From assembly GCA_020444545.1 (NCBI GenBank), contig JAHLKT010000008.1, positions 124,001 through 188,000 of the forward strand: a stretch of 64,000 nucleotides of DNA, written 5' to 3'. Position 1 is the first letter of the stretch. The number at the start of each line of letters is the position of its first letter. This DNA is from Desulfarculaceae bacterium (GTDB lineage: Bacteria > Desulfobacterota > Desulfarculia > Desulfarculales > Desulfarculaceae). Both the position numbers and the translations under genes were made by a program. The notes beneath the pieces are model-generated. The model searched no databases, was not told where the DNA came from, and saw only the letters and a program-made list of their open reading frames with translations. Shown here piece after piece: positions 1 to 64,000 of the stretch.

Positions 1-337
1 GGCTGGCGATGCCCCCGGCAAAGGCGAAGACCAGGGAGCCGGCCACCGCCGAGGCGGCCAGCACGGTCATCACCCGGCGCGAGCCCCAGCGGTCCAGCAC
101 CATGCCCAAGGGTATCTGGGCCACGGCGAAGGCATAAAAAAAGGCGGCCGAGGCGTCACTGAGCTGGCTGAGGCTGATGTCCAGGTCGCGGGTCAGCTCC
201 GGCGAGATGACCGTGACCGAGACGCGCAAGAAGGTGGAGAAAAGGAAGCCCCATAGGCACACCACCAGAATGGCCCAGGATCGGCGGTGGTGCCGGGGCG
301 TACCCGGCGATCGAGTCGTGGTGGCGGCGGGCTCCAT
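1..337 (-). CDS. MFS transporter, N-terminal part (runs off the window)
   Basis: Reading leftwards from the ATG at 337 gives 112 residues with no stop before the window edge, so only the N-terminus is visible. A short charged stretch is followed by a first membrane helix (ILVVCLWGFLFSTFLRV), a second near residues 55-70, then GMVLDRWGSRRVMT. That is the loop 2-3 signature of the major facilitator superfamily (G-x-x-x-D-R-x-G-R/K-R/K). A third helix follows. The transporter would sit in the inner membrane; its substrate cannot be told from this part. No strong ribosome site was seen, and the start is the only ATG ahead of helix 1. Confidence 0.85.
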   Translation of the reverse strand, partial: MEPAATTTRSPGTPRHHRRSWAILVVCLWGFLFSTFLRVSVTVISPELTRDLDISLSQLSDASAAFFYAFAVAQIPLGMVLDRWGSRRVMTVLAASAVAGSLVFAFAGGIAS

Positions 338-371
338 TGTTTAGAGATTCTACCCGCCCTCGCCCCGGCAA

Positions 372-548
372 TCACCCCTTTTGATGCGGCCTAGGCGCAA
401 TCGGCGCGGCGGAGAGCTCGCCGGGTTCCCAGTCGCCCACCGTGCCCCAAAACTCGCCCCCGCAGCCCGCCGTGAGCAGCGCAGCCAGGAGCAGCGCGGC
501 CAGCCCCAGACGAAGCAGGGTACGCTTTTGCTTGCCAGGAGGGGTCAC
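372..548 (-). CDS. Small predicted lipoprotein (58 aa)
   Basis: The chosen start is the GTG at 548, preceded by GGGAGG about 10 bases upstream. It gives a basic N-terminus (TPPGKQKR), a hydrophobic stretch rich in Leu/Ala and a lipobox LTAGC, followed by a short mature part ending in PRPHQKG. This predicts a small lipid-anchored envelope protein of unknown role. A longer reading from the ATG at 596 is possible but would overlap the start of the divergent lipoprotein gene at 595, so the shorter form is preferred. There is no family assignment. Very small lipoproteins of this type can be entericidin-like, but nothing here proves that. Confidence 0.5.
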   Translation of the reverse strand: MTPPGKQKRTLLRLGLAALLLAALLTAGCGGEFWGTVGDWEPGELSAAPIAPRPHQKG

Positions 549-594
549 TTTCCTATAACCTCCCGTAAGTTTTAGCACTTGCCTGGAGAGGCCC

Positions 595-822
595 ATGACC
601 GTGCCCCGTTTTCGCAAGTTTTCCCTGGCCTGGCTGCTGCTGGCTTGCCTGTTTTTGGCCCCGGCCTGCAGCGGCGGGGGCGGCGGCGCGGGCGATGCGG
701 TCAACGACGCGGTGAACGAGACCGCCCAGGACGCGGTGGACATCGTGGACCGCCAGGTGAACACCGTGGCCGATCAAAACATCGATGACATCACCAACAA
801 CGTCAAGGACGCCGTGAATTAG
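595..822 (+). CDS. Small predicted lipoprotein (75 aa)
   Basis: The ATG at 595 has a GGAGAGG ribosome site 5-7 bases upstream. The first 25 residues are a lipoprotein signal (basic RFRK, hydrophobic core, lipobox LAPAC). A Gly run (SGGGGGAG) follows, then about 45 residues in which short amphipathic units repeat (DAVND, AVNET, DAVDI, DAVN). The mature part looks helical and acidic and lacks catalytic motifs. It is divergent from the other small lipoprotein, with the two start regions nearly touching. Function is unknown; lipid anchoring in the envelope is inferred from the lipobox. It ends 5 bases before the convergent peptidase gene. Confidence 0.6.
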   Translation: MTVPRFRKFSLAWLLLACLFLAPACSGGGGGAGDAVNDAVNETAQDAVDIVDRQVNTVADQNIDDITNNVKDAVN

Positions 823-826
823 CCTT

Positions 827-3454
827 TTACTTGGCCTTGCCCTTGGCCTGCGGCCCGGCGATCAACAGCGTCTGGTGGGCCGGGTTCAGGTACTTGTCCA
901 CCGCCGCCTTCACCTGCGCGGCGCTAACCGCCTTCACCTTGGCCGGCACCTGGGTGTAGAAGAGCCAGCCCAGGCCGTTCAGCTCGCCCCCGGCCATGGC
1001 CATGGCCTGAGCGGCGTAGCTTTGCAGGCCGATGGCGTTCTGGCCCAGGTAGTAGGCCTTGGCCCGCTCCATCTCCTTGGGGCTGGGCGCGGCGGAGCGC
1101 ATGGCGCTGATGTGCTCGCCCAGGCCCCCCAGCGCGGCGGGCTCCTTGCCCGGCCCCACGCCCATGTAGAAGCCGAACACGCCGCCGCCCAGGGCGGGGC
1201 TGTAGAAGGGCTGCACCGAGTAGGCCAGGGAGCGCTTGTCGCGTAGGTCGCTGAAGAGCCGCCCGCCCATGCCGCCCATCACCGCGTCGGCCAGCTCCAG
1301 GGGCCAGCGCTTGCCCGAGCCCACCCCGGGCGCGGCGAAACCAATGAGTATCTGGCTCTGGCGGGCCTGCGGCTCGTCGATCAGCTCCTGGCGCGGCTTG
1401 GCCGGGGGCGCCACCGGCGGCACGCTGATCTTGGCCGCCTGGCCGCTCAGCTTGCCCATGAGGCGGGTCACCTCGGCCTTTACCTGCTTGGGGTCCACGT
1501 CGCCCACCACCGAGAGCACGCAGCCGCCCGGCCCCTTGAGACGGGCCATGGCCCCTTGCAGGGCGGCGCGGTCCAGCTTGGCCAGGCTCTCGGGCGTGCC
1601 CAGGGGGTCGTGGCCGTAGGGATGGCCGCCGTAGACCAGGGCGCGGAAGCGCTTGAAGGCCCGCGCGATGGGCGAGTTCATCTGAGCCCGGAGGGCGGCC
1701 AGCTGCTCGGCCTTGGCCTTGGCCACCTGGGCGGCCGGGAAGTCGGCCTTGGTCCACACCTGGGTCATCAGCTCCAGGCCGCGCTTCCAGTCGCGGGCCA
1801 GGAAGCTGCCGGAAAGCCCCGAGCTGCTCTTGCCCGAGAAGCCGCTGAGGCCGGCGGCCATGTCCTCCAGCTCGCGGGTGAGCGCCTCGTAGCTCAGCTC
1901 GCCCGCCCCCCGGGTGACCGAGCGCGACCACAGGGAGTAGAGCCCGGCCTGGCCGGGGCCCTCGGCCGCCTGGCCGCCCGGCGCGGCCAGAAGATAGGCC
2001 ACCAGGGGTACGGCGTGGGCGGGCTTGACCAGCAGGGTCAGGCCGTTGGGCAGCACAAAGCGCTGGGGCTGGTCCGGGGCCGAGGCCTTGGCCGCGGGCG
2101 CGTCATAGGCCTTGGCCGCCACCTGCTGGAGCGCGGCCAGGTCCGGGGCCGGGGCCCCCTCGGGAAGCTGGATCACCACCGACAGCCGAGCGGGTTGCAT
2201 ATACGCGCGGGCGGTCTGGGCCACCTCGGCCGCGTCCAGCTGGTTGAAGCGCTGGGTGTAGGTCTCCACCTTTTCGAAGCCGCCTCTAAACATTTCGAAA
2301 TAGCCCAGCTCGCGGGCCTGGCCCTGCATGGTCTGGCGGGAGCGCACGAAGCCGGCCGCCAGGTTGACCCGGGCCCGCTTGAGCTCCTCGCCGGTGGGCG
2401 GCTGTTGCCACAGGGTCATGGCCTCGCTGAGCAACGCGGGCCAGGCGGCCTGCACCTTGTCCGGGGCCAGGGAGGCCTCCACCTCGAACAGGCCGATGCC
2501 CTCCGGGGTGTAGGCCCCGGCGTCGGCGGTGTCCACCAGGCCGCGCTTTTCCTTAAGCCGCGACCACAGGCGGCTGGTCTCGCCCTCGCCAAGCACGGTG
2601 GCCCCCATGTCCAGGGGATAGACCTCCGGGCTGGGCAGGCCGGGGGTGGTCCAGGTCAGGCTGATGGTGGCCTGCTTGACCTTGTCGCGCATGATGCTGA
2701 GGCGCGGCCCGGCGGGGCGCGGGTCCCGGGGCAAGGTGAACTTGGGCGCGGGCTCCTTGCTCAGCGGCGCGAAGGCCTTTTCGATGAGCGGCAGAATCTC
2801 GGCGGTCTTGAAGTCGCCGACGGCCACCACCAGCATGTTGGGGGCGCGGTACCAGCGGGCCTTGTAGTCCAGGATGTCCTGGCGGCTGATGGCCTTGACC
2901 GACTCGATGCTGCCGATGATGGGGCGGCCGTAGGGCGTGTCGCCGAAGGCCTGGGAGAAGACCCGCCAGCCCATGCGCCGGTTGGGGTTGTTCAGGTTCA
3001 TGCGGACCTCTTCGATCACCACCTCTTTTTCCTTGGCCAACTCCTTGGCGTCGAAAGAGGCGTTGACCACCGCGTCGGCCAGGATGTCCAGGGCCTGGGG
3101 GGCCGAGGCGCTGGCCGCCACCACGTAGTAGTTGGTGTGGTCAAAGGTGGTGTAGGCGTTCACCTCGCCGCCCAGGGCCTCGATGGCCCCGGCCATCTCG
3201 CCGGCGGGCCGCTTGGGGGTGCCCTTGAAGATCATGTGTTCAATGAGGTGGGTTATGCCGTACTCGCCCTTTTTCTCGTAGATGGACCCGGCGCGCACCC
3301 AAACCTGGAAGGCGGCCACCGGGGCCTCGTGGTTTTCGGCCACGATGACCGTGAGGCCGTTGGCCAGCTTGTGGCGGGTGGGCGCGGCCCAGGACAGGGC
3401 GGGCAGCAACAGGACAAGGGCGAGGGCCAGGGTGAAGGCGAGACGGCGGCGCAT
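827..3454 (-). CDS. M16 family zinc metallopeptidase, fused two-domain form
   Basis: This is an 875-residue exported protein. Residues 1-24 are a signal peptide (RRRLAFTLALALVLLLPALSWA). The N-terminal M16 domain carries the inverted zinc motif H69-L-I-E72-H73 and a downstream Glu in the VVIEEVRMN segment, which matches the pitrilysin/processing-peptidase site. A second M16-like half begins near residue 465 (RFVLPNGLTLLVKP) and lacks HxxEH, as expected for the inactive partner half. The architecture resembles the fused periplasmic M16 peptidases of Desulfobacterota, with N- and C-halves that are separate proteins in many other bacteria. It probably degrades peptides in the periplasm. The start ATG follows GGGAGAG. 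It stands alone on the minus strand. Confidence 0.93.
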   Translation of the reverse strand: MRRRLAFTLALALVLLLPALSWAAPTRHKLANGLTVIVAENHEAPVAAFQVWVRAGSIYEKKGEYGITHLIEHMIFKGTPKRPAGEMAGAIEALGGEVNAYTTFDHTNYYVVAASASAPQALDILADAVVNASFDAKELAKEKEVVIEEVRMNLNNPNRRMGWRVFSQAFGDTPYGRPIIGSIESVKAISRQDILDYKARWYRAPNMLVVAVGDFKTAEILPLIEKAFAPLSKEPAPKFTLPRDPRPAGPRLSIMRDKVKQATISLTWTTPGLPSPEVYPLDMGATVLGEGETSRLWSRLKEKRGLVDTADAGAYTPEGIGLFEVEASLAPDKVQAAWPALLSEAMTLWQQPPTGEELKRARVNLAAGFVRSRQTMQGQARELGYFEMFRGGFEKVETYTQRFNQLDAAEVAQTARAYMQPARLSVVIQLPEGAPAPDLAALQQVAAKAYDAPAAKASAPDQPQRFVLPNGLTLLVKPAHAVPLVAYLLAAPGGQAAEGPGQAGLYSLWSRSVTRGAGELSYEALTRELEDMAAGLSGFSGKSSSGLSGSFLARDWKRGLELMTQVWTKADFPAAQVAKAKAEQLAALRAQMNSPIARAFKRFRALVYGGHPYGHDPLGTPESLAKLDRAALQGAMARLKGPGGCVLSVVGDVDPKQVKAEVTRLMGKLSGQAAKISVPPVAPPAKPRQELIDEPQARQSQILIGFAAPGVGSGKRWPLELADAVMGGMGGRLFSDLRDKRSLAYSVQPFYSPALGGGVFGFYMGVGPGKEPAALGGLGEHISAMRSAAPSPKEMERAKAYYLGQNAIGLQSYAAQAMAMAGGELNGLGWLFYTQVPAKVKAVSAAQVKAAVDKYLNPAHQTLLIAGPQAKGKAK

Positions 3455-3651
3455 TTAGCTCTCCCGGGTCCGGCCAAGGGGCCGGGTAAAAAACAACGTT
3501 ATCCTTAAATCTAAGGCCACGTGGCTTTTGCTTCAAGCCGGGGCCGCCGAAAGACGGGTTTGGCCCCGCCCCCCAGTTGCCCCTTCAACCCCGGGCATCG
3601 CCTGGACTATAATGGGGCATCACGCGAGCCAAAGCCGTTTGGGAGACCCGC

Positions 3652-4152
3652 ATGGATTTCAAATTGAAGTTCGTCTGGCTGGGCAAGCTGTCCTTGCTGG
3701 CGCTCTGCCTGCTGCTGGCCGGCGACCTGCTCCTGTTCTGCCACTTCCCCATGCATCTCTACGCCATGTACCTGGGGCTGGCCCTGTGCCTGGTGGTGCC
3801 CTATTTCCTGGCCCGCTGGCGCCAGGCCCGCATAGAGGGTCGCCGCGCCGGGCCCCATGTGTACCGCATCCTGCTGGCCACTCTCGCCGGCTTCATCCTG
3901 TCCCTGGCCTGGTCCATCGCCTACTTCAACTACGAGGGGGCCTTTGCCGGCCTGGACCCGGAGATGCTCTCCCCCCGCTTGTTGGGGGTGTTCGTGTCCA
4001 ACTACGCGGTCAAGGCGGCCATGCTGGTGTTGACCCTCATCTGCCTGTCCGACGCCCTGCAACGGGGCAAGGGCAGCGGCGGCAAGCCGGAGCCCTGCGA
4101 GATGCCCGAGGAGCCGGAGGAGCCGGAGGTGGCGGAGGAGCCGGAAAGCTGA
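3652..4152 (+). CDS. Four-helix membrane protein of unknown function
   Basis: This is a 166-residue protein with about four predicted membrane segments: near residues 8-32 (LGKLSLLALCLLLAGDLLLF), 38-55, 72-92 and 112-130. After the last helix comes a cytosolic or periplasmic tail of low complexity (PEEPEEPEVAEEPES), strongly acidic and proline-rich. I do not recognise the family. It is monocistronic, and a terminator-like hairpin follows at 4237-4265. The repeated EEPE tail could be a spacer or a protein-binding strip; this is inference. Confidence 0.7.
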   Translation: MDFKLKFVWLGKLSLLALCLLLAGDLLLFCHFPMHLYAMYLGLALCLVVPYFLARWRQARIEGRRAGPHVYRILLATLAGFILSLAWSIAYFNYEGAFAGLDPEMLSPRLLGVFVSNYAVKAAMLVLTLICLSDALQRGKGSGGKPEPCEMPEEPEEPEVAEEPES

Positions 4153-4236
4153 GGCCTGGGGGAATTTCTTGCCGCGCCACAGGCGCGTCGCCGGATAGCA
4201 TAGCTATCGGGGGCAGCAGAAAATCAACCTAATCCT

Positions 4237-4265
4237 GGGGCGGGAGCGATCCTGCCCCGTTTTTA
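4237..4265 (+). terminator. Intrinsic terminator after the membrane-protein gene
   Basis: The arms GGGGCGGGA and TCCTGCCCC (one G-T pair) form a GC-rich stem around GCGA, followed directly by GTTTTTA. It lies 85 bases after the stop of the 3652-4152 gene. Confidence 0.6.
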
Positions 4266-4280
4266 TGGGGGCATCGGGCA

Positions 4281-4301
4281 GGGGCAAACCCCGCCCCTAC
4301 A
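4281..4301. repeat. Half copy of the R2 repeat family
   Basis: The segment reading GGCAAACCCCGCCCCTAC matches the right arm of the 72-base inverted repeats at 27843, 30941 and 33669. Only one arm is present here. Confidence 0.5.
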
Positions 4302-4667
4302 TTGGCCTGGCCGCTCTGCCAGCGCTTCTTCATTCTTTTCTTCGGTTCATTCTCCCCATACCCCCCACCGTCGGGGTCGCCCCGGGGCCGGCATCTCCGC
4401 GCACCGGCTCGGCCTGCCTCCGGCCAGCCTCTGTAAAATTTCTCTCCCCCGCCTCCGCTTGCTCTGATCCGCGACCCCGCCTCGCCAGCGAGCGCCCCTC
4501 CCCACCAACCACCCTTATGCCGGCCCAGGGTGATCCCGACAAAAAACGCCTTTTTCTTTTCTCTCTTCTATCTATCTTCTATGCGAAATAGGTGTGGTTG
4601 GGGTTCGCACCGCTCTGCTTTTTTCTGGAAAGGATCGGAAATCAGGGAAGGTTACAGGGGGCCGGAA

Positions 4668-5159
4668 TTAAATTTTATTGATTAAAGCCCCTACAGCAGA
4701 ACCCAGGATATTTTGGGTCCAAGGACTATTCATTACGCTTTTTATTTTATTTAATAACTTGCTCTTGTCCTCTTCCGGGATGGCATGGTTACCTTCAATG
4801 GTACGCGCAACAATTTGAAACAAATCACCAACAGAAACATTTAAGTTTGTTTGGTTCGCGTTGTCTCCTATCGCCAAATTTTGTGCTTGCTGAACATTGA
4901 TGGAGTATTTATTCCTTTGTTGCCTTTGTGGTTCCTTTTTCGCCTGACTCAAAGCGAGTCGCCCGTTGGGAAGAAGGGAAACTCCCCCGTCGGCGTCAAG
5001 TTCAACACTGCCTTCATTAAACAACAAGAATGATGCATCGTTAACTGTCTGTATATCTATCCCTAGTTCGTTGCTGATTTCTTCGGATCCAACCACAGCA
5101 AAGCTCTCTCTCGTAGCCAGCATCGCCAAAATTTTAAGCTTCACACTTAAAATATCCAT
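4668..5159 (-). CDS. Orphan winged-helix protein with an IGDN (RHIM-like) motif
   Basis: A 163-residue protein of unknown function. Residues 1-70 look like a small winged-helix fold (LKILAMLATRE, EEISNELGIDIQTVND recognition-like helix, then DGGVSLLPNGRLAL wing strands). Residues 71-85 are basic and Gln-rich. Residues 87-110 hold INVQQAQNLAIGDNANQT, alternating polar and hydrophobic residues with an IGDN core. This resembles the amyloid-forming or RHIM-like motifs that sit beside effector domains in bacterial signalling proteins. The C-terminus is a helix ending in a Gly/Ala/Ile-rich segment (ILGSAVGALINKI). Codon use is AT-rich compared with both neighbours, which suggests horizontal acquisition. 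It is downstream of hemA but 24 bases away and compositionally foreign. Family assignment is tentative. Confidence 0.72.
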   Translation of the reverse strand: MDILSVKLKILAMLATRESFAVVGSEEISNELGIDIQTVNDASFLLFNEGSVELDADGGVSLLPNGRLALSQAKKEPQRQQRNKYSINVQQAQNLAIGDNANQTNLNVSVGDLFQIVARTIEGNHAIPEEDKSKLLNKIKSVMNSPWTQNILGSAVGALINKI

Positions 5160-5183
5160 TTTATCCTCCCAACTGGCAACGCC

Positions 5184-6467
5184 CTAGCTGTCCCCATTTT
5201 CCTCGATATTGAATATACGTCTAACTAGAGCTAACTGTTCTCTCCTGGTGTCCTCGCTCTTGTCGTGGCTGGCGTGCTTTACGAACATGATGGGGTCGTG
5301 GATGAGCTTCTTGACCAGGGCCAAGGTGAGGCGATCCAGGGCGGCGGCCTGCTCCGGGTCGCTGATGCCCAGGTCCTTGAGGGTGCGGCTCAGCTCGGCG
5401 GCGCGAATACCCTCGGCCTTGGCGCTCAGGGCGCTGATGGTGGGCACCGCTTCCAGGCCCTTGAGCCAGGCCATGAACTTGACCACCTCCTGGGCCACGA
5501 TGCTCTCGGCCTCCCCGGCGGCCTCGGCCCGGGAGGCCTTGCCCGCCTCCACCACCGAGCTCAGATCGTCGATGTCGTAGAGGTAGCAGCCGTCCAGCTC
5601 GCCCACCGCGGGCTCCACGTCGCGGGGCACCGCGATGTCGATGAAGAACAGGGGCCGCCCGCGCCGTTTTTTAAGGGCCGAGCGGGCCATCTCCAGGGTG
5701 ATCACCGGCAGCATGGAGCCGGTACTGGCGATCACGATGTCCACCTGGCCCAGGAGCTTGGGCATGTCCTTGAGCTCCAGGGCCTCGCCGCCAAAGGGCC
5801 GGGCCAGCTCCACCGCCCGCTCCAGGGTGCGGTTGGCCACCAGAACCCGGCCCGCGCCCTGGCCCACCAGGTGCTCCAGGGCCAGCTCGGCCATCTCCCC
5901 GGCCCCCACCACCATCACCGCGAGGCCCTCCAGGGAGTCGAAGATCTTTTTGGCCAGCTCCACCGCCGCGAAGGAGATGGACACCGCCGCCCCGCCGATG
6001 TTGGTTTCCGAACGCACCCGCTTGGCCACCTGGAAGGTCTTGTGCAGCAGGCGGTTCAGGACCGCGCGGCTGGTCCCGGCCATGGCCGCCGTGCGGTAGG
6101 CCTCTTTTATCTGGCCCAGAATCTGGGGCTCGCCCACCACCAGGGAGTCCAGGCTGGAGGCCACCCGGTAGAGATGGCGCACCGCGTCGGTGTCCTGGTG
6201 GGTGTAGAGATGGGGCGCGATCTCCTCGGCGGCCACCCCCCGGCCGTGGGCCAGCCAGCGGGCCACCTCGCCGGGGTCGGCGTCTTCGTCCATCACCGCC
6301 AGGGCCTCCACCCGGTTGCAGGTGGAGACCAAAAAGGCCTCGCGCACCCCGGGCAGGGCCGCGCAGCGCTCCAGCTCGCCGCCCACCGCCTCGGGCGGCG
6401 GGGCCAGACACTCGCGCACCTTGAGCGGCGCGCTCTTGTGGCTCAGGCCCACCAGAACGAGCTTCAC
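5184..6467 (-). CDS. hemA: Glutamyl-tRNA reductase
   Basis: A 427-residue NADPH-dependent enzyme that reduces glutamyl-tRNA(Glu) to glutamate-1-semialdehyde, the first committed step of C5 tetrapyrrole synthesis. The catalytic Cys50 lies in STCNRVE, next to the canonical SHKSAP segment at residues 9-14. GEPQILGQIKEAY is the family signature. MVVGAGEMAELALEHL is the NADPH-binding turn, and the C-terminal part is the helical dimerisation domain. Length is typical. Its start overlaps the stop of the upstream ccsA/hemX gene by 4 bases (ATGA type), so translation is coupled. The last residues (NIEENGDS) run into less GC-rich sequence next to the foreign gene at 4668. Confidence 0.97.
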   Translation of the reverse strand: MKLVLVGLSHKSAPLKVRECLAPPPEAVGGELERCAALPGVREAFLVSTCNRVEALAVMDEDADPGEVARWLAHGRGVAAEEIAPHLYTHQDTDAVRHLYRVASSLDSLVVGEPQILGQIKEAYRTAAMAGTSRAVLNRLLHKTFQVAKRVRSETNIGGAAVSISFAAVELAKKIFDSLEGLAVMVVGAGEMAELALEHLVGQGAGRVLVANRTLERAVELARPFGGEALELKDMPKLLGQVDIVIASTGSMLPVITLEMARSALKKRRGRPLFFIDIAVPRDVEPAVGELDGCYLYDIDDLSSVVEAGKASRAEAAGEAESIVAQEVVKFMAWLKGLEAVPTISALSAKAEGIRAAELSRTLKDLGISDPEQAAALDRLTLALVKKLIHDPIMFVKHASHDKSEDTRREQLALVRRIFNIEENGDS

Positions 6468-7309
6468 GGCGTGGTCCCCCCGAAGCCCGCCAGGGAGGCG
6501 AAACTATGGTAGCTGGGGAACAGCAGGCCCGCGCCCAGGAAGGTGAAGACCAAGGCCGCGAAGGCGATCAGGGCCAGCCAGGCCCCCCGGCGGCCGCGCC
6601 AGCCCTGCACCAAGCGGGTGTGCAGCAGGGCGGCGTACAACAGCCAGGTGATCAGGGCCCAGACTTCCTTGGGGTCCCAGCGCCAGTAGGAGCCCAGGGT
6701 TATCTGGGCGTAGACCGCGCCGGTGATCAGGCCGATGGTCATGAGCAGAAAGCCCGCCACCAGGCTGGTGTGGCTCAGTGAATCCAGGCGGCCCAGGCTG
6801 GGCAGGCGCTGGAAGGCCGGGCCCAGCTTCTTGGCGCGCAGGGCGTGATCCTGCACCAAATAGAGCACCCCGCCCAGGAAGGTGAGGGCCAACAGGCCGT
6901 AGCCCGCCATGATGGAGAGCACGTGCAGCACGATCCACAGGCTCTTGAAGGCCGAGCTGGTCACGCCCTCCACCTTGGGCAGCACCGAGGCGGCCAGGAG
7001 CATCAGGGCGCAGAGCGGCCCGGCCACCGCGCCCATGATCTTCATCTCCAGGCGCAGGTTGATCACCAGGGCCGCGCCCATGATGGCCCAGGAGAACAGG
7101 TCCAGGGACTGGCGCAGGTTGGCCGCGGGCAAGACCCCGCTCGATATCCAGGCGGCGGCCAGGGCCGCGCTGTGCAGGCCGAAGCCGACCCACAGCAGGG
7201 CCAGGCCCATGCGGTAAAGCCCATGGCGTTGCTTGAACAGATAGCCCATGGAGACCAGGCCGCCGAAGACATAGGCGGCCAGGGTGGCCCAGTGCAAGGC
7301 GGTGCTCAC
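6464..7309 (-). CDS. ccsA: Cytochrome c assembly protein, CcsA/HemX family
   Basis: A 281-residue integral membrane protein with about eight helices. The haem-handling WWD-like signature is present at residues 206-217 (LGSYWRWDPKEVW), with conserved His129, His180 and His230 around it. Family members either deliver haem to apocytochrome c (CcsA of system II) or act as HemX, which affects glutamyl-tRNA reductase levels. The position directly before hemA fits HemX. No CcsB/ResB partner is seen in this window. Both junctions overlap by 4 bases with the flanking sirohaem and hemA genes, so the three are one translational unit. Confidence 0.88.
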   Translation of the reverse strand: MSTALHWATLAAYVFGGLVSMGYLFKQRHGLYRMGLALLWVGFGLHSAALAAAWISSGVLPAANLRQSLDLFSWAIMGAALVINLRLEMKIMGAVAGPLCALMLLAASVLPKVEGVTSSAFKSLWIVLHVLSIMAGYGLLALTFLGGVLYLVQDHALRAKKLGPAFQRLPSLGRLDSLSHTSLVAGFLLMTIGLITGAVYAQITLGSYWRWDPKEVWALITWLLYAALLHTRLVQGWRGRRGAWLALIAFAALVFTFLGAGLLFPSYHSFASLAGFGGTTP

Positions 7310-8001
7310 TCGTCGGACCTCCCTTCCGAAGCCAGGCCCTCCGGGCCCAGGCCCAGCTCAGCCAGGCTGAAGCCCGGCCCCAGCTCGCGGGCCAGAAGCG
7401 CCTCCACCCCCACGGCGTCGCCCCCCGCCACCAGATCGAACAGCTCCGAGTCCACCAGCTTGTAGAACACCGGGCGGTTTTCCACGGCCGGACGGCCCAG
7501 GGCGGTGAGGCGGGCGCGGCAGGCCCTGAGCAGGGCCAGGTAGGGACCCCACTCGGGGCCGAAGTCTTTTTGCAGACGCTGGCGCAGGCGGCGGGCGGCG
7601 GCCGGCGAGGCCCCCCCGGTGCTCACCGCCACGGTAAGCTCGCCCCGGCGCACCACCGCCGGCACGATAAAGGAGCACAGGGGCGGCACGTCCACCACGT
7701 TGACGAAGACCCGCGCCTCTTCGGCGGCGGCGGCCACGGCGCGGTTGAGCGTCTCGTCGTCGGTGGCACAGACCACCAGCCAGGCGCCAGCCAGGTCTTG
7801 GGGCATGAAGCCGCGCTCAATGAACTCCACCTTTGGCCCCTGGGCCAGCTCGCGGGCCTCTGGGGTCAGACGGGGCGAAACCAGGCGCACCCGCGCCCCG
7901 GCCTCCAACAGGGAGACCAGCTTGCGCGTGGCCACCTGGCCGCCGCCCACCAGGAGCACCAGGCGGCCGTCAAGGTCCAGCAGGGCGGGATAATAGGTCA
8001 A
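7306..8001 (-). CDS. Precorrin-2 dehydrogenase / sirohydrochlorin ferrochelatase (CysG N-domain type)
   Basis: A 231-residue protein equal to the N-terminal part of CysG (Met8/SirC class). It carries an NAD-binding Rossmann turn (LLVGGGQVATRK, residues 15-26), the VVCATDDETLNRAVA segment, the VNVVDVPPLCSFIVPAVVRRG stretch and the STGGASPAAARRLRQRL helix. It oxidises precorrin-2 to sirohydrochlorin and may insert iron, giving sirohaem, the cofactor of dissimilatory and assimilatory sulfite reductases. There is no methyltransferase (CysG C-domain) fused. It is first in the operon with ccsA/hemX and hemA, so sirohaem or haem d1-type supply and C5 entry are co-expressed. Confidence 0.93.
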   Translation of the reverse strand: MTYYPALLDLDGRLVLLVGGGQVATRKLVSLLEAGARVRLVSPRLTPEARELAQGPKVEFIERGFMPQDLAGAWLVVCATDDETLNRAVAAAAEEARVFVNVVDVPPLCSFIVPAVVRRGELTVAVSTGGASPAAARRLRQRLQKDFGPEWGPYLALLRACRARLTALGRPAVENRPVFYKLVDSELFDLVAGGDAVGVEALLARELGPGFSLAELGLGPEGLASEGRSDE

Positions 8002-8069
8002 AAGGCTACTCCCCTAAAACGTCTCCGGCCAAGCATAACACCTGACCGGCCCTGGGGAAAGGCAAGCGA

Positions 8070-8097
8070 AAGGGGCCTCCCGCGCGGGAAGCCCCTT
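8070..8097 (-). terminator. GC-rich hairpin after the cytidylate-kinase-like gene
   Basis: AAGGGGC-CTCCCG and CGGGAA-GCCCCTT form a stem with a 2-base centre. It lies 25 bases beyond the stop of the 8122-8730 gene and before the sirohaem operon. There is no long U tract (only CCTTTCG), so it may be a weak terminator or a 3'-end stabiliser for the atp transcript. Confidence 0.45.
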
Positions 8098-8121
8098 GAA
8101 AGCCGTCGGAAAGGGCCCCTT

Positions 8122-8730
8122 TTACAGGGCGGCCTTGACGATGGACACCGCCTTGTCGAACTGGAAGTCCAGGGTGGCCATGTTGATAACCAGCGAGTAG
8201 GCCGTGGCGTCGTCCCAGGAGCGCTTGAAGAAGTGCTTCACGAAGCCCGAGCTGATGCGGTCCTGCCGCTCGCACTCGGACTGGGCGTCGCGGCTGTCGC
8301 AGCGGTCCAGACCGGCGCAGCGCCGGGCGCGGGCCTCCAGGGGAGCCACGGTGCGGAAGTGGCGCACCTCCGGCGCGTCGGCCAGGATGTACTGGCTGCC
8401 CCATCCCACGATGATCGCGTCGCCTTCCTGGGCCACGCCCAGGATGAGCTCCTTGACCGCCTTTTGGTAGCTGGTGTCGTCCAGGGCCGCCTCGGGCTTC
8501 TGGGCGATGCGCCGGACGGTGTGCAAAAACACATCGTCCACCCACTTGAACAGGTGGTTGTCCTCGCCGCGCCGCATGAGCTCGGCTTCGCCTTCGCTCA
8601 TGTCCAGGCGCTTGGCCAGCTCGGCCAAGACGCCGCGGCCCACCAGGCTGTAGCCCAGCTCGTCGGCCAACCTCTGCGCCAGGGCCTGGCCGCCGGAGGC
8701 ATATTCCTTGCTGATGGTGATGACGGCCAT
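8122..8730 (-). CDS. Cytidylate kinase-like family protein
   Basis: A 202-residue protein of the cytidylate-kinase-like (CMP kinase 2) family. It starts ITISKEYASGGQALAQRLADELGY, where the P-loop region is degenerate (SGGQALA instead of GxxGxGK[ST]). GRGVLAELAKRLD and the IIVGWGSQYILAD beta strand are also typical. The usual CMP kinase nucleotide contacts are only partly kept, so ATP-dependent kinase activity is not assured. It sits 8 bases after atpF and is probably the last gene of the F0 operon. Its link to energy metabolism is by context only. The start ATG at 8730 follows the GGGGTAAACAGGCC spacer. Confidence 0.8.
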   Translation of the reverse strand: MAVITISKEYASGGQALAQRLADELGYSLVGRGVLAELAKRLDMSEGEAELMRRGEDNHLFKWVDDVFLHTVRRIAQKPEAALDDTSYQKAVKELILGVAQEGDAIIVGWGSQYILADAPEVRHFRTVAPLEARARRCAGLDRCDSRDAQSECERQDRISSGFVKHFFKRSWDDATAYSLVINMATLDFQFDKAVSIVKAAL

Positions 8731-8737
8731 GGCCTGT

Positions 8738-9316
8738 TTACCCCTTGGCTGCGGCGTTGGCGGTGAACTCGTCCAACAGGCGCTTCTGGTCGGCGACCTG
8801 CACCGCCGCCTTGAGCTTTTCCTCGGCCAGTTCGGCGGCCAGGCCGACGATCTCCCGGGCCAGCTTGCGCTTGGCGTCGGCGAGGTTCATCTCCGCCTGG
8901 AGCTTGGCCCGGTCCACGATCATCTCGGACTCGGACTGGGCTTCCTCCACCATCCGGGCGCGCTCGCGCTCGGCGCTTTGGGCCAGGATGTTCTCGAACT
9001 CCTCGAGCTCGGCGGCCATGCCCGCGGTCTTTTCCTCGATGACCTTGAGCTGGGCCTCGGCCTCGGCCTTGGCCTTGTTGACCTCTTCCAACTCGGCGGC
9101 CACCTGGGCCTTCTGGCTGCTGAAGAAGTCCTTCAAAGGCTTCTTGGCCATCTTGACGATGAGGAAAGCCAGGACCAGGAAGTTGATTATTTTCCAGCCC
9201 CAGTCCCAATAGACCTTCCAGGCCGGCGGAGCGGCCGCTTGGGAGGCCAGGGCCGGTTCGGCGGCCAAAAGGAGCGCCGCCAAAAGCGCCAGGGCTGTCA
9301 GATGGATGGCTTTCAC
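8738..9316 (-). CDS. atpF: ATP synthase F0 subunit b
   Basis: A 192-residue peripheral-stalk subunit. It begins with a 25-residue signal-like segment (HLTALALLAALLLAAEPALAS), then the true membrane anchor (IINFLVLAFLIVKM), then a long charged coiled coil (residues 65-185, KAEAEAQLKVIEEKTAGMAAEL and following). The b subunit links the membrane a/c motor to F1. Together with the b' gene just upstream it forms a heterodimeric stalk, as in photosynthetic bacteria and many Desulfobacterota. The two genes overlap by 4 bases. The extra N-terminal hydrophobic segment may be cleaved; this is inference. Confidence 0.93.
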   Translation of the reverse strand: MKAIHLTALALLAALLLAAEPALASQAAAPPAWKVYWDWGWKIINFLVLAFLIVKMAKKPLKDFFSSQKAQVAAELEEVNKAKAEAEAQLKVIEEKTAGMAAELEEFENILAQSAERERARMVEEAQSESEMIVDRAKLQAEMNLADAKRKLAREIVGLAAELAEEKLKAAVQVADQKRLLDEFTANAAAKG

Positions 9317-9741
9317 GAGACCTCCCTGCCCAGCACGCGGCTGGCCATGGTGGTGGCCACCGCCTCGGCTTGGGCGCGTATCTCGCCCTGGGCCTGAGCC
9401 ATCTCGGCCTGAATGCCGGCCACCAGCTTGTCCGTCTCGACCCGGGCTTTGGCCTGGGCCTCGTCGATCACCCGGCGGGCGTCTTCCTCGGCCTTGCGCC
9501 GCACCTCTTCGAGACGGTCGCGCACTTGTTGACGGCCCTGTCCCAACTGCCGCTGGTACTGGCTCTGGCTCTCGGCCGCCTGGTCCTTGAGGGCCACCGC
9601 TTCCGCAATGCCCCCCTTGAGGGTGACCGAGCGCTCTTCGATCATCTTGGCCAGTGGCTTATACATTATCTTGTTAAGGATAAAGATAAGCACCAGCAGA
9701 TTGACGATCTGCACCAGCAGCGTGGCGTTGATACTGATCAT
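9313..9741 (-). CDS. atpF': ATP synthase F0 subunit b'
   Basis: A 142-residue partner of subunit b. The single N-terminal membrane helix is residues 5-24 (NATLLVQIVNLLVLIFILNK), followed by the conserved MYKPLAKMIEERS turn and a coiled coil to residue 142. It is the second strand of the peripheral stalk. The ribosome site GGAGGAGGTCGG lies upstream of the ATG at 9741. Order c - b' - b matches the split F0 operons in which F1 (atpHAGDC) is encoded elsewhere; no F1 gene is seen in this window. Confidence 0.93.
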   Translation of the reverse strand: MISINATLLVQIVNLLVLIFILNKIMYKPLAKMIEERSVTLKGGIAEAVALKDQAAESQSQYQRQLGQGRQQVRDRLEEVRRKAEEDARRVIDEAQAKARVETDKLVAGIQAEMAQAQGEIRAQAEAVATTMASRVLGREVS

Positions 9742-9760
9742 GGGCCCGACCTCCTCCGGC

Positions 9761-10009
9761 CTAGACCACGAAGATCAACAGCAGCGCCACCACCAGGGAG
9801 TAGATGCCGGTGGACTCGGACACTGCCTGACCTACCAGCATGGTGCGGGTCAACAGGCCCGCTTCCTTGGGGTTGCGGCCGATGGCCTCGCAGGCCTTGC
9901 CCGCCGCGAAACCCTCGCCCACGCCGGGGCCGATGGCGCCCAGGCCCATGGCGATGCCCGCGCCCATCAAGGCGGCCGCTCTCACCAGATCCGCGCCTTC
10001 AATGGCCAT
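9761..10009 (-). CDS. atpE: ATP synthase F0 subunit c, single hairpin, putative Na+ type
   Basis: An 82-residue proteolipid with two helices (residues 8-40 and 52-82) joined by the polar loop R45-N-P. Ion-site residues can be read in Ilyobacter numbering without gaps: Glu32 (GVGEGFAAG), Gln61, Glu65, Ser66, Thr67 ([12 protein letters not shown]). Glu65-Ser66-Thr67 is the Na+-type liganding pattern. Glu instead of Gln at 32 gives two carboxylates per site, as reported for the Fusobacterium nucleatum Na+ rotor. The ion used is therefore inferred to be Na+, with H+ not excluded. It lies 57 bases after the fused five-hairpin paralogue; the last hairpin of that protein is its closest relative here. 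Confidence 0.95.
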
Positions 10010-10066
10010 TTCTCAATTCCTCCAATGATGAACAATTCCCAGGGGCTCCTTGTGGAACCCGTGCGG

Positions 10067-11287
10067 TTAAATCACAAACAGAAGCAGTAGAGCCACGATC
10101 AGCGAGTAGATGCCCGTGGACTCGCTGACCGCCTGACCCACCAGCATCACCCGGGTAAGGAGCACGCTGACCCCTTCCGCGTTGCGGGCGATGCGGTTGA
10201 CTGTGTAGGCCGCGGCCAGACCCTCGCCCACCCCCGGTCCGATGCCGCCGAAGCCCATGCAGATGCCGGCCGACAGAGGCGCCACCCAGGCCACCATGGT
10301 CTCGGAGGCCTCGCGGGGGATGAACAGAAGGATCAGGCTGACCAAAAATCCGTAGATGACCGTGGACTGGGCCACCGTCTGGCCGATGAGCATGGTGGTG
10401 GTCACCGGGCCCGAGGATTCGGGCACCCGGGCGATGCCCGCTGCCGCTTCCTGGGCGGTGAAACCGTTGCCGATGCCGGGGCCGATGGCCGATAGGCCGG
10501 TGGACAGGCCCGCGCCCAGCAGGGCGGCCCAGGTGGGCCAGGGCGGGCTGTTGGACCAGTCCACGAACATGAGCATGAAGGCCACCACCATGCCGAAGAT
10601 CGCCGGGGTCTGGCTGACCGCCGAGCCGATGAGCATGTTGGTGCGGATGGAGGTGGCCGCCGCCGGCTGGCGGGCCATGCCCGCGGTGGCGCTGCCGGCG
10701 GGCATACCCGAGCCCACGCCCGAGCCGATCGCCGCCAGGCCCACGGAAAGGCCGGCGCCCATGACCGCCGCCCAGCCGGGCCACAGGGGCTGGGCCGACC
10801 AGTCGATGAACATGAGCATGAAGGCCACCACCATGCCGAAGATCGCCGGGGTCTGGCTGACCGCCGAGCCGATGAGCATGTTAGTGGTCAGGGCCCCCTG
10901 GGTGGGGGGGTTGTCGGCGATGCCCACGCAGGCCTCGGCCGCCGGGAAACCGCCGCCGGCGCCCGAGCCGATGGCGCTGAGGCCCATGGCCAGGCCGGAG
11001 GCCAGCAGGGACCAGGCCTCGATCATGGGGGCGCCCTCGACGTTCATGAAGGCCAGGAGCATGGCGATGACCAGGGCAAAGATGCCCGCGCTCTCCGCCA
11101 CCGCCTGGCCGATGAGCATGTTCTTGAGGATGGCCCCGCTCATGGCGGGGTTCCTGCCGATGGCCCGGGAGGCGTTGCCCGCGGCGTAGCCCTCGCCCAG
11201 GGCGGCGCCGATGGCGCCGAAGCCCACCGAGAATCCGGCCCCCAAGAAGGCTGCGGCCTGTACCCAAGTTTCCGTGCTAAAGGCCAT
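10067..11287 (-). CDS. Five-hairpin fused ATP synthase c subunit
   Basis: A 406-residue protein that is five c-subunit hairpins in one chain, about 81 residues each (1-85, 86-166, 167-247, 248-328, 329-406), giving ten membrane helices. The helix-2 glutamate is kept in hairpin 1 (Glu65, VAESAG) and hairpin 5 (Glu389, VSESTG). It is Gln in hairpins 2, 3 and 4 (Gln145, Gln226, Gln307). The helix-1 carboxylate follows the same rule: Glu32 and Glu355 are kept, but the middle hairpins have Gly112, Ser193 and Asn274. So two of five ion sites look functional. Hairpins 2 and 3 share an identical 75-base DNA block. The gene lies between atpB and the normal atpE, so both proteolipids should be made together. 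Multi-hairpin proteolipids are known from V-type enzymes, Acetobacterium woodii and Methanopyrus; this 2-of-5 design is the notable point. Confidence 0.93.
   Translation of the reverse strand: MAFSTETWVQAAAFLGAGFSVGFGAIGAALGEGYAAGNASRAIGRNPAMSGAILKNMLIGQAVAESAGIFALVIAMLLAFMNVEGAPMIEAWSLLASGLAMGLSAIGSGAGGGFPAAEACVGIADNPPTQGALTTNMLIGSAVSQTPAIFGMVVAFMLMFIDWSAQPLWPGWAAVMGAGLSVGLAAIGSGVGSGMPAGSATAGMARQPAAATSIRTNMLIGSAVSQTPAIFGMVVAFMLMFVDWSNSPPWPTWAALLGAGLSTGLSAIGPGIGNGFTAQEAAAGIARVPESSGPVTTTMLIGQTVAQSTVIYGFLVSLILLFIPREASETMVAWVAPLSAGICMGFGGIGPGVGEGLAAAYTVNRIARNAEGVSVLLTRVMLVGQAVSESTGIYSLIVALLLLFVI
10565..10639. repeat. 75-bp direct repeat, copy 1 (inside fused c gene, hairpin 3)
   Basis: Identical over 75 bases to 10808-10882, 243 bases (81 codons) away and in the same frame. 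It covers the helix-2 region NMLIGSAVSQTPAIF and the following helix. Confidence 0.9.
10808..10882. repeat. 75-bp direct repeat, copy 2 (inside fused c gene, hairpin 2)
   Basis: Partner of 10565-10639. The exact identity at synonymous positions points to a recent internal duplication or gene conversion between hairpins 2 and 3. Confidence 0.9.
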
Positions 11288-11297
11288 GAAGCGATTC

Positions 11298-11969
11298 CTA
11301 CTTGGTCTGAACCGAAATGTAGACCAGGGTCAGCATGGTGAACACGAAGGCCTGAATCGTCCCCACGAACAGCCCGAAGAAGGCGTTCAAGGCCGGCGGC
11401 AGAATCAGGCTGTAGACCAGGTCGCTCACCACCAGGATGATGATCGAGCCGCCCATGATGTTGCCGTAGAGACGGAAGGAGATTGAGACCACCTTGGACA
11501 GCTCACCGATGATGTTCAGCGGGGCCATGAAGAACATGGGCTGAACGTACTCGTTGAGGTAGGCCTTGAGGCCCTTGGTCTTAATGCCGGCGTAGTGGGC
11601 GATGAAAAAGCCCAGGATGCCGTAGGCCAAGGGGGTGTTGAGGTCCTTGGTCGGTTCGCTGAGCCCCGGGATGACCCCCAACATGTTGCTGAGCCAGATG
11701 AACAGGAACACGGTGATGATCAGGGGGAAGTAATGCCGGTTGTTTTCGTCCAGGGCGTCGTCGACCAGGCCCTTGAAGGCGCTGACCATCACCTCGCCCA
11801 AGGTCTGCCAGGGGCCGGGGAGGAAAGCCAGCTTTCGGGTGGACATGAGGCCGAAGGCGATTATCACGCCCATCACGATCCAGGACATGATCAGCGTCTC
11901 GGAGTTGAACTCCAAGCGGTATCCGCCCAGGGACAGGTACCAATGCGGTATGTTGGTCAGCTCGTTCAC
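11298..11969 (-). CDS. atpB: ATP synthase F0 subunit a
   Basis: A 223-residue stator subunit that forms the ion half-channels against the c ring. The essential arginine is Arg166 in SISFRLYGNIMGG. WLSNMLGVIPG and FFGLFVGTIQAFVFTMLTLVYI are further family signatures, the latter being the C-terminal helix facing the rotor. About five to six helices are predicted. It is typical of the short bacterial a subunits. It ends 10 bases before the fused c gene. Its partner is thus a rotor that may contain silent positions, so compensating changes in this subunit would be expected but none is obvious by eye. Confidence 0.96.
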   Translation of the reverse strand: MNELTNIPHWYLSLGGYRLEFNSETLIMSWIVMGVIIAFGLMSTRKLAFLPGPWQTLGEVMVSAFKGLVDDALDENNRHYFPLIITVFLFIWLSNMLGVIPGLSEPTKDLNTPLAYGILGFFIAHYAGIKTKGLKAYLNEYVQPMFFMAPLNIIGELSKVVSISFRLYGNIMGGSIIILVVSDLVYSLILPPALNAFFGLFVGTIQAFVFTMLTLVYISVQTK

Positions 11970-11973
11970 GGCG

Positions 11974-12390
11974 CTATTTGCTCTCGCTAGGGGAACCCAC
12001 CAGACGCCCGCCCAGGAAGCGGTCGCTTAGAAGGGTGAACTGAACCATGAAAAGTCCCGCCGCGACGGCCAAGGGGGCCACCCGGGCGGGCATGGACAGA
12101 GCCACGGCCAGGGCCGCGGCCATCAGGCCGAAGCGCAGGGCCACCGAAACCACGGTGAAGGCCTGGCCCCGGCGGCGGGCCGGATCCAGGGCCCGGGGCA
12201 GCAGCCAAGCCATTACCAGGAAGTTGGCCACCGAGGCCACCGCTCCCAGGGCGACGCCCCGGGCCCAGGGGGCCTGGCCGACCAGGACGAGCACCAGGGC
12301 CGCGCCCACGGCGAACAACAGGGCCCGGGTGATCACCTGTTTGATGAACACCCCATTAGGACCCTCAGTCTTTGTCGCCGTCGGGTTCAC
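11974..12390 (-). CDS. atpI: ATP synthase subunit I (AtpI-like)
   Basis: A 138-residue four-helix membrane protein (segments near 22-42, 46-66, 84-104 and 108-125) of the ATP synthase I family. These proteins help assemble the c ring or supply Mg2+/Ca2+ and are often encoded first in F0 operons. Its start overlaps the end of the atpZ-like gene by 26 bases, and it ends 4 bases before atpB. Sequence conservation in this family is low, so the call rests on topology and position. As an assembly factor it may be needed for the unusual proteolipid here. Confidence 0.8.
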   Translation of the reverse strand: MNPTATKTEGPNGVFIKQVITRALLFAVGAALVLVLVGQAPWARGVALGAVASVANFLVMAWLLPRALDPARRRGQAFTVVSVALRFGLMAAALAVALSMPARVAPLAVAAGLFMVQFTLLSDRFLGGRLVGSPSESK

Positions 12391-12628
12391 CTTGATTGTC
12401 GTCCTCGGGGTTCAACCCCAACTCCGAGATCTGGCGGTAGACGGTATAGCCCCCTCCCGCTATGCCCAGCAGAATGAAGACCACCATTAAGATCTTCTTG
12501 GCGCCAAGCCATTCGCCCAGCCAGTAGCCCACGAATAGGCAGAACAACACCGACCCGGCGAAGGTCAGGCCCACCTGCATTACCAGCGCCAGGTGGTCCC
12601 ATACGGCTCTTGGCGGCCTGCTGAACAT
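12365..12628 (-). CDS. atpZ: AtpZ/AtpI-type F0 accessory protein
   Basis: An 87-residue protein with two membrane helices (near 12-36 and 43-63) and an acidic tail (NPEDDNQGEPDGDKD). The pattern FVGYWLGEWLGAKKILMVVFILLGIAGGGYTVYR matches the AtpZ (ATPase gene 1) family, with a conserved Gly-rich second helix. It is the first gene of the F0 operon. The likely promoter is 53 bases upstream. The start ATG follows AGCGGGCAGGA. Confidence 0.85.
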   Translation of the reverse strand: MFSRPPRAVWDHLALVMQVGLTFAGSVLFCLFVGYWLGEWLGAKKILMVVFILLGIAGGGYTVYRQISELGLNPEDDNQGEPDGDKD

Positions 12629-12680
12629 TCCTGCCCGCTCCGGAGATTAATAAAAATCGGTTTAGCGGGCTGACTAGGCG

Positions 12681-12709
12681 TTTATAGACCCGGTGCCGGT
12701 GAGTGTCAA
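12681..12709 (-). promoter_or_regulatory. Promoter of the F0 ATP synthase operon
   Basis: Read on the minus strand: TTGACA (12709-12704), a 17-base spacer, then TATAAA (12686-12681). Both boxes are at or near the sigma-70 consensus. The predicted transcript start is about 45-50 bases before the atpZ ATG. Confidence 0.8.
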
Positions 12710-12919
12710 GAACAAAGTGCAATATGGCACAAACCGGTTCGGCGGCCCGCAAATTGCTGAAAAAACATTTCACCTTGTCCATGCAATTATCCCTATGATA
12801 GCCTATTGTGGGCTACTGGCGCGGCCGGTTTTTTCCCGCGTCCGGTCCCCACCCCATACCGGTAGACATGGTTCCGTGTGTTCAGCGGAGTGAACTTTTC
12901 CGCGAGAGGGAGGTTATTC

Positions 12920-13132
12920 ATGGGAGAGAAACGTGTTGCGCGAGTGACCGAGATCGTGGCCGCCAGCCCGGTGAGCTTCGACGACGCCATCAAGGTCGGT
13001 TTTGAGCGGGCAACCCGCACCCTGCGGGGAATCACCGGCATGAAGGTCATCGAAATGCGCGTTTCGGTGGCGGAAAATCAGATCTCCGAGTACCGGGTAC
13101 GCCTGGAAGTGATTTTCGTCCTGGAGGCCTAG
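12920..13132 (+). CDS. Dodecin family flavin-binding protein
   Basis: A 70-residue protein with the dodecin pattern: KRVARVTEIVAASPVSFDDAIKVG, then ERATRTLRGITGMKVIEM, then the strands EYRVRLEVIFVLE. Dodecins form hollow 12-mers that store FMN/riboflavin or CoA. The start ATG at 12920 follows GGGAGG by 8 bases; a longer in-frame reading from 12878 lacks a ribosome site. It is divergent from the atp operon, with about 290 bases between them. Confidence 0.9.
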   Translation: MGEKRVARVTEIVAASPVSFDDAIKVGFERATRTLRGITGMKVIEMRVSVAENQISEYRVRLEVIFVLEA

Positions 13133-13170
13133 GCCGCCCGGGACCCTTCCGGTAATCAATTCGAAACAGC

Positions 13171-13204
13171 CAGGGGCTTCCCGCCGGATGACGGGGAGCC
13201 CCTG
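13171..13204 (+). terminator. Hairpin between dodecin and prmA
   Basis: CAGGGGCTTCCC and CGGGGAGCCCCTG form a stable stem around GCCGGATGA. There is no U tract, so it may be a stabiliser or a leaky terminator ahead of prmA. Confidence 0.4.
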
Positions 13205-13225
13205 CCGCCCCATGCGCCCCCCATT

Positions 13226-14041
13226 ATGGCCCGTCCACCTTACGACCAACTATATATATACGAGCTGACCGGCGACGCCCGCGACCGGGCCCACGGCCTG
13301 GGGCCCGACTATCTGGGCCTGTGGCAGGAGGACGAGACCAGCTTTTTGTTCTTCTCGGCCCCGGCGGAGAGGGAGCTGGAAAGTCTATTGGATGGCGAGG
13401 GTTTGGCCCTTCGGCAGCTGCACCGCCTGAGCTACGACGAGTGGCAGGGCGGCCTGGACCTGGAGCCCATGCTGGTGGGCGACCTATTCTTCTGCCCGGC
13501 CTGGGCTCCGGAGGCGGCCCCGCCCGGGGCGCGGCGCTTGCTCATCGACCCGGGCCTGGTCTTCGGCTCGGGCCTGCACCCCACCACCCGCCATTGCCTG
13601 GAGCTACTCCACCTGCGCCGCCAGGAAGGCCCCTTGGGCCGCGTGCTGGATCTGGGCTGCGGCACGGGCATATTGGCCCTGGCCGCCGTGGCCTGGGGAG
13701 CAAGCGAGGTGGTGGCCGTGGATCTGAACCCCCTGTGCGTAACCACCACCCAGAACAACGCTGATATCAACGGCTTGGCCATGAAGGTGGCCGAGGGACC
13801 GGCCGGGGATTTTCTGGACGCGCCCGCCGGGCTGGTCTTGGCCAACCTGCCTTGGGCGGTGCAGCGGGGGCTTTGGGAGCCGCCGCGCGACCTGAGCGGC
13901 TTTCCCGAGCTGATCGTCTCCGGGGTGATGCGCTCCCAGGTGGGCCCGCTGTCCGATCTGTTGTTCAGCCGAGGATACAAAATCCTTCAGCGCCGCGAGG
14001 CGGATTTCACCTGGTTCAGTCTGTGGGCCCGGCGGGATTAG
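13226..14041 (+). CDS. prmA: Ribosomal protein L11 methyltransferase-like enzyme
   Basis: A 271-residue SAM-dependent methyltransferase. The PrmA-type GSGLHPTTRHCLELL segment precedes motif I VLDLGCGTGILALAA. VVAVDLNPLCV binds the ribose, and the catalytic NLPW motif (VLANLPWAV) replaces the usual N-[LI]-[LIY] of PrmA. The N-terminal 100 residues correspond to the substrate-recognition domain but are divergent. PrmA trimethylates L11 at several amino groups. The NLPW variant and short N-domain leave room for another protein substrate. Confidence 0.85.
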   Translation: MARPPYDQLYIYELTGDARDRAHGLGPDYLGLWQEDETSFLFFSAPAERELESLLDGEGLALRQLHRLSYDEWQGGLDLEPMLVGDLFFCPAWAPEAAPPGARRLLIDPGLVFGSGLHPTTRHCLELLHLRRQEGPLGRVLDLGCGTGILALAAVAWGASEVVAVDLNPLCVTTTQNNADINGLAMKVAEGPAGDFLDAPAGLVLANLPWAVQRGLWEPPRDLSGFPELIVSGVMRSQVGPLSDLLFSRGYKILQRREADFTWFSLWARRD

Positions 14042-14230
14042 GGCCCCGCACGCGCCCTTGGCCCCGGACAATCGACCGCTATTTTTTCTGGGAAAAATTC
14101 TCCGAACAAGACACTCCAAAACGGCTCGCATGTTCAGTTAGAGGCGGTTCCGGCCCCCCGATCTGAGCGCCCGTTCGGGAGAAATTTGCATAACTATGCC
14201 GTTACAGGCGCAAAAAAGCGTTTGAATGCG

Positions 14231-14259
14231 TTGACAACCCCCCTGAGTGGTGGTACCAA
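14231..14259 (+). promoter_or_regulatory. Promoter of the ilv-leu operon
   Basis: A perfect -35 TTGACA (14231-14236), a 17-base spacer and TACCAA (14254-14259) as a weak -10 place the transcript start near 14266, about 20 bases before the leader-peptide ATG. Confidence 0.6.
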
Positions 14260-14288
14260 CAATACACCGACTCAACGGAGGACCAGCC

Positions 14289-14420
14289 ATGAGGCGAAAA
14301 TCAAACCCCAGCCCGACGCGCAGTTCCGCGTCCCACGCTCCCTTCCGCTCCGCCTCCCTGCTTAGCGCCATCCTCGGCGTACTCTTGTTGGTATCCTCGG
14401 TAATTATTCTGCCCCTGTAG
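14289..14420 (+). CDS. ilv-leu leader peptide (43 aa), attenuation
   Basis: A short frame with a good ribosome site (CGGAGG, 7-8 bases before the ATG). The peptide starts with a basic/serine-rich half and ends in a run of regulatory residues: of its last 20, 14 are Leu, Ile or Val (LLSAILGVLLLVSSVIILPL). This is the hallmark of leader peptides such as IlvL. It stands 146 bases before ilvD and its stop codon overlaps the RNA segment that can form the antiterminator. I read it as a sensor of charged Leu/Ile/Val-tRNA, not as a functional membrane protein, although the same residues could also make one helix. Confidence 0.82.
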   Translation: MRRKSNPSPTRSSASHAPFRSASLLSAILGVLLLVSSVIILPL

Positions 14421-14489
14421 GGGCCGCAAACACTCTCAGCTCACAACCTGACTGAATGAAGCGGCCCCGGGGCCGCGCAGCCGATTTTT
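14411..14489 (+). promoter_or_regulatory. Transcription attenuator of the ilv-leu operon
   Basis: Four segments can pair in exclusive ways. Segment 1 GCCCC (14411-14415) pairs with the start of segment 2 GGGGCCGC (14420-14427). Segment 2 also pairs perfectly with segment 3 GCGGCCCC (14461-14468). Segment 3 pairs equally with segment 4 GGGGCCGC (14469-14476), which is followed by GCAGCCGATTTTTG. When a ribosome stalls in the Leu/Ile/Val codons, 2:3 can form and transcription continues. When it reaches the stop codon at 14418-14420 it covers segment 2, and the 3:4 terminator forms. The 8 bases between stem and T run are longer than ideal. Confidence 0.75.
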
Positions 14490-14566
14490 GTTCGGCGCGC
14501 ATTCCCGGCCGCATCGCCCCCCACGGACCCCGAGGCCTTGGGCGAGGCTCTAGGAAAGAAAAAAAG

Positions 14567-16243
14567 ATGAAGCAGCGCAGCGATCAAATGAGAAAAGGCG
14601 CCTCCCGCGCGCCCCAGCGTTCCCTGCTCCGGGCCCTGGGCCACCGGGACGAGGACATGGACAAGCCCCTGGTGGGCATCGCCAACTCCTACAACACCGT
14701 GGTGCCCGGCCACATGCACCTGGACCGCCTGGCCAAGCTGGCCGCCGACGGGGTGCGCGCCGCCGGGGGACAGCCCATGGAGTTCAACACCATCGGCATC
14801 TGCGACGGCCTGGCCATGGGCCACGCCGGCATGCACGCCAGCCTCCCCTCCCGCGAGGTGGTGGCCGACAGCGTGGAGTTGATGGCCAACGCCCACAGCT
14901 TCGACGCTCTGGTGCTCATCGCCTCCTGCGACAAGATCGTGCCCGGCATGCTCATGGCCGCCGCCCGCCTGGACATCCCGGCGGTGATGCTCACCGGCGG
15001 GCCCATGGCCGCAGGCAAGCACCAGGGCGAGCAGGTGGACCTGATCAGCGTGTTCGAGGGCGTGGCCCGGGTGCACTCGGGCCAGTGGAGCGCCGAGCAG
15101 CTGCACGCCCTGGAGTGCGCCGCCTGCCCCGGCCCCGGCTCCTGCGCGGGCATGTTCACGGCCAACACCATGGCCTGCCTGGCCGAGGCCCTGGGCCTGG
15201 CCCTGCCCGGCGGGGCCACCGCCCTGGCCCAGAGCCCCCACCGGGCCGAGCTGGCCGAGGCCAGCGGCCGCGCGGCGGTGGAGGTCCTGAGGCGCGGGCT
15301 GAAGCCCTCGGACATCCTTACTGACGCCGCCTTTGCCAACGCCTGCCGGGTGGACCTGGCCCTGGGCGGCAGCACCAACACCTGCCTGCACCTGCCGGCC
15401 ATCGCCCACGAGGCGCGGGCAAACTTCGGCCTGGCCGACTTCGACCGCCTAAGCAAACAGACCCCGCACCTGTGCAAGCTCTCCCCGGCCGGGGAGCACC
15501 ACATGGAGCACCTGGACGCGGCCGGCGGCGTGGGCGCGGTGATGAAGGCCCTGGAGCCCATGCTGGACACCACCTGCGCGGCGGTGGGCGGCCAGAGCAT
15601 CGCCGACTACCTGAGCGCCGGTCTCTCCGACTACGAGGCCCTGGGCCGCCGGGTGATCAACACCCTGGAGGCTCCGCTCAGCCAAGAGGGCGGCATCGCG
15701 GTCTTGCGCGGCAACCTGGCCCCGGACGGCGGCGTGGTCAAGGCGGCGGCGGTGGCCGAGCAGATGAAGGTTTTCTCCGGACCGGCCCGCTGCTTCGATC
15801 GCGAAGAGGACGCCGTGGCCGCCTACGAAGCGGATGTGATCCAGCCCGGCGAGGTGATCGTGGTGCGCTACGAGGGGCCCGCCGGCGGCCCGGGCATGCG
15901 CGAGATGTTGGCCTTGACCTCGTTGGTATCCGGCGGCCCCTTGGACGGCAAGGTGGCCCTGGTAACCGACGGCCGCTTCTCCGGCGGCAGCCGGGGCGCG
16001 GCCATCGGCCACCTCTCGCCCGAGGCGGCCTCGGGCGGCGCGTTGGGCTTGGTGATGGACGGCGACGTGATCGCCATCGACATCCCGGCCCGCAAGATCG
16101 AACTACAGGTGGACGAGGCCGAACTGGCCGCCCGGCGCAAGGACTGGCAACGGCCCGCGCCCAAGTTCACCCGGGGCGCCCTGGCCCGCTACGCTTCCCT
16201 GGTGGGCAGCGCGGCGGCCGGCGCCGTGCTCAAAGGCAACTAG
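14567..16243 (+). CDS. ilvD: Dihydroxy-acid dehydratase
   Basis: A 558-residue Fe-S dehydratase that converts 2,3-dihydroxy-isovalerate and 2,3-dihydroxy-3-methylvalerate to the 2-oxo acids. It begins MKQRSDQMRKGASRAPQRSLLRALG, the usual IlvD start, with GGAAAG upstream. Cluster and active-site segments are visible: ASCDKIVPGM (Cys), CAACPGPGSCAGMFTANTM (Cys) and VTDGRFSGGSRGAAIGH near the C-terminus. A longer in-frame reading from 14456 would begin inside the attenuator and is rejected. It is the first enzyme of the branched-chain operon. Confidence 0.96.
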   Translation: MKQRSDQMRKGASRAPQRSLLRALGHRDEDMDKPLVGIANSYNTVVPGHMHLDRLAKLAADGVRAAGGQPMEFNTIGICDGLAMGHAGMHASLPSREVVADSVELMANAHSFDALVLIASCDKIVPGMLMAAARLDIPAVMLTGGPMAAGKHQGEQVDLISVFEGVARVHSGQWSAEQLHALECAACPGPGSCAGMFTANTMACLAEALGLALPGGATALAQSPHRAELAEASGRAAVEVLRRGLKPSDILTDAAFANACRVDLALGGSTNTCLHLPAIAHEARANFGLADFDRLSKQTPHLCKLSPAGEHHMEHLDAAGGVGAVMKALEPMLDTTCAAVGGQSIADYLSAGLSDYEALGRRVINTLEAPLSQEGGIAVLRGNLAPDGGVVKAAAVAEQMKVFSGPARCFDREEDAVAAYEADVIQPGEVIVVRYEGPAGGPGMREMLALTSLVSGGPLDGKVALVTDGRFSGGSRGAAIGHLSPEAASGGALGLVMDGDVIAIDIPARKIELQVDEAELAARRKDWQRPAPKFTRGALARYASLVGSAAAGAVLKGN

Positions 16244-16253
16244 AGGTTTAATC

Positions 16254-18128
16254 ATGACACCGCTCAAGCAAGCAACCGTCCTGGCGGCGGACAATCAACT
16301 TTCCCGTATGCTCAATCAGGAGATGGGCGAGGCCCCCCAGCAGGCGGCCGCCCCCCAACCGGGAGAAAAGACCATGAACGCTCCTACCCAGACCACCGGC
16401 ACCCCGGACTACACCGGCGCGGACGCGGTGGTGGCCTGCCTCAAGCACCAGGGCGTGGAGGTCATCTTCGGCATGACCGGCGGCTCGATCATGCCGGTCT
16501 ACGACGCCCTTTTCCGCGACGGCGAGATCAAGCACGTCATCGTGGGCCATGAGCAGGGCGCCGCCCACATGGCCGAGGGCTATGCCCGGGCCACCGGCAA
16601 GGTGGGGGTGGTGATGACCACCTCCGGCCCCGGGGCCACCAACCTGGTCACCGGCCTGGCCGACGCCTTCATGGACTCCACTCCCATGGTGGCCATCACC
16701 GGCCAGGTGACCAGCAACCTGCTGGGCAACGACGCCTTCCAGGAGGCGGACATGCGGGGCATCACCATGCCCATCACCAAGCACAACTACCAGGTCTCCA
16801 GCGTGGAGGAGCTGCCCACCGTCTTTGCCGAGGCCTTTTTCGTGGCCCTGTCCGGCCGCCCGGGCCCGGTGCTCATCGACGTGCCCAAGGACGTGATGAC
16901 CCAGACCTGCGGCCAGCTGCTGGCCGCGCCCAGCGCGCCCACCGGCTACAAGCCCCCCTACCGGGGCAACCCCCGCCAGATCATCCGGGCCCTCAAGGTG
17001 ATCCAGGCGGCCCAGCGCCCGGTGATCCTGGCCGGCGGCGGCATCATCACCGCCGGGGCCGATGCGGAGCTCAAGGAGTTCGCCGAGGCCACCGGCATCC
17101 CGGTGACCACCAGCCTCATGGGCCTGGGCGCCTTCCCGGCCGGGCACGAGCTTTTCCTAGGCATGCCCGGCATGCACGGCACCGGCTACGCCAACCTGGC
17201 GCTCAACCGTTCGGACCTGATCATCTGCGTGGGCAGCCGCCTGGACGACCGCATCACCGGCAAGCTGGAGCAGTTCGCGCCCGGAGCCCAGTTCATCCAC
17301 GTGGACGTGGACGCCAGTGAGATCGGCAAGAACCTGCCCTGCCTGGTGCCCATCGTGGGCGACGCCAAGCCGGTGCTCAAGGACCTGGCCAGCGGCGCGG
17401 CGGAGTGGGAGACCAAGCCTGACTACAGCGAGTGGCGGGCCCAGATCGAGGACTGGAAGGAGCGCTACCACATGTGCTTCGCCTCCAAGAGCTCGGCCAT
17501 GGCCCCCCAGGCGGTGGTGGAGCTCCTGGGCGACATGCTCGACGAGGACACCGTGGTGGTCACCGGCGTGGGCCAGCACCAGATGTACACCGCCCAGTTC
17601 TATCCCTTCCAGAAGCCCCGCACCCTGATCACCAGCGGCGGCCTGGGCACCATGGGCTACGGCCTGCCCGCGGCCATGGGGGCCAAGCTGGGCCGCCCGG
17701 AGGCCGAGGTGGTGCTCATCGACGGCGACGGCAGCTTCCTGATGAACATCCAGGAGCTGGCCACGGCGGTGCGCTACCGGGTGGGCGTGGTGGCCATCAT
17801 CCTGAACAACAACTACCTGGGCATGGTGCGCCAGTGGCAGGAGCTTTTCCTGGACAAGCGCCAGGCCGAGACCGAGCTGCAGCCCCCGCCCTACGCCAAG
17901 GTGGCCGAGGCCTTCGGCGGCCTGGGGCGCGCGGTCACCAGCCCCGAGGAGCTGGTGCCGGCCATCGAGTGGGCCCGCAAGGAAGCTCGCGAAAAGCGCC
18001 TGCCCGTGGTGCTGGACGTGTCGGTGGAGCGGGAGGCCCTGGTGCTGCCCATGGTCCCCGGCGGCGCGGCCAACGTTGATTTCATCCCCTGCCCCGGGCA
18101 GGTCAACGAGGACAAGGACAATGGTTAA
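16254..18128 (+). CDS. ilvB: Acetolactate synthase, large subunit
   Basis: The ThDP- and FAD-dependent catalytic subunit that makes acetolactate and acetohydroxybutyrate. The N-terminal Glu is seen in VIVGHEQGAAHMAEGYAR. The C-terminal ThDP motif is GDGSFLMNIQELATA...NNNYLGMVRQW. From the first ATG (16254, AGAGG upstream, 10 bases after ilvD) the protein is 624 residues with a 40-residue low-complexity extension. From the ATG at 16374 (GGGAG upstream) it is 584, nearer the family norm. Tight operon spacing favours the long form; homology favours the short one. Its end overlaps ilvN by 8 bases. Confidence 0.95.
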   Translation: MTPLKQATVLAADNQLSRMLNQEMGEAPQQAAAPQPGEKTMNAPTQTTGTPDYTGADAVVACLKHQGVEVIFGMTGGSIMPVYDALFRDGEIKHVIVGHEQGAAHMAEGYARATGKVGVVMTTSGPGATNLVTGLADAFMDSTPMVAITGQVTSNLLGNDAFQEADMRGITMPITKHNYQVSSVEELPTVFAEAFFVALSGRPGPVLIDVPKDVMTQTCGQLLAAPSAPTGYKPPYRGNPRQIIRALKVIQAAQRPVILAGGGIITAGADAELKEFAEATGIPVTTSLMGLGAFPAGHELFLGMPGMHGTGYANLALNRSDLIICVGSRLDDRITGKLEQFAPGAQFIHVDVDASEIGKNLPCLVPIVGDAKPVLKDLASGAAEWETKPDYSEWRAQIEDWKERYHMCFASKSSAMAPQAVVELLGDMLDEDTVVVTGVGQHQMYTAQFYPFQKPRTLITSGGLGTMGYGLPAAMGAKLGRPEAEVVLIDGDGSFLMNIQELATAVRYRVGVVAIILNNNYLGMVRQWQELFLDKRQAETELQPPPYAKVAEAFGGLGRAVTSPEELVPAIEWARKEAREKRLPVVLDVSVEREALVLPMVPGGAANVDFIPCPGQVNEDKDNG

Positions 18129-18714
18129 TCTCAGCCCCATATCGGTTCTGGTGCGCAACGAGACCGGCGTCCTGGCCCGGGTCTCGGGGCTCTTCGCCCG
18201 GCGCGGCTTCAACATCCACTCCCTGGCCGTGGGCGAGACCGACGACCCCAAGGTCAGCCGCATCTCGGTGGTGGTGGCCGGCGAGGCGCCCATCATCGAG
18301 CAGGTGGTCAAGCAGCTGAGGCGCCTGGTGAGCGTGGTCAAGGTCAGCGACCTCACCGGCCGCCCCCGGGTGGAGCGCGGCCTGGCGCTCATCAAGGTGA
18401 AGGCATCGCCCGAGCATCGCGGCGAGCTGCTGCAGCTGGTGAACATCTTTCGGGCCCGGGTGGACCACGTGGACAACGAGAGCCTGATCCTGGAGGTGAC
18501 CGGCAACCGCGAGAAGCTGGAGGCCTTCATCGACATTCTGAGGCCCCACGGCATCCAGGAGATGGCCCGCACCGGCCAGATCGCCATGGCCCGGGGCAAA
18601 GGCCCCATGGCCGACGCCTGGGCCACCCTGGGCGAGGACTTCGAGGAACCGGAAGGAACCTACAACATCAGCCGGGCCGCTTCGCGCCTGGCCGAAGAAC
18701 TTACCAACGAATAG
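18121..18714 (+). CDS. ilvN: Acetolactate synthase, regulatory small subunit
   Basis: A 197-residue regulatory partner of IlvB. The N-terminal ACT domain is [36 protein letters not shown], the valine-binding part. The C-terminal ALS domain runs to about residue 160. A tail of about 35 residues ([20 protein letters not shown]) is longer than in the usual 160-170-residue proteins. The ATG at 18121 sits inside the end of ilvB, so production is coupled 1:1. It probably confers valine feedback inhibition. Confidence 0.95.
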
Positions 18715-18754
18715 CCATCAACCGCTTTTTTGCCATATACGGAGAAACAAAATC

Positions 18755-19747
18755 ATGAGCGTTAACATCTTCTACGAGAGCGACACCAACCCCAAGCTGC
18801 TGGCCGACAAACGCATCTGCGTGCTGGGCTACGGCAGCCAGGGCCGCGCCCACGCCCGCAACCTGGCCGACAGCGGCCTCAACGTGGTGGTGGGCCTGCG
18901 CGAGGGCTCCTGGTCCTGGGACGTGGTCAAGGGCGACGGCCTGGAGCCCGCCGAGGTTTCCGAGGCGGTCAAGGGCGCGGACATCATCTGCTTCCTGCTG
19001 CCCGATCCGGTGCAGCCCACGGTGTACGAGGAGTACGTGGCCCCCAACATGAAAAAGGACGCCACCCTGCTCTTCGCCCACGGCTTCAACCTGCACTTCG
19101 GCCAGATCACCCCGCCGGCGGACAACGACGTGATCATGGCCGCGCCCAAGGGCCCGGGCAAGCTGGTGCGCGACCTTTATGAGCAGGGCCAGGGCGTGCC
19201 CTGCCTGGTGGCCGTGGCCCAGGACGCCTCGGGCTCGGCCATGCAGACCGCGCTGGCCTATGCCTGGGGCATCGGCGGCGCGCGCGCCGGGGTCATCGAG
19301 ACCAGCTTCGCCGAGGAGACCGAGACCGACCTGTTCGGCGAGCAGGCTGTGCTCTGCGGCGGCCTGGCCTCGCTGATGAAGGCCGGCTTCGAGACCCTGG
19401 TGGAGGCGGGCTACGCCCCGGAGATGGCCTACTTCGAGTGCATCCACGAGACCAAGCTGATCATCGACCTGATCTACCAGGGCGGCCTCAAGAAGATGCG
19501 CCGCTTCATCTCCGACACCGCCAAGTACGGCGACATCACCCGCGGCCCCCGCGTGGTGCCCGAAGAGGCCAAGGCCGAGATGAAAAAGATCCTGGGCGAG
19601 ATCCAGGACGGCACCTTCGCCCGGGAGTGGATCCTGGAGAACCAATGCAACCGCCCCCGCTACAACGCCCTGCTGCGCAAGGACGAAGGCCACCAGATGG
19701 AAGAAGTCGGCGCAAAATTGCGCGGCATGATGAAGTGGTTGGCCTAG
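18755..19747 (+). CDS. ilvC: Ketol-acid reductoisomerase (class I)
   Basis: A 330-residue NADPH-dependent enzyme that isomerises and reduces acetolactate. The cofactor turn [18 protein letters not shown] lies at the N-terminus, and the Mg2+ and substrate residues are in [14 protein letters not shown] and in the [17 protein letters not shown] segment. Length is typical for the short class I form. AGAAACAAAATC precedes the ATG. It ends the ilv half of the operon, and a 235-base gap with a large inverted repeat separates it from leuC. Confidence 0.97.
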
Positions 19748-19749
19748 GC

Positions 19750-19862
19750 GGAGTCCTACTCCGGGCTGCGGCGCGCGTTTCGCCGATCGCCGCCCTCGAC
19801 GTACGCGATTAGTACGCCTCGGGGCGGCGATCGGCTGCAACAACGCGCCTCGCGCCGGACTA
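19750..19862. repeat. Large inverted repeat between ilvC and leuC
   Basis: The core arms GCCGATCGCCGCCC and GGGCGGCGATCGGC (14 bp) enclose a second hairpin CGTAC/GTACG. Outside, the arms continue imperfectly (AGTCCTACTCCGGG... against ...CGCGCCGGACTAG; GCGCGCGTT against AACAACGCGC), so about 110 bases can fold into one long rod. It has no U tract. It could stabilise the ilv message, limit readthrough to leu, or be a mobile palindromic element. Confidence 0.75.
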
Positions 19863-19980
19863 GAACCCCGCACGGGGCGGGCCGTCTTCCTTGCTTTAGT
19901 AGGATGGCGGCCGTGATATATTGAGCATTGTTTCCACCAAACCCGACACCGGGCCCTTCCGGTAAGGCAAAGGACTTCCC

Positions 19981-21375
19981 GTGCCCACGCTGCTTGACAA
20001 AATCTGGGACAATCACCTGGTGCGCCGCGAGAGCGGCCGGCCGGACCTGATCTACATCGACCGCCACCTGGTGCACGAGGTCACCTCGCCCCAGGCCTTC
20101 GCCGCCCTTCGGCGCGACGGCCGCAAGGTGCGGCGGCCCGACCTGACCTACGCGGTGTGCGACCACGTGATCCCCACCGACTCCACGGCCCGGCCCCTGG
20201 CCGACGAGATCGCCGAGAACCAGCTCGCCTCCCTGGAAGCCAACACCAAGGAGTTCGGGGTGCCCTACTTCGGCTGGGGCCAGGAGAACAACGGCGTGAT
20301 CCACGTGACCATGCCCGAGCTGGGCCTGGTACTGCCGGGCAACACCGTGGTGGCCGGCGACAGCCACACCGCCACCCACGGCGCCTTCGGGGCCCTGGCC
20401 TTCGGCATCGGCACCAGCGAGGTGGAGCACGTGTTGGCCACCCAGACCCTGCCCCAAAGCAAGCCGCCCTGCCTGGCCCTTAGGGCCGTGGGCGCGCTGC
20501 CCGCCGGGTGCGGCGCCAAGGATCTGATCCTGTACTTCATCGGCTTCTTGGGCGCGGCCGGGGCCACCGGCTACGCCATCGAATACCTGGGCGAGGCGGT
20601 GAGTGGCCTGTCCATGGAAGGCCGCATGACCCTGTGCAACATGTCCATCGAGGCGGGGGCGCGCTCGGGCATGGTGGCCCCGGACGAGACCACCTTCGCC
20701 TGGCTGAAAGGCCGCCCCTACGCCCCCAAGGGCGAGGACTGGGACCAGGCCGTGGCCTATTGGAAGACCCTGCCCTCCGACCCCGGCGCCAAGTATCAGC
20801 GCGAGGAGAGCGTGGACCTCGCGGGCATGGAGCCCATGGTCACCTGGGGCACCAACCCGGGCCAGGTGGCGGGGGTGAACCAGCCGGTGCCCGACCCGGC
20901 CTCCTTCCCCGGTGAGGCGGCCAAGGCGGCCAGCGAGGCCCAGGCCTACCAGGGCCTGAAGCCCGGCGACAAGCTGAGCGAGGTGGGCGTCGACTACGTG
21001 TTCATCGGCTCCTGCACCAACGGCCGCTTGGAAGACCTGCGCGAGGCGGCGGCCATCGCCAAGGGCAAGAAGGTGGCCGACAACGTCACCGCCCTGGTGG
21101 TGCCGGGCTCCATGCGGGTCAAGGCCGAGGCCGAGGCCGAGGGCCTGGACAAGATATTCAGCGAGGCGGGCTTCCAGTGGAGGCAGCCCGGTTGCTCCAT
21201 GTGCCTGGCCATGAACCCGGACGTGCTGCCCGCGGGCAAGCGCTGCGCCTCCACCAGCAACCGCAACTTCAAGGACCGCCAGGGACACGGCGGCCGCACC
21301 CACCTGGTGGGCCCGGCCACCGCCGCGGCCAGCGCCCTTAAGGGCCGCCTGAGCGATCCGAGGGAATTTATGTAG
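19981..21375 (+). CDS. leuC: 3-isopropylmalate dehydratase, large subunit
   Basis: A 464-residue aconitase-family subunit that isomerises isopropylmalate with LeuD. The [4Fe-4S] cysteines are in FIGSCTNGR and in the GCSMCLAMN pair. [30 protein letters not shown] is the family signature. It starts with GTG at 19981, after TTCCGGTAAGGCAAAGGAC. The protein matches the long bacterial LeuC, not the short archaeal HACN type. Confidence 0.95.
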
Positions 21376-21385
21376 GGAGAAGAGT

Positions 21386-21630
21386 GGGGGGAGGCTTTTT
21401 GAAAAAAGCCTCCCCCCACGCCCCCCTCAAAAAACTTTGCGTATTAATGGCGAAGCTTGCTTTGCCTGCGGCCAAGCGGCGCTTCGCCATTAATACAGAG
21501 TTTTGAAAAACCGGCTGCGTTATGGCCGCTCTCGCGGCGGGCGCAGCCCGACCGAGCGCGGCCATAACGCGCGGAGTTCTTTGGGAAGGGGTCCGGGGAA
21601 ACCTTTTCTTGCAAGAAAAGGTTTCCCCGG
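21386..21630. repeat. Array of four hairpins between leuC and leuD
   Basis: Four strong inverted repeats stand in a row. (a) 21386-21417, GGGGGGAGGCTTTTT with its complement. (b) 21441-21496, GTATTAATGGCGAAGC with its complement (16-bp stem). (c) 21517-21570, GCGTTATGGCCGC with its complement (13 bp). (d) 21593-21630, a perfect 38-base palindrome with arm CCGGGGAAACCTTTTCTTG. Hairpin a resembles a terminator but is followed by CACGCCCCCC, not T. The array fills almost the whole 283-base gap between two subunits of one enzyme, which is unusual. Confidence 0.85.
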
Positions 21631-21658
21631 AAGCTCTGACCCGCAAGCGAGAAGCGAG

Positions 21659-22282
21659 ATGCAGAAATTCAACAAGTTCACCGGCGTGGTGGTTCCCCTG
21701 GACATGGCCCACGTGGACACGGACCAGCTGGTTCCCAAGCAGTTTTTGAAGCGCACCGAGCGGGAGGGTTTCGGCGAGGTGCTGATGTACCATCATCGTT
21801 TCGACGATGCGGGCAACGAGGTGCAGGAATTCGTGATGAACCGGCCGCACTACCGGGAGGCGACGATCCTCTTGGCGCGGGAGAACTTCGGCTCCGGCTC
21901 CAGCCGGGAGCACGCGCCCTGGGCCTTGCAGGACTACGGCTTCCGGGTTCTTATTGCGCCCAGCTTCGCGGACATCTTCAAGAACAACTGCTACAAGATC
22001 GGCCTTTTGCCCATCGAGCTGGAGACGGCCTTGGTGGACGACCTGTTCAAGCGGGTGGAGGCCACCCAGGGCTACGCCATCACCGTGGACCTGAAGGAGC
22101 AGACCCTGAGCGGTCCGGGCGACTTCGCCTGCATCTTCCCGGTGGACCCCTTCCGCAAGCAGTGCCTGCTGGAGGGCCTGGACGACATCGGCCTTACGCT
22201 CACCCATGAGCAGGCCATCGTGGATTACGAGAAAGAGCACGCGGCGCCCTGGCAGGCGGCGGTGAGCGGAGGACAGCAATGA
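21659..22282 (+). CDS. leuD: 3-isopropylmalate dehydratase, small subunit
   Basis: A 207-residue partner of LeuC. It begins MQKFNKFTGVVVPLDMAHVDTDQL, with the conserved VDTDQLVPKQFLKR stretch, and carries the substrate-binding ENFGSGSSREHAPWALQDYG signature and the NNCYKIGLLPI strand. The ribosome site (GCGAGAAGCGAG) is weak and lies just after hairpin d of the array. Its stop overlaps leuB by 4 bases. It is of the long bacterial type. Confidence 0.95.
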   Translation: MQKFNKFTGVVVPLDMAHVDTDQLVPKQFLKRTEREGFGEVLMYHHRFDDAGNEVQEFVMNRPHYREATILLARENFGSGSSREHAPWALQDYGFRVLIAPSFADIFKNNCYKIGLLPIELETALVDDLFKRVEATQGYAITVDLKEQTLSGPGDFACIFPVDPFRKQCLLEGLDDIGLTLTHEQAIVDYEKEHAAPWQAAVSGGQQ

Positions 22283-23271
22283 GCAAGCAGCGGATCGCGG
22301 TCATCGGCGGCGACGGGGTAGGCCCCGAAGTGGTGGAGGCCCAGCTGGCGGTTTTGGACGCGGTGGGCGCGCCCTTTGAGTACACCCAGTTCGACGCGGG
22401 CGACGACTGCCTGGAGAAAACCGGCAAGGCCCTGCCCGAGGAGACCCTGGCCGGGGCCAAGGCCTCGGACGCGGTGATCTTCGGCGCGGTGGGCAACAGC
22501 GCGGCCCAGGTCATTCTCAGGCTGCGCCAGGAGCTGGGCGCCTGGGCCAACCTCAGGCCCTCCAAGGCCTATGAGGGCGTGGATTGCCTCCGGCCCGAGA
22601 CCGACATGATGATCGTGCGCGAGAACAGCGAAGGGCTCTACATCGGCGAGGAGGGCGAGCGCGGCCCGGGCGTGGCCACCGCCCTCCGGGTGATCAGCGA
22701 CAAGGCCTCCTACCGCATCGCGCGCTACGCCTTCGAGTTCGCCCAGACGGCGGGCTATGAGAAGGTGACCGCGGTGCACAAGGCCAACGTGCTCAAGAAG
22801 ACCGACACCGTGTTTCTGGAGGCCTGCCGCCGGGCGGCGGGGGAGTTCCCGGGCGTCAAGTACGAGGAGGCCCTGGTGGACTCGGTGGCCATGCGCATGA
22901 TCCTCAAGCCCAGCGACTTCCAGGTGATGGTGACCACCAACCTCTTCGGCGACATCCTCTCCGACCTGGCCGCCGGGCTCATCGGGGGCTTGGGCATGTG
23001 CCCCAGCGCCAACCTGGGCGACGGCCCGGCCCTGTTCGAGCCGGTGCACGGCTCCGCGCCGGATATCGCGGGCCAGGGCAAGGCCAACCCCACCGCCGCC
23101 ATCCTCTGCGGGGCCATGCTGCTGCGGCACCTGGGCCACGGCGATAAGGCCGATCGGGTCGAGGCGGCCCTGGCCGCCTGCCTGGCCGCCGGCGAAACCA
23201 CCGACGACCTGGGCGGCTCCTTGAGCACCATGGGCATGGCCGAGGCGGTCATCGCCCGCCTGGGGGCTTAG
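22279..23271 (+). CDS. leuB: 3-isopropylmalate dehydrogenase (isocitrate/isopropylmalate DH family)
   Basis: A 330-residue NAD-dependent beta-decarboxylating dehydrogenase. It starts IAVIGGDGVGPEVV. The substrate loop is DMMIVRENSEGLYIGEEGE, the catalytic region is KVTAVHKANVLKKTD, the metal aspartates are in VDSVAMRMI and NLFGDILSDLAAG, and the cofactor loop is PVHGSAPDIAGQGKANPTAA. Context makes it LeuB. It is shorter than the E. coli enzyme (about 360) and close to archaeal and Aquifex forms, some of which also act on homoisocitrate. No leuA is present in the window. Confidence 0.9.
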   Translation: MSKQRIAVIGGDGVGPEVVEAQLAVLDAVGAPFEYTQFDAGDDCLEKTGKALPEETLAGAKASDAVIFGAVGNSAAQVILRLRQELGAWANLRPSKAYEGVDCLRPETDMMIVRENSEGLYIGEEGERGPGVATALRVISDKASYRIARYAFEFAQTAGYEKVTAVHKANVLKKTDTVFLEACRRAAGEFPGVKYEEALVDSVAMRMILKPSDFQVMVTTNLFGDILSDLAAGLIGGLGMCPSANLGDGPALFEPVHGSAPDIAGQGKANPTAAILCGAMLLRHLGHGDKADRVEAALAACLAAGETTDDLGGSLSTMGMAEAVIARLGA

Positions 23272-23274
23272 GCC

Positions 23275-24057
23275 ATGGGTCCCCGCGCCTGGCTCATCAT
23301 CCTGCTCCTGTCCTTGGCCCTGGCCGCTCCGGCCGCCGCCGCCCAGGACCGCGACGCCCTGTATCAGGTGTCGCTGTTGGACGCGCTGTTGGCCGGGGAC
23401 TACACCGGCTCGGTGAAGGTGGGCGAGCTGACCAACCACGGCGACCTGGGCCTGGGCACCTTCGACGCCCTGGACGGCGAGATGGTGGTGGGCGGCGGGG
23501 TGGTGTATCGCATCGACATGCAGGGCAAGCCCCAGCCGGTGCCGCCCGAGACCACCACGCCCTTTGCCCAGGTGACCTTCTTCGACGCCGATCTGACCTA
23601 TCCCGTGCCCAAGGGCCTGGACTACGCGGGGCTCCAGAAGTGGCTGGCCTCGCGCCTGCCCAGCGCGAACTACATCTACGCGGTGCGCGTCACCGGGGTC
23701 TTCGACCGGGTCAAGGCCCGTTCGGTGCCCCGGCAGGCCAAGCCTTACCCCACCCTGGCCAAGGCCTGCGAGAAGCAGGCGGTGTTTGAGTGGAAGAACC
23801 TGCAAGGCGAGCTGCTGGGCTTCGTCTCCCCGGCCTACATGAAGGGCATCGGCGCGCCGGGCTGGCATTTGCACTTTTTGGGCGCGGCCAAGCAGCGCGG
23901 CGGCCACCTGTTGGGCGTGACCATCCGCGAGGCGCTGGTGGAGGTGGACCTGACTCCGCGCTTTTTGCTGGTGCTGCCCCATGGCAAGGAGTTCATGCAG
24001 CTGGACCTGGGCCAGGACCGGGAAAAGGCCCTGAAGAAGGTGGAGCAGGGCAAGTAG
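23275..24057 (+). CDS. budA: Exported alpha-acetolactate decarboxylase
   Basis: A 260-residue protein with a signal peptide at 1-23 (LIILLLSLALAAPAAAA). The mature part matches acetolactate decarboxylase: YQVSLLDALLAGDYTGSVKVG, GDLGLGTFDALDGEMVV, TPFAQVTFF and the zinc site GWHLHFLGAAKQRGGH (His198, His200, His211). The enzyme turns acetolactate into acetoin. It starts 4 bases after leuB, so it is co-transcribed with the genes that make its substrate. Export would keep it from draining the pathway inside the cell and let it work only on acetolactate that leaks out; that is inference. A bidirectional-looking terminator follows. Confidence 0.88.
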   Translation: MGPRAWLIILLLSLALAAPAAAAQDRDALYQVSLLDALLAGDYTGSVKVGELTNHGDLGLGTFDALDGEMVVGGGVVYRIDMQGKPQPVPPETTTPFAQVTFFDADLTYPVPKGLDYAGLQKWLASRLPSANYIYAVRVTGVFDRVKARSVPRQAKPYPTLAKACEKQAVFEWKNLQGELLGFVSPAYMKGIGAPGWHLHFLGAAKQRGGHLLGVTIREALVEVDLTPRFLLVLPHGKEFMQLDLGQDREKALKKVEQGK

Positions 24058-24083
24058 GCCCCAGACCACGACTGACCAAGCAA

Positions 24084-24126
24084 AACGGCCAACCCTCTTT
24101 AAGAGGGTTGGCCGTTGAATTTTTTT
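24084..24126 (+). terminator. Terminator at the end of the ilv-leu operon, probably bidirectional
   Basis: AACGGCCAACCCTCTT and its exact complement form a 16-bp stem (24084-24116) followed by GAATTTTTTT. On the other strand the same stem is followed by TTTTG, so it can also stop the convergent gene at 24140. Confidence 0.9.
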
Positions 24127-24139
24127 GCGGGAGTTGGGG

Positions 24140-24325
24140 CTACTTCTTGTTCAGCTTGCTCTTGAGCCGCCAGATCTCCGAGGCATAGGCCGCGGCCACC
24201 ACGATCACCGCCAGCACCAGGAAGGTCCACCAGGGCGTGGTCTTGTGGAAGAAAAAGCGCCACAGTACGAAGCCGCCCACCAGGCCGGCCCCGGCCCGGA
24301 TGAGGAACACGGTCATTTTGCTCAT
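24140..24325 (-). CDS. Small two-helix membrane protein (61 aa)
   Basis: A 61-residue protein with two predicted helices (near 5-22 and 33-50), a central FFFHKTTPWW turn and a basic end (RLKSKLNKK). The start is secured by AGGAGG 6 bases before the ATG at 24325. No family is recognised. It stands between two transcription units, and the hairpin at 24084-24126 can end its transcript. Confidence 0.75.
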   Translation of the reverse strand: MSKMTVFLIRAGAGLVGGFVLWRFFFHKTTPWWTFLVLAVIVVAAAYASEIWRLKSKLNKK

Positions 24326-24380
24326 GGGGACCTCCTTATGCCGCCTGTTTTAGCATGAAGCGGCCCCGGGCGCAAAAGGA

Positions 24381-25304
24381 TCAGGCGAACAGCATCAGGA
24401 CGACGGATAGCGATATGAAGCTGAGCAGCGTGGAGAGTACTATAGCCGCGCCGGCCAGGTCCGCGTCGGAGTTCATCTGGGTGGAGAGGATGTAGGCGCT
24501 GGTGGCCGTGGGCAGGGCCAGGAACACCAGGGCCACGGCCAGGCCCATGCCGTGGACCCCCAGCAGGCTCAGGAAGGCCCAGCCTATGAGGGGCAGCACG
24601 GCCAGCTTGAGCAGGCTGGACACGAAGCTCAGGGCGGTGCGCCCCCTGAGCTTGGCCAGGGCCAGGGAGTTGCCGATGGACAATAGGGCCAGGGGCAGAC
24701 TGAGCGCAACGGACAAGGCGAAGGAGCGGTCCAGGAACACCGGGAACTTGAGGCCCGAGTGGGCCCAGGCGATGCCCGCCAAACAGGCCAGGATCAGGGG
24801 GTTGACCAGGATGGCCTTCAATACCAGCTTGGCCTTCTGGGCCCCGCTGAACTCGGCCTGGGAATACCAGACCAGAGTGCTCACCGCCAGCAGGTTGATA
24901 AAGGGGATGGCCACCGAGATGATCACCCCGAACAGGCCGATGCCCTCCTCGCCGAAGGCCGAGAGCACCACGGCCATGCCGATGTAGGTGTTGAAGCGGT
25001 AGGAGACCTGGCTGAAGGTGCCGGCCCGGTAGGGGCTCACCTTGGCCAGGCGGCAGTAGAGCAGGCTCAAGGCCCAGGTGGCGGCCACCGCGGCCAAGAC
25101 CGCGCCCACCAAGCCCAGGGGCAAGACCAGCTCGCTGCCCACCGCGCCGATCTTCCAGAACAACAGGGCCGGGAAGAACACGAAGTAGTTGAGCCGGTCC
25201 GAGGCGCTGAAAAAGGCCGGGGGCGCCCAGCCCTTGAGGGCCAGGGCCTTGCCCAGGGCGATGAGCACGAACACCGGCAGCACATTGTCCACGATTTGCG
25301 ACAA
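24381..25304 (-). CDS. AEC family transporter (auxin efflux carrier type)
   Basis: A membrane protein of about 307 residues with ten helices, of the AEC family that exports or imports carboxylates and other small anions. It starts SQIVDNVLPVFVLIALGKAL. FFPALLFWKIG and FLALPTATSAYILSTQM near the C-terminus are typical, the latter being the conserved P-x-A-T/S region. The proposed start is the TTG at 25304, with AGGGGA 8 bases upstream; longer frames to 25400 add a low-complexity N-terminus that no AEC protein has. The substrate is unknown. Confidence 0.85.
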   Translation of the reverse strand: MSQIVDNVLPVFVLIALGKALALKGWAPPAFFSASDRLNYFVFFPALLFWKIGAVGSELVLPLGLVGAVLAAVAATWALSLLYCRLAKVSPYRAGTFSQVSYRFNTYIGMAVVLSAFGEEGIGLFGVIISVAIPFINLLAVSTLVWYSQAEFSGAQKAKLVLKAILVNPLILACLAGIAWAHSGLKFPVFLDRSFALSVALSLPLALLSIGNSLALAKLRGRTALSFVSSLLKLAVLPLIGWAFLSLLGVHGMGLAVALVFLALPTATSAYILSTQMNSDADLAGAAIVLSTLLSFISLSVVLMLFA

Positions 25305-25438
25305 GGAATGGTCCCCTTCCCCCACGGGCGTTGTGCCCTGATTATCCAACCCGCCCCCCCCGGCGCGCAACCCCCGCTCTTGACCGTTGGGGCCCGCCAA
25401 GACAAGATAGAGAAGTTAATCGACGCCAAGGAGGCAAC

Positions 25439-25630
25439 ATGGTGCAGCATCCCAAGGACCTGATCAAGGACCGCCCCCTCCCCGAGGGCTTCGACCCCGG
25501 CAAGGAGCTGTGGGAGCGGCTGATAGACGACATCGCCGAAAATGGCGCTCCCTGCCTGGAAACGGTGGAACGTCTGGTGGACCAGGCCTGCCACCTGCCG
25601 GCCAATCTGGAAAAGCCCGAAAAGGAATAG
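25439..25630 (+). CDS. Small soluble protein (63 aa), unknown
   Basis: The ATG at 25439 follows AAGGAGG at a 6-base distance, a near-perfect ribosome site. The protein is acidic and mostly helical (LPEGFDPGKELWERLIDDIAE, then CLETVERLVDQACHLPANLE). It has two Cys residues, near positions 38 and 51. The family is not recognised. It ends 8 bases before the CoA-transferase/GNAT gene, so the two are probably an operon. Confidence 0.72.
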   Translation: MVQHPKDLIKDRPLPEGFDPGKELWERLIDDIAENGAPCLETVERLVDQACHLPANLEKPEKE

Positions 25631-25638
25631 GCAAGCTT

Positions 25639-27573
25639 ATGGCCTGGGCCGACCATTACCGCTCCCGTTTGATGACGGCGGAAGAAGCCCTGGAGCGCCT
25701 GCGCTCGGGCAGCGGAGTGCTCATCGGCTCGGGCTGCGGCGAGCCCCGCCATCTGGTGAGCGAGCTGGCCCGCCTGGCGGGCCGCTTCCGCGACTTGCAG
25801 GTCATCCAGGCCATCAGCGTGCCCTCGGGCGCGGCCGGGCCCGATCCCTTTGCCGACGCCGAGGGCTTCACCCTGCTGCGCTTCTTCGTGGCCACCGGGG
25901 CCCGCCAGGCGGTTAGCGAGGGCGCGGCCGACTACGTGCCCCTGTATCTCTCCGATCTGCCCGAGCTGATCACCTCGGGCCGCTTGGGGGTGGACGCGGT
26001 CTTGGTGCAGGTGAGCCCGCCGGATGAGCATGGCTGGTGCTCCTTGGGGGTGGCGGTGGATGTCTTGGGCGAGGCGGTGGAGCAGGCGCGCCTGGTCATC
26101 GCCCAGGTGAACCCGGCCATGCCCCGCACCCTGGGCGACAGTTTCGTGCCGGTCAGCCGCCTGGATTGCATCGTGGAGCAGGAGGAGCCCATCCTGAGCT
26201 TCAATCAGCCCGCGCCGGGCGAGGTGGCCAAGAAGGCCGCCCGCCAGGTGGCCCGGCTGATCCCGGACGGGGCCACGGTGCACATGGGCCTGGGCACCAT
26301 GGCCCAGGCGGTTCTGGCCGAGCTGGGCGACCGCAAGAACCTGGGGGTGCACACCGACGCCCTCACCGAGGCCTATCTGCCGCTCATCGAAAGCGGGGTG
26401 ATCACCGGGGCGGGCAAGACGCTCTATCCCCGCAAGGTGGTGGCCTCTTTCTGCCTGGGCGGGGAGAAGCTTTTGCGCTTCGTGGACAACAACCCCCAGG
26501 TGATGATGCTGCCCACCCGCGAGGTCAACGACCCGGCGGTGATCGCGGCCAACCACCGCATGATCTCGGTGCACGAGGTGTTGGAGGTGGACCTGACCGG
26601 CCAGGTCTGCTCGGCCGACCGGGGCGGGCGGGTCTATGCCGGGGTGGGCGGCCTGGTGGATTTCATGCGCGGGGCCTCGGCCAGCCCCGGCGGCCTGGGG
26701 GTGGTCATCCTGCCCTCCCTGGCCCCGGACGGCTCCAGCCGCATCGTGCCCCGCCTCAGCGCCGGGGCCGGGGTGGCGGTGACCCGCGCCGGGGTGCGCT
26801 CGGTGGCCACCGAGTACGGCGCGGTGTACGTGCACGGGTTGTCGCTAAAAGAACGGGCGGTGGCCCTGATCGACATCGCCCACCCCAACCACCGCGACGC
26901 GCTACTCACCGCCGCGCGCCAGGAGGGGCTGATCAGCGATCGCCAGATCCTGGCCCCGCTGTTCACCGGGGTCTACCCCGAGCACTACGAGCAAGCCGCC
27001 GAGCTCAAGGACGGCAGCCACGTGTTCATCCGGCCGGTGAAGCCCACCGACGAGCGCATGGTGCAGGAGTTCTTCTACTCCATGAGCGACCGCGAGGTGT
27101 ATTACCGTTTTTTGCACGCCACCAAGGCCTTCCCCAAGAAGGACATGCAGAAGATGGTCAACATCGACTATCACCGCGAGATGTCCCTGTTGGCCCTCAC
27201 CGGGGATTTCGGCTCCGAGCGCATGGTGGGGGTGGCCCGCTACGTGTTGGGCGACGAGGGAAGCCCCGAGGTGGACTTCGCGGTGGCTGGCGAGATGCAG
27301 GGCAAGGGCCTGGGCCGCGCCCTGATGAGCGCGGTGATCAATGTGGCCAGGGACCGGGGACACAAGGTGGTGAGCGCCTACGTGATGCCCGAGAACATCG
27401 CCAGCCTGAGCATTCTCAAGACCATGGGCTACGCGGTGAGCGGCCTGGTGAGCCAGGGGGTCATCGAGCTGCATCTGCACCTGGACCAGCCGGTCAAGGA
27501 GCCCCAGGTCAAGATGAAATACGACGAGCGCTTCCGGGTGGACGACAAAGAGGAGCCGCTCAGCCGTATCTGA
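25639..27573 (+). CDS. Acetyl-CoA hydrolase/CoA-transferase fused to a GNAT domain
   Basis: A 644-residue fusion. Residues 1-430 are an acetyl-CoA hydrolase/4-hydroxybutyrate CoA-transferase fold (SGSGVLIGSGCGEPRHLV, VSPPDEHGWCSLGVAVD, VHMGLGTMAQAVLAEL, VYAGVGGLVDFMRGA, ATEYGAVYVHGLSLKERA). Residues 465-620 are a GNAT acetyltransferase (FIRPVKPTDERMVQEFFYSMS, AGEMQGKGLGRALMSAVINVARDRGHK, the latter holding the Q-x-x-G-x-G/A acetyl-CoA loop). Together they could couple acyl-CoA turnover to protein or small-molecule acetylation. Such fusions occur in other anaerobes. The start ATG at 25639 follows AGG. Confidence 0.9.
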   Translation: MAWADHYRSRLMTAEEALERLRSGSGVLIGSGCGEPRHLVSELARLAGRFRDLQVIQAISVPSGAAGPDPFADAEGFTLLRFFVATGARQAVSEGAADYVPLYLSDLPELITSGRLGVDAVLVQVSPPDEHGWCSLGVAVDVLGEAVEQARLVIAQVNPAMPRTLGDSFVPVSRLDCIVEQEEPILSFNQPAPGEVAKKAARQVARLIPDGATVHMGLGTMAQAVLAELGDRKNLGVHTDALTEAYLPLIESGVITGAGKTLYPRKVVASFCLGGEKLLRFVDNNPQVMMLPTREVNDPAVIAANHRMISVHEVLEVDLTGQVCSADRGGRVYAGVGGLVDFMRGASASPGGLGVVILPSLAPDGSSRIVPRLSAGAGVAVTRAGVRSVATEYGAVYVHGLSLKERAVALIDIAHPNHRDALLTAARQEGLISDRQILAPLFTGVYPEHYEQAAELKDGSHVFIRPVKPTDERMVQEFFYSMSDREVYYRFLHATKAFPKKDMQKMVNIDYHREMSLLALTGDFGSERMVGVARYVLGDEGSPEVDFAVAGEMQGKGLGRALMSAVINVARDRGHKVVSAYVMPENIASLSILKTMGYAVSGLVSQGVIELHLHLDQPVKEPQVKMKYDERFRVDDKEEPLSRI

Positions 27574-27600
27574 GCCTTTTACCCGCCCCACCAGCGAACC

Positions 27601-27635
27601 GAGATTGCCGCGCCGCTGCGCTCCTGGCAATGACG
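27601..27635. repeat. R1 interspersed repeat, copy a (divergent)
   Basis: GAGATTGCCGCGCCGCTGCG followed by CTCCTGGCAATGAC. It is a diverged version of the R1 consensus and can fold as an imperfect hairpin (ATTGCC / GGCAAT). Confidence 0.75.
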
Positions 27636-27777
27636 GCCATGGCTGCAATTAATTCCCCGGGTGGCCCAGACAGCTTGCCTGTCTGGGTCGCCGAGCCTTG
27701 GCGAGGCGACAAGAGGTCCGGCGGGCGGCCTCGATTTCAGGGGGAACCCTCGGTAGGCCCGTCAGCTCTGTTTCAAG

Positions 27778-27820
27778 CAGAGATTGCCGCGTCGCTGCGC
27801 TCCTCGCAATGACAAGGGTT
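27778..27820. repeat. R1 interspersed repeat, copy b
   Basis: CAGAGATTGCCGCGTCGCTG then CGCTCCTCGCAATGACAAGG. It is followed 23 bases later by R2 copy a, the same order as in the other two repeat clusters. Confidence 0.85.
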
Positions 27821-27842
27821 GTTTTTAATTAGTTGAGAAGGT

Positions 27843-27914
27843 GTAGGGGCGGGGTTTATCCTCGCCCGAGGGTGCTTGGAAAAAAGAAAAGGCGGGGATA
27901 AACCCCGCCTCTAC
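27843..27914. repeat. R2 inverted repeat, copy a
   Basis: GTAGGGGCGGGGTTTATCCT and its near-complement GGCGGGGATAAACCCCGCCT enclose about 30 variable bases. This is a REP/MITE-like palindromic unit of 72 bases. Confidence 0.85.
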
Positions 27915-27978
27915 AAAGATTTTCTATTACCGGCCGCTATCGAATCTCCCCGCTCCCCGCGATGACAAACTGATTCAG

Positions 27979-28962
27979 TTACTTGTCCGGCTTGCCTTCG
28001 GCCAGGCGCTCCCGCAGCGCGGTCCGGCGGCGGCGGCTGACGGGCAATGCCGCCCCGGCCACGGGCAGCACGGCCAGGTACTGCCCCTCGCTGCGCTCCA
28101 GGCCGCTCACGTGCCTGAGGTTGACCAGGTGGGAGCGGTGGATCTGCACGAAATCACGCTCCGGCAGCTGCTCGGTGAGGCTCTTGAGGGTCATGCAGGC
28201 GAAGAGGTTCTTGGGGCCCTCGCCGCCCAGGTAGTGGATGCGGCAGTAGTGGTCCTCCACCGTGACATGGGTGATGCGGGCCAGGGAGATACGGCTCTGG
28301 CGGCCGTCGTGGCTGATGCTGATCGCCGCCGGGGGGGCCGGGGCCTCGGCGGTCTGGGCCACGGCGGCCGTGGGCTGGGGCGCGGTGCGGGCGGCGGCGG
28401 CCCGTTGGCGCAGCACCTTTTGCCAGGCCAGGGCGCTGCGGATCACCGCGAAGGTGGCCACGGTCCAGGCCGCGCCGCAGAACAGGAGCATGTTCAGCAG
28501 GCTGGGCCGCAGGTGGGGGGCTTGGCGCAGGAAGGCCACCAGGTCGGGAGCGTAAAAGGGCACCAGGTGGACCATGAGCAGGCGGTGCAGCAAGAAGCCC
28601 AGCAAAAAACCCAGCCCCCAGACCATCCACTGGCGGGCCACGGTGCGCTGGTCGTAGGCGCTCCAGCGGGGCAGGAGCAGGCGCAGCGCCACCTCGGCCA
28701 GGATGACCCCGGCGAGGTAGGTCAGGGACAGGTGCAGGGCGTAGGTGAAGTAGAAGGTCAGGTGGTCGAACATGAAGGCGTGGTGGCGCAGCAGGGCCTT
28801 GCCGGCCAGCACCGCCATGAGGAAGAAGAAGCCGAGCTGATAGTACAGGAGCCTCCGGTGGGCGGGATGGGCGCAGAAGTTGCCCAGGGGCCGCCGCAAA
28901 TAGGCCAGCGGCAGATGCCAGAGGCCCCGGAGGGGGGGTGGGAATGTTGCCAGGGCGGCCAT
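27979..28962 (-). CDS. Membrane-anchored LytTR transcription regulator, copy 1
   Basis: A 327-residue protein. Residues 40-185 contain four to five membrane helices (LLYYQLGFFFLMAVLAGKAL, FTYALHLSLTYLAGVILAEV, WMVWGLGFLLGFLLHRLLMV and one near 155-180). A Pro/Ala-rich linker follows. Residues 222-322 form a LytTR DNA-binding domain (RISLARITHVTVEDHYCRIHY, DFVQIHRSHLVNLRHVSGLE, LPVSRRRRTALRERL). It faces away from the outer-membrane protein gene at 29366, with about 400 bases between them, and probably regulates it in response to a membrane signal. Copy 2 is at 31037-32026. Confidence 0.9.
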   Translation of the reverse strand: MAALATFPPPLRGLWHLPLAYLRRPLGNFCAHPAHRRLLYYQLGFFFLMAVLAGKALLRHHAFMFDHLTFYFTYALHLSLTYLAGVILAEVALRLLLPRWSAYDQRTVARQWMVWGLGFLLGFLLHRLLMVHLVPFYAPDLVAFLRQAPHLRPSLLNMLLFCGAAWTVATFAVIRSALAWQKVLRQRAAAARTAPQPTAAVAQTAEAPAPPAAISISHDGRQSRISLARITHVTVEDHYCRIHYLGGEGPKNLFACMTLKSLTEQLPERDFVQIHRSHLVNLRHVSGLERSEGQYLAVLPVAGAALPVSRRRRTALRERLAEGKPDK

Positions 28963-29148
28963 GGTCGTCTCTTACTGTGGGTGCCTGAGTGGCGGGCAGA
29001 TGGCCAACTAGTCGCCGTTAAGGAAAATTTTAGCCTAACCCGCCGCTGAGAGCAATGCGTATGCGCGCCTCGCGGGCGGCGAGAGCCCACCGTTGGCGAA
29101 AAAGCGCCCGCCGCCCGCGCAGGGCGGCCTCCGACGGCGTAACCTCGC

Positions 29149-29177
29149 TTGAGACCTCCGCAAGTCTTCCTGATGAT
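29149..29177 (+). promoter_or_regulatory. Candidate promoter of outer-membrane protein gene 1
   Basis: TTGAGA, 17 bases, GATGAT. The equivalent site of copy 2 (32166-32194) reads TTGCGG, 17 bases, AATGAT, and both are preceded by different sequence. The shared spacing supports a real promoter, with a leader of about 180 bases. Confidence 0.5.
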
Positions 29178-29264
29178 TGGCAATACAGGACGCGCTTTCC
29201 AGGGGCCTTTTTCGGCCCCGAGGGCGGTTCCTGGCCGTGGCGGCCGCCCCGGCCGGCCGAGTCG

Positions 29265-29365
29265 GGGGTGAGCCCGGCCCGGAAAGGGTGGCCGCGGGCC
29301 CGGCTCCTCTTGGCTGAAGGGGCCGGTGAGAGATCTCAACCAATGTTTCAGGAGGAAGGGTCGAT
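29265..29365 (+). promoter_or_regulatory. Conserved 5' leader of outer-membrane protein gene 1
   Basis: GGGGTGAGCCCG begins exactly 101 bases before the ATG, as in copy 2, and a GGCTC...CTTGG block lies about 60 bases before it. GC-rich arms around these blocks can pair. It ends in the ribosome site AGGAGG. It may be a regulatory RNA element. The rest of the 28963-29264 gap shows only the promoter and no gene. Confidence 0.45.
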
Positions 29366-30523
29366 ATGAAAAAGTGGCTTATCCTTACCCTAGCCGTGAT
29401 GCTGGGGTTGGCGGCGGCGTCTCCCGCCTGGGCGGTGGACACCTCCACCTACACCTTTGAGCTGCAAGCTCGTATGCTCACCGACATCGGCTGGTGGAAC
29501 AAGAGCCAGGAGCTGACCAACAACGGCTCCGACGACGTGGGCACCTGGTTTCTGACCTTGCCCGGCCACAGCTACTTGCAGGCGCGTTTCTACAGCGTAG
29601 ACAAGAACGTGGGCGGCCGCATCGAGCTGGGCCTCAAGAGCGTGCAGCCCGACGCCACCGTGAGCCTGCGTTACGCCTACGCCTATTGGCGGGTGGGCAA
29701 CTGCCGCATCCTGGCCGGCCAGACCGACAACTGGTTCGGCTCCCTGGCCTATCACATCCGGCAGTACGTGGGCCTGGAAGAAAACGCCCACCTGTTGATG
29801 TTCGGCTGGGGCTTCCTGTGGCCCCACCGCGTGCCGCAGGTGCAGTTCACCTACAACACCGACAAGTGGGGCATCCAGTTCGCGCTGGAGGAGCCGCGCC
29901 AGAAGACCAACCTGTTCGACGCGGGCGGCACCACCGACGCCGCCTTCATGTTCCCCCGGGCCAGCCTCACCTTGATGTTCAGGTACGGCGGCTTCATGAC
30001 CCACCCGGGCTTCAACTTCGTGAACCACAAGTACGAGTCCGGCAGCACCGGCGCCTTTGACGACTCCTACAACACCTGGGCCTTTGTCCTGCCCATCAAG
30101 TACACCATCGGCGCCTTCACCCTGAAGTTCCAGGGCCACTACGGCATCAACTTCGCGACCGAGTATCCCTTCTTCCCGGTGGATCTGACCCAGCCCTATC
30201 GCAACGGCATCGACACCGGCGGCATCGACGACACCACCATCTACGGCGGCGTGCTGGCCGGGGAATACCAAATCGGCAAGATCATGGTCACCGGCGGCGT
30301 GGGCTACGAGAACTTCTCCAACGACGCCTGGTCGGGCAAGAACGGCTACTCCAAGGACGAGAACGTGCGCTTGGGCGCCTTCATCGCCGTGCCCTACCAG
30401 TTCACCAAGAACTTCGGGGTGCACCCGGAGTTCTCTTACTACTCCTATGGCGACGACCCCAAGACCGGCAACGGCATGGGCAACGAGTGGCTGCTGGGCG
30501 TGCAGTTCCGCTTCGTTTTCTAA
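29366..30523 (+). CDS. Outer-membrane beta-barrel protein, copy 1
   Basis: A 385-residue protein with signal peptide 1-23 (KKWLILTLAVMLGLAAASPAWA) and a mature part rich in alternating aromatic and polar strands (YLQARFYSVDKNVGGRIELG, SLRYAYAYWRVGNCRILAG, KYTIGAFTLKFQGHYGINF). It ends in FRFVF, the C-terminal Phe signal for the BAM complex. It is probably a porin or porin-like channel. Start ATG at 29366 follows AGGAGG. It is about 70% or more identical by eye to copy 2 at 32334. The ligand is unknown. Confidence 0.88.
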   Translation: MKKWLILTLAVMLGLAAASPAWAVDTSTYTFELQARMLTDIGWWNKSQELTNNGSDDVGTWFLTLPGHSYLQARFYSVDKNVGGRIELGLKSVQPDATVSLRYAYAYWRVGNCRILAGQTDNWFGSLAYHIRQYVGLEENAHLLMFGWGFLWPHRVPQVQFTYNTDKWGIQFALEEPRQKTNLFDAGGTTDAAFMFPRASLTLMFRYGGFMTHPGFNFVNHKYESGSTGAFDDSYNTWAFVLPIKYTIGAFTLKFQGHYGINFATEYPFFPVDLTQPYRNGIDTGGIDDTTIYGGVLAGEYQIGKIMVTGGVGYENFSNDAWSGKNGYSKDENVRLGAFIAVPYQFTKNFGVHPEFSYYSYGDDPKTGNGMGNEWLLGVQFRFVF

Positions 30524-30553
30524 ACTCCTTTCCAACGCCCGAAATCACCCCAT

Positions 30554-30586
30554 GGGGGCCCGGCGCCATCCGGGCCCCCACTTTAT
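30554..30586 (+). terminator. Terminator of outer-membrane protein gene 1
   Basis: GGGGGCCCGG and CCGGGCCCCC around CGCCAT, followed by ACTTTATT. The stem and preceding 25 bases are almost identical to those of copy 2. Confidence 0.8.
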
Positions 30587-30874
30587 TGGGGTGGGTGAAA
30601 AAGTGTTTTTGGTTGGCCGGCGGCTTGTCTGCCGGGGTTGCGTGGCGTCAGGGGCGCAACAAGAGAGGCTTCCGGCTTGGTCCGACCGCATGACAATTCC
30701 AAGGAAGATTGCCACGGCGCGGCGGGAGTAGCCGCCCGCTCCGGGCCGCCCACCCGGCCGCCGCGCCTCGCAATGACAGCTATGGCTGGATGGGGCGGGC
30801 GGGCACCCGGCTAGGCCCGGCCCAATTTCCTTTTTCCTAACCTCTTTTTTAGGCCTGCGCTCCCTCCTAGCGGG

Positions 30875-30916
30875 CAGAGATTGCCGCGTCGCTTCGCTCC
30901 TCGCAATGACAAGGGT
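30875..30916. repeat. R1 interspersed repeat, copy c
   Basis: CAGAGATTGCCGCGTCGCTT then CGCTCCTCGCAATGACAAGG. It is preceded by CTCCTAGCGGG, which is also found before copy d at 33603, so the repeat clusters share flanking sequence. Confidence 0.88.
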
Positions 30917-30940
30917 TTATTTGGTTTAGTCAATGCAGAT

Positions 30941-31012
30941 GTAGGGGCGGGGTTTATCCCCGCCCGAGAGAGTTTGGCAAAAGAAAAGGGCGGGGATAAA
31001 CCCCGCCCCTAC
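30941..31012. repeat. R2 inverted repeat, copy b
   Basis: GTAGGGGCGGGGTTTATCCC with complement arm GGGCGGGGATAAACCCCGCC ending CCTAC; 72 bases. Same unit as 27843 and 33669. Confidence 0.88.
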
Positions 31013-31036
31013 ACCGGAAAAGACCCTTATTAAGGC

Positions 31037-32026
31037 CTACTTGTCCGCCTTGCTCTTGGCCAGGCGCTCCTGTAGCTCGCTCCAGCGCTGGCGGCTGATG
31101 GGCAGCTCCACCCCCGCGGCGGGCAGCTCGGCCTGGTACTTGCGCCCGTCCTTGCTCAGCCCGCCCAGGTGGCGCAGGTTGACCAGGTGGGAGCGGTGGA
31201 TCTGGGCGAAATCCTCGGGCGGCAGCTCTTCGGCCAGGCTTTTCAGGGACATGCAGGCAAAGAGGTTCTTGGGGACCGCGCCGTCCAGGTAGTGGATGCG
31301 GCAGTAGTGGTCTTCCACGGTCACGTGGGTGATGCGCTCCAGGGGGATGCGGGTCTGGCGGCCGTCGTGGCTGATGGTGATCGCCGCCGGGGGGGCCGGC
31401 TGGGCCGGAGCCTGGCCGGCCTGGGGCGCGGCGCGCTTTTGCAGCTTCAGGGCGGTCTGCAACACCGCCAAGCTGGCCAGCAGCCAGGCCGTACCGAAAA
31501 AGGCGAATATTTCTATTTGGCTGGGGCTGGCCTCCGGGTGGGTGCGCAGAAACTCCACCAGCCAGGGGGCGTAGTAGACGATCAGGTGGCTGGCCACCAG
31601 GCGGTGGAGCAAATACCCCACCACAAAGCCCGCCCCCCACATGACCCACTGGCGGGCCACGGTGCGGCGCTCATAGGCGCTCCAGTCCGGCAAGAAGCGC
31701 TTGAAGGCCCAAGCCGCCAGCAGGATGCCGATGAAGTAGTTGACCGCCAGGTGCACGGTGTAGGTGCAGTAAAAGGCCAGGTGCGCGGTGAGGAAGTCCC
31801 GCTGCCAGGTGAGGGCCGCGCCGGCCATCACCGCCAGCAGAAAGAACAGGCCCAGCTTGTAATAGAGAAGCTGCCGGTTGGTGGGGCTGGCCACGAACGA
31901 GGCCAGGGGCCGCCGCAGAAAGGCGCGGGGCAACCGCAGCAGGGTTTGCCAAGACTCGGGTGGAAACACTTGCGCCGCCATGGCTATGTCCGGATTCCGG
32001 GTGCAGCGGCCGTATGGGCCGTACAT
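31037..32026 (-). CDS. Membrane-anchored LytTR transcription regulator, copy 2
   Basis: A 329-residue paralogue of the 27979-28962 protein, similar along the whole length. Helices lie near residues 50-75, 85-110, 125-150 and 160-185. A Pro/Ala linker is followed by the LytTR domain (RIPLERITHVTVEDHYCRIHY, DFAQIHRSHLVNLRHLGGLS, LPISRQRWSELQERL). The divergent partner is the outer-membrane protein gene at 32334. The N-terminal extension MYGPYGRCTRNPDI before MAAQVFPPESW may not be translated: copy 1 begins MAALATFPPPL, so the ATG at 31984 is a possible alternative start. Confidence 0.9.
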   Translation of the reverse strand: MYGPYGRCTRNPDIAMAAQVFPPESWQTLLRLPRAFLRRPLASFVASPTNRQLLYYKLGLFFLLAVMAGAALTWQRDFLTAHLAFYCTYTVHLAVNYFIGILLAAWAFKRFLPDWSAYERRTVARQWVMWGAGFVVGYLLHRLVASHLIVYYAPWLVEFLRTHPEASPSQIEIFAFFGTAWLLASLAVLQTALKLQKRAAPQAGQAPAQPAPPAAITISHDGRQTRIPLERITHVTVEDHYCRIHYLDGAVPKNLFACMSLKSLAEELPPEDFAQIHRSHLVNLRHLGGLSKDGRKYQAELPAAGVELPISRQRWSELQERLAKSKADK

Positions 32027-32165
32027 CCCTCCCTTTGTCCTAGATTATAACCCTACCCCGGGGGCCGGGCAACGCCGGGAGCCCTTTCGTCAATGGGCAG
32101 GGCGTCCCATTCGCGCACAAACCGGGCCGGCTGGCGCACAAACCTCCCGCGCCGCGAAAGCCGCC

Positions 32166-32194
32166 TTGCGGCTCCTGCCTATCTTCCCAATGAT
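32166..32194 (+). promoter_or_regulatory. Candidate promoter of outer-membrane protein gene 2
   Basis: TTGCGG, 17-base spacer, AATGAT, matching in form and spacing the site before copy 1. The predicted leader is about 130 bases. Confidence 0.45.
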
Positions 32195-32232
32195 TAAACG
32201 CACATAAGCCGCTTTCTCCGGCCTGGCGGGCC

Positions 32233-32333
32233 GGGGTGAGCCCGAGGCAAGGGAGGGCGGCACGTTTCCGGGTGGCTCTTGGAAACGCGAAAAACAAACC
32301 TTGGAAGAATCAACGAGAGGAGACCTGGTCACC
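32233..32333 (+). promoter_or_regulatory. Conserved 5' leader of outer-membrane protein gene 2
   Basis: GGGGTGAGCCCG again starts 101 bases before the start codon, and GGCTCTTGG lies 60 bases before it. Sequence between the blocks has diverged from copy 1, so these short conserved blocks may be under selection. Confidence 0.45.
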
Positions 32334-33491
32334 ATGAATAAGCTATTTACCCTAGCCCTGGCGGCGATGCTGGTGGTGGCGGCGGCGGTCCCGGCCCTGG
32401 CCGTGGATCCCTCCACCTACACTTTCGAGATGGCCGCCCGTATGCTGACCGACATCGGTTGGCAGCAAAAGAGCCAGGAGCTGACCAACAACGGCTCCGA
32501 CGACGTGGGCTCCTGGTTCCTGAACCTGCCCGGCCACAGCTACCTGCGCGCCCGCTTTTTCAGCGTGGACAAGAACGTGGGTGGCCGCATCGAGCTGGGG
32601 CTCAAGAGCATCGACGCCTCGGCCACGGTCAGCCTGCGTTATGCCTACGCCTATTGGCGGGTGGGCAAGTGCCGCATTCTGGCCGGCCAGACCGACAACT
32701 GGTTCGGCTCCACCGCCTACGCCCCCAAGCAGTACCTGGGCCTGCAAGAGAACTCCCACCTGCTGATGTTCGGTTGGGGCTATTTGTGGCCCGGCCGTGT
32801 CCCCCAGGTGCAGCTGACCTATGACACCAACAAGTGGGGCGTGCAGTTCGCCCTGGAGGGCCCCCGTCAGAACGACAACTACTACGACTCCGAAGACACC
32901 ACCGACACCGTCTACCTGTTCCCCCGCGCCAGCCTGACCTTCATGTACAAGCACGGCGGGTTCATGACCAACCCCGGATTCAGCTTCGTGCAGCACCGCT
33001 ACGAGGCCGGCAACTCCGGCGCCTTTGACGATCCCTACAACACTTGGGCCGTGGTGCTGCCCATCAAGTACAGCATCGGCGCCTTCACCGCGAAGTTCCA
33101 GGGCCACTACGGCATGAACTTCGCCACCGAATATCCCTTCTACTCCGCCACCTGGACCAAGCCCTACCGGGCCGAGATCACCTCCGGCGAGATCGAGGAC
33201 ACCGCCATCCTGGGTGGCATGCTCTCCGGCGAATACACCATCGGCAAGCTGATGCTCATCGGCGGCGTGGGCTACGAGAACTTCTCCAACGACGCCTGGT
33301 CCGGCAAGAACGGCTTCTCCAAGGACGAAAACGTGCGCATGAGCGCCTTTGTCGCCACGCCGTACCAGTTCACCAAGAACTTCGGCATCCACCCCGAGCT
33401 GGCCTACTACTCCTATGGCGACAGCCCCAAGACCGGCGAGGACCTGGGTAACGAGTGGCTGCTGGGCGTGCAGTTCCGCTTCGTCTTCTAA
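32334..33491 (+). CDS. Outer-membrane beta-barrel protein, copy 2
   Basis: A 385-residue paralogue of the 29366-30523 protein, of the same length. Signal peptide NKLFTLALAAMLVVAAAVPALA, then near-identical blocks SYTYTFE-type start, SQELTNNGSDDVG, GGRIELGLKS and the end NEWLLGVQFRFVF with terminal Phe. The proposed ATG at 32334 follows AGGAGA by about 10 bases; an upstream ATG at 32301 has no ribosome site and no counterpart in copy 1. Differences cluster in probable loops (QNDNYYDSEDTTD against QKTNLFDAGGTTD), as expected for barrels that diverge in surface exposure or ligand. Confidence 0.88.
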   Translation: MNKLFTLALAAMLVVAAAVPALAVDPSTYTFEMAARMLTDIGWQQKSQELTNNGSDDVGSWFLNLPGHSYLRARFFSVDKNVGGRIELGLKSIDASATVSLRYAYAYWRVGKCRILAGQTDNWFGSTAYAPKQYLGLQENSHLLMFGWGYLWPGRVPQVQLTYDTNKWGVQFALEGPRQNDNYYDSEDTTDTVYLFPRASLTFMYKHGGFMTNPGFSFVQHRYEAGNSGAFDDPYNTWAVVLPIKYSIGAFTAKFQGHYGMNFATEYPFYSATWTKPYRAEITSGEIEDTAILGGMLSGEYTIGKLMLIGGVGYENFSNDAWSGKNGFSKDENVRMSAFVATPYQFTKNFGIHPELAYYSYGDSPKTGEDLGNEWLLGVQFRFVF

Positions 33492-33523
33492 GCTCCTTTC
33501 CAACGCCCACCAAATCACCCCAA

Positions 33524-33555
33524 GGGGGCCCGGCGCCATCCGGGCCCCCTTTTTT
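33524..33555 (+). terminator. Terminator of outer-membrane protein gene 2
   Basis: GGGGGCCCGG and CCGGGCCCCC around CGCCAT, directly followed by TTTTTT. Confidence 0.9.
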
Positions 33556-33602
33556 GGTTTGTGATTGTGGGCTATTACAGCTTTGGAGCGCCTCCTAGCG
33601 GG

Positions 33603-33645
33603 CAGAGATTGCCGCGTCGCTTCGCTCCTCGCAATGACAAGAGTT
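33603..33645. repeat. R1 interspersed repeat, copy d
   Basis: CAGAGATTGCCGCGTCGCTT then CGCTCCTCGCAATGACAAGA. Flanked on the left by CTCCTAGCGGG as at copy c. Confidence 0.88.
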
Positions 33646-33668
33646 TGTTTGCATTGGACAAGGCGGAT

Positions 33669-33741
33669 GTAGGGGCGGGGTTTACCCCCGCCCGAGAGAG
33701 CGCCGGACAGAGCAAAGGGCGGGGATAAACCCCGCCCCTAC
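33669..33741. repeat. R2 inverted repeat, copy c
   Basis: GTAGGGGCGGGGTTTACCCC with right arm GGGCGGGGATAAACCCCGCC ending CCTAC. One base change in the left arm compared with copy b. Confidence 0.88.
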
Positions 33742-33799
33742 GCCGGAAAGATTTTCTTTCACCAACCGCCTCCTCATCCCCCTGCCCCCTCCTGGCGAA

Positions 33800-33843
33800 C
33801 AGAGATTGCCGCGTCGCGGCAAGGCCGCTCCTCGCAATGACAA
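33800..33843. repeat. R1 interspersed repeat, copy e
   Basis: AGAGATTGCCGCGTCGCGGC then AAGGCCGCTCCTCGCAATGA. A few bases are inserted in the centre compared with copies b-d. Confidence 0.8.
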
Positions 33844-33883
33844 ACCTTGATTGGACGGCGGATTCTGGTGCGCCGCGCGGGCC

Positions 33884-34738
33884 TCAGACCCAGGCGGTGG
33901 CCAGGTGGTAGAGGTCGCCCACCATGAGGCCGTCGGAGCGGCCCGCGAAGTAGCGCTCGTTGATCTGCTCTTTGCCCAGGTCCTTCACCAGGCTGAAGCC
34001 CAGCTCGTCCAGCAGGGCGGTCATCTCGGCGGGCGCGAAGTTGGTCAGCCAGGGCTCCCCGGCCGCGGCCGAGAACCCGGCCAGGGCCTTGTAGGCCAGG
34101 CGGCCCCGCATGTCCAGGACCTCGGGCGACTGAGGATAGTCCAGGACCACCCCGGAGCCCGGGGGGCAGGCGGCAATGTAGCCCAGGGTGGCCTTGATCG
34201 CCTCCAGGGTGAGGTAGGGCGTGACCCCCAGCCAGGCGAACAAGGACGGCACCCCGGGGTCGAAGCCCGCCGCTTCCAGGCCCGAGGCCAGGGTTTGCTC
34301 ATGGAAGTCCACCGGCGCGTAGCTGAGTTCCGGCGGCGCGGCGATGCCCGCCTGGGCCAGGCGCTCCCGTTTCCAGGCCTGGGTGGCCGGGTGATCCACC
34401 TCGAAGACCCTTAGCGCCTCGGGCGGGTGGGGGTTGCGATAGGCGAAGGTGTCCAGGCCCGCCCCCAGGATCACGTACTGCCCCACCCCGTGCTCCAGGC
34501 CGGCGGCCAGCTGGTCCTCGGCCAGGCGGCTGCGAGCGGCGGCGAAGGCCCGCAAAAAGCGCGAGGCCGGCGAAGACTCGGCCAGGGAGGGCTTGGCGAT
34601 GAGGGCGGCGGCCTTGTCCCGCCCCAGCATGGCCAAGGCCAGGGGGTCTTCCAACACCGGGGGGTGGTCCAGGAGCTGATGGGCCGCGCGGTGCAGAGCC
34701 ATGCGCTCGGCGGTATGGCTGGCTTTATCCTCGATCAT
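33884..34738 (-). CDS. SAM-dependent methyltransferase, LCM/PPM family
   Basis: A 284-residue protein of the leucine-carboxyl-methyltransferase-like family (TIGR00027 type). VILGAGLDTFAYR is the SAM-binding signature of this group, RVFEVDHPATQAWKRERL the acidic loop, and FAWLGVTPYLTLEAIKATL the conserved mid part. Some relatives methylate small polyketide-like or carboxyl groups; the substrate here cannot be told. Start ATG at 34738 follows GGGGGAATCC. It stands alone and converges on the repeat cluster. Confidence 0.85.
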   Translation of the reverse strand: MIEDKASHTAERMALHRAAHQLLDHPPVLEDPLALAMLGRDKAAALIAKPSLAESSPASRFLRAFAAARSRLAEDQLAAGLEHGVGQYVILGAGLDTFAYRNPHPPEALRVFEVDHPATQAWKRERLAQAGIAAPPELSYAPVDFHEQTLASGLEAAGFDPGVPSLFAWLGVTPYLTLEAIKATLGYIAACPPGSGVVLDYPQSPEVLDMRGRLAYKALAGFSAAAGEPWLTNFAPAEMTALLDELGFSLVKDLGKEQINERYFAGRSDGLMVGDLYHLATAWV

Positions 34739-34948
34739 GGATTCCCCCTCCCGATTTGGCGCGAAAAATGCGGGCTAAATTTAAAAGTACCGCCGGGGGC
34801 GGCCAAATACAGCGGCGATAATCACGGCGGAAATTGGTAAAATAATAGGCAAGAAAACAGGTTTCCCCCCGCTTTGCTCCCTCGCTTTCTCCAGGTTCCC
34901 CGGACGCCGGGGCAGGAGTCCGTTTTTTCCTCGCCGCCAAGGCGGCTG

Positions 34949-35584
34949 CTATGTGACCGCCTTGCTGCACACCGCGCAGTAACTGACCTTTCGCGCGCCT
35001 TTCCTGGAGATGACCTCGGTATCCTCCAGGGAGCCATGACCTGCGAGAAGCTCCTTCATGTCTTGGGTGGAATAATATTTGAATACGTCCTTGTTGAGCG
35101 GCATCTTTTCCATTTCGCTTTTCTCGTGAAACCCGATGATCAGCCTGCCGCCCGGCTTCAACACCCGATGTATTTTCGCAAGGATTGCTTCCGGGTTTTT
35201 CCAAAAATAAACTGTGTTTACCGTAAACACCTTGTCAAAGGCATCGGGCTGGAAGGTGACCTGTGCAAAGTCCCCCAAGTGGATTGCCACCTTGCCCCGC
35301 TTGATATGCCGGCGGTTGTTTTTGTGAGCCAAGGCCACCATGGACTTGGAAAAATCGATGCCCTCGATCAAGGCGCCGGTTTCATGGCCGGCAATCCGCT
35401 TGATTAGCAGTCCCGTGCCGCAGCCTATTTCCAGGATGTGCTCGTTTGCCGCCACGGCCAAACTTTCAAACGTCAGGTCGTTCAGCTCGGCGTTGCCTTT
35501 TTCGAAAACCCGTGACATGTAAAAGCGGCCGAAAACGCCGGTGGGCTTTCTCGCCTGCCTGGAAAAAAACGTCGCGTAATTCAT
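34949..35584 (-). CDS. Class I SAM-dependent methyltransferase
   Basis: A 211-residue methyltransferase: LEIGCGTGLLIKRIAG (motif I), IEGIDFSKSMVALAHKNN (motif II), VNTVYFWKNPEAILAKIHRVLKPGGRLIIGFHEK (motifs of the UbiE-like methyltransferase 11 domain). A C-terminal pair of Cys (SYCAVCSKAV) is unusual. GC and GC3 are clearly lower than in the neighbours, so it is probably a transferred gene. The start at 35584 (MNYATFFSR) is preferred; a 5-codon longer start exists. Substrate unknown. Confidence 0.85.
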   Translation of the reverse strand: MNYATFFSRQARKPTGVFGRFYMSRVFEKGNAELNDLTFESLAVAANEHILEIGCGTGLLIKRIAGHETGALIEGIDFSKSMVALAHKNNRRHIKRGKVAIHLGDFAQVTFQPDAFDKVFTVNTVYFWKNPEAILAKIHRVLKPGGRLIIGFHEKSEMEKMPLNKDVFKYYSTQDMKELLAGHGSLEDTEVISRKGARKVSYCAVCSKAVT

Positions 35585-35623
35585 CTCAATTCTCTGCAAA
35601 TAAAGGCCGCGGAGCGGGTGGGT

Positions 35624-36931
35624 CTATTTGCCCCTGAGCAGCACATGCTCCATCAGCAAGGCCAGAATCAGGCCCATCACAAAGCCGTTGCCCAGGATGG
35701 GCCGCAGATAGGGGTGGATCTGGGACCTGATCTCCGGGGGCATGAAGCTGACCACGATGCTGGCGATGAGGGCCACCCCCAGGGTGGCTCCGCTGGTCCA
35801 GGAGGGCGCCCCGCCCTCGGGCAGGAGCACGTGCAGGGCCGCGTAGACGCTCTGGGCCATGAGGGTTAAGAGCACCGCGCCCACCACCGGCTCGGGCACC
35901 AGGCCGAACAGGGCCAGCCCGCCGGGCCACAGGGCCAGGAGAAAGGTGGCCCCGGCGGCGGGCAGCAGGGTCCAGCGGCTGGCGCTCTTGGAGCTTATGA
36001 CCATGGCCGGGCTCACCGAGTAAGTAACCTGGCCCAGCACTCCGCCCAGCCCGGCCAAGACCCCGCCCAGGCCCGAGGCGGCCACGCCCCGGTTGGCCCG
36101 CGCGGCCATATCGCCGGTCTTGATGATGCGCCCGGTGCTCTCGATGGTGGCCAGCTCGTTGCTGATCAGGGCCAGGTAGCAGAGCAAGAAGGCGGCGATC
36201 ACTCCGGGCTCGAACTCCAGGCTCACCGGCATGAGGCTGGGCAGTCCGGCGGCGGCCCCGGCCTCCCAGGCGGGCCAGGGCTCCAGGCCCATGGCGTAGT
36301 AGATGAAGCTGCCTGCCACCAGGCCCATGAGCAGGGCGGCGGAGGACCATAGCCCCTTGAGGCGGAACTGGGCCAGGAGCATGATGAGCACCAGGCCCAG
36401 GCCGAAGAGGAAAGGTCCGGAGACGGCCGCTCCCGCCGCCGGGGGATGGTATAGCAGGTCGCGCATGGTGGGGGTGAGGCTAACCGCCACCAGGAGCAGG
36501 CTGGAGGCCAATACCGGGGGGGTGTAGAAGCGGCCCAAACGGGCGGCCAGGCCGCTGAGCCCGGCCAGGGCGGTGACCGCCCCGCCCAGGGCCATGGCCC
36601 CGGCCACCGAGGCGGGTCCGCTGGCGATGGTGGCCAGCACGCCCACGATCAAGACCGCCGCCGGGCCCGCCAGGCCGGGCAGGCGGTGGCCCCAGAGCAC
36701 CTGCACCACCTGTGTGATGGCCGTGACCAAGAGGAGGCGCTGCATGAACTCGATGCGGCCGGCCGCGTCCAGGCCCCAGGCCAGGCCCACCACCTGGCCC
36801 AGCACCAGCAGGCCGGGGATCAGCACCACCAGCCACTGGGCGGCCAGCACCGTGGTGGTGGCCGGACCGGGCCAGGAATCCAGGGAGTGGATGATCTCCA
36901 GGCGCTGCTCTTGGGGCTCACGGTTGGACAT
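35624..36931 (-). CDS. NCS2 family nucleobase permease
   Basis: A 435-residue membrane protein with 12-14 helices of the xanthine/uracil permease family. TTTVLAAQWLVVLIPGLLVLG near the start, then GLAGPAAVLIVGVLATIASG, the NELATIESTGRIIKTGD segment (the conserved QNxGxxxxTG-like region), and NRGVAASGLGGVLAGLGGVLGQVTYSVSPAMV (helix 10 signature). It is a proton symporter for a purine or pyrimidine base; the purSL/purQ genes nearby on the other strand suggest a purine. The ATG at 36931 (SNREPQEQRL) is preferred over an upstream frame that adds 45 low-complexity residues. Confidence 0.9.
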   Translation of the reverse strand: MSNREPQEQRLEIIHSLDSWPGPATTTVLAAQWLVVLIPGLLVLGQVVGLAWGLDAAGRIEFMQRLLLVTAITQVVQVLWGHRLPGLAGPAAVLIVGVLATIASGPASVAGAMALGGAVTALAGLSGLAARLGRFYTPPVLASSLLLVAVSLTPTMRDLLYHPPAAGAAVSGPFLFGLGLVLIMLLAQFRLKGLWSSAALLMGLVAGSFIYYAMGLEPWPAWEAGAAAGLPSLMPVSLEFEPGVIAAFLLCYLALISNELATIESTGRIIKTGDMAARANRGVAASGLGGVLAGLGGVLGQVTYSVSPAMVISSKSASRWTLLPAAGATFLLALWPGGLALFGLVPEPVVGAVLLTLMAQSVYAALHVLLPEGGAPSWTSGATLGVALIASIVVSFMPPEIRSQIHPYLRPILGNGFVMGLILALLMEHVLLRGK

Positions 36932-37106
36932 GGCCCCATTATCGGCCAGGCAGGCCCGCTTTGCCAGGGGCTTTGACGGCCTTGTGCCCGCCTGGGCGGG
37001 GGGATAACATTGGGGCGCGGGGGCGAGGAGGTCTGGTTTCGGCAGGCTCCCCAGCCGTCCGGCCACCGGCCTCGACTAGAGGATTTTTTTAAATGTGGGC
37101 CAACCG

Positions 37107-37250
37107 ATGATCGAGTTCATACAAAGCCTCCCCCTCTGGGCCATCAAGGCCGGAGCCCTGGCCTTGGGCCTGCTTCTGGCCGTGGGCGGAGGGCTCTTGT
37201 TCTTCTGGTGGTTCAAGAAGCTGGCCGCCAAGCTGCCCGAGCGGGAGTGA
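37107..37250 (+). CDS. Small single-helix membrane protein (47 aa)
   Basis: A 47-codon frame: MIEFIQSLPLWAIKAGALAL, then a hydrophobic, glycine-rich helix GLLLAVGGGLLFFWWF and a basic tail KKLAAKLPERE. One membrane span with positive-inside end is clear. The ribosome site is weak (GTGGGCC). It lies 76 bases before purSL on the same strand. The codon pattern (GC3 high) supports translation. No family is known to me. Confidence 0.5.
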   Translation: MIEFIQSLPLWAIKAGALALGLLLAVGGGLLFFWWFKKLAAKLPERE

Positions 37251-37326
37251 GCCTTGCCAGGTGGCCAGGGGCTTGTTAAGATGATGTTTTCCCTGAACGA
37301 GGCAGCTTCGAATACAGCGAGGACGC

Positions 37327-40300
37327 ATGGCTAGACGCCTGGAGATAGGGCTCAAGCCCCGGCTCAACGACCCGGCGGGCGGCGGACTGGCGCACAAAGC
37401 CAAGGCCTATTTGGGCCTGGCCTTGGAGCGGGTCCGGGTGCTCCGGGTGCTCACCTTTGATACCCACCTGAGCGATGCCGAGCTGGAGCGGGTGCGCGGG
37501 GAGATCTTCACCAACCCGGTGACCGAGATCAGCTCCTTTGCGCCCCTGGCCGATCAGGTTCTGCCCGGCTTCGACTGGGCCCTGTGGGTGGGCTACAAGC
37601 CCGGGGTCAAGGACAACGAGGGAGCCACGGCCATCGAGGCCATGGCCGACGCCCTGGGGCGGAGCTTCGGCGAGGACGAGGCGGTCTACTCCAGCCGCTT
37701 GTTCCTCATCGAGGCCCCCAAGCTGAACCAAGAAGGCGCCGAGCGCATCTGCCGCCGCCTGTTGGCCAACGACCTGATCCAGACCTGGCGGGTCATCCCG
37801 GCCAAGGACTGGAACCCGGCCCAGGGCATCGGGGTGGTCATCCCCCGGGTGGAGCTGGCCCACCAGCCCAGCGTGAAGAGCCTGGCCATCGGCTCCGACC
37901 CCGAGCTATTAACCCTCTCGGCCGAGCGCGACCTTTTCCTCAACCCGGCCGACGTGCCGGTGATCCGGGCCTATTTCAACGACCCGGCGGTGCGCGCCCA
38001 GCGCCAGAGCGTGGGCATGGGCGACCCCACCGACGTGGAGCTGGAGTACGTCAGCCAGGCCCGCTCCGACCATTGCAACCACAACACCTTCGGCGGCCGC
38101 TTCATCTACCAGGACCTGGTGAGCGGCGAGAAGAAGGTGGTGGCCAACCTGTTCAAGGAGACCATCAAGGAGCCCACCGAGAAGCTGGCCGCGGCCAAGG
38201 ACTGGGTGGTGAGCGTCTTGTGGGACAACGCCGGGGTGGCCAAGCTGGACGACGAGTTCAACTACGTGATCACCGGCGAGACCCACAACAGCCCCAGCAA
38301 CATGGAGGCCTACGGCGGGGCCATCACCGGCATCGTGGGGGTCTACCGCGACCCCATGGGCACCGGCAAGGGCTCCAAGCTGGTGGCCGGTCTCTGGGGT
38401 TATTGCGTGGCCCCGCGCGACTACGACGGCGAGCTGACCCCGGCCCTGCACCCCCGTCGCCTGCTGGACGGCATCATCGAGGGGGTGCGCGACGGGGGCA
38501 ACAAGAGCGGCATCCCCACGGCCAGCGGGCTGCTGCACTTCGACCCGCGCTACCTGGGCAAGTGCCTGGTGTTCGTGAGCGCGGTGGGGGTGATTCCCGC
38601 CACCATCAACGGCGAGCCCACCGAGCAAAAGACCACCAAGCCGGGCCAGCTGGTGATCATGTGCGGGGGCCGGGTGGGGGCCGACGGCATCCACGGGGTG
38701 ACCGCCTCCAGCGCGGGCTACAGCGAGAACACGCCAGCGGGCCACGTGCAGATCGGCGACCCCTACACCCAGAAGAAGATGCACGACTTTCTCCTGGAGG
38801 CCCGCGACGCCGGGCTGGTGCCCTACCTCACCGACAACGGCGGGGGCGGGCTCTCCAGCTCCGTCGGCGAAAGCGCCCGCTTCAGCCCCGGCGCGGTGGT
38901 GGACCTGAAGCAGGTGCCGCTCAAGTACGAGGGCCTGGACCCCTGGCAGATCTGGGTTTCCGAGAGCCAGGAGCGCATGACCGTGGCCGTGGAGCCCGAG
39001 GACGAGGCCGCCTTCATGGACCTGGCCGACAAGCACCAGGTGGAGGCCACGGTGATCGGGCGCTTCACCGGCGACGGCAAGCTCCGCCTGGACTACGGCG
39101 AGGATGTCTGCTGCTACGTGGACGTGGAGTTCTTGGAGGAGGGCTTCCCCCAGTGGGAGTTCGAGGCCCTTTGGACCCCGCCCGAGGCGCGGGGCCTCAG
39201 CGAGCCGGTGATCAGCCCGCCCCAGGACTTTGGCGGCCTGGTCTTGGATCTGTTGGACTCGCCCAACCTCTGCTCGCGGGAGTGGATCAACCGCCAGTAC
39301 GACCACGAGGTGCAGGGCACCAGCCTACTCAAGCCCTTCTGCGGCCGCGACCAGGACGCCCCGGCCGAGGCCTCGGTGATTTTGCCGGTCTTGACCAGCA
39401 AGGTGGGCCTGGCCATGGCCCAGGTCATCGCCCCGGACTACGGCACCATCGACACCAAGGCCATGGTTCAGGCCAGCATCGACGAGGCCTACCGCCGCCT
39501 GGTGGCGGTGGGCGGCGACCCGGAGCAGGTGGGCGGGGTGGACAACTTCTGCTGGCCCAGCATCCAGTATCACCCGGTGACCAACCCGGACGGCCGCTAC
39601 AAGGCGGCCCAGTTGGTGCGCGCCTGCTGGGGGCTCAAGGAAGCCTGCGAGGCCCTGGAGATTCCGCTCTTGTCGGGCAAGGACTCCATGTACGTGGACG
39701 GCACCCTGGCGGCGCGCTACGGCTCGTCCCAGCGGGTGAGCGGCCCCTGCACCATGATGTTCACCGCCACCGCGCCGGTGCCCGACCTCACGGCCCTGCA
39801 AAGCCTGGAGCCCAAGGTGGCGGGCGACTACGTCTACTGCCTGGGTGTCACCAAGAACGAGCTGGGCGGCAGCGCCCTCTACGGCCTGTGGGACCAGGTG
39901 GGGCTCAACGTGCCCTTGGTGGACTTAAAGGCCACCAAGGCCCTGGGCGCTGGCCTGCACCAGGCGCTCAAGGAGGGCATGGTGGCCTCCAGCGCGGTGG
40001 TGAGCCGGGGCGGCTTGGCCCTGTGCCTGGCCCGCATGGTCCTGGCCTCGCGCCTGGGCCTGGAGGTGGACCTGGACTGCCTGGAGGTGGGCGGCCAGGT
40101 GAGCGCCATGCAGCGGCTGTTCAGCGAATCCACCGGCCGCATGCTGGTCACGGTGCCTTCCAAGCGCTGCAATGAGTTCGAGGATATGCTCGAAGGTGTG
40201 CCCTGGGCCCGCATGGGCCGGGTGGTGCGCGGCGGCGAGCTCACCGTGGGCTACAACGGCCAGCGCGTGCTGGCCCTGAAGGGCGACCAGATGCGCCGCG

Positions 40301-40332
40301 CCTGGCGGCGGCGCTTCGGGAGGATGGTGTGA
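37327..40332 (+). CDS. purL: Phosphoribosylformylglycinamidine synthase, PurSL fusion
   Basis: A 1001-residue enzyme of de novo purine synthesis that makes FGAM from FGAR, ATP and ammonia. Residues about 20-80 are PurS-like (AYLGLALERVRVLRVLTF, LERVRGEIFTNPVTEI); the rest is PurL with the SQARSDHCNHNTFGGRF segment, TGETHNSPSNMEAYGGAITGIVG, ADGIHGVTASSAGYS and LTDNGGGGLSSSVGESA ATP-binding parts. The glutaminase domain of the large E. coli enzyme is missing; it is supplied by purQ directly downstream. This PurSL + PurQ layout is known from Desulfobacterota and some archaea. Confidence 0.95.
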   Translation: MARRLEIGLKPRLNDPAGGGLAHKAKAYLGLALERVRVLRVLTFDTHLSDAELERVRGEIFTNPVTEISSFAPLADQVLPGFDWALWVGYKPGVKDNEGATAIEAMADALGRSFGEDEAVYSSRLFLIEAPKLNQEGAERICRRLLANDLIQTWRVIPAKDWNPAQGIGVVIPRVELAHQPSVKSLAIGSDPELLTLSAERDLFLNPADVPVIRAYFNDPAVRAQRQSVGMGDPTDVELEYVSQARSDHCNHNTFGGRFIYQDLVSGEKKVVANLFKETIKEPTEKLAAAKDWVVSVLWDNAGVAKLDDEFNYVITGETHNSPSNMEAYGGAITGIVGVYRDPMGTGKGSKLVAGLWGYCVAPRDYDGELTPALHPRRLLDGIIEGVRDGGNKSGIPTASGLLHFDPRYLGKCLVFVSAVGVIPATINGEPTEQKTTKPGQLVIMCGGRVGADGIHGVTASSAGYSENTPAGHVQIGDPYTQKKMHDFLLEARDAGLVPYLTDNGGGGLSSSVGESARFSPGAVVDLKQVPLKYEGLDPWQIWVSESQERMTVAVEPEDEAAFMDLADKHQVEATVIGRFTGDGKLRLDYGEDVCCYVDVEFLEEGFPQWEFEALWTPPEARGLSEPVISPPQDFGGLVLDLLDSPNLCSREWINRQYDHEVQGTSLLKPFCGRDQDAPAEASVILPVLTSKVGLAMAQVIAPDYGTIDTKAMVQASIDEAYRRLVAVGGDPEQVGGVDNFCWPSIQYHPVTNPDGRYKAAQLVRACWGLKEACEALEIPLLSGKDSMYVDGTLAARYGSSQRVSGPCTMMFTATAPVPDLTALQSLEPKVAGDYVYCLGVTKNELGGSALYGLWDQVGLNVPLVDLKATKALGAGLHQALKEGMVASSAVVSRGGLALCLARMVLASRLGLEVDLDCLEVGGQVSAMQRLFSESTGRMLVTVPSKRCNEFEDMLEGVPWARMGRVVRGGELTVGYNGQRVLALKGDQMRRAWRRRFGRMV

Positions 40333-41177
40333 TGCCGGGCGTGGATAACGTGAAAGCCCTGGTGCTCACCGGCTTCGGGCTCAACTGCGACTGGGAGACC
40401 GCCCACACCCTGCGCCTGGCCGGGGCCGAGGCCCACCGGGTGCACATAAGCGACCTGACCGGCACCGCCAAGCGCAAGGCCACGAAAACCCTGGATGATT
40501 ACCAGATACTCGTCTTTGACGGCGGCTTCGCCTGGGGCGACGACCACGGGGCCGGGGTGCTCCTGGCCACCCGCCTGGGCAACCACCTGGGCGATCAGCT
40601 GCGGGCCTTTTTGGAGCGCGGCGGCCTGGTCATGGGCATCTGCAACGGCTTCCAGGCCCTGGTGAACCTGGGCCTATTGCCCATGCTGGACGGCTGGAAG
40701 CGGCAGGTGGCCTTGGCGGCCAACGACTGCGGCAACTTCCAGGACCGCTGGGTGGAGCTTTTAGTCGAACCTCAGAACGCCTGCCTGTTCACCAAGGGCA
40801 TGGACCGCCTGGACCTGCCCATCCGCCACGGCGAGGGCAAGCTGGTCTGCGATGAGGCCACCCTGGCCGAGCTGGAAGCCAAAGGCATGGTGGCGGTGCG
40901 CTACGGCAACGGGCGCGGCAAGCGGGCCGACGGAAAATGGCCGGCGAACCCCAATGGTTCGCTCAATGATATCGCTGGCATATGCGACCCCACCGGGCGG
41001 GTTTTCGGGCTGATGCCCCATCCCGAGGGCTTTTACCGCGCCTCGCAGCACCCGGATTACACCCTGACCCGCGAGCGGGCCCGCCGCAAGGGCAAGGACA
41101 GTGACCCCCTGGGTCCGGGCGCGGGCCTGGCCATGTTCGTCAACGCGGTCAAGGCCGCCCGGGAGGGCCTGGCGTGA
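40332..41177 (+). CDS. purQ: Phosphoribosylformylglycinamidine synthase, glutaminase subunit
   Basis: A 281-residue class I glutamine amidotransferase that feeds ammonia to PurSL. The nucleophile is in VMGICNGFQAL, and the His/Glu pair is in FGLMPHPEGFYRASQH. VLVFDGGFAWGDDHGAG-type residues and PIRHGEGKLVCDE are PurQ-specific. The ATG at 40332 overlaps the purSL stop (TGATG), so both subunits are made in step. It is longer than the PurQ of Gram-positives (about 225) and resembles the C-terminal part of large PurL. Confidence 0.93.
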   Translation: MPGVDNVKALVLTGFGLNCDWETAHTLRLAGAEAHRVHISDLTGTAKRKATKTLDDYQILVFDGGFAWGDDHGAGVLLATRLGNHLGDQLRAFLERGGLVMGICNGFQALVNLGLLPMLDGWKRQVALAANDCGNFQDRWVELLVEPQNACLFTKGMDRLDLPIRHGEGKLVCDEATLAELEAKGMVAVRYGNGRGKRADGKWPANPNGSLNDIAGICDPTGRVFGLMPHPEGFYRASQHPDYTLTRERARRKGKDSDPLGPGAGLAMFVNAVKAAREGLA

Positions 41178-42283
41178 CCCCTGCCGGACCGCCGCTGAAC
41201 AGCATCGAACCCGGCAGCGAGCTGACCGGCAGCTACCTCCTGCTGCGCTGCTCCCTGGGCACCACCAAAAACGGCAAGCCTTACGGCATGTTGCGCCTGG
41301 GGGACCGCACCGGGGAGGTGGAGGCCAAGCTCTGGGACCGGGCCGAGGAGCTACTCTCCGGCCTGGAGCCGGGCATGGTGGCCGCGGTGAGCGGCAAGGT
41401 GGATTCCTACCAGGGCCGCACCCAGGTGGTGCTCAACCATCTGGCCCACGACCCGGCCTGCGAGCCGGCCGAGTTTCTGCCCGCCAGCCCGGTGCCCCTG
41501 GCCGAGCTGCAAGCCGGGCTGGCCGAGGCCCTGGCCTGGGTGACTCAGCCTGACTTGAAGCAATTGCTCGAATCTGTTTTCGTGGCCGACCGCGAGTTCG
41601 CGGCCACCTTTGAGCGCGCCCCGGCCGCCAAGGGGGCCCACCACAACTATGTGCACGGACTCCTTGAGCATACGGTCTCTTGCGCCCGGGCGGCCCGCGC
41701 CTCGGCCGCGCTCTATCCGGGCGAGATCGAGGCCCAGGTGCTCATCGCCGGGGCCCTGCTGCACGACATCGGCAAGGTGCGCGAGCTGACCATAGGCCCG
41801 CCCATCGACTACACCGACGAGGGGCGCATGGAGGGGCATCTGGCCCTGGGCCTGCGCATGCTTGAGGTCAAGATGGCGGCGATCCCGGAGTTTCCCCCCC
41901 GCCTGGCCGAGCACCTGCGGCACATGATCCTGAGCCACCACGGTGCCTATGAGTTCGGCAGCCCGCGCAAGCCCAAGACCGCCGAGGCCTTGGCGCTCAA
42001 CTTCGCCGACGACCTGGACGCCAAGATGAACATGGCGGCCAAGGCCCGCCGCGAGGCCGGGCCGGGCCATTGGAGCGAGTACCACCGCCTGCTGGAGCGC
42101 TTCCTCTACGTGGGCCCCGGCCCCCTGGAGGGCCTGGCCCCCGGCGAGGCGATTGACGAGCCCGTCGAGCCCGGGGAAGCCGCGCCCCCCGAAGAGCCGC
42201 CCAAGGCCAAGCGCAAAAAACGCGCCGCGCCCGAGGCCCCGCCGGTCCCGGACCTGTTCGCCGGGTCCGGAGAGGGAAGCTAG
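41174..42283 (+). CDS. HD/OB-fold nuclease-like protein (YhaM family)
   Basis: A 369-residue protein. Residues 12-90 are an OB fold (ELTGSYLLLRCSLGTTKNGKPYGMLRLGDRTGEVEAKLWD). Residues 140-300 are an HD phosphohydrolase (HHNYVHGLLEHTVSCARAA, ALLHDIGKVRE, HMILSHHG). The pattern is that of YhaM 3'-5' exoribonucleases. The tail 325-369 is Pro/Lys-rich (PPEEPPKAKRKKRAAPEAPP) and differs from the family. GTG start at 41174 overlaps the purQ stop. The operon (purQ, this, tmk, holB, ricT, metG) is unusually compact: almost every junction overlaps or has fewer than 10 bases. Confidence 0.9.
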   Translation: MTPAGPPLNSIEPGSELTGSYLLLRCSLGTTKNGKPYGMLRLGDRTGEVEAKLWDRAEELLSGLEPGMVAAVSGKVDSYQGRTQVVLNHLAHDPACEPAEFLPASPVPLAELQAGLAEALAWVTQPDLKQLLESVFVADREFAATFERAPAAKGAHHNYVHGLLEHTVSCARAARASAALYPGEIEAQVLIAGALLHDIGKVRELTIGPPIDYTDEGRMEGHLALGLRMLEVKMAAIPEFPPRLAEHLRHMILSHHGAYEFGSPRKPKTAEALALNFADDLDAKMNMAAKARREAGPGHWSEYHRLLERFLYVGPGPLEGLAPGEAIDEPVEPGEAAPPEEPPKAKRKKRAAPEAPPVPDLFAGSGEGS

Positions 42284-42286
42284 GCC

Positions 42287-42961
42287 GTGGAGAGCGCGGC
42301 GCAAAACCGGGCCCCCTTCATCACCCTGGAGGGCGGCGAGGGGGCGGGCAAGAGCACCCAGCAGCGCATGTTGGTGCGCCGGGCCCGGGGCATGGGGCTC
42401 CAGGTGCTGGGCACCCGCGAGCCCGGGGCCACCGCTCTGGGCGCGGCGGTGCGCGAGGTGCTCACCATCCCGGGGCGGGACCATCCCCGCGAGCGTGCCG
42501 AGCTTTTGCTTTATCTGGCCGACCGGGCCCAGCACGTGCACCAGATCATCGCCCCGGCCCTGGACAGCGGCCAGGTGGTGATCTGCGACCGCTTCGCCGA
42601 CTCCAGCGAGGTCTACCAGGGCCGCGCCCGGAGCCTGGGGGTGCAGTGGGTGCGCCAGCTGAACCGCTGGGCCTGCGGCGAGGTGTGGCCCTCGCTCACC
42701 CTGCTGTTGGACCAGGACCCGGCGGTGGGGCTCAAGCGGGTGCGGGAGCGCCAGTTTCAGCTGGGGCTGACCACCGACCGCCTGGAGAATGAGGGCCTGG
42801 AGTTTCACCAACAGGTGCGCGAGGGTTTCCTGGCCCAGGCCGAGGCCGAGCCGGAGCGCATCAAAGTGGTGGACGCGGGGCAGCCCCAGGAAGAGGTGGC
42901 CGCGGCCATCTGGGCCCTGGCCGAACCGATCCTAAAGGAGTTCAAACGCAGTGAAGCTTAG
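42287..42961 (+). CDS. tmk: Thymidylate kinase
   Basis: A 224-residue enzyme that phosphorylates dTMP to dTDP. The P-loop is LEGGEGAGKSTQQRML, TREPGAT the dTMP-binding segment, and CDRFADSSEVYQGRAR the DR(F/Y) motif followed by the LID region. Length is slightly above the usual 210. It starts with GTG 3 bases after the previous stop and overlaps holB by 11 bases. Pairing with holB is common in bacteria. Confidence 0.95.
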   Translation: MESAAQNRAPFITLEGGEGAGKSTQQRMLVRRARGMGLQVLGTREPGATALGAAVREVLTIPGRDHPRERAELLLYLADRAQHVHQIIAPALDSGQVVICDRFADSSEVYQGRARSLGVQWVRQLNRWACGEVWPSLTLLLDQDPAVGLKRVRERQFQLGLTTDRLENEGLEFHQQVREGFLAQAEAEPERIKVVDAGQPQEEVAAAIWALAEPILKEFKRSEA

Positions 42962-43943
42962 CGGAGTGATAGGGCAGCCCAGGGCGCGGCGCCAGCTTGA
43001 GGACGAGTTGGGCGCGGGGCGCCTGGCCCATGCCTATCTCTTCGCCGGGCCCTCCGGGGTGGGCCGGGCCACCACGGCGGTGGCCCTGTTCGCGGCGGCC
43101 AACTGCGAGGCGCCCGAGGGCGGCACGGCCTGCGGGAGCTGCGGCTCCTGTCGCCGCATCGCCGCCGGCACCCACGAAGACCTGATCGTGCTGGAGCCGC
43201 CCAGCGAGTCCCGCTCCAGCCAGATCAAGGTGGAGGCGGTGCGCGAGGCCATCCGGGCCACCGGCTTCGCGCCCTTTGCCGGGGGCACCCGGCTCATCCT
43301 CATCAAGCGGGCGGGCCACCTGAACCCGGCCAGCGCCAACGCGCTCTTGAAAACCCTGGAAGAACCGCCGCCCAACAATATTCTGGTGCTCACGGTCAGC
43401 GACCCCAAGGAGATCCTGCCCACCTTGGTGAGCCGCTGCCGCAAGGTCAACTTCCTGCCCCTGGCACCAGAGCAGATCGAGGCCGAGCTGGTGCGCCGGG
43501 GCGAGGCCCCCGAGGAGGCGCGGCTCAAGGCCGGTCTGGCCGGGGGCAGCCTGGGCCGGGCCCTGGGCCTGGACACCGGGGCGCTCAGGCGGGACCTCTC
43601 CCGCCTGCTGGCCCGCCTGGAGGGCGGGGGGGCCCTGGAAGACTGGTCCTTTGCCGAGGAGCTGGTGGGCGACCACCGGGGCTCCAAGGGCATCGACCGC
43701 GAGGGCATCAGCCAGGCCCTGGACCTTTTGGCCCTGCACTTCCGGGACGCGGCGGTGAGCGCCGCCGGACGCCCGGAGATGGCCTGTTTGCCCTCCACCC
43801 AACGGGCGGGTGACATTTCCGACGCCTGCACCGCCTTTGCGCGGGTGCGCCGGGCCCAGGGGCAGATCCTGGGCAACGCCGCGCCCGAGTTGGCCTTGGT
43901 GGTGCTGCTTGGCGAATTAAAGGAGGCCGCGGTACATGGGTAA
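42951..43943 (+). CDS. holB: DNA polymerase III, delta' subunit
   Basis: A 330-residue clamp-loader subunit. The AAA+ start is HAYLFAGPSGVGRATTAVAL, with Arg instead of the Walker Lys, as is usual for the non-hydrolysing delta'. A zinc module C-x(8)-C-x2-C-x2-C is seen in ANCEAPEGGTACGSCGSC. SANALLKTLEEPPPNNILVL and LVSRCRKVNFLPL (sensor SRC motif) follow. It loads the beta clamp (dnaN, at the right end of this window). GTG start at 42951 overlaps tmk. Confidence 0.93.
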   Translation: MKLSGVIGQPRARRQLEDELGAGRLAHAYLFAGPSGVGRATTAVALFAAANCEAPEGGTACGSCGSCRRIAAGTHEDLIVLEPPSESRSSQIKVEAVREAIRATGFAPFAGGTRLILIKRAGHLNPASANALLKTLEEPPPNNILVLTVSDPKEILPTLVSRCRKVNFLPLAPEQIEAELVRRGEAPEEARLKAGLAGGSLGRALGLDTGALRRDLSRLLARLEGGGALEDWSFAEELVGDHRGSKGIDREGISQALDLLALHFRDAAVSAAGRPEMACLPSTQRAGDISDACTAFARVRRAQGQILGNAAPELALVVLLGELKEAAVHG

Positions 43944-44955
43944 GACAGTGGGAATCCGCTTTTCCCGCGGCAGCAAGATATACGACTTCGACGCCGGGCA
44001 CTTCGTGCTCAAGGCGGGCGACAGCGTGATCGTGGAGACCGAGTTCGGCCTGGCCCTGGGCGAGGTGGTGCGCGGCCCCCGGCCCCAGCCCTTGATCCCC
44101 GAGGGCGAGACCGAGCTGGAGCTCAAGCAGGTCTTCCGCCTGGCCACGGAAGAAGACCTGGAGCAGCAGGCGGCCAACGAGACCCTGGAGAAGGAGGCCT
44201 ACCGCTTCTGCCAGGAGCGCATCGCCGCGCGCAAGCTGGACATGAACCTGGTCAAGGTGGAGTGCATCTTCGACCGCTCCAAGGTGATCTTCTTCTTCAC
44301 CGCCGAGGGCCGCCTGGACTTCCGCGAGCTGGTCAAGGACTTGGTGGGGCGCTTCCGCACCCGGGTGGAGATGCGCCAGATCGGGGTGCGCCACGAGGCC
44401 AAGCTCCTGGGTGGGCTGGGCTCCTGCGGCCGCGAGGTCTGCTGCGCCACCTTCCTCCGGGACTTCGAGCCGGTGAGCGTGAAGATGGCCAAGGAGCAGA
44501 ACCTCAGCCTGAATCCCACCAAGATCAGCGGGCTCTGCGGGCGGCTCATGTGCTGCCTCACCTATGAATTCGAGACCTACAAGGCGCTCAAAAAAGACCT
44601 GCCCAAGCTGGGCAAGCGCCTGAGCCTGGCCGACGGACGCGACGCCAAGGTCATTCGCCAGAACGTGCTGGAAAAAAGAGTCACCTTGTACATCCCCGGC
44701 GAGGGCGAGCTGAGCGTGGGGCCCGAGGAGCTGGCCAAGCTCATGGGCAAGGGCCCCGACGGCCAGGCCTTGCCCGAGCAAAACAAGTCGGCCGCGCCGC
44801 CCAAGGACGGCGGAGCCGGAGGCGCCAAACCCCAGGGACAGGGGCAGGCGCCCAAGGGCGATGGCCGGGATCAGCAGGGCAAGGGGGGCAAGCCCGCCTC
44901 CTCCCGCCGGCGGCGCCCCCGCCGCCGGGGCAAGAAGGGACCCAAGACATCATGA
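43936..44955 (+). CDS. ricT: PSP1 domain protein (RicT/YaaT family)
   Basis: A 339-residue protein. Residues 10-260 match the PSP1/YaaT family with its cysteines CGREVCCATFL and SGLCGRLMCCLTYE, which in Bacillus RicT bind Fe-S clusters in the RicAFT complex controlling RNase Y and development. The order holB-ricT is conserved in many bacteria. Residues 275-339 are a basic/Gly/Gln tail (PKPQGQGQAPKGDGRDQQGKGG, RRRRPRRRGKKG), probably RNA binding or disordered. It overlaps holB by 8 bases and metG by 4. Confidence 0.92.
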   Translation: MGKTVGIRFSRGSKIYDFDAGHFVLKAGDSVIVETEFGLALGEVVRGPRPQPLIPEGETELELKQVFRLATEEDLEQQAANETLEKEAYRFCQERIAARKLDMNLVKVECIFDRSKVIFFFTAEGRLDFRELVKDLVGRFRTRVEMRQIGVRHEAKLLGGLGSCGREVCCATFLRDFEPVSVKMAKEQNLSLNPTKISGLCGRLMCCLTYEFETYKALKKDLPKLGKRLSLADGRDAKVIRQNVLEKRVTLYIPGEGELSVGPEELAKLMGKGPDGQALPEQNKSAAPPKDGGAGGAKPQGQGQAPKGDGRDQQGKGGKPASSRRRRPRRRGKKGPKTS

Positions 44956-46925
44956 GCCAAGCATTCTATATAACCACGCCCATCTACTACGTGAACGCGG
45001 AGCCTCACCTGGGCCACGCCTACACCACCATCGTGGCCGACGTGGCCGCCCGCTATCACCGCCTGGCCGGCGACCAGGTGCGCTTCCAGACCGGCACCGA
45101 CGAGCACGGCGACAAGATCGCCCAGGCCGCCGAGGCCCGGGGGGTCACCCCCCAGCAGTACGCCGACCAGATCAGCGGCATGTTCCGCCATCTCTGGCCC
45201 GAGCTGCACATAACCAACGACAAGTTCATCCGCACCACCGACCCGGACCACATCGAGGTGGTGCAGTCCATCCTGCAGAAGGTCTTCGACGCGGGCGACA
45301 TATACAAGGACTCCTACGGCGGCAACTACTGCGTGGGCTGCGAGCGCTTCCTCACCGACAAGGAGCTGGTGAACGGCAAGTGCCCGGAGCACGACAAGGA
45401 GCCGGTGTACATCGAGGAAGAGAACTACTTCTTCCGCATGTCCAAGTACCAGGCGGCGCTCAAGGCCCACATCGAGGCCAACCCGGACTTCATCCGGCCC
45501 GAGCGCTACAAGAACGAGGTGCTGGCCATGCTGGCCGAGCCTCTGGAGGACCTGTGCATCTCCCGGCCCAAGACGCGGCTCACCTGGGGCATCACCCTGC
45601 CCTTTGACCAGGAGTTCGTCACCTACGTCTGGTTCGACGCCCTGATCAACTACCTCACCGGCCTGGGCTGGCCCAGCGGCGAGAACTTCCATGCCTTCTG
45701 GCCCGCGGCCCAGCATCTCATCGCCAAGGACATCCTCAAGCCCCACGCCATCTTCTGGCCCACCATGCTCATGGCCCTGGGCGCGGCCGAAAATAAGGGC
45801 GTTGAGGCCTACCTCTACCAGCACCTGAACGTGCACGGTTACTGGAACGTGGACCAGGCCAAGATGTCCAAGAGCCTGGGCAACGTGGTGCGTCCCCTGG
45901 AGCTGGCCGAGATCTACGGGGTGGAGCCCTTCCGCTACTTCCTCATGCGGGAGATGACCTTCGGCCTGGACTCCAGCTTCAGCGAAGAGCTGTTGGTGGA
46001 GCGCTACAACTCCGATTTGGCCAACGACCTGGGCAACCTCTTCTCGCGGGTGCTGACTCTGCTGCACAAGTACCGGGGCGGCGAGGTGCCCAAGCCCGGC
46101 CCGGAGCTGCCCGAGGACGCGGCCCTGAACAAGCTCATGGCCGCGGTGGTCTTCGAGTACCGCCGCGAGAACGACGGCTTCGCCTTCCACAAGGCCCTGG
46201 CCTCGGTGTGGAGCCTGATGAGCGCGGGCAACAAGTACGTGGTGTCCAACGAGCCCTGGGCCCTGGCCAAGAATCCCGAGGACGCCCCCCGCCTGGACCG
46301 GGTGCTCTACACCCTGTGCCAGCTCCTGGCCTCGGTGGCGGTCTTGATCTGGCCGGTGATGCCGCTCACCGCCGAGAAGATGGCCGGGGTGCTGGGGCTG
46401 GGCCGCATCAATGACGGCATGTTGGCCGACCTGGAGGCGGGCGATCTGCTGGCCCCGGGCACCCAGACCCACCAGCCGCCCGCCCTGTTCCCGCGCATCG
46501 ACACCGCCAAGGTGAAGGCCAAGGCGGCCAAGGCCGAGCAGAAGGCCCAGCCCGCCGAGAAGCCCAAGAAGCAGAAGAAGGCCGCCGCCGAGCCCCCGGC
46601 CGAGATCGCCATCGACGAGTTCGCCCGGGTGCGCCTCAAGGTGGCCACGGTGGTCGCCGCCGAGAAGCTGCCCAAGGCCGACAAGCTCCTAAAGCTCACC
46701 GTGGACGCGGGCGAGCCCGAGACCCGCACCGTGGTGGCGGGCGTGGCCAAGCACTACGCCCCCGAGGAGCTGGTGGGCAAGCAGGTGGTCATCGTGGCCA
46801 ACCTCAAGCCGGCCAAGCTCATGGGCGTGACCAGCCAGGGCATGGTCCTGGCCGCGGTGGACGGCGATTCGTTGTGTGTCGTGTCGCCCAGCAAGGAATC
46901 CAAGCCCGGCAGCCAGGTGCGCTAG
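44952..46925 (+). CDS. metG: Methionyl-tRNA synthetase
   Basis: A 657-residue class I synthetase. HIGH box PHLGHAYTT, zinc-knuckle cysteines in NYCVGCERF and GKCPEH, and KMSKS loop AKMSKSLGN are all intact. After the anticodon domain there is a Lys/Ala linker (residues 515-555), and then a Trbp111-type tRNA-binding domain (VRLKVATVVAAEKLPKADKLL) that dimerises the enzyme. It closes the housekeeping run. Confidence 0.97.
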   Translation: MSQAFYITTPIYYVNAEPHLGHAYTTIVADVAARYHRLAGDQVRFQTGTDEHGDKIAQAAEARGVTPQQYADQISGMFRHLWPELHITNDKFIRTTDPDHIEVVQSILQKVFDAGDIYKDSYGGNYCVGCERFLTDKELVNGKCPEHDKEPVYIEEENYFFRMSKYQAALKAHIEANPDFIRPERYKNEVLAMLAEPLEDLCISRPKTRLTWGITLPFDQEFVTYVWFDALINYLTGLGWPSGENFHAFWPAAQHLIAKDILKPHAIFWPTMLMALGAAENKGVEAYLYQHLNVHGYWNVDQAKMSKSLGNVVRPLELAEIYGVEPFRYFLMREMTFGLDSSFSEELLVERYNSDLANDLGNLFSRVLTLLHKYRGGEVPKPGPELPEDAALNKLMAAVVFEYRRENDGFAFHKALASVWSLMSAGNKYVVSNEPWALAKNPEDAPRLDRVLYTLCQLLASVAVLIWPVMPLTAEKMAGVLGLGRINDGMLADLEAGDLLAPGTQTHQPPALFPRIDTAKVKAKAAKAEQKAQPAEKPKKQKKAAAEPPAEIAIDEFARVRLKVATVVAAEKLPKADKLLKLTVDAGEPETRTVVAGVAKHYAPEELVGKQVVIVANLKPAKLMGVTSQGMVLAAVDGDSLCVVSPSKESKPGSQVR

Positions 46926-46963
46926 GCGCCGGCTGGCCGTGCCGGGAAAAGGCGGGAATCAAC

Positions 46964-47422
46964 ATGAAGCTACATTTCATTTCCCTTCCGTGCGGCGCTC
47001 GCAGGTTATTGGCTCTGCTTATGGCCGTGCCCTTGCTGCTGGCCCTGGCCCTGCCCGCCTTGGCCGCCGAGGAAGCCGGCGACCCGGCTGCCGACCAGGC
47101 CGCCCAAGCCTGGCTGGCCCTCATCGACCACGGCAAGTACGCCACCGCCTGGGACCAGGCCGGAGAGCTGCTGCGGAAGAACATCGCCAAGGCGGAGTTT
47201 GAAAAGCGCCTGGCCAAGGTGGCCGAGACCACCGGCCCGGCCACCCAGCGCAACCTGGTGCGCAGCTTGGAGCTGAAAAACCCGCCCGAGGCCCCGCCGG
47301 GCAAGTACCTGGTGCTGCTCTACGCCCCCCTGTTCATCAAGCAGCCCAAGCTCATAGAGCAGGTGGCCATGAGCCAGAACGCAGACAAGCAGTGGAAGGT
47401 GGTGGGCTACTACCTCCGCTAA
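46964..47422 (+). CDS. Exported DUF4019-like protein
   Basis: A 152-residue protein with a signal peptide (LLALLMAVPLLLALALPALAA). The mature part has AAQAWLALIDHGKYATAWDQAGELLRKNI, FEKRLAKV and YLVLLYAPLFIKQ, which resembles DUF4019, a small periplasmic fold related to NTF2-like proteins. Start ATG at 46964 follows GGCGGG. It follows metG by 38 bases and ends at a strong terminator. Function unknown. Confidence 0.8.
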   Translation: MKLHFISLPCGARRLLALLMAVPLLLALALPALAAEEAGDPAADQAAQAWLALIDHGKYATAWDQAGELLRKNIAKAEFEKRLAKVAETTGPATQRNLVRSLELKNPPEAPPGKYLVLLYAPLFIKQPKLIEQVAMSQNADKQWKVVGYYLR

Positions 47423-47443
47423 GCGCCCCCCGCAAAAAACTTC

Positions 47444-47480
47444 AAGGGCCTCGCCGACCGGCGAGGCCCTTTCTTTTTTT
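47444..47480 (+). terminator. Bidirectional terminator
   Basis: AAGGGCCTCGCC and GGCGAGGCCCTT around GACC, followed by TCTTTTTTT. On the minus strand the stem is followed by GAAGTTTTTT, so it can end both the metG transcript and the convergent gene at 47580. Confidence 0.93.
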
Positions 47481-47579
47481 GCACGCCGTCACAAGGGCGC
47501 GGCTCGACGCCTTGCTTCTTTTCTCTCGCCCCACCCCCGGCACAGCCAGGCGTGGCTAGGCAAGGCGACCCGAATGAAG

Positions 47580-47960
47580 CTAGCTTCTTACAAACGACCA
47601 GGCTTGGGCGATGTCGCTCACATCAAAATACTTCTCGATCAGCTCCTCGCTGGGCTTGCCCAGGAGCATATTGTCCAGCCGGATCAGGCCTTCCTCGATC
47701 TTGCTGTTGCCCACGATGGCCAGATGGCGCATCTTCTGGCGGTTGGCCAGGGCGTAGCGGGCGTCCTCCATGAAGGCCTCCCACTTCACGCCGCTAACCG
47801 GCAGCTGGTCGATCTTGACCAGCACGTTGACCCGGCCCGCGGCCGCGGCCAGGGCATCTTCAAAGGCCTTTTTGAACTGCTCCACATCGGCCTTGGTGTA
47901 CTCCTGGCTGATCTCCACTCCCAGTACGTTGCCCGCGCTGCCATCCAGCACCTGAAACAT
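47580..47960 (-). CDS. SpoIIAA-like (STAS-related) protein
   Basis: A 126-residue protein of the SpoIIAA-like family: VLGVEISQEYTKADVEQFKKAFEDAL, VLVKIDQLPVSGVKWEAFMEDARY, HLAIVGNSKIEEGLIRLDN and the C-terminal AQAWSFVRS. Proteins of this fold are single-domain STAS relatives of unknown role, often in stress or membrane contexts. Start ATG at 47960 follows GGAGGGCCTC. It stands alone. Confidence 0.88.
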   Translation of the reverse strand: MFQVLDGSAGNVLGVEISQEYTKADVEQFKKAFEDALAAAAGRVNVLVKIDQLPVSGVKWEAFMEDARYALANRQKMRHLAIVGNSKIEEGLIRLDNMLLGKPSEELIEKYFDVSDIAQAWSFVRS

Positions 47961-48122
47961 GAGGCCCTCCCCTTCCCGCCTCTCTGGCGGGGATCAAAGT
48001 TTTCCCTTTTTATTTAGCTTCTTCGCTGGGGCAGGCCCCTGTCAACCCTCATCTGGGGGCCCAAAAGCGGGCCCCCGATCCCATGGCGGGACCGGGGGCC
48101 GTGGAAGGCTATGGGGCTGGGC

Positions 48123-48863
48123 TTACATGACCCCGGCGATGGCCTGGGCGATGCCCTGCCTGAGGGCGGGGTAGGCCTCGGGCCACTCCAGGTTGGTCTT
48201 GCGGGCCGTGGAGACGATGCGGGTCTGGTACTTCTTCATGTTGGCCGTGCTGGCCGACTGCTGGCTGATACGGGTATTGCCGGTGCCCTGCTTCAGGCTG
48301 GAGTCGAAGCGCTGCGAGGTGGGCGAAGCGCCGCGCTCGCTGAGTTGGAGGTCGGTGACCACCGCGTAGGTGTTCACCTTGACCATGGCCCCGCTGATCA
48401 GCTCGGCCGCGCCGCCGGCCACCGCGCCGATGGCCGCGCCGGCCCCGGCCTGGCTGCCGCCCAGCACCGCGCCGATGGCGCCGCCGGCGATGGGCCCGCC
48501 GAAGCCGGCCATCTTGGCCTTCTCCAGGGCCGACTCGTCGGTGAGCCCCACGGAGAGAACGTTGGCCTGCAACCAGAAGTGGGCCTGGTTGGGATCGTCC
48601 ACCACCTTGAAGCCCTTGGCGGTCAGGGCGGCCACGATGTCCGGTTGCAGGTTGAACTGCTTGTCGCTGGTGTTGCGCACCTGCACGAAAACAGTGCGCT
48701 GGGCCGGTGCCACCGGGTCCAGGAAGATGGAGGCGCTCATCTTGTTCTGCACCTTCAGATCCTTGTACCGGATTCCGGTGTAGGTGGCGGCGCAGCCGGC
48801 CAGCATGGCCAAGGCGGCCATCGCTGCCAGTAGGAGAATCAGCTTGGAAAATCTACGGTTCAT
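48123..48863 (-). CDS. traT: TraT-like outer-membrane lipoprotein
   Basis: A 246-residue lipoprotein: signal with lipobox LAGC (Cys24), then CAATYTGIRYKDLKVQNKMSAS, a Gly/Ala zipper (GGPIAGGAIGAVLGGSQAGAG), and KVNTYAVVTDLQLSER. These match the TraT complement-resistance/surface-exclusion family. TraT is best known from conjugative plasmids, but chromosomal copies occur and no transfer gene is nearby. The ATG at 48863 follows AGGAGG by 7 bases. A stem GGGGGCCC/GGGCCCCC lies at 48055-48077 downstream. Confidence 0.88.
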   Translation of the reverse strand: MNRRFSKLILLLAAMAALAMLAGCAATYTGIRYKDLKVQNKMSASIFLDPVAPAQRTVFVQVRNTSDKQFNLQPDIVAALTAKGFKVVDDPNQAHFWLQANVLSVGLTDESALEKAKMAGFGGPIAGGAIGAVLGGSQAGAGAAIGAVAGGAAELISGAMVKVNTYAVVTDLQLSERGASPTSQRFDSSLKQGTGNTRISQQSASTANMKKYQTRIVSTARKTNLEWPEAYPALRQGIAQAIAGVM

Positions 48864-49056
48864 GGGTTTCCTCCTGTCAAAGCATGGGCAGGCCCGGACG
48901 GCACCTACCATCCGTCCGGCCTTGTGGCGGACCCAGCTTAGGCGGAGCCCGCGCGGGCTCCGATGTGTCCCTTATTATGGCTCAGCCCGGGCTCTATGCA
49001 AAGGGCAATGCCGCGCCCGGCCCGGGATTATTTTGGGCCTGCGCTCAAAATAATCC

Positions 49057-49085
49057 TTGACACCCGCACGGCCCGGCACTAGATT
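49057..49085 (+). promoter_or_regulatory. Promoter of the DUF134 cluster
   Basis: TTGACA (49057-49062), 17 bases, TAGATT (49080-49085). It lies 36 bases before the DUF134 start codon. Confidence 0.75.
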
Positions 49086-49120
49086 ATGGGCGTAGGCTCA
49101 ATACTAATCAGGAGGACCCA

Positions 49121-49498
49121 ATGCCCCGACCCAGACGATGCCGCCGCGTGCAAGCCGAACCCCCGGCCCGGCGCTTCGGACCCTACGACCAGCCCCCGGT
49201 GGGCGAGGTGCTACTCCCGGTGGAGGGCCTGGAGGCCCTGCGCCTGGCCGAGGTGGAGGGCCTGGACCAGGAAACGGCGGCGGCCTCCATGGGCGTCAGC
49301 CGCCAGACCTTCGGGCGGGTGCTGGCCTCGGCCCGGCGGGCGGTGGCCACGGCATTGGCCGGGGGCATGGCCCTGAGCGTTTCGGGCGGGGACTACGAGT
49401 TGGCCCCGCCGGACCCGGGCGCGGGGCGCCGCATGGGCCGGGGCGGGGGCATGGGCCGCCGGGGCCGGGGCGGCGGGCGCGGACGGCAAGGTACTTAG
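49121..49498 (+). CDS. DUF134 family protein with helix-turn-helix
   Basis: A 125-residue protein: EALRLAEVEGLDQETAAASMGVSRQTFGRVLASARRAVATAL is the sigma-70-region-4-like helix-turn-helix of DUF134 (UPF0251). The N-terminus is basic (RPRRCRRVQAE) with PPVGEVLLPVEG. The C-terminal 30 residues are a Gly/Arg run (RRMGRGGGMGRRGRGGGRGR), not typical for the family. DUF134 genes often precede those for NifX/MTH1175-like proteins and Gly-rich DUF5320 proteins, as here. It is probably the regulator of the next two genes. AGGAGG lies before the ATG. Confidence 0.87.
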   Translation: MPRPRRCRRVQAEPPARRFGPYDQPPVGEVLLPVEGLEALRLAEVEGLDQETAAASMGVSRQTFGRVLASARRAVATALAGGMALSVSGGDYELAPPDPGAGRRMGRGGGMGRRGRGGGRGRQGT

Positions 49499-49513
49499 AC
49501 AAAGGAGGCGATC

Positions 49514-49819
49514 ATGCCTGGAATTAACGGAACAGGACCATTGGGACAGGGGCCGCGCACCGGCGGCGGCCGGGGACGCTGCGCCGGAGGGCCGGTGGAT
49601 GCTTCGGCCCGGGGCTGGGGCAACGGCGCTGGCCGAGGCTGGGGCCGGGGGCCCTGCGGCGGCGGCCAAGCCAGGGGGCGGGGCCGGGGCCAGGGCTACG
49701 GCCAGGGCCAAGGCCCGGGCATGGGTTACAGCCTGCAAGCCGAGGCCGAGGCCCTGCGCCAGAGGCTAGACCAAGTGGAGGCCGCTCTGGCTGCCCGGGG
49801 CCAAGCCGAACCGGAATAG
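49514..49819 (+). CDS. DUF5320-like Gly-rich protein
   Basis: A 101-residue protein. It begins PGINGTGPLGQGPRTGGGRG, the usual DUF5320 start, with single Cys residues (RGRCAGG, GPCGGG), then a GQGYGQGQG run and a C-terminal coiled coil (LQAEAEALRQRLDQVEAALAARG). A good ribosome site (AAAGGAGGCG) precedes the ATG. The function of this family is unknown; members sit with Fe-Mo-cofactor-type small proteins and P-loop ATPases. Confidence 0.82.
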   Translation: MPGINGTGPLGQGPRTGGGRGRCAGGPVDASARGWGNGAGRGWGRGPCGGGQARGRGRGQGYGQGQGPGMGYSLQAEAEALRQRLDQVEAALAARGQAEPE

Positions 49820-49855
49820 ACAATTTTCAAATCTATCTTAAAGGAGATGAGCAAT

Positions 49856-50125
49856 ATGCCATTCAGAGACGGAACCGGACCTCAAGGACAAGGACGCGGC
49901 AGCGGTAAGGGCCAAGGCCCCTGCGGCGGCGGCGAACAGCGCGGCGCCGGGCGCGGCGCGGGCAACGGCGCCGGCCGGAGCGGCCGAGGCGGCCAGGGCC
50001 AGCGCCCCCGCGACGGCCAGGGCCAGGGCCAGGGCGGCCAGGGACGGCGGGCGCGCGACGGCCAAGGCCGTGGCCAAGGCAACGGCCAGGGCAACGGCCG
50101 CGGCATGGGACGCCAGCGCCCCTAA
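49856..50125 (+). CDS. Gly-Gln-Gly repeat protein (89 aa)
   Basis: The start is PFRDGTGPQGQGRGSGKGQG, parallel to the preceding gene, and the rest is almost entirely G, Q, R, A, N and D (GQGQGGQGRRARDGQGRGQG). One Cys (GPCGGG) is kept. AAGGAG lies 9 bases before the ATG at 49856; the ATG at 49847 overlaps that site and is rejected. It is a shortened paralogue of the 49514 gene without the coiled coil. Function unknown; the DNA is a GGCCAAGGC-type repeat that may expand by slippage. Confidence 0.72.
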   Translation: MPFRDGTGPQGQGRGSGKGQGPCGGGEQRGAGRGAGNGAGRSGRGGQGQRPRDGQGQGQGGQGRRARDGQGRGQGNGQGNGRGMGRQRP

Positions 50126-50211
50126 CTGACTATAAACTTATCTAGCTACCGATACGGCCGGCGGGGCAACGGGCCTTGCCGGCCGCTCGGCGTTGGAGAC
50201 GGGTCCGCGTC

Positions 50212-50646
50212 CTAGAAACCGATATGGGGGCCGCCACTGTCATAGCTCTGGGGAAAGGCGCAGGCCCCTGGGTCGGGTACGTTGCAGCTGCAATTGGTGC
50301 GGTACCAGGATTCGCACTCCCAGAACCCCGACATCGGCAGAGGGGCGCCCGGAGCCGGCTTGGCCACCTGGGCAAACTTGCCATCGTTGTAGTGGCCGGT
50401 GACGTAGTACTGGCAGATCATCATCCCATGCTGGTAAAGGGCCCCGAAAAAGCTTTCTATCGATTCCGAGCCAGTGGGGTTGAGCCCAGCGTACTGGGAC
50501 CAGCCGCCGATCCCGGACCATTGGCCTCCCTGCTTGCTTATTCCGATGGCCGAAGGGCAGGTGAGGGTGGCCGCCGTCGCGGGCAGGGTCGCCAGGCCCA
50601 AGCCCAGCAGGATACTCAGCACCAATAACGCCTTGATGAAAGTCAT
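50212..50646 (-). CDS. Secreted Cys-rich protein, unknown
   Basis: A 144-residue protein with signal peptide (LLVLSILLGLGLATLPATAA). The mature 118 residues have six Cys (TCPS, MICQYY, WECES, TNCSCNVPD, GACAFP) and many aromatic/Gly residues (GGQWSGIGGWSQYAG). Disulfides and an extracellular or periplasmic location are inferred. It lies just downstream of the acs terminator but outside that operon. I do not recognise the family. Confidence 0.7.
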   Translation of the reverse strand: MTFIKALLVLSILLGLGLATLPATAATLTCPSAIGISKQGGQWSGIGGWSQYAGLNPTGSESIESFFGALYQHGMMICQYYVTGHYNDGKFAQVAKPAPGAPLPMSGFWECESWYRTNCSCNVPDPGACAFPQSYDSGGPHIGF

Positions 50647-50732
50647 TCGAGCCGCTCCGCGAAGATGAATTCGCTGGGATTTGTTTCCCCCTGCTTTATA
50701 TCCTACTCGATTTGTGGAAATTGAGTGGCCCT

Positions 50733-50769
50733 AAAAAATGACCGGTGGATGGGGTTAACCATCCACCGG
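50733..50769 (-). terminator. Terminator of the acs operon
   Basis: On the minus strand CCGGTGGATGG and CCATCCACCGG form an 11-bp stem followed by TCATTTTTT. It lies 90 bases after the acsE stop. Confidence 0.88.
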
Positions 50770-50859
50770 CCCGGGTCCCTTGGGAGGGAGGGGCGTTGGA
50801 GCGCCCCTGGGAGGGATTGTCGGCGGCCGGGCGAACCCGGCCTGATGCTTAAACCTGCC

Positions 50860-52041
50860 TTAGCGCAGCGTCACGCCGCTACCGCGGGCGCGCCAACGCA
50901 GCAGGGTCTTCTCGATGAACTCGCCGTCCGGCCCGGCCACGCCCGCGGGGCGAGGCTCGCCGTACTCGAGATCCTTCTTCTTCTTGCGGCGGCGGGGAGG
51001 ACGCGCCTCTTTGGGCTCGGCCTTGACCGCCGGCTTGACCTCGATGGTCTCCTGCTCGGGCTCGGGCTCGGGCTCGGGGGCCGCCTCGGGCTCGGCCGCG
51101 CCGCCCTGCTCCTTCTCATAGGCCTCGGCGAACTCTTCCATACTCTCGGGAGAGGAGCCGCCTTCGATCTGGAACCAGGAGTCGGAGTAGAGGATCTTGC
51201 CCAGGATGGCCAGGGCGCCAGCCACGTAGGTGCGGCCGATGCCGGGGTCAACCTCGCCAGGATCGTTGATCAGGCCGTCCATGACGCCGTGCACGATCTC
51301 CACCAGGTTCTGGTGGTGGCCCTGGGCGATCTGCATGATCAGCTTGTCCTCGTAGTCCACGATGGAGCTGGTCATGCCGTTGCGCTCCATCATGATCATG
51401 AAGATCTGGTTCAGGGGCTCGCGCCAGGGGGTGCCGTTAGAGATGTTGGACAGGCCGTTGGTGCTCTCGGCGCCGGGGCAGATGTCCTGGAGCATGGACA
51501 GGAACTCGAGGTTGTTCATCAACTGCTCCTGCTGAATGTTCAGCGGAGTCACGATGGGGTCGACGAACAGTTTCTCGTTGGGAATGCCCAGCTCGTTGGC
51601 CGCGTAGCACAGCTCCACGCACAGGGCGGAGCGCTCGTTGGCGTCGCGCGGCAGACCGTCGGGGCCCCACAGCAGGGCCACGGCCTCGGCCTCGTACTTG
51701 GCCACGATGGGCCACATCACGGTGTAGCGCTCGGGGCGGGCCATGACCGAGTTCACCAGGGCGGTGCCCTTGTGCACTTCCAGGCCGGCCTCGATGGCCT
51801 CGATGTTGGAGGTGTCCAGGGCCAGGGGCACGTCGGGCACCACTTCCTGGACGGTCTGGACCACCCACTGCATCAGCTCGGGACCGCCCTTGCGGGCCGG
51901 GCCCAGGTTGATGTCGATATAGGTGACCCCGGCGGCCTTCTCGGCCAGGGCCAACTTCTGAATGGGCTCGGGGTTGCGGTCTTTGAAGGCCTGCCCGCAC
52001 TCTTTCTTAATAACGTTTAGGTTTTCACCTATGGTCTTCAT
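50860..52041 (-). CDS. acsE: Methyl-H4folate:corrinoid protein methyltransferase with C-terminal extension
   Basis: A 393-residue protein. Residues 1-262 are AcsE (pterin-binding TIM barrel; TYIDINLGPARKG, PLALDTSNIEAIEAG, NSVMARPERYTVMWPIVAKYEAE), which moves the methyl group between methyl-tetrahydrofolate and the corrinoid Fe-S protein. Normal AcsE ends near 262. Here a helix, a Glu/Pro stretch (EAAPEPEPEPEQET) and a basic stretch (RPPRRRKKKK) follow, and then a 35-residue tail (359-393) that starts EYGEPRPAGVAGPD and ends RGSGVTLR. The same tail ends AcsD. It is the last gene of the operon. Confidence 0.95.
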   Translation of the reverse strand: MKTIGENLNVIKKECGQAFKDRNPEPIQKLALAEKAAGVTYIDINLGPARKGGPELMQWVVQTVQEVVPDVPLALDTSNIEAIEAGLEVHKGTALVNSVMARPERYTVMWPIVAKYEAEAVALLWGPDGLPRDANERSALCVELCYAANELGIPNEKLFVDPIVTPLNIQQEQLMNNLEFLSMLQDICPGAESTNGLSNISNGTPWREPLNQIFMIMMERNGMTSSIVDYEDKLIMQIAQGHHQNLVEIVHGVMDGLINDPGEVDPGIGRTYVAGALAILGKILYSDSWFQIEGGSSPESMEEFAEAYEKEQGGAAEPEAAPEPEPEPEQETIEVKPAVKAEPKEARPPRRRKKKKDLEYGEPRPAGVAGPDGEFIEKTLLRWRARGSGVTLR

Positions 52042-52076
52042 GGGTTCCCCTCTTCAATCCACCAAGGAAAAGGCGC

Positions 52077-53420
52077 CTACTTGTCCGGCGTCCACTCCTT
52101 GAGGAATTTGGTCAAGTGCGCTGCCTCGCGGGGGCCCACCTGGATGTTCCAACCGGGCAGCTCCTCCTCCACGTCGCCGGCGATGGCCGCGGCGTAGCCG
52201 GGGATCACCAGGGACTTGTGTCCGATCTTCTCCTCGACCCCGATCTTCTTCACGAACATGCCCACATCGTCGCCGGAGAACTTGCCGGCGGCCCAGGCGG
52301 TCATGACGCTCAGACCCTCGGTGTCCTTGATCAGCAGCCAGGCCGGGACGCGAGAGCCCTCGATTTCGCCGCTGACGATGAAGTAGGTGAGCGAGAAGTT
52401 GGTGGTGATGAGCAGGGGGCTGTCGGCGTTGGGGCCGCCGATCTCGTAGATGCCCTCGGTCACGGTCATGGGGCGCTGGGGGTCGGTGTAGATGTTCAGG
52501 CGCTCCAGCAAGAGCGGGAACACCGCTTCGGCGGTCAGGTCGTCCAGCACGATGATGGCGGCGTACTTGGCCACCATCATGGCCGCCGCGGCCACCTGCT
52601 CGTCCAGGGTCTCGCCCAGGGCGTTGGCAAAGCAGATGGTGGGGAAGCCCAGGGTGCGGTTCTGCTGCAGCAGGGCCGCGCGCCGGATGGCGATCTGATC
52701 CTGGAACACGCCGGCCAGGTCGCGGGCGCCGCTGTCGATCACCAGGTCCTTGTGCCCGGCATCGGTCAGCTCGTCGCTGAGCTCCATGGCCTCGTCGATG
52801 TCAACCGCCTTGATGGCCAGGGGCAGGGCGTTTTCGCCCGCGATGGCGCTCATCTTGTCGGCGTTGGCGCCGGTGGCGGCGTAGAGCAGGGGTTTTTTGT
52901 CCTTGAAGGCGGCGGCCACGGGAGCCATCACCTCGGGGTCCTCGCAGGCCAGGATCAGCGACAGGTCGCTGTTGTCCACCACGGCCTGGGCCGCAGCCTG
53001 GAACTTGCCGGCGTCGCCGCTGGTGCACTCCAGGAAGACCAGCTCGGGGCGCAGGTTGAGGCCCACGCGCTCCCACTGGAAGCCCGCCCAGGCCTTCACC
53101 TTGGCGGCGATGTCGTCTTCGTCGGTGAGGCGGCCGGCGATGCCCGGAGGGTTGAAGAAGGTTTTTTCGTGACGGAACAAGACCGTCTCGCCGCCGATCT
53201 TTACCGCCGTGTCGCCAGTACCCACGGTCAGCGGCCGGATCGGGGGCGCGCTGGCCTCGGCCAACTGCTCACGCGCCTCTTCGGACACGTAGGGGCAGGC
53301 GTCCAACTCGGCCTTGCCCGCCGCCAAGTTCATGGCGAAGGCGAGGCAGGTGGGAACCCCGCACTCCCCGCAGTTGGTTTTGGGGAGAAGTTTGAAAATC
53401 TGAATGCCGGTTAGGGCCAT
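52077..53420 (-). CDS. acsC: Corrinoid iron-sulfur protein, large (gamma) subunit
   Basis: A 447-residue subunit of CFeSP, which carries the methyl group on cobamide to acetyl-CoA synthase. The N-terminal [4Fe-4S] motif is TNCGECGVPTCLAFAMNLA with a fourth Cys in DACPYVS. The middle is a TIM barrel, and the C-terminal part (residues 325-447) binds the cobamide. Length is that of the Moorella protein. Unlike its partners AcsD and AcsE it ends normally (KEWTPDK) without the extra tail. Confidence 0.95.
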   Translation of the reverse strand: MALTGIQIFKLLPKTNCGECGVPTCLAFAMNLAAGKAELDACPYVSEEAREQLAEASAPPIRPLTVGTGDTAVKIGGETVLFRHEKTFFNPPGIAGRLTDEDDIAAKVKAWAGFQWERVGLNLRPELVFLECTSGDAGKFQAAAQAVVDNSDLSLILACEDPEVMAPVAAAFKDKKPLLYAATGANADKMSAIAGENALPLAIKAVDIDEAMELSDELTDAGHKDLVIDSGARDLAGVFQDQIAIRRAALLQQNRTLGFPTICFANALGETLDEQVAAAAMMVAKYAAIIVLDDLTAEAVFPLLLERLNIYTDPQRPMTVTEGIYEIGGPNADSPLLITTNFSLTYFIVSGEIEGSRVPAWLLIKDTEGLSVMTAWAAGKFSGDDVGMFVKKIGVEEKIGHKSLVIPGYAAAIAGDVEEELPGWNIQVGPREAAHLTKFLKEWTPDK

Positions 53421-53469
53421 GGTTCACTCCTTCCCGAAGGAGCCCGCTTTTTTGCCAAGCGGCCTGGGT

Positions 53470-53497
53470 CACGGGGGCTCCCTGGGGAGCCCCCGTG
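53470..53497. promoter_or_regulatory. Perfect 12-bp hairpin between acsB and acsC
   Basis: CACGGGGGCTCC and GGAGCCCCCGTG around CTGG. It has no U tract in either direction. Between two co-transcribed genes it probably acts as an mRNA processing or stability element, setting different levels of AcsB and AcsC; this is inference. Confidence 0.7.
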
Positions 53498-53513
53498 TCG
53501 GGTTAGCTAGAAT

Positions 53514-55760
53514 TTAGCCGGTGATGGGGTCCATCTCCATGGCGGGGTGACCCACCTTTTGGAGATGCTCCAGAACCGTAGCCTCGTCGATGCCCACCGT
53601 CTCATCGGCAATCTTGTCGATCAGATCCGGCACGCCCATCTCCTCGCCGCGGCGCTTGAGGCCCTCGGCCAGCTCGTCCTTGAGGCTCTTGGGCATCCAC
53701 ACCATCCGCAAGAGGCCGCCGTCGCCGGCCACGTACTTGCGCTGGACGATGTTGTACTTGGAGTGGCCCACGAAGCCCGGGCTGCTCTGGCCGCCGCCCA
53801 TGACGCCGGCCAGGGTGGTGAACTTCATGCCGCAGGGGGTCTCACCGGTGTAGTCGCGGTGCACGGTCATGATGCCGTTGCAGGCGGGCAGCACCGCGGC
53901 GATGCACTCGCAGCAACCGCAGGTGGTCATGGGCTCGTTGATGATGCTGTAGAAGTTGTAGCTTTCCACCGCGCCACGGGACGCCTTGGAGACGAACTCG
54001 TTGACGCCCTTCCAGTTACCCAGCACCGGGTCCGTGCACTCGCCCTTTTCGATGGGCTGGTTGGGACCGGTGGGGTTGATCTCGAAGGAAGCCTTGCAGT
54101 CGAACCAGTTGTAAGCGCCGCACAGGCCGGTACGCTCGGGGCTGACCACGCAGACGTGGGTGGGGGCGAAGGACTGGCACAGGGTGCAGGAGTAGTAGGT
54201 CTCCACGCCCTCGTCGGTCATGTTCTCCACGCGCTCGTCACGCGACTTGTAGGCCGCGCGCGCCTTCTTGGTGAACTCGTCGACGTCCTTGGTTTCGGTC
54301 AGGACGGTCACCTCGACCTTGTCCAGGATGGACCCGAAGTCCTTGTGGAACATGTCGTGGATGATCTGGCCGACGTGCTTGAGCTCGAAGCCCTTTTCCA
54401 CCGCCGGACGGCCCAGGCGCACCCAGGAGATGTCGCGCTGTCCGATGTGCATTACGCCCTGGGCGTAGTTGATCAGGTGGTGAATCTGGCGCTCCAGGAT
54501 GGGCTCGAAGTCGCTCTGCATCTTGCGCCCGGCCACCTTGACCGAGATGCCCATGGGCAGGCGGCCGCCCTCGTCACCCAGGTCCTTGATGTCCTTGCCG
54601 ACCACGGTGATCTTGCCGTCTTCGATCTCGTCCATCTCGGCCATTTCGACCAGCTCGGTCATCTGGGTCTTGCCGCCGCCGAACTCCACGAACAGGTCAT
54701 CCTTGCGGATGCGCTCGCCCTCGAAGGCCGCGCCGTAGCTGAGCGGGATGTCCACCTTGGTGATGACGGTCTTGAGGCCGCGCACCTCCACCGACTTCTG
54801 CACCATCTCGTGGTGCCCCACGTTGGCCACCACGTGCTCGTAGGTGCACACGCCGGTGGGCAGGATCTCGGGGATGTCGGTGTCGGAGATGGTGGGGAAG
54901 CCCCAGTTCACGCAGCCGGCCGCGTTGGCCGCCCACTCCGCGTTCACCTCGCCCAGGGCGTTGACGAACGCGAAGACGCGGTCCTTGTTGTAAGCCAGGA
55001 TGCGGCGGTAGTCACCGGGGGTGACGCCACCGAAGGCCATGGCCGCGCGGTTGGCGAAGCCAAGCGCGAAGACCGCGGCGCTGATGTCGGGCCCGAAGGG
55101 CACCAAGCGGGTGCCCCAGCCCACCTGCACGTCAGCTTCACAGAGCTGCTCGGTGACGGTGGTGCCGTTCTGGTTGGCGGCCATGAACACGTACAGGTTC
55201 CGGCGCTGGTACTCCTCGCAGATCTCCTTGGCGATCTCCTTTTTGGGAGCCGAGCCAACGATGGCCGCGAAGCCGGGAGCCGAGCCGTCCACGAATTCCA
55301 CGCCGCGTTTACGCATGATGGTGTCGTCGGCCGCGCCGAGCCAGATCTTGCTCTTGGCCCAGTCCACCTTGCCCTCGGCGTCCTTGACCACTTCGCAGTC
55401 CTCGCCCGGAGTGTAGAATTCCGGGTCGTCGACGTAGCGGATGGCCTCGGCGATTTCCTCGGCGAACAGGGTCGCCATGCCGGCGTCCAGCAAGGGTCCG
55501 AGGTAGGGAAGGTGGGTGGCCCGCTGCACGTGGGCGGGCAGCAGCTGACGGGCAATTTCCAAAGGCCGCTTGGCGCTGCCCAGGTCCTTAACCGGGATGC
55601 CCAGCAAGGAATAGATGATGGGCAGGTAGTAAGCGGTGTTGGGGAACTCGAGCTTTTGCTCGGGGCCGTATTGCTCCAGGGCACGCTCGTAGAGACCCTC
55701 CACCTTGGCCACGATATTGTACGCACCTTGGATGGCGGCGAATGCTACTAGTTTGGACAT
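53514..55760 (-). CDS. acsB: Acetyl-CoA synthase (CODH/ACS), catalytic subunit
   Basis: A 748-residue enzyme that joins a methyl group, CO and CoA, or splits acetyl-CoA in the oxidative direction. A-cluster ligands are visible: CTLCQSFAPTHVC followed by RTGLCGAYNWFDC, and the nickel-bridging MTTCGCCECI (C-G-C). The N-terminal domain (about 1-310) holds the CODH contact. Length is typical of the bacterial monomeric ACS. It follows acsA by 31 bases and has a GGGGACAATAAG spacer with weak ribosome site. Confidence 0.97.
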   Translation of the reverse strand: MSKLVAFAAIQGAYNIVAKVEGLYERALEQYGPEQKLEFPNTAYYLPIIYSLLGIPVKDLGSAKRPLEIARQLLPAHVQRATHLPYLGPLLDAGMATLFAEEIAEAIRYVDDPEFYTPGEDCEVVKDAEGKVDWAKSKIWLGAADDTIMRKRGVEFVDGSAPGFAAIVGSAPKKEIAKEICEEYQRRNLYVFMAANQNGTTVTEQLCEADVQVGWGTRLVPFGPDISAAVFALGFANRAAMAFGGVTPGDYRRILAYNKDRVFAFVNALGEVNAEWAANAAGCVNWGFPTISDTDIPEILPTGVCTYEHVVANVGHHEMVQKSVEVRGLKTVITKVDIPLSYGAAFEGERIRKDDLFVEFGGGKTQMTELVEMAEMDEIEDGKITVVGKDIKDLGDEGGRLPMGISVKVAGRKMQSDFEPILERQIHHLINYAQGVMHIGQRDISWVRLGRPAVEKGFELKHVGQIIHDMFHKDFGSILDKVEVTVLTETKDVDEFTKKARAAYKSRDERVENMTDEGVETYYSCTLCQSFAPTHVCVVSPERTGLCGAYNWFDCKASFEINPTGPNQPIEKGECTDPVLGNWKGVNEFVSKASRGAVESYNFYSIINEPMTTCGCCECIAAVLPACNGIMTVHRDYTGETPCGMKFTTLAGVMGGGQSSPGFVGHSKYNIVQRKYVAGDGGLLRMVWMPKSLKDELAEGLKRRGEEMGVPDLIDKIADETVGIDEATVLEHLQKVGHPAMEMDPITG

Positions 55761-55790
55761 TTCTTATTGTCCCCTTTCTCCCTGACGGGC

Positions 55791-57842
55791 CTACGCCGCG
55801 TCCAGCTTCTGCCGGTCGGCCATATCCATCAGCACGCGCTCCTTCTTCTTGTCCAGGCCCAGGGCGGCGCGCTTCTTGTCAATGTGGGCGATCATCTTCT
55901 TGGCGTGCTCGTAGGGATCCACTTCCAGGTCCCACATGCCGCCGTAGATACCCTCCAGCTCCTCGAACAGGTGCTTTTGGAAGCGCGGCGCGCCGGTGAC
56001 CGGCAGGCCCACGCCGAAGATGGTGTAGACGCCGCTGGCCACGAAGTAGTGACCGATGCTGATCGCCTTCTCGCTCATCCACTCGGGGGCGGAGCCGGCC
56101 GCGGGCAGGTCGCTGATGTCCTTACCCAGGCCGCCGGCCTTGACCACCTCGGAAGCGGCGGTGAGGATGCGGCTGTTGTCCACGCAGGAGCCCATGTGCA
56201 GCACCGGCGGGATGCCCACCGTCTCGCAGACCTCGGCCAAGCCGGAGCCGCAGTAGACCCCAGCCGACTCGGGAGTCAGCAGGCCGGCCTTGCCGCAGGC
56301 CATGGCGTTACAGCCGGTGGTCAGCACGATGACGTCGTTCTTGAGCAGCTCCTTGACGACGATCAGGTGGGAGCTGTCATGGCAGGTGCGGGCGTTGTTG
56401 CAGCCCACCACGCCGGCGATGCCCCGGATGCGGCCGTTGATGATGTTGTCGTTCAGGGGGACATAGGAACCGCGGAAGGTGCCGCCCAGGTGGTACTTGA
56501 TCGCCTCGTCGGAGAAGCCCACAACCATCTTTTCCTTGGCGGAGGGGATCATGGCCTCGGCCTTGCGGTTGGGATAGTTGTCGATGGCGGTCTTGACGAT
56601 CTGCTTGGCGTCTTCCAGGGCGTGGTGCTCGTCGAACTCGATGTGCACCGTGTGACCCGACTCCATCATGGCGCGCGGGTTGGTGGTGATCACCTTGGTG
56701 TGGTAGCAGTCGGCGACGTTGGCGATGTTCTCCATGATGCACTGCACGTCCACCACCATGGCGTCCACCGCGCCGGTCACGATGGCCAGCTCCTGCTGCA
56801 GGTAGTTACCCGCGATGGGCAGGCCGTGGCGCACCAGGATCTCGTTGGCGGTGCAGCACATGCCGGCCAGGGTGATGCCGTGGGCGCCCTTGGACTCGGC
56901 ATACTTGAGCAGCTCCGGGTCCTGGGAGGCCACCACGATCATCTCGGAGAGCAGCGGCTCGTGGCCGTGCACGATGATGTTGACGTTCTCCTCCTTGAGC
57001 ACGCCCAGGTTGATCTCACCCTGGATGGGGTAAGGCGTGCCGAACATGATGTCCTGGAGGTCGGTGGCGATCATGGAGCCGGCCCAGCCGTCGCCCAGGG
57101 CGGCGCGCGAGCACTGCTTCACGATGTTGTGGTAGTCCTGGTCCACGCCCATGTGGGTGCGGTGCATGATCTCCACGATCTCGCGGTCGATGCCGCGGGG
57201 GACCACGTCCAGCTCTTTCCACAGCTCATAACGGGCTTCGGGGGCGCGCTTGGCATAGGCGATCTCGCCGTCCTGCTGTCCCCACTGGCCCAGGGCCTTG
57301 ATGCCCACGTCCTCGGCGATGTCGTAGATGTCGCGGTCCTGCTGGACCTTCTCGCCATCCTCGTTCTCCACCATCACGGTGGTGCCCACGCCGAAGTAGG
57401 GCGCGATCTCCAGAAGCTTTTCCACGTCCTGGATGCCGTAGTCGTCGGTCTGACGGCGGGCGGCGGCCAGGAAGACCTCGGCCACGCCGCGGCCGTGGTC
57501 GCTGTGCGCCGCGGCGCCGGCGGCCACCATGCGCGCGAAGTTGCGGGCGGCGATGGTCTCGGGGGTGGCGCCGCACAGGCCCTTGCGGGTGTCGACGCCC
57601 TCAATGCCCTTCTTGGGCAGAGGCAGGCGGCAGGGGCCCTGCGAGCAATTCTTGCAGCAGGTGCCCTGTTCGCCGATATTGCAGGGTTTCATGGTAACGG
57701 CGCGGTCGAAAATCGTCTCCACGCCATCGGCCTGGGCCTTAATCAGCATCTGGATGCTGGCCGGGTCGACGCTGACTTCCTTAGGGTTGGCCTTCTTTTC
57801 CTTCTTGGCTGCGGCCTTCACCTTGATCTCATCTGCGGACAT
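55791..57842 (-). CDS. acsA: Carbon monoxide dehydrogenase, Ni-Fe catalytic subunit
   Basis: A 683-residue anaerobic CODH. The cluster B/D ligands are in KPCNIGEQGTCCKNCSQGPCRL. Further C-cluster cysteines lie in VGCNNARTCHDSS, VLTTGCNAMACGKAGL and HMGSCVDNSR. It interconverts CO2 and CO and passes CO to AcsB through a tunnel. The ATG at 57842 follows GAGGAGG by 8 bases; a frame to 57893 adds only low-complexity residues. The N-terminal 35 residues are Lys-rich (VKAAAKKEKKANPK), which is longer than in Moorella AcsA. AcsD is upstream in the same operon. Confidence 0.97.
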   Translation of the reverse strand: MSADEIKVKAAAKKEKKANPKEVSVDPASIQMLIKAQADGVETIFDRAVTMKPCNIGEQGTCCKNCSQGPCRLPLPKKGIEGVDTRKGLCGATPETIAARNFARMVAAGAAAHSDHGRGVAEVFLAAARRQTDDYGIQDVEKLLEIAPYFGVGTTVMVENEDGEKVQQDRDIYDIAEDVGIKALGQWGQQDGEIAYAKRAPEARYELWKELDVVPRGIDREIVEIMHRTHMGVDQDYHNIVKQCSRAALGDGWAGSMIATDLQDIMFGTPYPIQGEINLGVLKEENVNIIVHGHEPLLSEMIVVASQDPELLKYAESKGAHGITLAGMCCTANEILVRHGLPIAGNYLQQELAIVTGAVDAMVVDVQCIMENIANVADCYHTKVITTNPRAMMESGHTVHIEFDEHHALEDAKQIVKTAIDNYPNRKAEAMIPSAKEKMVVGFSDEAIKYHLGGTFRGSYVPLNDNIINGRIRGIAGVVGCNNARTCHDSSHLIVVKELLKNDVIVLTTGCNAMACGKAGLLTPESAGVYCGSGLAEVCETVGIPPVLHMGSCVDNSRILTAASEVVKAGGLGKDISDLPAAGSAPEWMSEKAISIGHYFVASGVYTIFGVGLPVTGAPRFQKHLFEELEGIYGGMWDLEVDPYEHAKKMIAHIDKKRAALGLDKKKERVLMDMADRQKLDAA

Positions 57843-57990
57843 TAGAGGTTCCTCCTCTTCTTTCTCTAAGGGTTGGCTTACGCCCCCTCTCAATAGAACC
57901 TGTCCTTTTTTTGTTGAGCACCGACCCTCCCAGTTGCCGGCGCTTTTATATATGTCAAGAGCCGGGCGGGCGGGCCGCCCAGCTACGTTA

Positions 57991-59547
57991 TTAGCGCAGG
58001 GTCACCCCGCTGCCGCGCAGGCGCCAACGGGAGAGGGTCTTCTCGATGTAGACGGCGTCCGGGCCGGCCACGCCGGCGGGCCGGGGCTCGCCATACTCGA
58101 TGTCCTCGTCTTCATCGTACTCGTCGAGGTCCAAAACATGGGCCATGCGCTCCTCGCGCCGCTTGGCGCGCAGGGCTTGCAGCTCGGCAAGCTCGGCCTC
58201 CTTGGCCGCGGCGCGCTCGGCCTCGGCCGCGGCCGCCTTGGCCAGCTCTGCCGCCTTGGCTTCCTCGGCTGCCTTCTTGGCAGCCTCGGCCTCGGCCTTC
58301 TTGGCCGTCTCGGCGTCGGCCTTGCTCTTGGCTGCCGCCTCGGCCTTGGCCTTGGCGTCGGCTTCGGCGTCGGCCGCCGGAGCGGGCTTGGCCTCGGCCG
58401 CCGGAGCGGCGGGGGCCGCAGCCGGAGCAGCGGGGGCCGGCTTGGGCGCGGCCGGCTTGGCCGCCGGCTTGGCCGCCGGCTTGGGCGCGGCCGGAGCGGC
58501 GGCGGGCTTGGGCGCGGCCGCCTTCTTCTCCTTGGGCTTGGCGCCGGGGATCAGGGCCGCCTTGGGGCGGTCGGTCTTGGCACGCTCGGCCGCCGGGGCG
58601 CGCTCGGCCAGCAGGCCGTCGACGATGCCCTTCATCAGCTTGACCGTCTCGGGGTGCCTGAGCAGCAGGATGTCGGAGCCGGCCAGCAGGCAGGCCACCG
58701 CGGCGGCGGTCTCCATGAGGTAGCCGCGCTTCATGGCGTCGCCCAGCTCGGGCGCTTCCTCGCTGCTCTGCTGGGCCTCCTTGGACTTCCAAACCTCGTT
58801 GCCCACGTTGTTGATCATGGGCAGGATCAGCTTGTCGTCCTCCTGGACCAGGGCGGCGGCGCGGATGCGCTCCATCACCGAGTAGCCGTACTCCATGCCG
58901 TAGCCCAGGCCGCCGGTGGTGGGGTCGATGACCAGCTTGTCCAGGGGCACGCCCAGGTTGCCCAACAGGATGTTGAGCTGCTTGGCCAGGTTCACGTCGA
59001 TGGGGCTGGAGGAGATGAGCGACTGCTGGTAAGCCAGGGCCGCCGCGCCAACCTGCTTGTGGTTGTCCTCGTCCACCGGGCCCAGCAAGAGGTTCTTGCC
59101 GGTGTGATCCTCGGCGATCTTCTTGAGCACCTCGGCGTCCTTGGCCGCGTTGGCGCTGCCCCAAACGATGACCGGCACGTCGACCGCGCCCAGCACCTTG
59201 CCCACGACCTCGGAGGCCGCTTCGGGCGAGGCGTCATCGCCGTTGGGGTCGGTGGATTTCAGCTGCACCACGATGGCGTCGGCGCCGAACTCCTCCACGT
59301 TTTTCTTGGCCCAGGCGGCGGGATCGGCCAGCACGTCCCCAAAGGGGGCCTTGGCCGCCTCGGGCCAATCCACAGGCTCGGTGTCCCACACCTCCATGGC
59401 GATTATGGGCTTGGCCGGCATTTGGCCTTCCCACGTGTGGAAGGGATAACAGGTTTCACCGCCCACGGTGATTGCCTTGTCACCCTTGCCCAGCGTCACC
59501 TTCTCGATGGCGCCGGAATATTTTATGGTTGGTATCTCAAAGGCCAC
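57991..59547 (-). CDS. acsD: Corrinoid iron-sulfur protein, small (delta) subunit, with long C-terminal extension
   Basis: A 518-residue form of CFeSP delta. Residues 1-316 are the usual TIM barrel (GGETCYPFHTWEGQMP, VIVWGSANAAKDAEV, VIDPTTGGLGYGMEYGYSVMERIR). Normal delta proteins end about there (310-323). Then come an Ala/Pro/Lys linker (335-395), a charged Ala-rich helix likely to be a coiled coil (396-465) and an acidic strip (DEYDEDED). The final 35 residues start EYGEPRPAGVAGPD and end RGSGVTLR, 30 of 35 identical to the end of AcsE. GTG start at 59547 with GGAGG 8 bases upstream. It is the first acs gene after cooC. Confidence 0.95.
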   Translation of the reverse strand: MAFEIPTIKYSGAIEKVTLGKGDKAITVGGETCYPFHTWEGQMPAKPIIAMEVWDTEPVDWPEAAKAPFGDVLADPAAWAKKNVEEFGADAIVVQLKSTDPNGDDASPEAASEVVGKVLGAVDVPVIVWGSANAAKDAEVLKKIAEDHTGKNLLLGPVDEDNHKQVGAAALAYQQSLISSSPIDVNLAKQLNILLGNLGVPLDKLVIDPTTGGLGYGMEYGYSVMERIRAAALVQEDDKLILPMINNVGNEVWKSKEAQQSSEEAPELGDAMKRGYLMETAAAVACLLAGSDILLLRHPETVKLMKGIVDGLLAERAPAAERAKTDRPKAALIPGAKPKEKKAAAPKPAAAPAAPKPAAKPAAKPAAPKPAPAAPAAAPAAPAAEAKPAPAADAEADAKAKAEAAAKSKADAETAKKAEAEAAKKAAEEAKAAELAKAAAAEAERAAAKEAELAELQALRAKRREERMAHVLDLDEYDEDEDIEYGEPRPAGVAGPDAVYIEKTLSRWRLRGSGVTLR

Positions 59548-59573
59548 GGCAACTCCCTCCAACAGCCACGGGG

Positions 59574-59748
59574 ACAGGGCAATCCCCTGTGAGTGGATAT
59601 CGGGTTTACTGGCAAACCCTTGTCTAGCGCCCTTTCGCCCCTATGGGCGGGGACCCGGCAAAGCCTAGGCTCCCCATGTCCCAATAGACGAATCAGGCAC
59701 CTTGTGAGTAACGGTACAATGGCCCGCCAAAAAAATTTGGCACGGGCC
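59574..59748 (-). promoter_or_regulatory. Structured 5' leader of the acsD transcript
   Basis: Four hairpins can form: 59721-59748 (GGCCCG/CGGGCC plus CCAAA/TTTGG), 59636-59649 (CGCCC/GGGCG), 59602-59619 (GGGTTT/AAACCC) and 59574-59590 (ACAGGG/CCCTGT). No cobalamin-box or tetrahydrofolate riboswitch core was recognised by eye. The remaining bases from 59748 to 59883 hold the promoter and the end of cooC. Confidence 0.5.
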
Positions 59749-59776
59749 AACTACTATCTAGGTGTAAGCGCATACC

Positions 59777-59805
59777 ACCCTAGGCCAAACGCTATACCCT
59801 GTCAA
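59777..59805 (-). promoter_or_regulatory. Candidate promoter of acsDABCE
   Basis: On the minus strand TTGACA (59805-59800), 17 bases, TAGGGT (59782-59777). The -35 box is perfect and the -10 weak. It would let acsD be transcribed apart from cooC, with a leader of about 220 bases. Confidence 0.5.
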
Positions 59806-59883
59806 GAAAAAACGCATAACCATCTGTAATCCTTCACCAGAGCGGTCAATTTGCCCTGCCAGACCGCTAGGATTTCGATCGGT

Positions 59884-60630
59884 CTATGCAAGCACCTTGT
59901 CAAAGGCCGCGAAAGCCGCCGCGATGGAGGGGCTGTCGTCCGGCAATTGACTGGTAGGCTGGCCCTTTAGGTCGTATTCGGCCAGCTGGGGATCGTCCGG
60001 AATGACCGCCAGCAAATTAAGGCCCATGTCCTTGGCCGCCTGCAAAAGCTCCTCGGCGGGCTCGCCGCGCACCATGGTGAGCAGCAGATAGGCCTCGCCC
60101 TGGAGCACATTCATTTCCTTGGCCAGCTCGGCCACCCGCTGGGCCGCCTGCAAGGAGCGGCGGCTGGGGTCGCTGATGACCAGGAGCATGTCCACCCGCT
60201 GGGTGGTCACCCGGCTGATGTGCTCCATGCCGGCCTCGTTGTCCACCACCAGGTAGTCGTAGTTGTCGGCCAGCTTGTCCATGCACTCGGTGAGCAGATG
60301 GTTGGCCGCGCAATAGCAGCCCGCGCCCTCGGGACGGCCCATGGCGATGAGGTCGTAGCCCTTGGTCTCGGCCAGGCACTGGTTGACCCGCATCTCGATG
60401 AAAAGATTCTTGGTCATGCCCTCGGACTGGCCCTTTTTCATGTCTTCGCGGGCGTCGCCCAGGGTGCCGTCGAGCTCGAGGCCAAGCACTTCGTTGAAAT
60501 TACTGTTGGAATCGGCGTCGACCGCCAGCACGGGCGACTTGCCGTGCTCCACCAGCCAGCGCACCAAAAACCCGGCGACGGTGGTTTTGCCCACCCCGCC
60601 CTTGCCAGCCACAGCGATCACGTAGGACAA
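59884..60630 (-). CDS. cooC: CODH nickel-insertion ATPase (CooC/AcsF)
   Basis: A 248-residue MinD/NifH-type ATPase. It has the deviant Walker A AGKGGVGKTTVAG, DADSNSNFNEVLG (switch I), the dimer-bridging Cys pair in GAGCYCAANHLL (CxC motif of CooC) and VVDNEAGMEHISR (switch II). It loads nickel into CODH and ACS. Its position ahead of the acs genes fits. The predicted promoter is about 50 bases upstream, in the gap shared with dnaA. Confidence 0.94.
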   Translation of the reverse strand: MSYVIAVAGKGGVGKTTVAGFLVRWLVEHGKSPVLAVDADSNSNFNEVLGLELDGTLGDAREDMKKGQSEGMTKNLFIEMRVNQCLAETKGYDLIAMGRPEGAGCYCAANHLLTECMDKLADNYDYLVVDNEAGMEHISRVTTQRVDMLLVISDPSRRSLQAAQRVAELAKEMNVLQGEAYLLLTMVRGEPAEELLQAAKDMGLNLLAVIPDDPQLAEYDLKGQPTSQLPDDSPSIAAAFAAFDKVLA

Positions 60631-60677
60631 GGCGATCTCTCCCTGTTTTGGTTCCTAAGCTATAGGTAACACCAGCA

Positions 60678-60706
60678 AAACTATGCCAGGCGTTGCAATG
60701 TGTCAA
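60678..60706 (-). promoter_or_regulatory. Candidate promoter of cooC
   Basis: On the minus strand TTGACA (60706-60701), 17 bases, TAGTTT (60683-60678). Confidence 0.6.
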
Positions 60707-60749
60707 GGTAATTCACCTAAGGCCCCGGCAACCTGTGAAATTTTTGTGG

Positions 60750-60779
60750 TTGCATGGGGTGGGGGAGTGTCCTTATAGT
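60750..60779 (+). promoter_or_regulatory. Candidate promoter of dnaA
   Basis: TTGCAT (60750-60755), 18 bases, TATAGT (60774-60779). The start codon is about 125 bases downstream. Confidence 0.45.
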
Positions 60780-60904
60780 GGGATATCAACGGCGAAACTC
60801 ACGGCTTGTATAAAGCAGGGCGTCATGGCGCGCGTCCAGTGGGGTGATGCGTTCGGGTCCGCTAGTCGTTGTTTAATAACATATTGATTTTTAAAGAGGT
60901 TATT

Positions 60905-62227
60905 TTGCCGGATCACGATTTGTGGCCTGGTGTGGCCAGGCATTTGCGCGCTCAGGTGACGCCCCAAGAGTACGATACCTGGTTCGCTCCGCTCAGCATG
61001 CGTCTGGAAGAGCAGCAGGCGGTATTCACAGTACCCAACCGCTTTTTCGCGGATTGGATCGGCGACCGCTACGGCGCCATTTTGGGCGAGGCCCTGAGCA
61101 TGGTCTCCGGCCAGCCCCTGGAGACCGCCTTTGAGGTGGCCCAGGCCAAGCCCGCCCCCCCCGTGAACAACCAGGCCGCGGCCCCTCCCCAGCCCTCGGG
61201 GCTCAGCCTGAATCCGGCCTATGTTTTCGAATCCTTCGTGGTGGGCCCCTGCAACGAGCTGGCCCACGCGGCCAGCCAGGCCGTGGCCGAAAATCCGGGC
61301 CGCCAGTACAACCCCCTTATGATTTTCGGGGGCTCGGGCCTGGGAAAGACCCACCTGGTGAGCGCGGTGGGCAACTTCATGGCCGGGCACGACGCGGCCA
61401 ACCGGATCCACTACACCAGCTCCGAGGCCTACTCCAACGAGCTGATCCAGGCGGTGCGCTTCGACGGCATCCAGACCTTCCGCGACAAGTACCGCATGGT
61501 CGATTGCCTGGTCATCGAGGACATACAGTTCCTCTCCGGCCGGGAGCGCACCCAGGAGGAGTTTTTCCACACCTTCGAGGCGCTGTTCCAGGCGGGCAAG
61601 CAGATCGTATTGACCAGCGACAAGCTGCCCCGGGACATCCCCGGTCTGGCCGGCCGCCTGCGCACCCGCTTCGAGTGGGGCCTGTTGGCCGACCTGCAAA
61701 CCCCGGACACCGAGACCAAGATCGCCATCCTGCAGCGCAAGGCCGCGGACCGGCACCTGCCCCTGTCGCGCCAAGTGGCATCCTACCTGGCCAAGCAGCC
61801 CGAGAGCTCGGTGCGCATCCTGGAGGGCTACCTCAATCGGCTCATGGCCGTGAGCCAACTGCGGGGCCGCGAGGCGGACCTGGAGCTGGCCCGCCAGGTG
61901 GTGGGGCCCCTGGCCAACGAGCGTCAGGTGAGCGTGGAGGAAGTCTTCCGCGCGGTGGCCGCTCACTACGGGCTCAAGGTCTCGGACCTGAAAAGCGCGC
62001 GCAAGAGCCGCGACATCAGCCGCCCCCGCCAGGTGGCCATGTACCTGGCCCGCCGCCTGACCAACCTCTCCTTCCCGGACATCGGCAAGGCCCTGGGCGG
62101 CAAGGACCACTCCACCGTGGTCAAGGGCGTGCAGCGGGTGGAGAGCCTCATGGCCCAGGACCCGGAGCTTACCGACACGGTGCGCGCGGTGGAAAACGCG
62201 GTGCGCTCGGGGAGACAGAGGGACTAG
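60905..62227 (+). CDS. dnaA: Chromosomal replication initiator protein
   Basis: A 440-residue initiator. TTG start at 60905 with AAAGAGG 5 bases upstream; translation then begins PDHDLWPGVARHLRAQVTPQEYDTWF, the DnaA domain I. Walker A is FGGSGLGKTHLVSAVG, Walker B CLVIEDIQFLSG, and the C-terminal DNA-binding signature is GGKDHSTVVKGVQRVE. Domain II is a short Pro/Ala linker. A longer frame from 60869 has no ribosome site. Typical of dnaA beside an origin. Confidence 0.97.
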   Translation: MPDHDLWPGVARHLRAQVTPQEYDTWFAPLSMRLEEQQAVFTVPNRFFADWIGDRYGAILGEALSMVSGQPLETAFEVAQAKPAPPVNNQAAAPPQPSGLSLNPAYVFESFVVGPCNELAHAASQAVAENPGRQYNPLMIFGGSGLGKTHLVSAVGNFMAGHDAANRIHYTSSEAYSNELIQAVRFDGIQTFRDKYRMVDCLVIEDIQFLSGRERTQEEFFHTFEALFQAGKQIVLTSDKLPRDIPGLAGRLRTRFEWGLLADLQTPDTETKIAILQRKAADRHLPLSRQVASYLAKQPESSVRILEGYLNRLMAVSQLRGREADLELARQVVGPLANERQVSVEEVFRAVAAHYGLKVSDLKSARKSRDISRPRQVAMYLARRLTNLSFPDIGKALGGKDHSTVVKGVQRVESLMAQDPELTDTVRAVENAVRSGRQRD

Positions 62228-62924
62228 GCGGTGGCCTGGCGGTGGAAAAAGGCGGGCAAGGCGGCCGGAGTGGTGGAGAAGCGGAAAGCGAGCGGAGCGG
62301 AGGGTGTAGAAATTTTCAGTGCCGGATCAGCTTCTTGAGAGGGTTTTCCACTTTTCCTCCGGGCTCTATGTATTACTGTTACCTTTATAAATCTAGAGTA
62401 ATAATTCCGTCGTCTTGTGGTTCGGCTCCACCGTATTTGGCTCCCGGGCCGTGCCGGAGCGGGGCGGGGATGATATATAAAACGAGGCCCTGGTAGAGGG
62501 TCGCGGCCGTGGGCAGGGGGTTTGAGTAAAAAGGCAAAGGCCTGGGGGAGGCTCCAGGGGTTCACTTTGCTCCCCCCGCCTCGCCAGGTAAGGACCTCCG
62601 GGGTCCAAGAGATCAAATAACCCGTAAATATATGGGTATTCTCTCATTTCCCCGCAGGCATCCCCCGGTGATGTTCTGTGAATGAATTGTTCCTAATCGT
62701 TATTTTTTGATCAATTCTTCGCGGTAAGGTCTTGTTCTTGTTTCTTTTATTTTAAATGGTCCAGTATTCACATAAAGGTAGGTATTTTAGGGGCCGGTGA
62801 ATTGCGGCTCATTTCAGGGGGGCGGCTGATAGGCGTGGGATGGGGCGTGTTTAGCTTGCCCTGGCCGCGCCAGTTGGGTTAAGGTAACCAGAGTCCTATA
62901 TCCTTTGTCAGAGGTGATAGATAG
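62228..62924. other. dnaA-dnaN intergenic region, candidate oriC
   Basis: About 700 bases without a gene. The right part (62640-62800) is the most AT-rich stretch near dnaA and carries DnaA-box-like nonamers with one mismatch to TTATNCACA: TCATTCACA (62685-62677, minus strand) and GTATTCACA (62764-62772). TTTTCCACT lies at 62344-62352. GATC occurs at about 62610 and 62709. No perfect box was found, so the site is a candidate. The left part is GC-rich with no recognised content. Confidence 0.6.
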
Positions 62925-64000
62925 ATGGAGCTAACCGTTCGCAAAGAAGAGTTGGTCAAGGGGCTGGCTAAGTCCCAGTCTGTGGTCGAGCGCCGCACCT
63001 CCATGCCCATCCTGTCCAACGTGCTCTTGGAGGCCGAGGGGGAAAACCTCACCGTGGCCGCCACGGACCTGGAAACCAGCTTCCAGGGCATCTGCTCCGC
63101 CCGGGTGAGCAAACCCGGCAAGGTGACCGTCCCGGCCCGCAAGCTTTATGAGATCGTCAAAGAGCTGCCCGCAGAGGAGATCTACCTCAAGGACAAGGAC
63201 AACAACTACCTCCACATCTCCGCCGGACGGGCCAGCTTCAATCTGGTGGGGCTCTCCGCCGAGGACTTCCCCAACCTGCCCCAGGTGGAGGACATGCCTT
63301 CGCTGTCCATCGCCGGGGAGGTGCTGGCCGAGATGGTGGAAAAGACCATCTTCTCCATCTCCCAGGAAGACACCCGCTTCAACCTGGCCGGGCTCTACGT
63401 GCAAAAGCGCAAGAGCGACGGCGAGGAGTATCTGCGCTTCGTTTCCACCGACGGCCACCGCCTTTCCCTGGTGGACCGCTCCCTGGAGGGACTGGAGGGC
63501 TTCGCCCTGGACGGCGGGGTGATCATCCCCCGCAAGGGCGTGTCCGAGATGCGCAAGATGGCCGAGGACGCGGAGAGCGTATCCCTGGGGCTCAACCAGA
63601 ACTACGCCACCCTGGCCTTGGACGGGGCCAAACTGATCCTGCGCATGCAGGAGGGCTCCTTCCCGGACTACGAGGTGGTGATCCCCAAGCTGAGCAAGAA
63701 GAACGTGGTGGTCAACCGCCAGGCCTTCTCCGACGTGCTTCGGCGCGTGGCCATCCTGGCCACCGATCGCTTCCAGGGCGTGAAGCTGGACTTCAAGGAA
63801 GGCCTCCTCGAGGTGGTGAGCCAGAACCCGGATCTGGGCGAGGCGCGCGAGGCCCTGGAGGTGGACTACGACGGCGACGCCCTGAGCGTGGGCTTCAACG
63901 CCCGCTACTTCCTGGATCTCTGCGCGGCCATGAAGAGCGAAGAGATCACCCTGGGCTTCGTGGACGAGCAGCACCCCTGTTTGATCAAGGGCGAGGCCGA
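62925..64000 (+). CDS. dnaN: DNA polymerase III beta subunit (sliding clamp), 3' end missing
   Basis: The first 358 residues of the clamp. It begins MELTVRKEELVKGLAKSQSVVERR, contains TSMPILSNVLLEAEG, VSTDGHRLSLVDRSL and DFPNLPQVED-type family segments, and reaches the third clamp domain. GAGGTGA lies 7 bases before the ATG at 62925. Only the last few residues (usual total about 370) lie beyond the window. It is the processivity factor loaded by the clamp loader whose delta' subunit is encoded at 42951-43943. Confidence 0.96.
   Translation, partial: MELTVRKEELVKGLAKSQSVVERRTSMPILSNVLLEAEGENLTVAATDLETSFQGICSARVSKPGKVTVPARKLYEIVKELPAEEIYLKDKDNNYLHISAGRASFNLVGLSAEDFPNLPQVEDMPSLSIAGEVLAEMVEKTIFSISQEDTRFNLAGLYVQKRKSDGEEYLRFVSTDGHRLSLVDRSLEGLEGFALDGGVIIPRKGVSEMRKMAEDAESVSLGLNQNYATLALDGAKLILRMQEGSFPDYEVVIPKLSKKNVVVNRQAFSDVLRRVAILATDRFQGVKLDFKEGLLEVVSQNPDLGEAREALEVDYDGDALSVGFNARYFLDLCAAMKSEEITLGFVDEQHPCLIKGEA

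Follow-up and report, generated by a model that had tools for sequence, protein, structure and literature searches.

Why do two proteins of one acs gene cluster, the small subunit of the corrinoid iron-sulfur protein (CFeSP) and the methyltransferase that loads it, end in nearly the same short peptide? The cluster lies in the window, the 64,000-nucleotide stretch of a Desulfarculaceae genome analysed here (contig JAHLKT010000008.1, positions 124,001 to 188,000). Its gene order is acsD-acsA-acsB-acsC-acsE, with acsE and acsD at opposite ends and cooC upstream. Genomes, loci and families used for comparison are cited by G, L and f numbers.

AcsD and AcsE share a 35-residue terminal module

The genes of the cluster and the two terminal modules are as follows.
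50860..52041 (-): acsE, methyl-H4folate:corrinoid protein methyltransferase, 393 aa, Pterin_bind core
50863..50967 (-): AcsE C-terminal module, 35 residues, EYGEPRPAGVAGPDGEFIEKTLLRWRARGSGVTLR
52077..53420 (-): acsC, CFeSP large subunit, untailed
53514..55760 (-): acsB, acetyl-CoA synthase (ACS), untailed
55791..57893 (-): acsA, CO dehydrogenase (CODH), untailed; with AcsB the putative docking partner
57991..59562 (-): acsD, CFeSP small subunit, 523 aa, CdhD core to about residue 317-318
57994..58098 (-): AcsD C-terminal module, 35 residues, EYGEPRPAGVAGPDAVYIEKTLSRWRLRGSGVTLR
59884..60630 (-): putative cooC-type nickel insertion ATPase; adjoins the acs genes, in relatives too

We take the gene at 59884..60630 to be a cooC-type ATPase from its Walker A motif. 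A DnaA-like gene at 60869-62227 (+) adjoins the cluster on the opposite strand.

The preliminary description had reported a shared tail on AcsD and AcsE, and our analysis bore this out: 30 of the 35 residues were identical, and the rest of the genome contained no copy. At the DNA level, 89 of 108 bases were identical (stop codon included), and the differences were mostly synonymous. We carried out the genome search that the same description had called for, using the AcsD tail as the query against all six frames of the genome (4.38 Mb, scored 100% complete). Apart from its own source (E 1.3e-19), the query matched the AcsE tail (E 7.5e-16), and no third tailed protein was found in these six frames. 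Chance is thus far from explaining the likeness of the two tails. The absence of the tail from AcsA, AcsB and AcsC was confirmed.

The tail was also said to extend past the usual ends of both families, and it does: solved AcsD homologues have 309-323 residues and solved AcsE proteins 262-272, with no such parts. The AcsD core matched PF03599 (E 5e-45) and NF003377 (E 7e-181) and had the CdhD fold, with PDB 4djd among its homologues; the AcsE Pterin_bind core resembled 1f6y, 2e7f and 2yci. When the tail and six of the mini-proteins described below were scanned against Pfam and NCBIfam, no significant family and no known binding-domain profile was matched.

The module sits at the end of a long arm

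AcsD does not end near residue 315, as solved structures do; it runs to 523 aa through a disordered linker, a long helix and the tail. We modelled it with AlphaFold using 37 aligned relatives (model md902938ba6b2). The model placed a folded core at residues 1-317, followed by a linker, a single helix, a short acidic gap and the tail helix. The segments between core and tail in AcsD, and the linker of AcsE, are listed below.
58357..58608 (-): AcsD disordered Pro/Ala/Lys-rich linker, about 84 residues (about 318-401), pLDDT about 40
58123..58356 (-): AcsD single long Ala/Lys/Glu-rich helix, 78 residues (model residues 402-479), pLDDT up to 87
50968..51165 (-): AcsE linker, residues about 293-358, acidic/Pro-rich, then Arg/Lys-rich; missing in untailed AcsE

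If straight, the modelled 78-residue helix would be about 115 Angstrom long. In this model of AcsD by itself, the tail was predicted with low confidence as a helix over PDAVYIEKTLSRWRLR (residues 500-515, pLDDT about 45-50), so it is not confidently packed against its own protein. AcsD linkers of ~200 residues with a long helix were conserved. AcsE of untailed relatives ended at about residue 292-300, and that of other genera near residue 295, which puts the end of the structured AcsE core at about 293-300.

The module also exists as a free mini-protein gene

In f4, a family in the same class as the window, acs loci encoding a short AcsD almost always had a mini-protein gene between acsD and acsA, and its product ended in the module. 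We examined 31 mini-proteins from f4, f6 and Desulfarculaceae. They had 33-60 aa and the module at the end; all started with ATG, most behind a good Shine-Dalgarno match. Codon comparison of the type C sequences (see below) gave a mean pS of 0.77 and a mean pN of 0.29, with pN 0.03-0.14 in close pairs. Because pN was far below pS, the mini-protein is under purifying selection.

Where acsD was duplicated, the copy adjoining acsA had the module and the free gene was absent. The module changed between the free and the fused state at least seven times on the AcsA (CODH) tree, and sister genomes differed in this respect: free in G040 and fused in G025, a well-supported pair, with G032/G045 as another example. 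The free mini-protein and the fused tail are thus one element in two physical states.

These states also offer an answer for AcsE. The AcsE-borne module, reached through its linker, was found only in G000, G001 and G002, all of the window's genus, and three further genomes of that genus (G004, G005 and G006) had a free mini-protein gene directly behind acsE. Given this free gene in sister species, the best reading of the AcsE tail is that the mini-protein became fused to AcsE.

Distribution of the module in Desulfobacterota

Three tail types were distinguished. Type A (GVAGPDAxYIxKSLxRWRLRGxG) was the tail of f25 and of the window's own family, Desulfarculaceae; it ended every complete AcsD in those Desulfarculaceae-type and f25 acs loci that also held acsA and acsB. 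The acsA of f25 (L045, L046) nested among Desulfarculaceae on the CODH tree, which suggests that the operon was transferred horizontally. Type B (TPAAxQKSxxDKMLxxLNRIHRRV, in some cases shortened and closing with KKIRR) ended AcsD of the Desulfobacterales/Desulfobulbaceae type. It was surveyed in 80 loci from GTDB genomes, nearly all of that type; complete AcsD carriers had 505-581 aa with the tail at the same C-terminal register, and the exceptions were contig ends, the frameshifted L150 and two loci with a short AcsD, L155 and L164. Tail remnants lay out of frame between the short acsD and acsA in both (L155:1102-1188 and L164 near 11060) and have apparently decayed. Type C (EEVVSNQIIxELDRVHxRTPRY), again at this register of AcsD, was the tail of f4-f6, which belong to the same class as the window.

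Profile comparison with hhalign related type B to type C (E 2e-9) and type A to type C (E 5.6e-4); A against B gave 0.05, not significant alone. The carriers of all three types formed one clade on both the AcsA (CODH) and the AcsB (ACS) tree (SH-aLRT 99 and 100). This makes a single origin of types A, B and C likely. A different conserved AcsD tail, type E (KTxLRYWYxxGYGSEKRKKPA, ending YGSE(K/R)RKKPA), was present in L296 (f39), L297 (f80) and L298 (f74).

The preliminary description had asked whether the tail always occurs on two or more acs proteins. It does not; AcsD usually carries it alone, or no protein does where the mini-protein is free. Two tailed proteins per genome are a peculiarity of the window's family; acs loci elsewhere normally have a single copy. 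When the whole class was searched, each acs locus proved to have one module, and G053 held both free and fused forms. Searching the phylum for type B gave a single module in each genome, in frames that were AcsD-sized or longer except for one cut by a contig end. A 1260-residue frame in that search was really an ordinary 546-aa AcsD. In G008, an AcsD paralogue of ~1060 aa (L037:4776-7982) had four tandem modules ~110 residues apart, at a locus without other acs genes. In G039, neither acsA nor acsB accompanied a tailed AcsD (L106:6216-7859), and the other acs locus of this genome had an untailed AcsD and a free mini-protein.

Within genomes, the AcsD tail and the second-copy tail matched each other above chance (p 0.008, five genera). 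We did not use this as main evidence because it was carried mostly by one genome, G014.

The module accompanies bacterial-type CODH/ACS

Three genomes bear on the partner. G041 had a second locus with the mini-protein, acsA and acsB and without acsD, acsC and acsE. G012 (92% complete) had acsD-acsC-acsE, no ACS genome-wide, and neither tail nor mini-protein. G021 had an archaeal-type ACDS-like cluster (L262:5782-14555) alongside its bacterial-type acs cluster; the archaeal-type cluster encoded a CdhA with an extra Fe-S region, CdhB and an ACS without the N-terminal domain, and its AcsD was untailed. The module thus occurred with bacterial-type acsA-acsB and was absent without them (locus L257, G012 and G021), yet many ACS-bearing families lack it. 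It is bacterial-type CODH/ACS that the module follows, and not CFeSP or the methyltransferase. In many ACS-bearing families of Desulfobacterota, AcsD was short and untailed and no mini-protein was found, a search that very divergent mini-proteins could escape; the module is therefore dispensable for CODH/ACS in general.

AcsD was joined to neighbouring enzymes in other ways as well. Single-frame AcsD-CODH fusions of 1123 and 1150 aa were found in G087 (L289:5315-8683) and G161 (L290:5925-9374). They contained CdhD and Prismane domains and a Pro/Ala-rich linker, AcsD was joined via the same end, and the module was missing. Nine further fusions linked MTHFR through a linker to AcsD (families f33, f69, f70, f82, f84 and f97), some with TPR repeats in the linker.
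L287:5928-8645, L288:7380-10655, L307-L312, L314: MTHFR-AcsD fusion loci
The CODH and MTHFR fusions indicate that tethering of AcsD to its pathway neighbours evolved repeatedly.

We also asked on the trees whether the tail follows the CODH clade; the tail requires four changes on the CODH tree and three on the ACS tree, so CODH was not singled out as the partner. Families f42, f76 and f95 combined a distant CODH with an ACS near the tailed clade and had no tail. A similar combination, with CODH distant (54% identity) and AcsD untailed, was seen in L292, L294, L300 and L302 and suggests CODH replacement. An AlphaFold model of the mini-protein and CODH as one chain (stops read through; a CODH monomer, no ACS, 24 sequences) left the mini-protein unplaced, with pLDDT about 27. 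The model thus did not show docking, but we did not count it against docking because the real target may be the CODH dimer or ACS.

A candidate docking module for CODH/ACS and its alternatives

We favour, with moderate confidence, the reading that the tail is a small docking module for CODH/ACS, whose arm would tether CFeSP and, in the window's genome, also the methyltransferase. The free form, a protein of 33-60 residues, would presumably serve the CODH/ACS core as a small accessory subunit. Fused to AcsD, the module would use the disordered and helical arm to tie CFeSP to CODH/ACS, keeping the methyl carrier near the A-cluster and yet letting it swing freely to the methyltransferase. In the window's lineage, the second copy on AcsE would park the carrier-loading methyltransferase on the same core. 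Since tethering is beyond a mini-protein that is fused to nothing, the element must in addition do something by itself on the core; the four tandem modules on the G008 paralogue fit a modular binding element. The comparisons establish that the module exists and is conserved, that it can be a gene, that it switches between free and fused states and that it accompanies CODH/ACS in genomes. We infer physical docking on CODH/ACS, and with it a docking site, a stoichiometry and a benefit from channelling, from these genomic comparisons.

The preliminary description had proposed a docking peptide that tethers AcsD and AcsE to one another or to a common scaffold, membrane protein or shell. Docking and tethering are favoured by the comparative evidence, namely the mini-protein beside acsA, the locus with mini-protein, acsA and acsB, the absence of the module without ACS, the AcsD-CODH fusions and the lack of shell genes. 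As the partner, this evidence points to the CODH/ACS core and away from a separate scaffold, membrane or shell.

That each CODH/ACS locus has one free mini-protein, even a locus that lacks CFeSP genes, would suit a small regulatory or maturation subunit that, for example, gates the gas channel, stabilizes the CODH-ACS interface or helps to load metal, with attachment to AcsD being mere co-delivery. The conserved AcsD linkers would be superfluous for pure co-delivery, and the direct AcsD-CODH fusions do without the module, so we regard this explanation as unlikely. The near-identical tails on the partner enzymes AcsD and AcsE and the four copies on one G008 protein could instead mean that the module binds itself, the tails of AcsD, AcsE and the mini-protein forming bundles that cluster the enzymes without a receptor on CODH/ACS; free mini-proteins could then serve as linkers. 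Outside Desulfarculaceae, however, there is normally a single copy per locus, the mini-protein occurs with acsA-acsB alone and no second tailed protein in that locus, and the AcsD model gives the tail no confident fold. Self-binding is improbable on these grounds.

An amphipathic helix anchoring CFeSP and the methyltransferase to the membrane is very unlikely. Type B tails of Desulfobacterales are amphipathic and basic, like known membrane-targeting helices, but type C has a net charge of -3, the hydrophobic moment of type A is not above that of shuffled sequences, and the specific residues RVHxR, GPDA and RWxxRG are conserved beyond what amphipathicity would require. A basic amphipathic membrane helix was rejected as a general explanation, as only type B qualifies, with A failing on moment and C on charge. 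Loading into a protein shell (microcompartment or encapsulin), whose cargo is commonly targeted via short conserved terminal peptides behind flexible linkers, can be practically dismissed, because the window's genome, like G006, G009, G010 and G029, gave no BMC or encapsulin family match.

The docking reading can be widened, more tentatively, to a proposal that could easily prove wrong: the mini-proteins may constitute an undescribed family of small CODH/ACS subunits (33-60 residues) that also serves as a transferable docking tag. Whatever enzyme is fused to the tag would be brought to the core, and in this lineage carrier and methyltransferase would both have been recruited in this way into a tethered Wood-Ljungdahl methyl-transfer chain. 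For acetogens, the usual view is of CFeSP as a protein that stands free. The module bears on the way in which the corrinoid protein meets ACS and the methyltransferase and on the cellular organization of bacterial CODH/ACS; together with the AcsD-CODH and MTHFR-AcsD fusions, it suggests tethered pathway assembly in many sulfate reducers and their relatives. It could be used as a tag to trap CFeSP on CODH/ACS for structures and for engineered CO2 fixation, and the mini-protein gene, small, conserved and apparently without annotation in protein-family libraries, is directly testable.

Comparison with known systems

The tail is real and conserved and, as far as the literature searched and the family libraries show, undescribed. 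The earlier statement that no such module was known thus stands for that literature, which contained neither tail nor mini-protein and whose coverage stopped short of subscription papers. NCBIfam NF003377, an AcsD subfamily of 432 positions, covers the core and part of the linker (window AcsD residues 6-420), but its match stops short of the tail, and the free mini-proteins match no family.

A docking peptide on a flexible arm belongs to a known class of mechanism; what is new is its use in this pathway, the free gene and the interchangeable fusions. In E2 of the 2-oxoacid dehydrogenases, a peripheral subunit-binding domain of ~35 residues and Ala/Pro-rich swinging-arm linkers keep the substrate-carrying domain near its partner enzymes. 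The two systems share a short module, flexible Pro/Ala-rich linkers and a carrier held near its partners. In contrast to the E2 domain, the tail, which has no sequence match to it, is a single predicted helix, is C-terminal and can be encoded by a free gene; what it carries is a corrinoid protein.

Closer in pathway is the archaeal ACDS, where a C-terminal extension of ACS, ~75 residues long and unresolved by cryo-EM, has been proposed to assist the swing of ACS from CODH to CFeSP and back (PMC11474084). It is likewise a flexible C-terminal extension thought to serve movement among CODH, ACS and the corrinoid protein; there it is on ACS, whereas here the module is on the CFeSP small subunit, on the methyltransferase or free. 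In Moorella, N- and C-terminal extensions of CODH bind ACS (PMC11474084). Those extensions also hold partners of the CODH/ACS system together, but they are on CODH and bind ACS, and a short AcsD/AcsE module is not described there.
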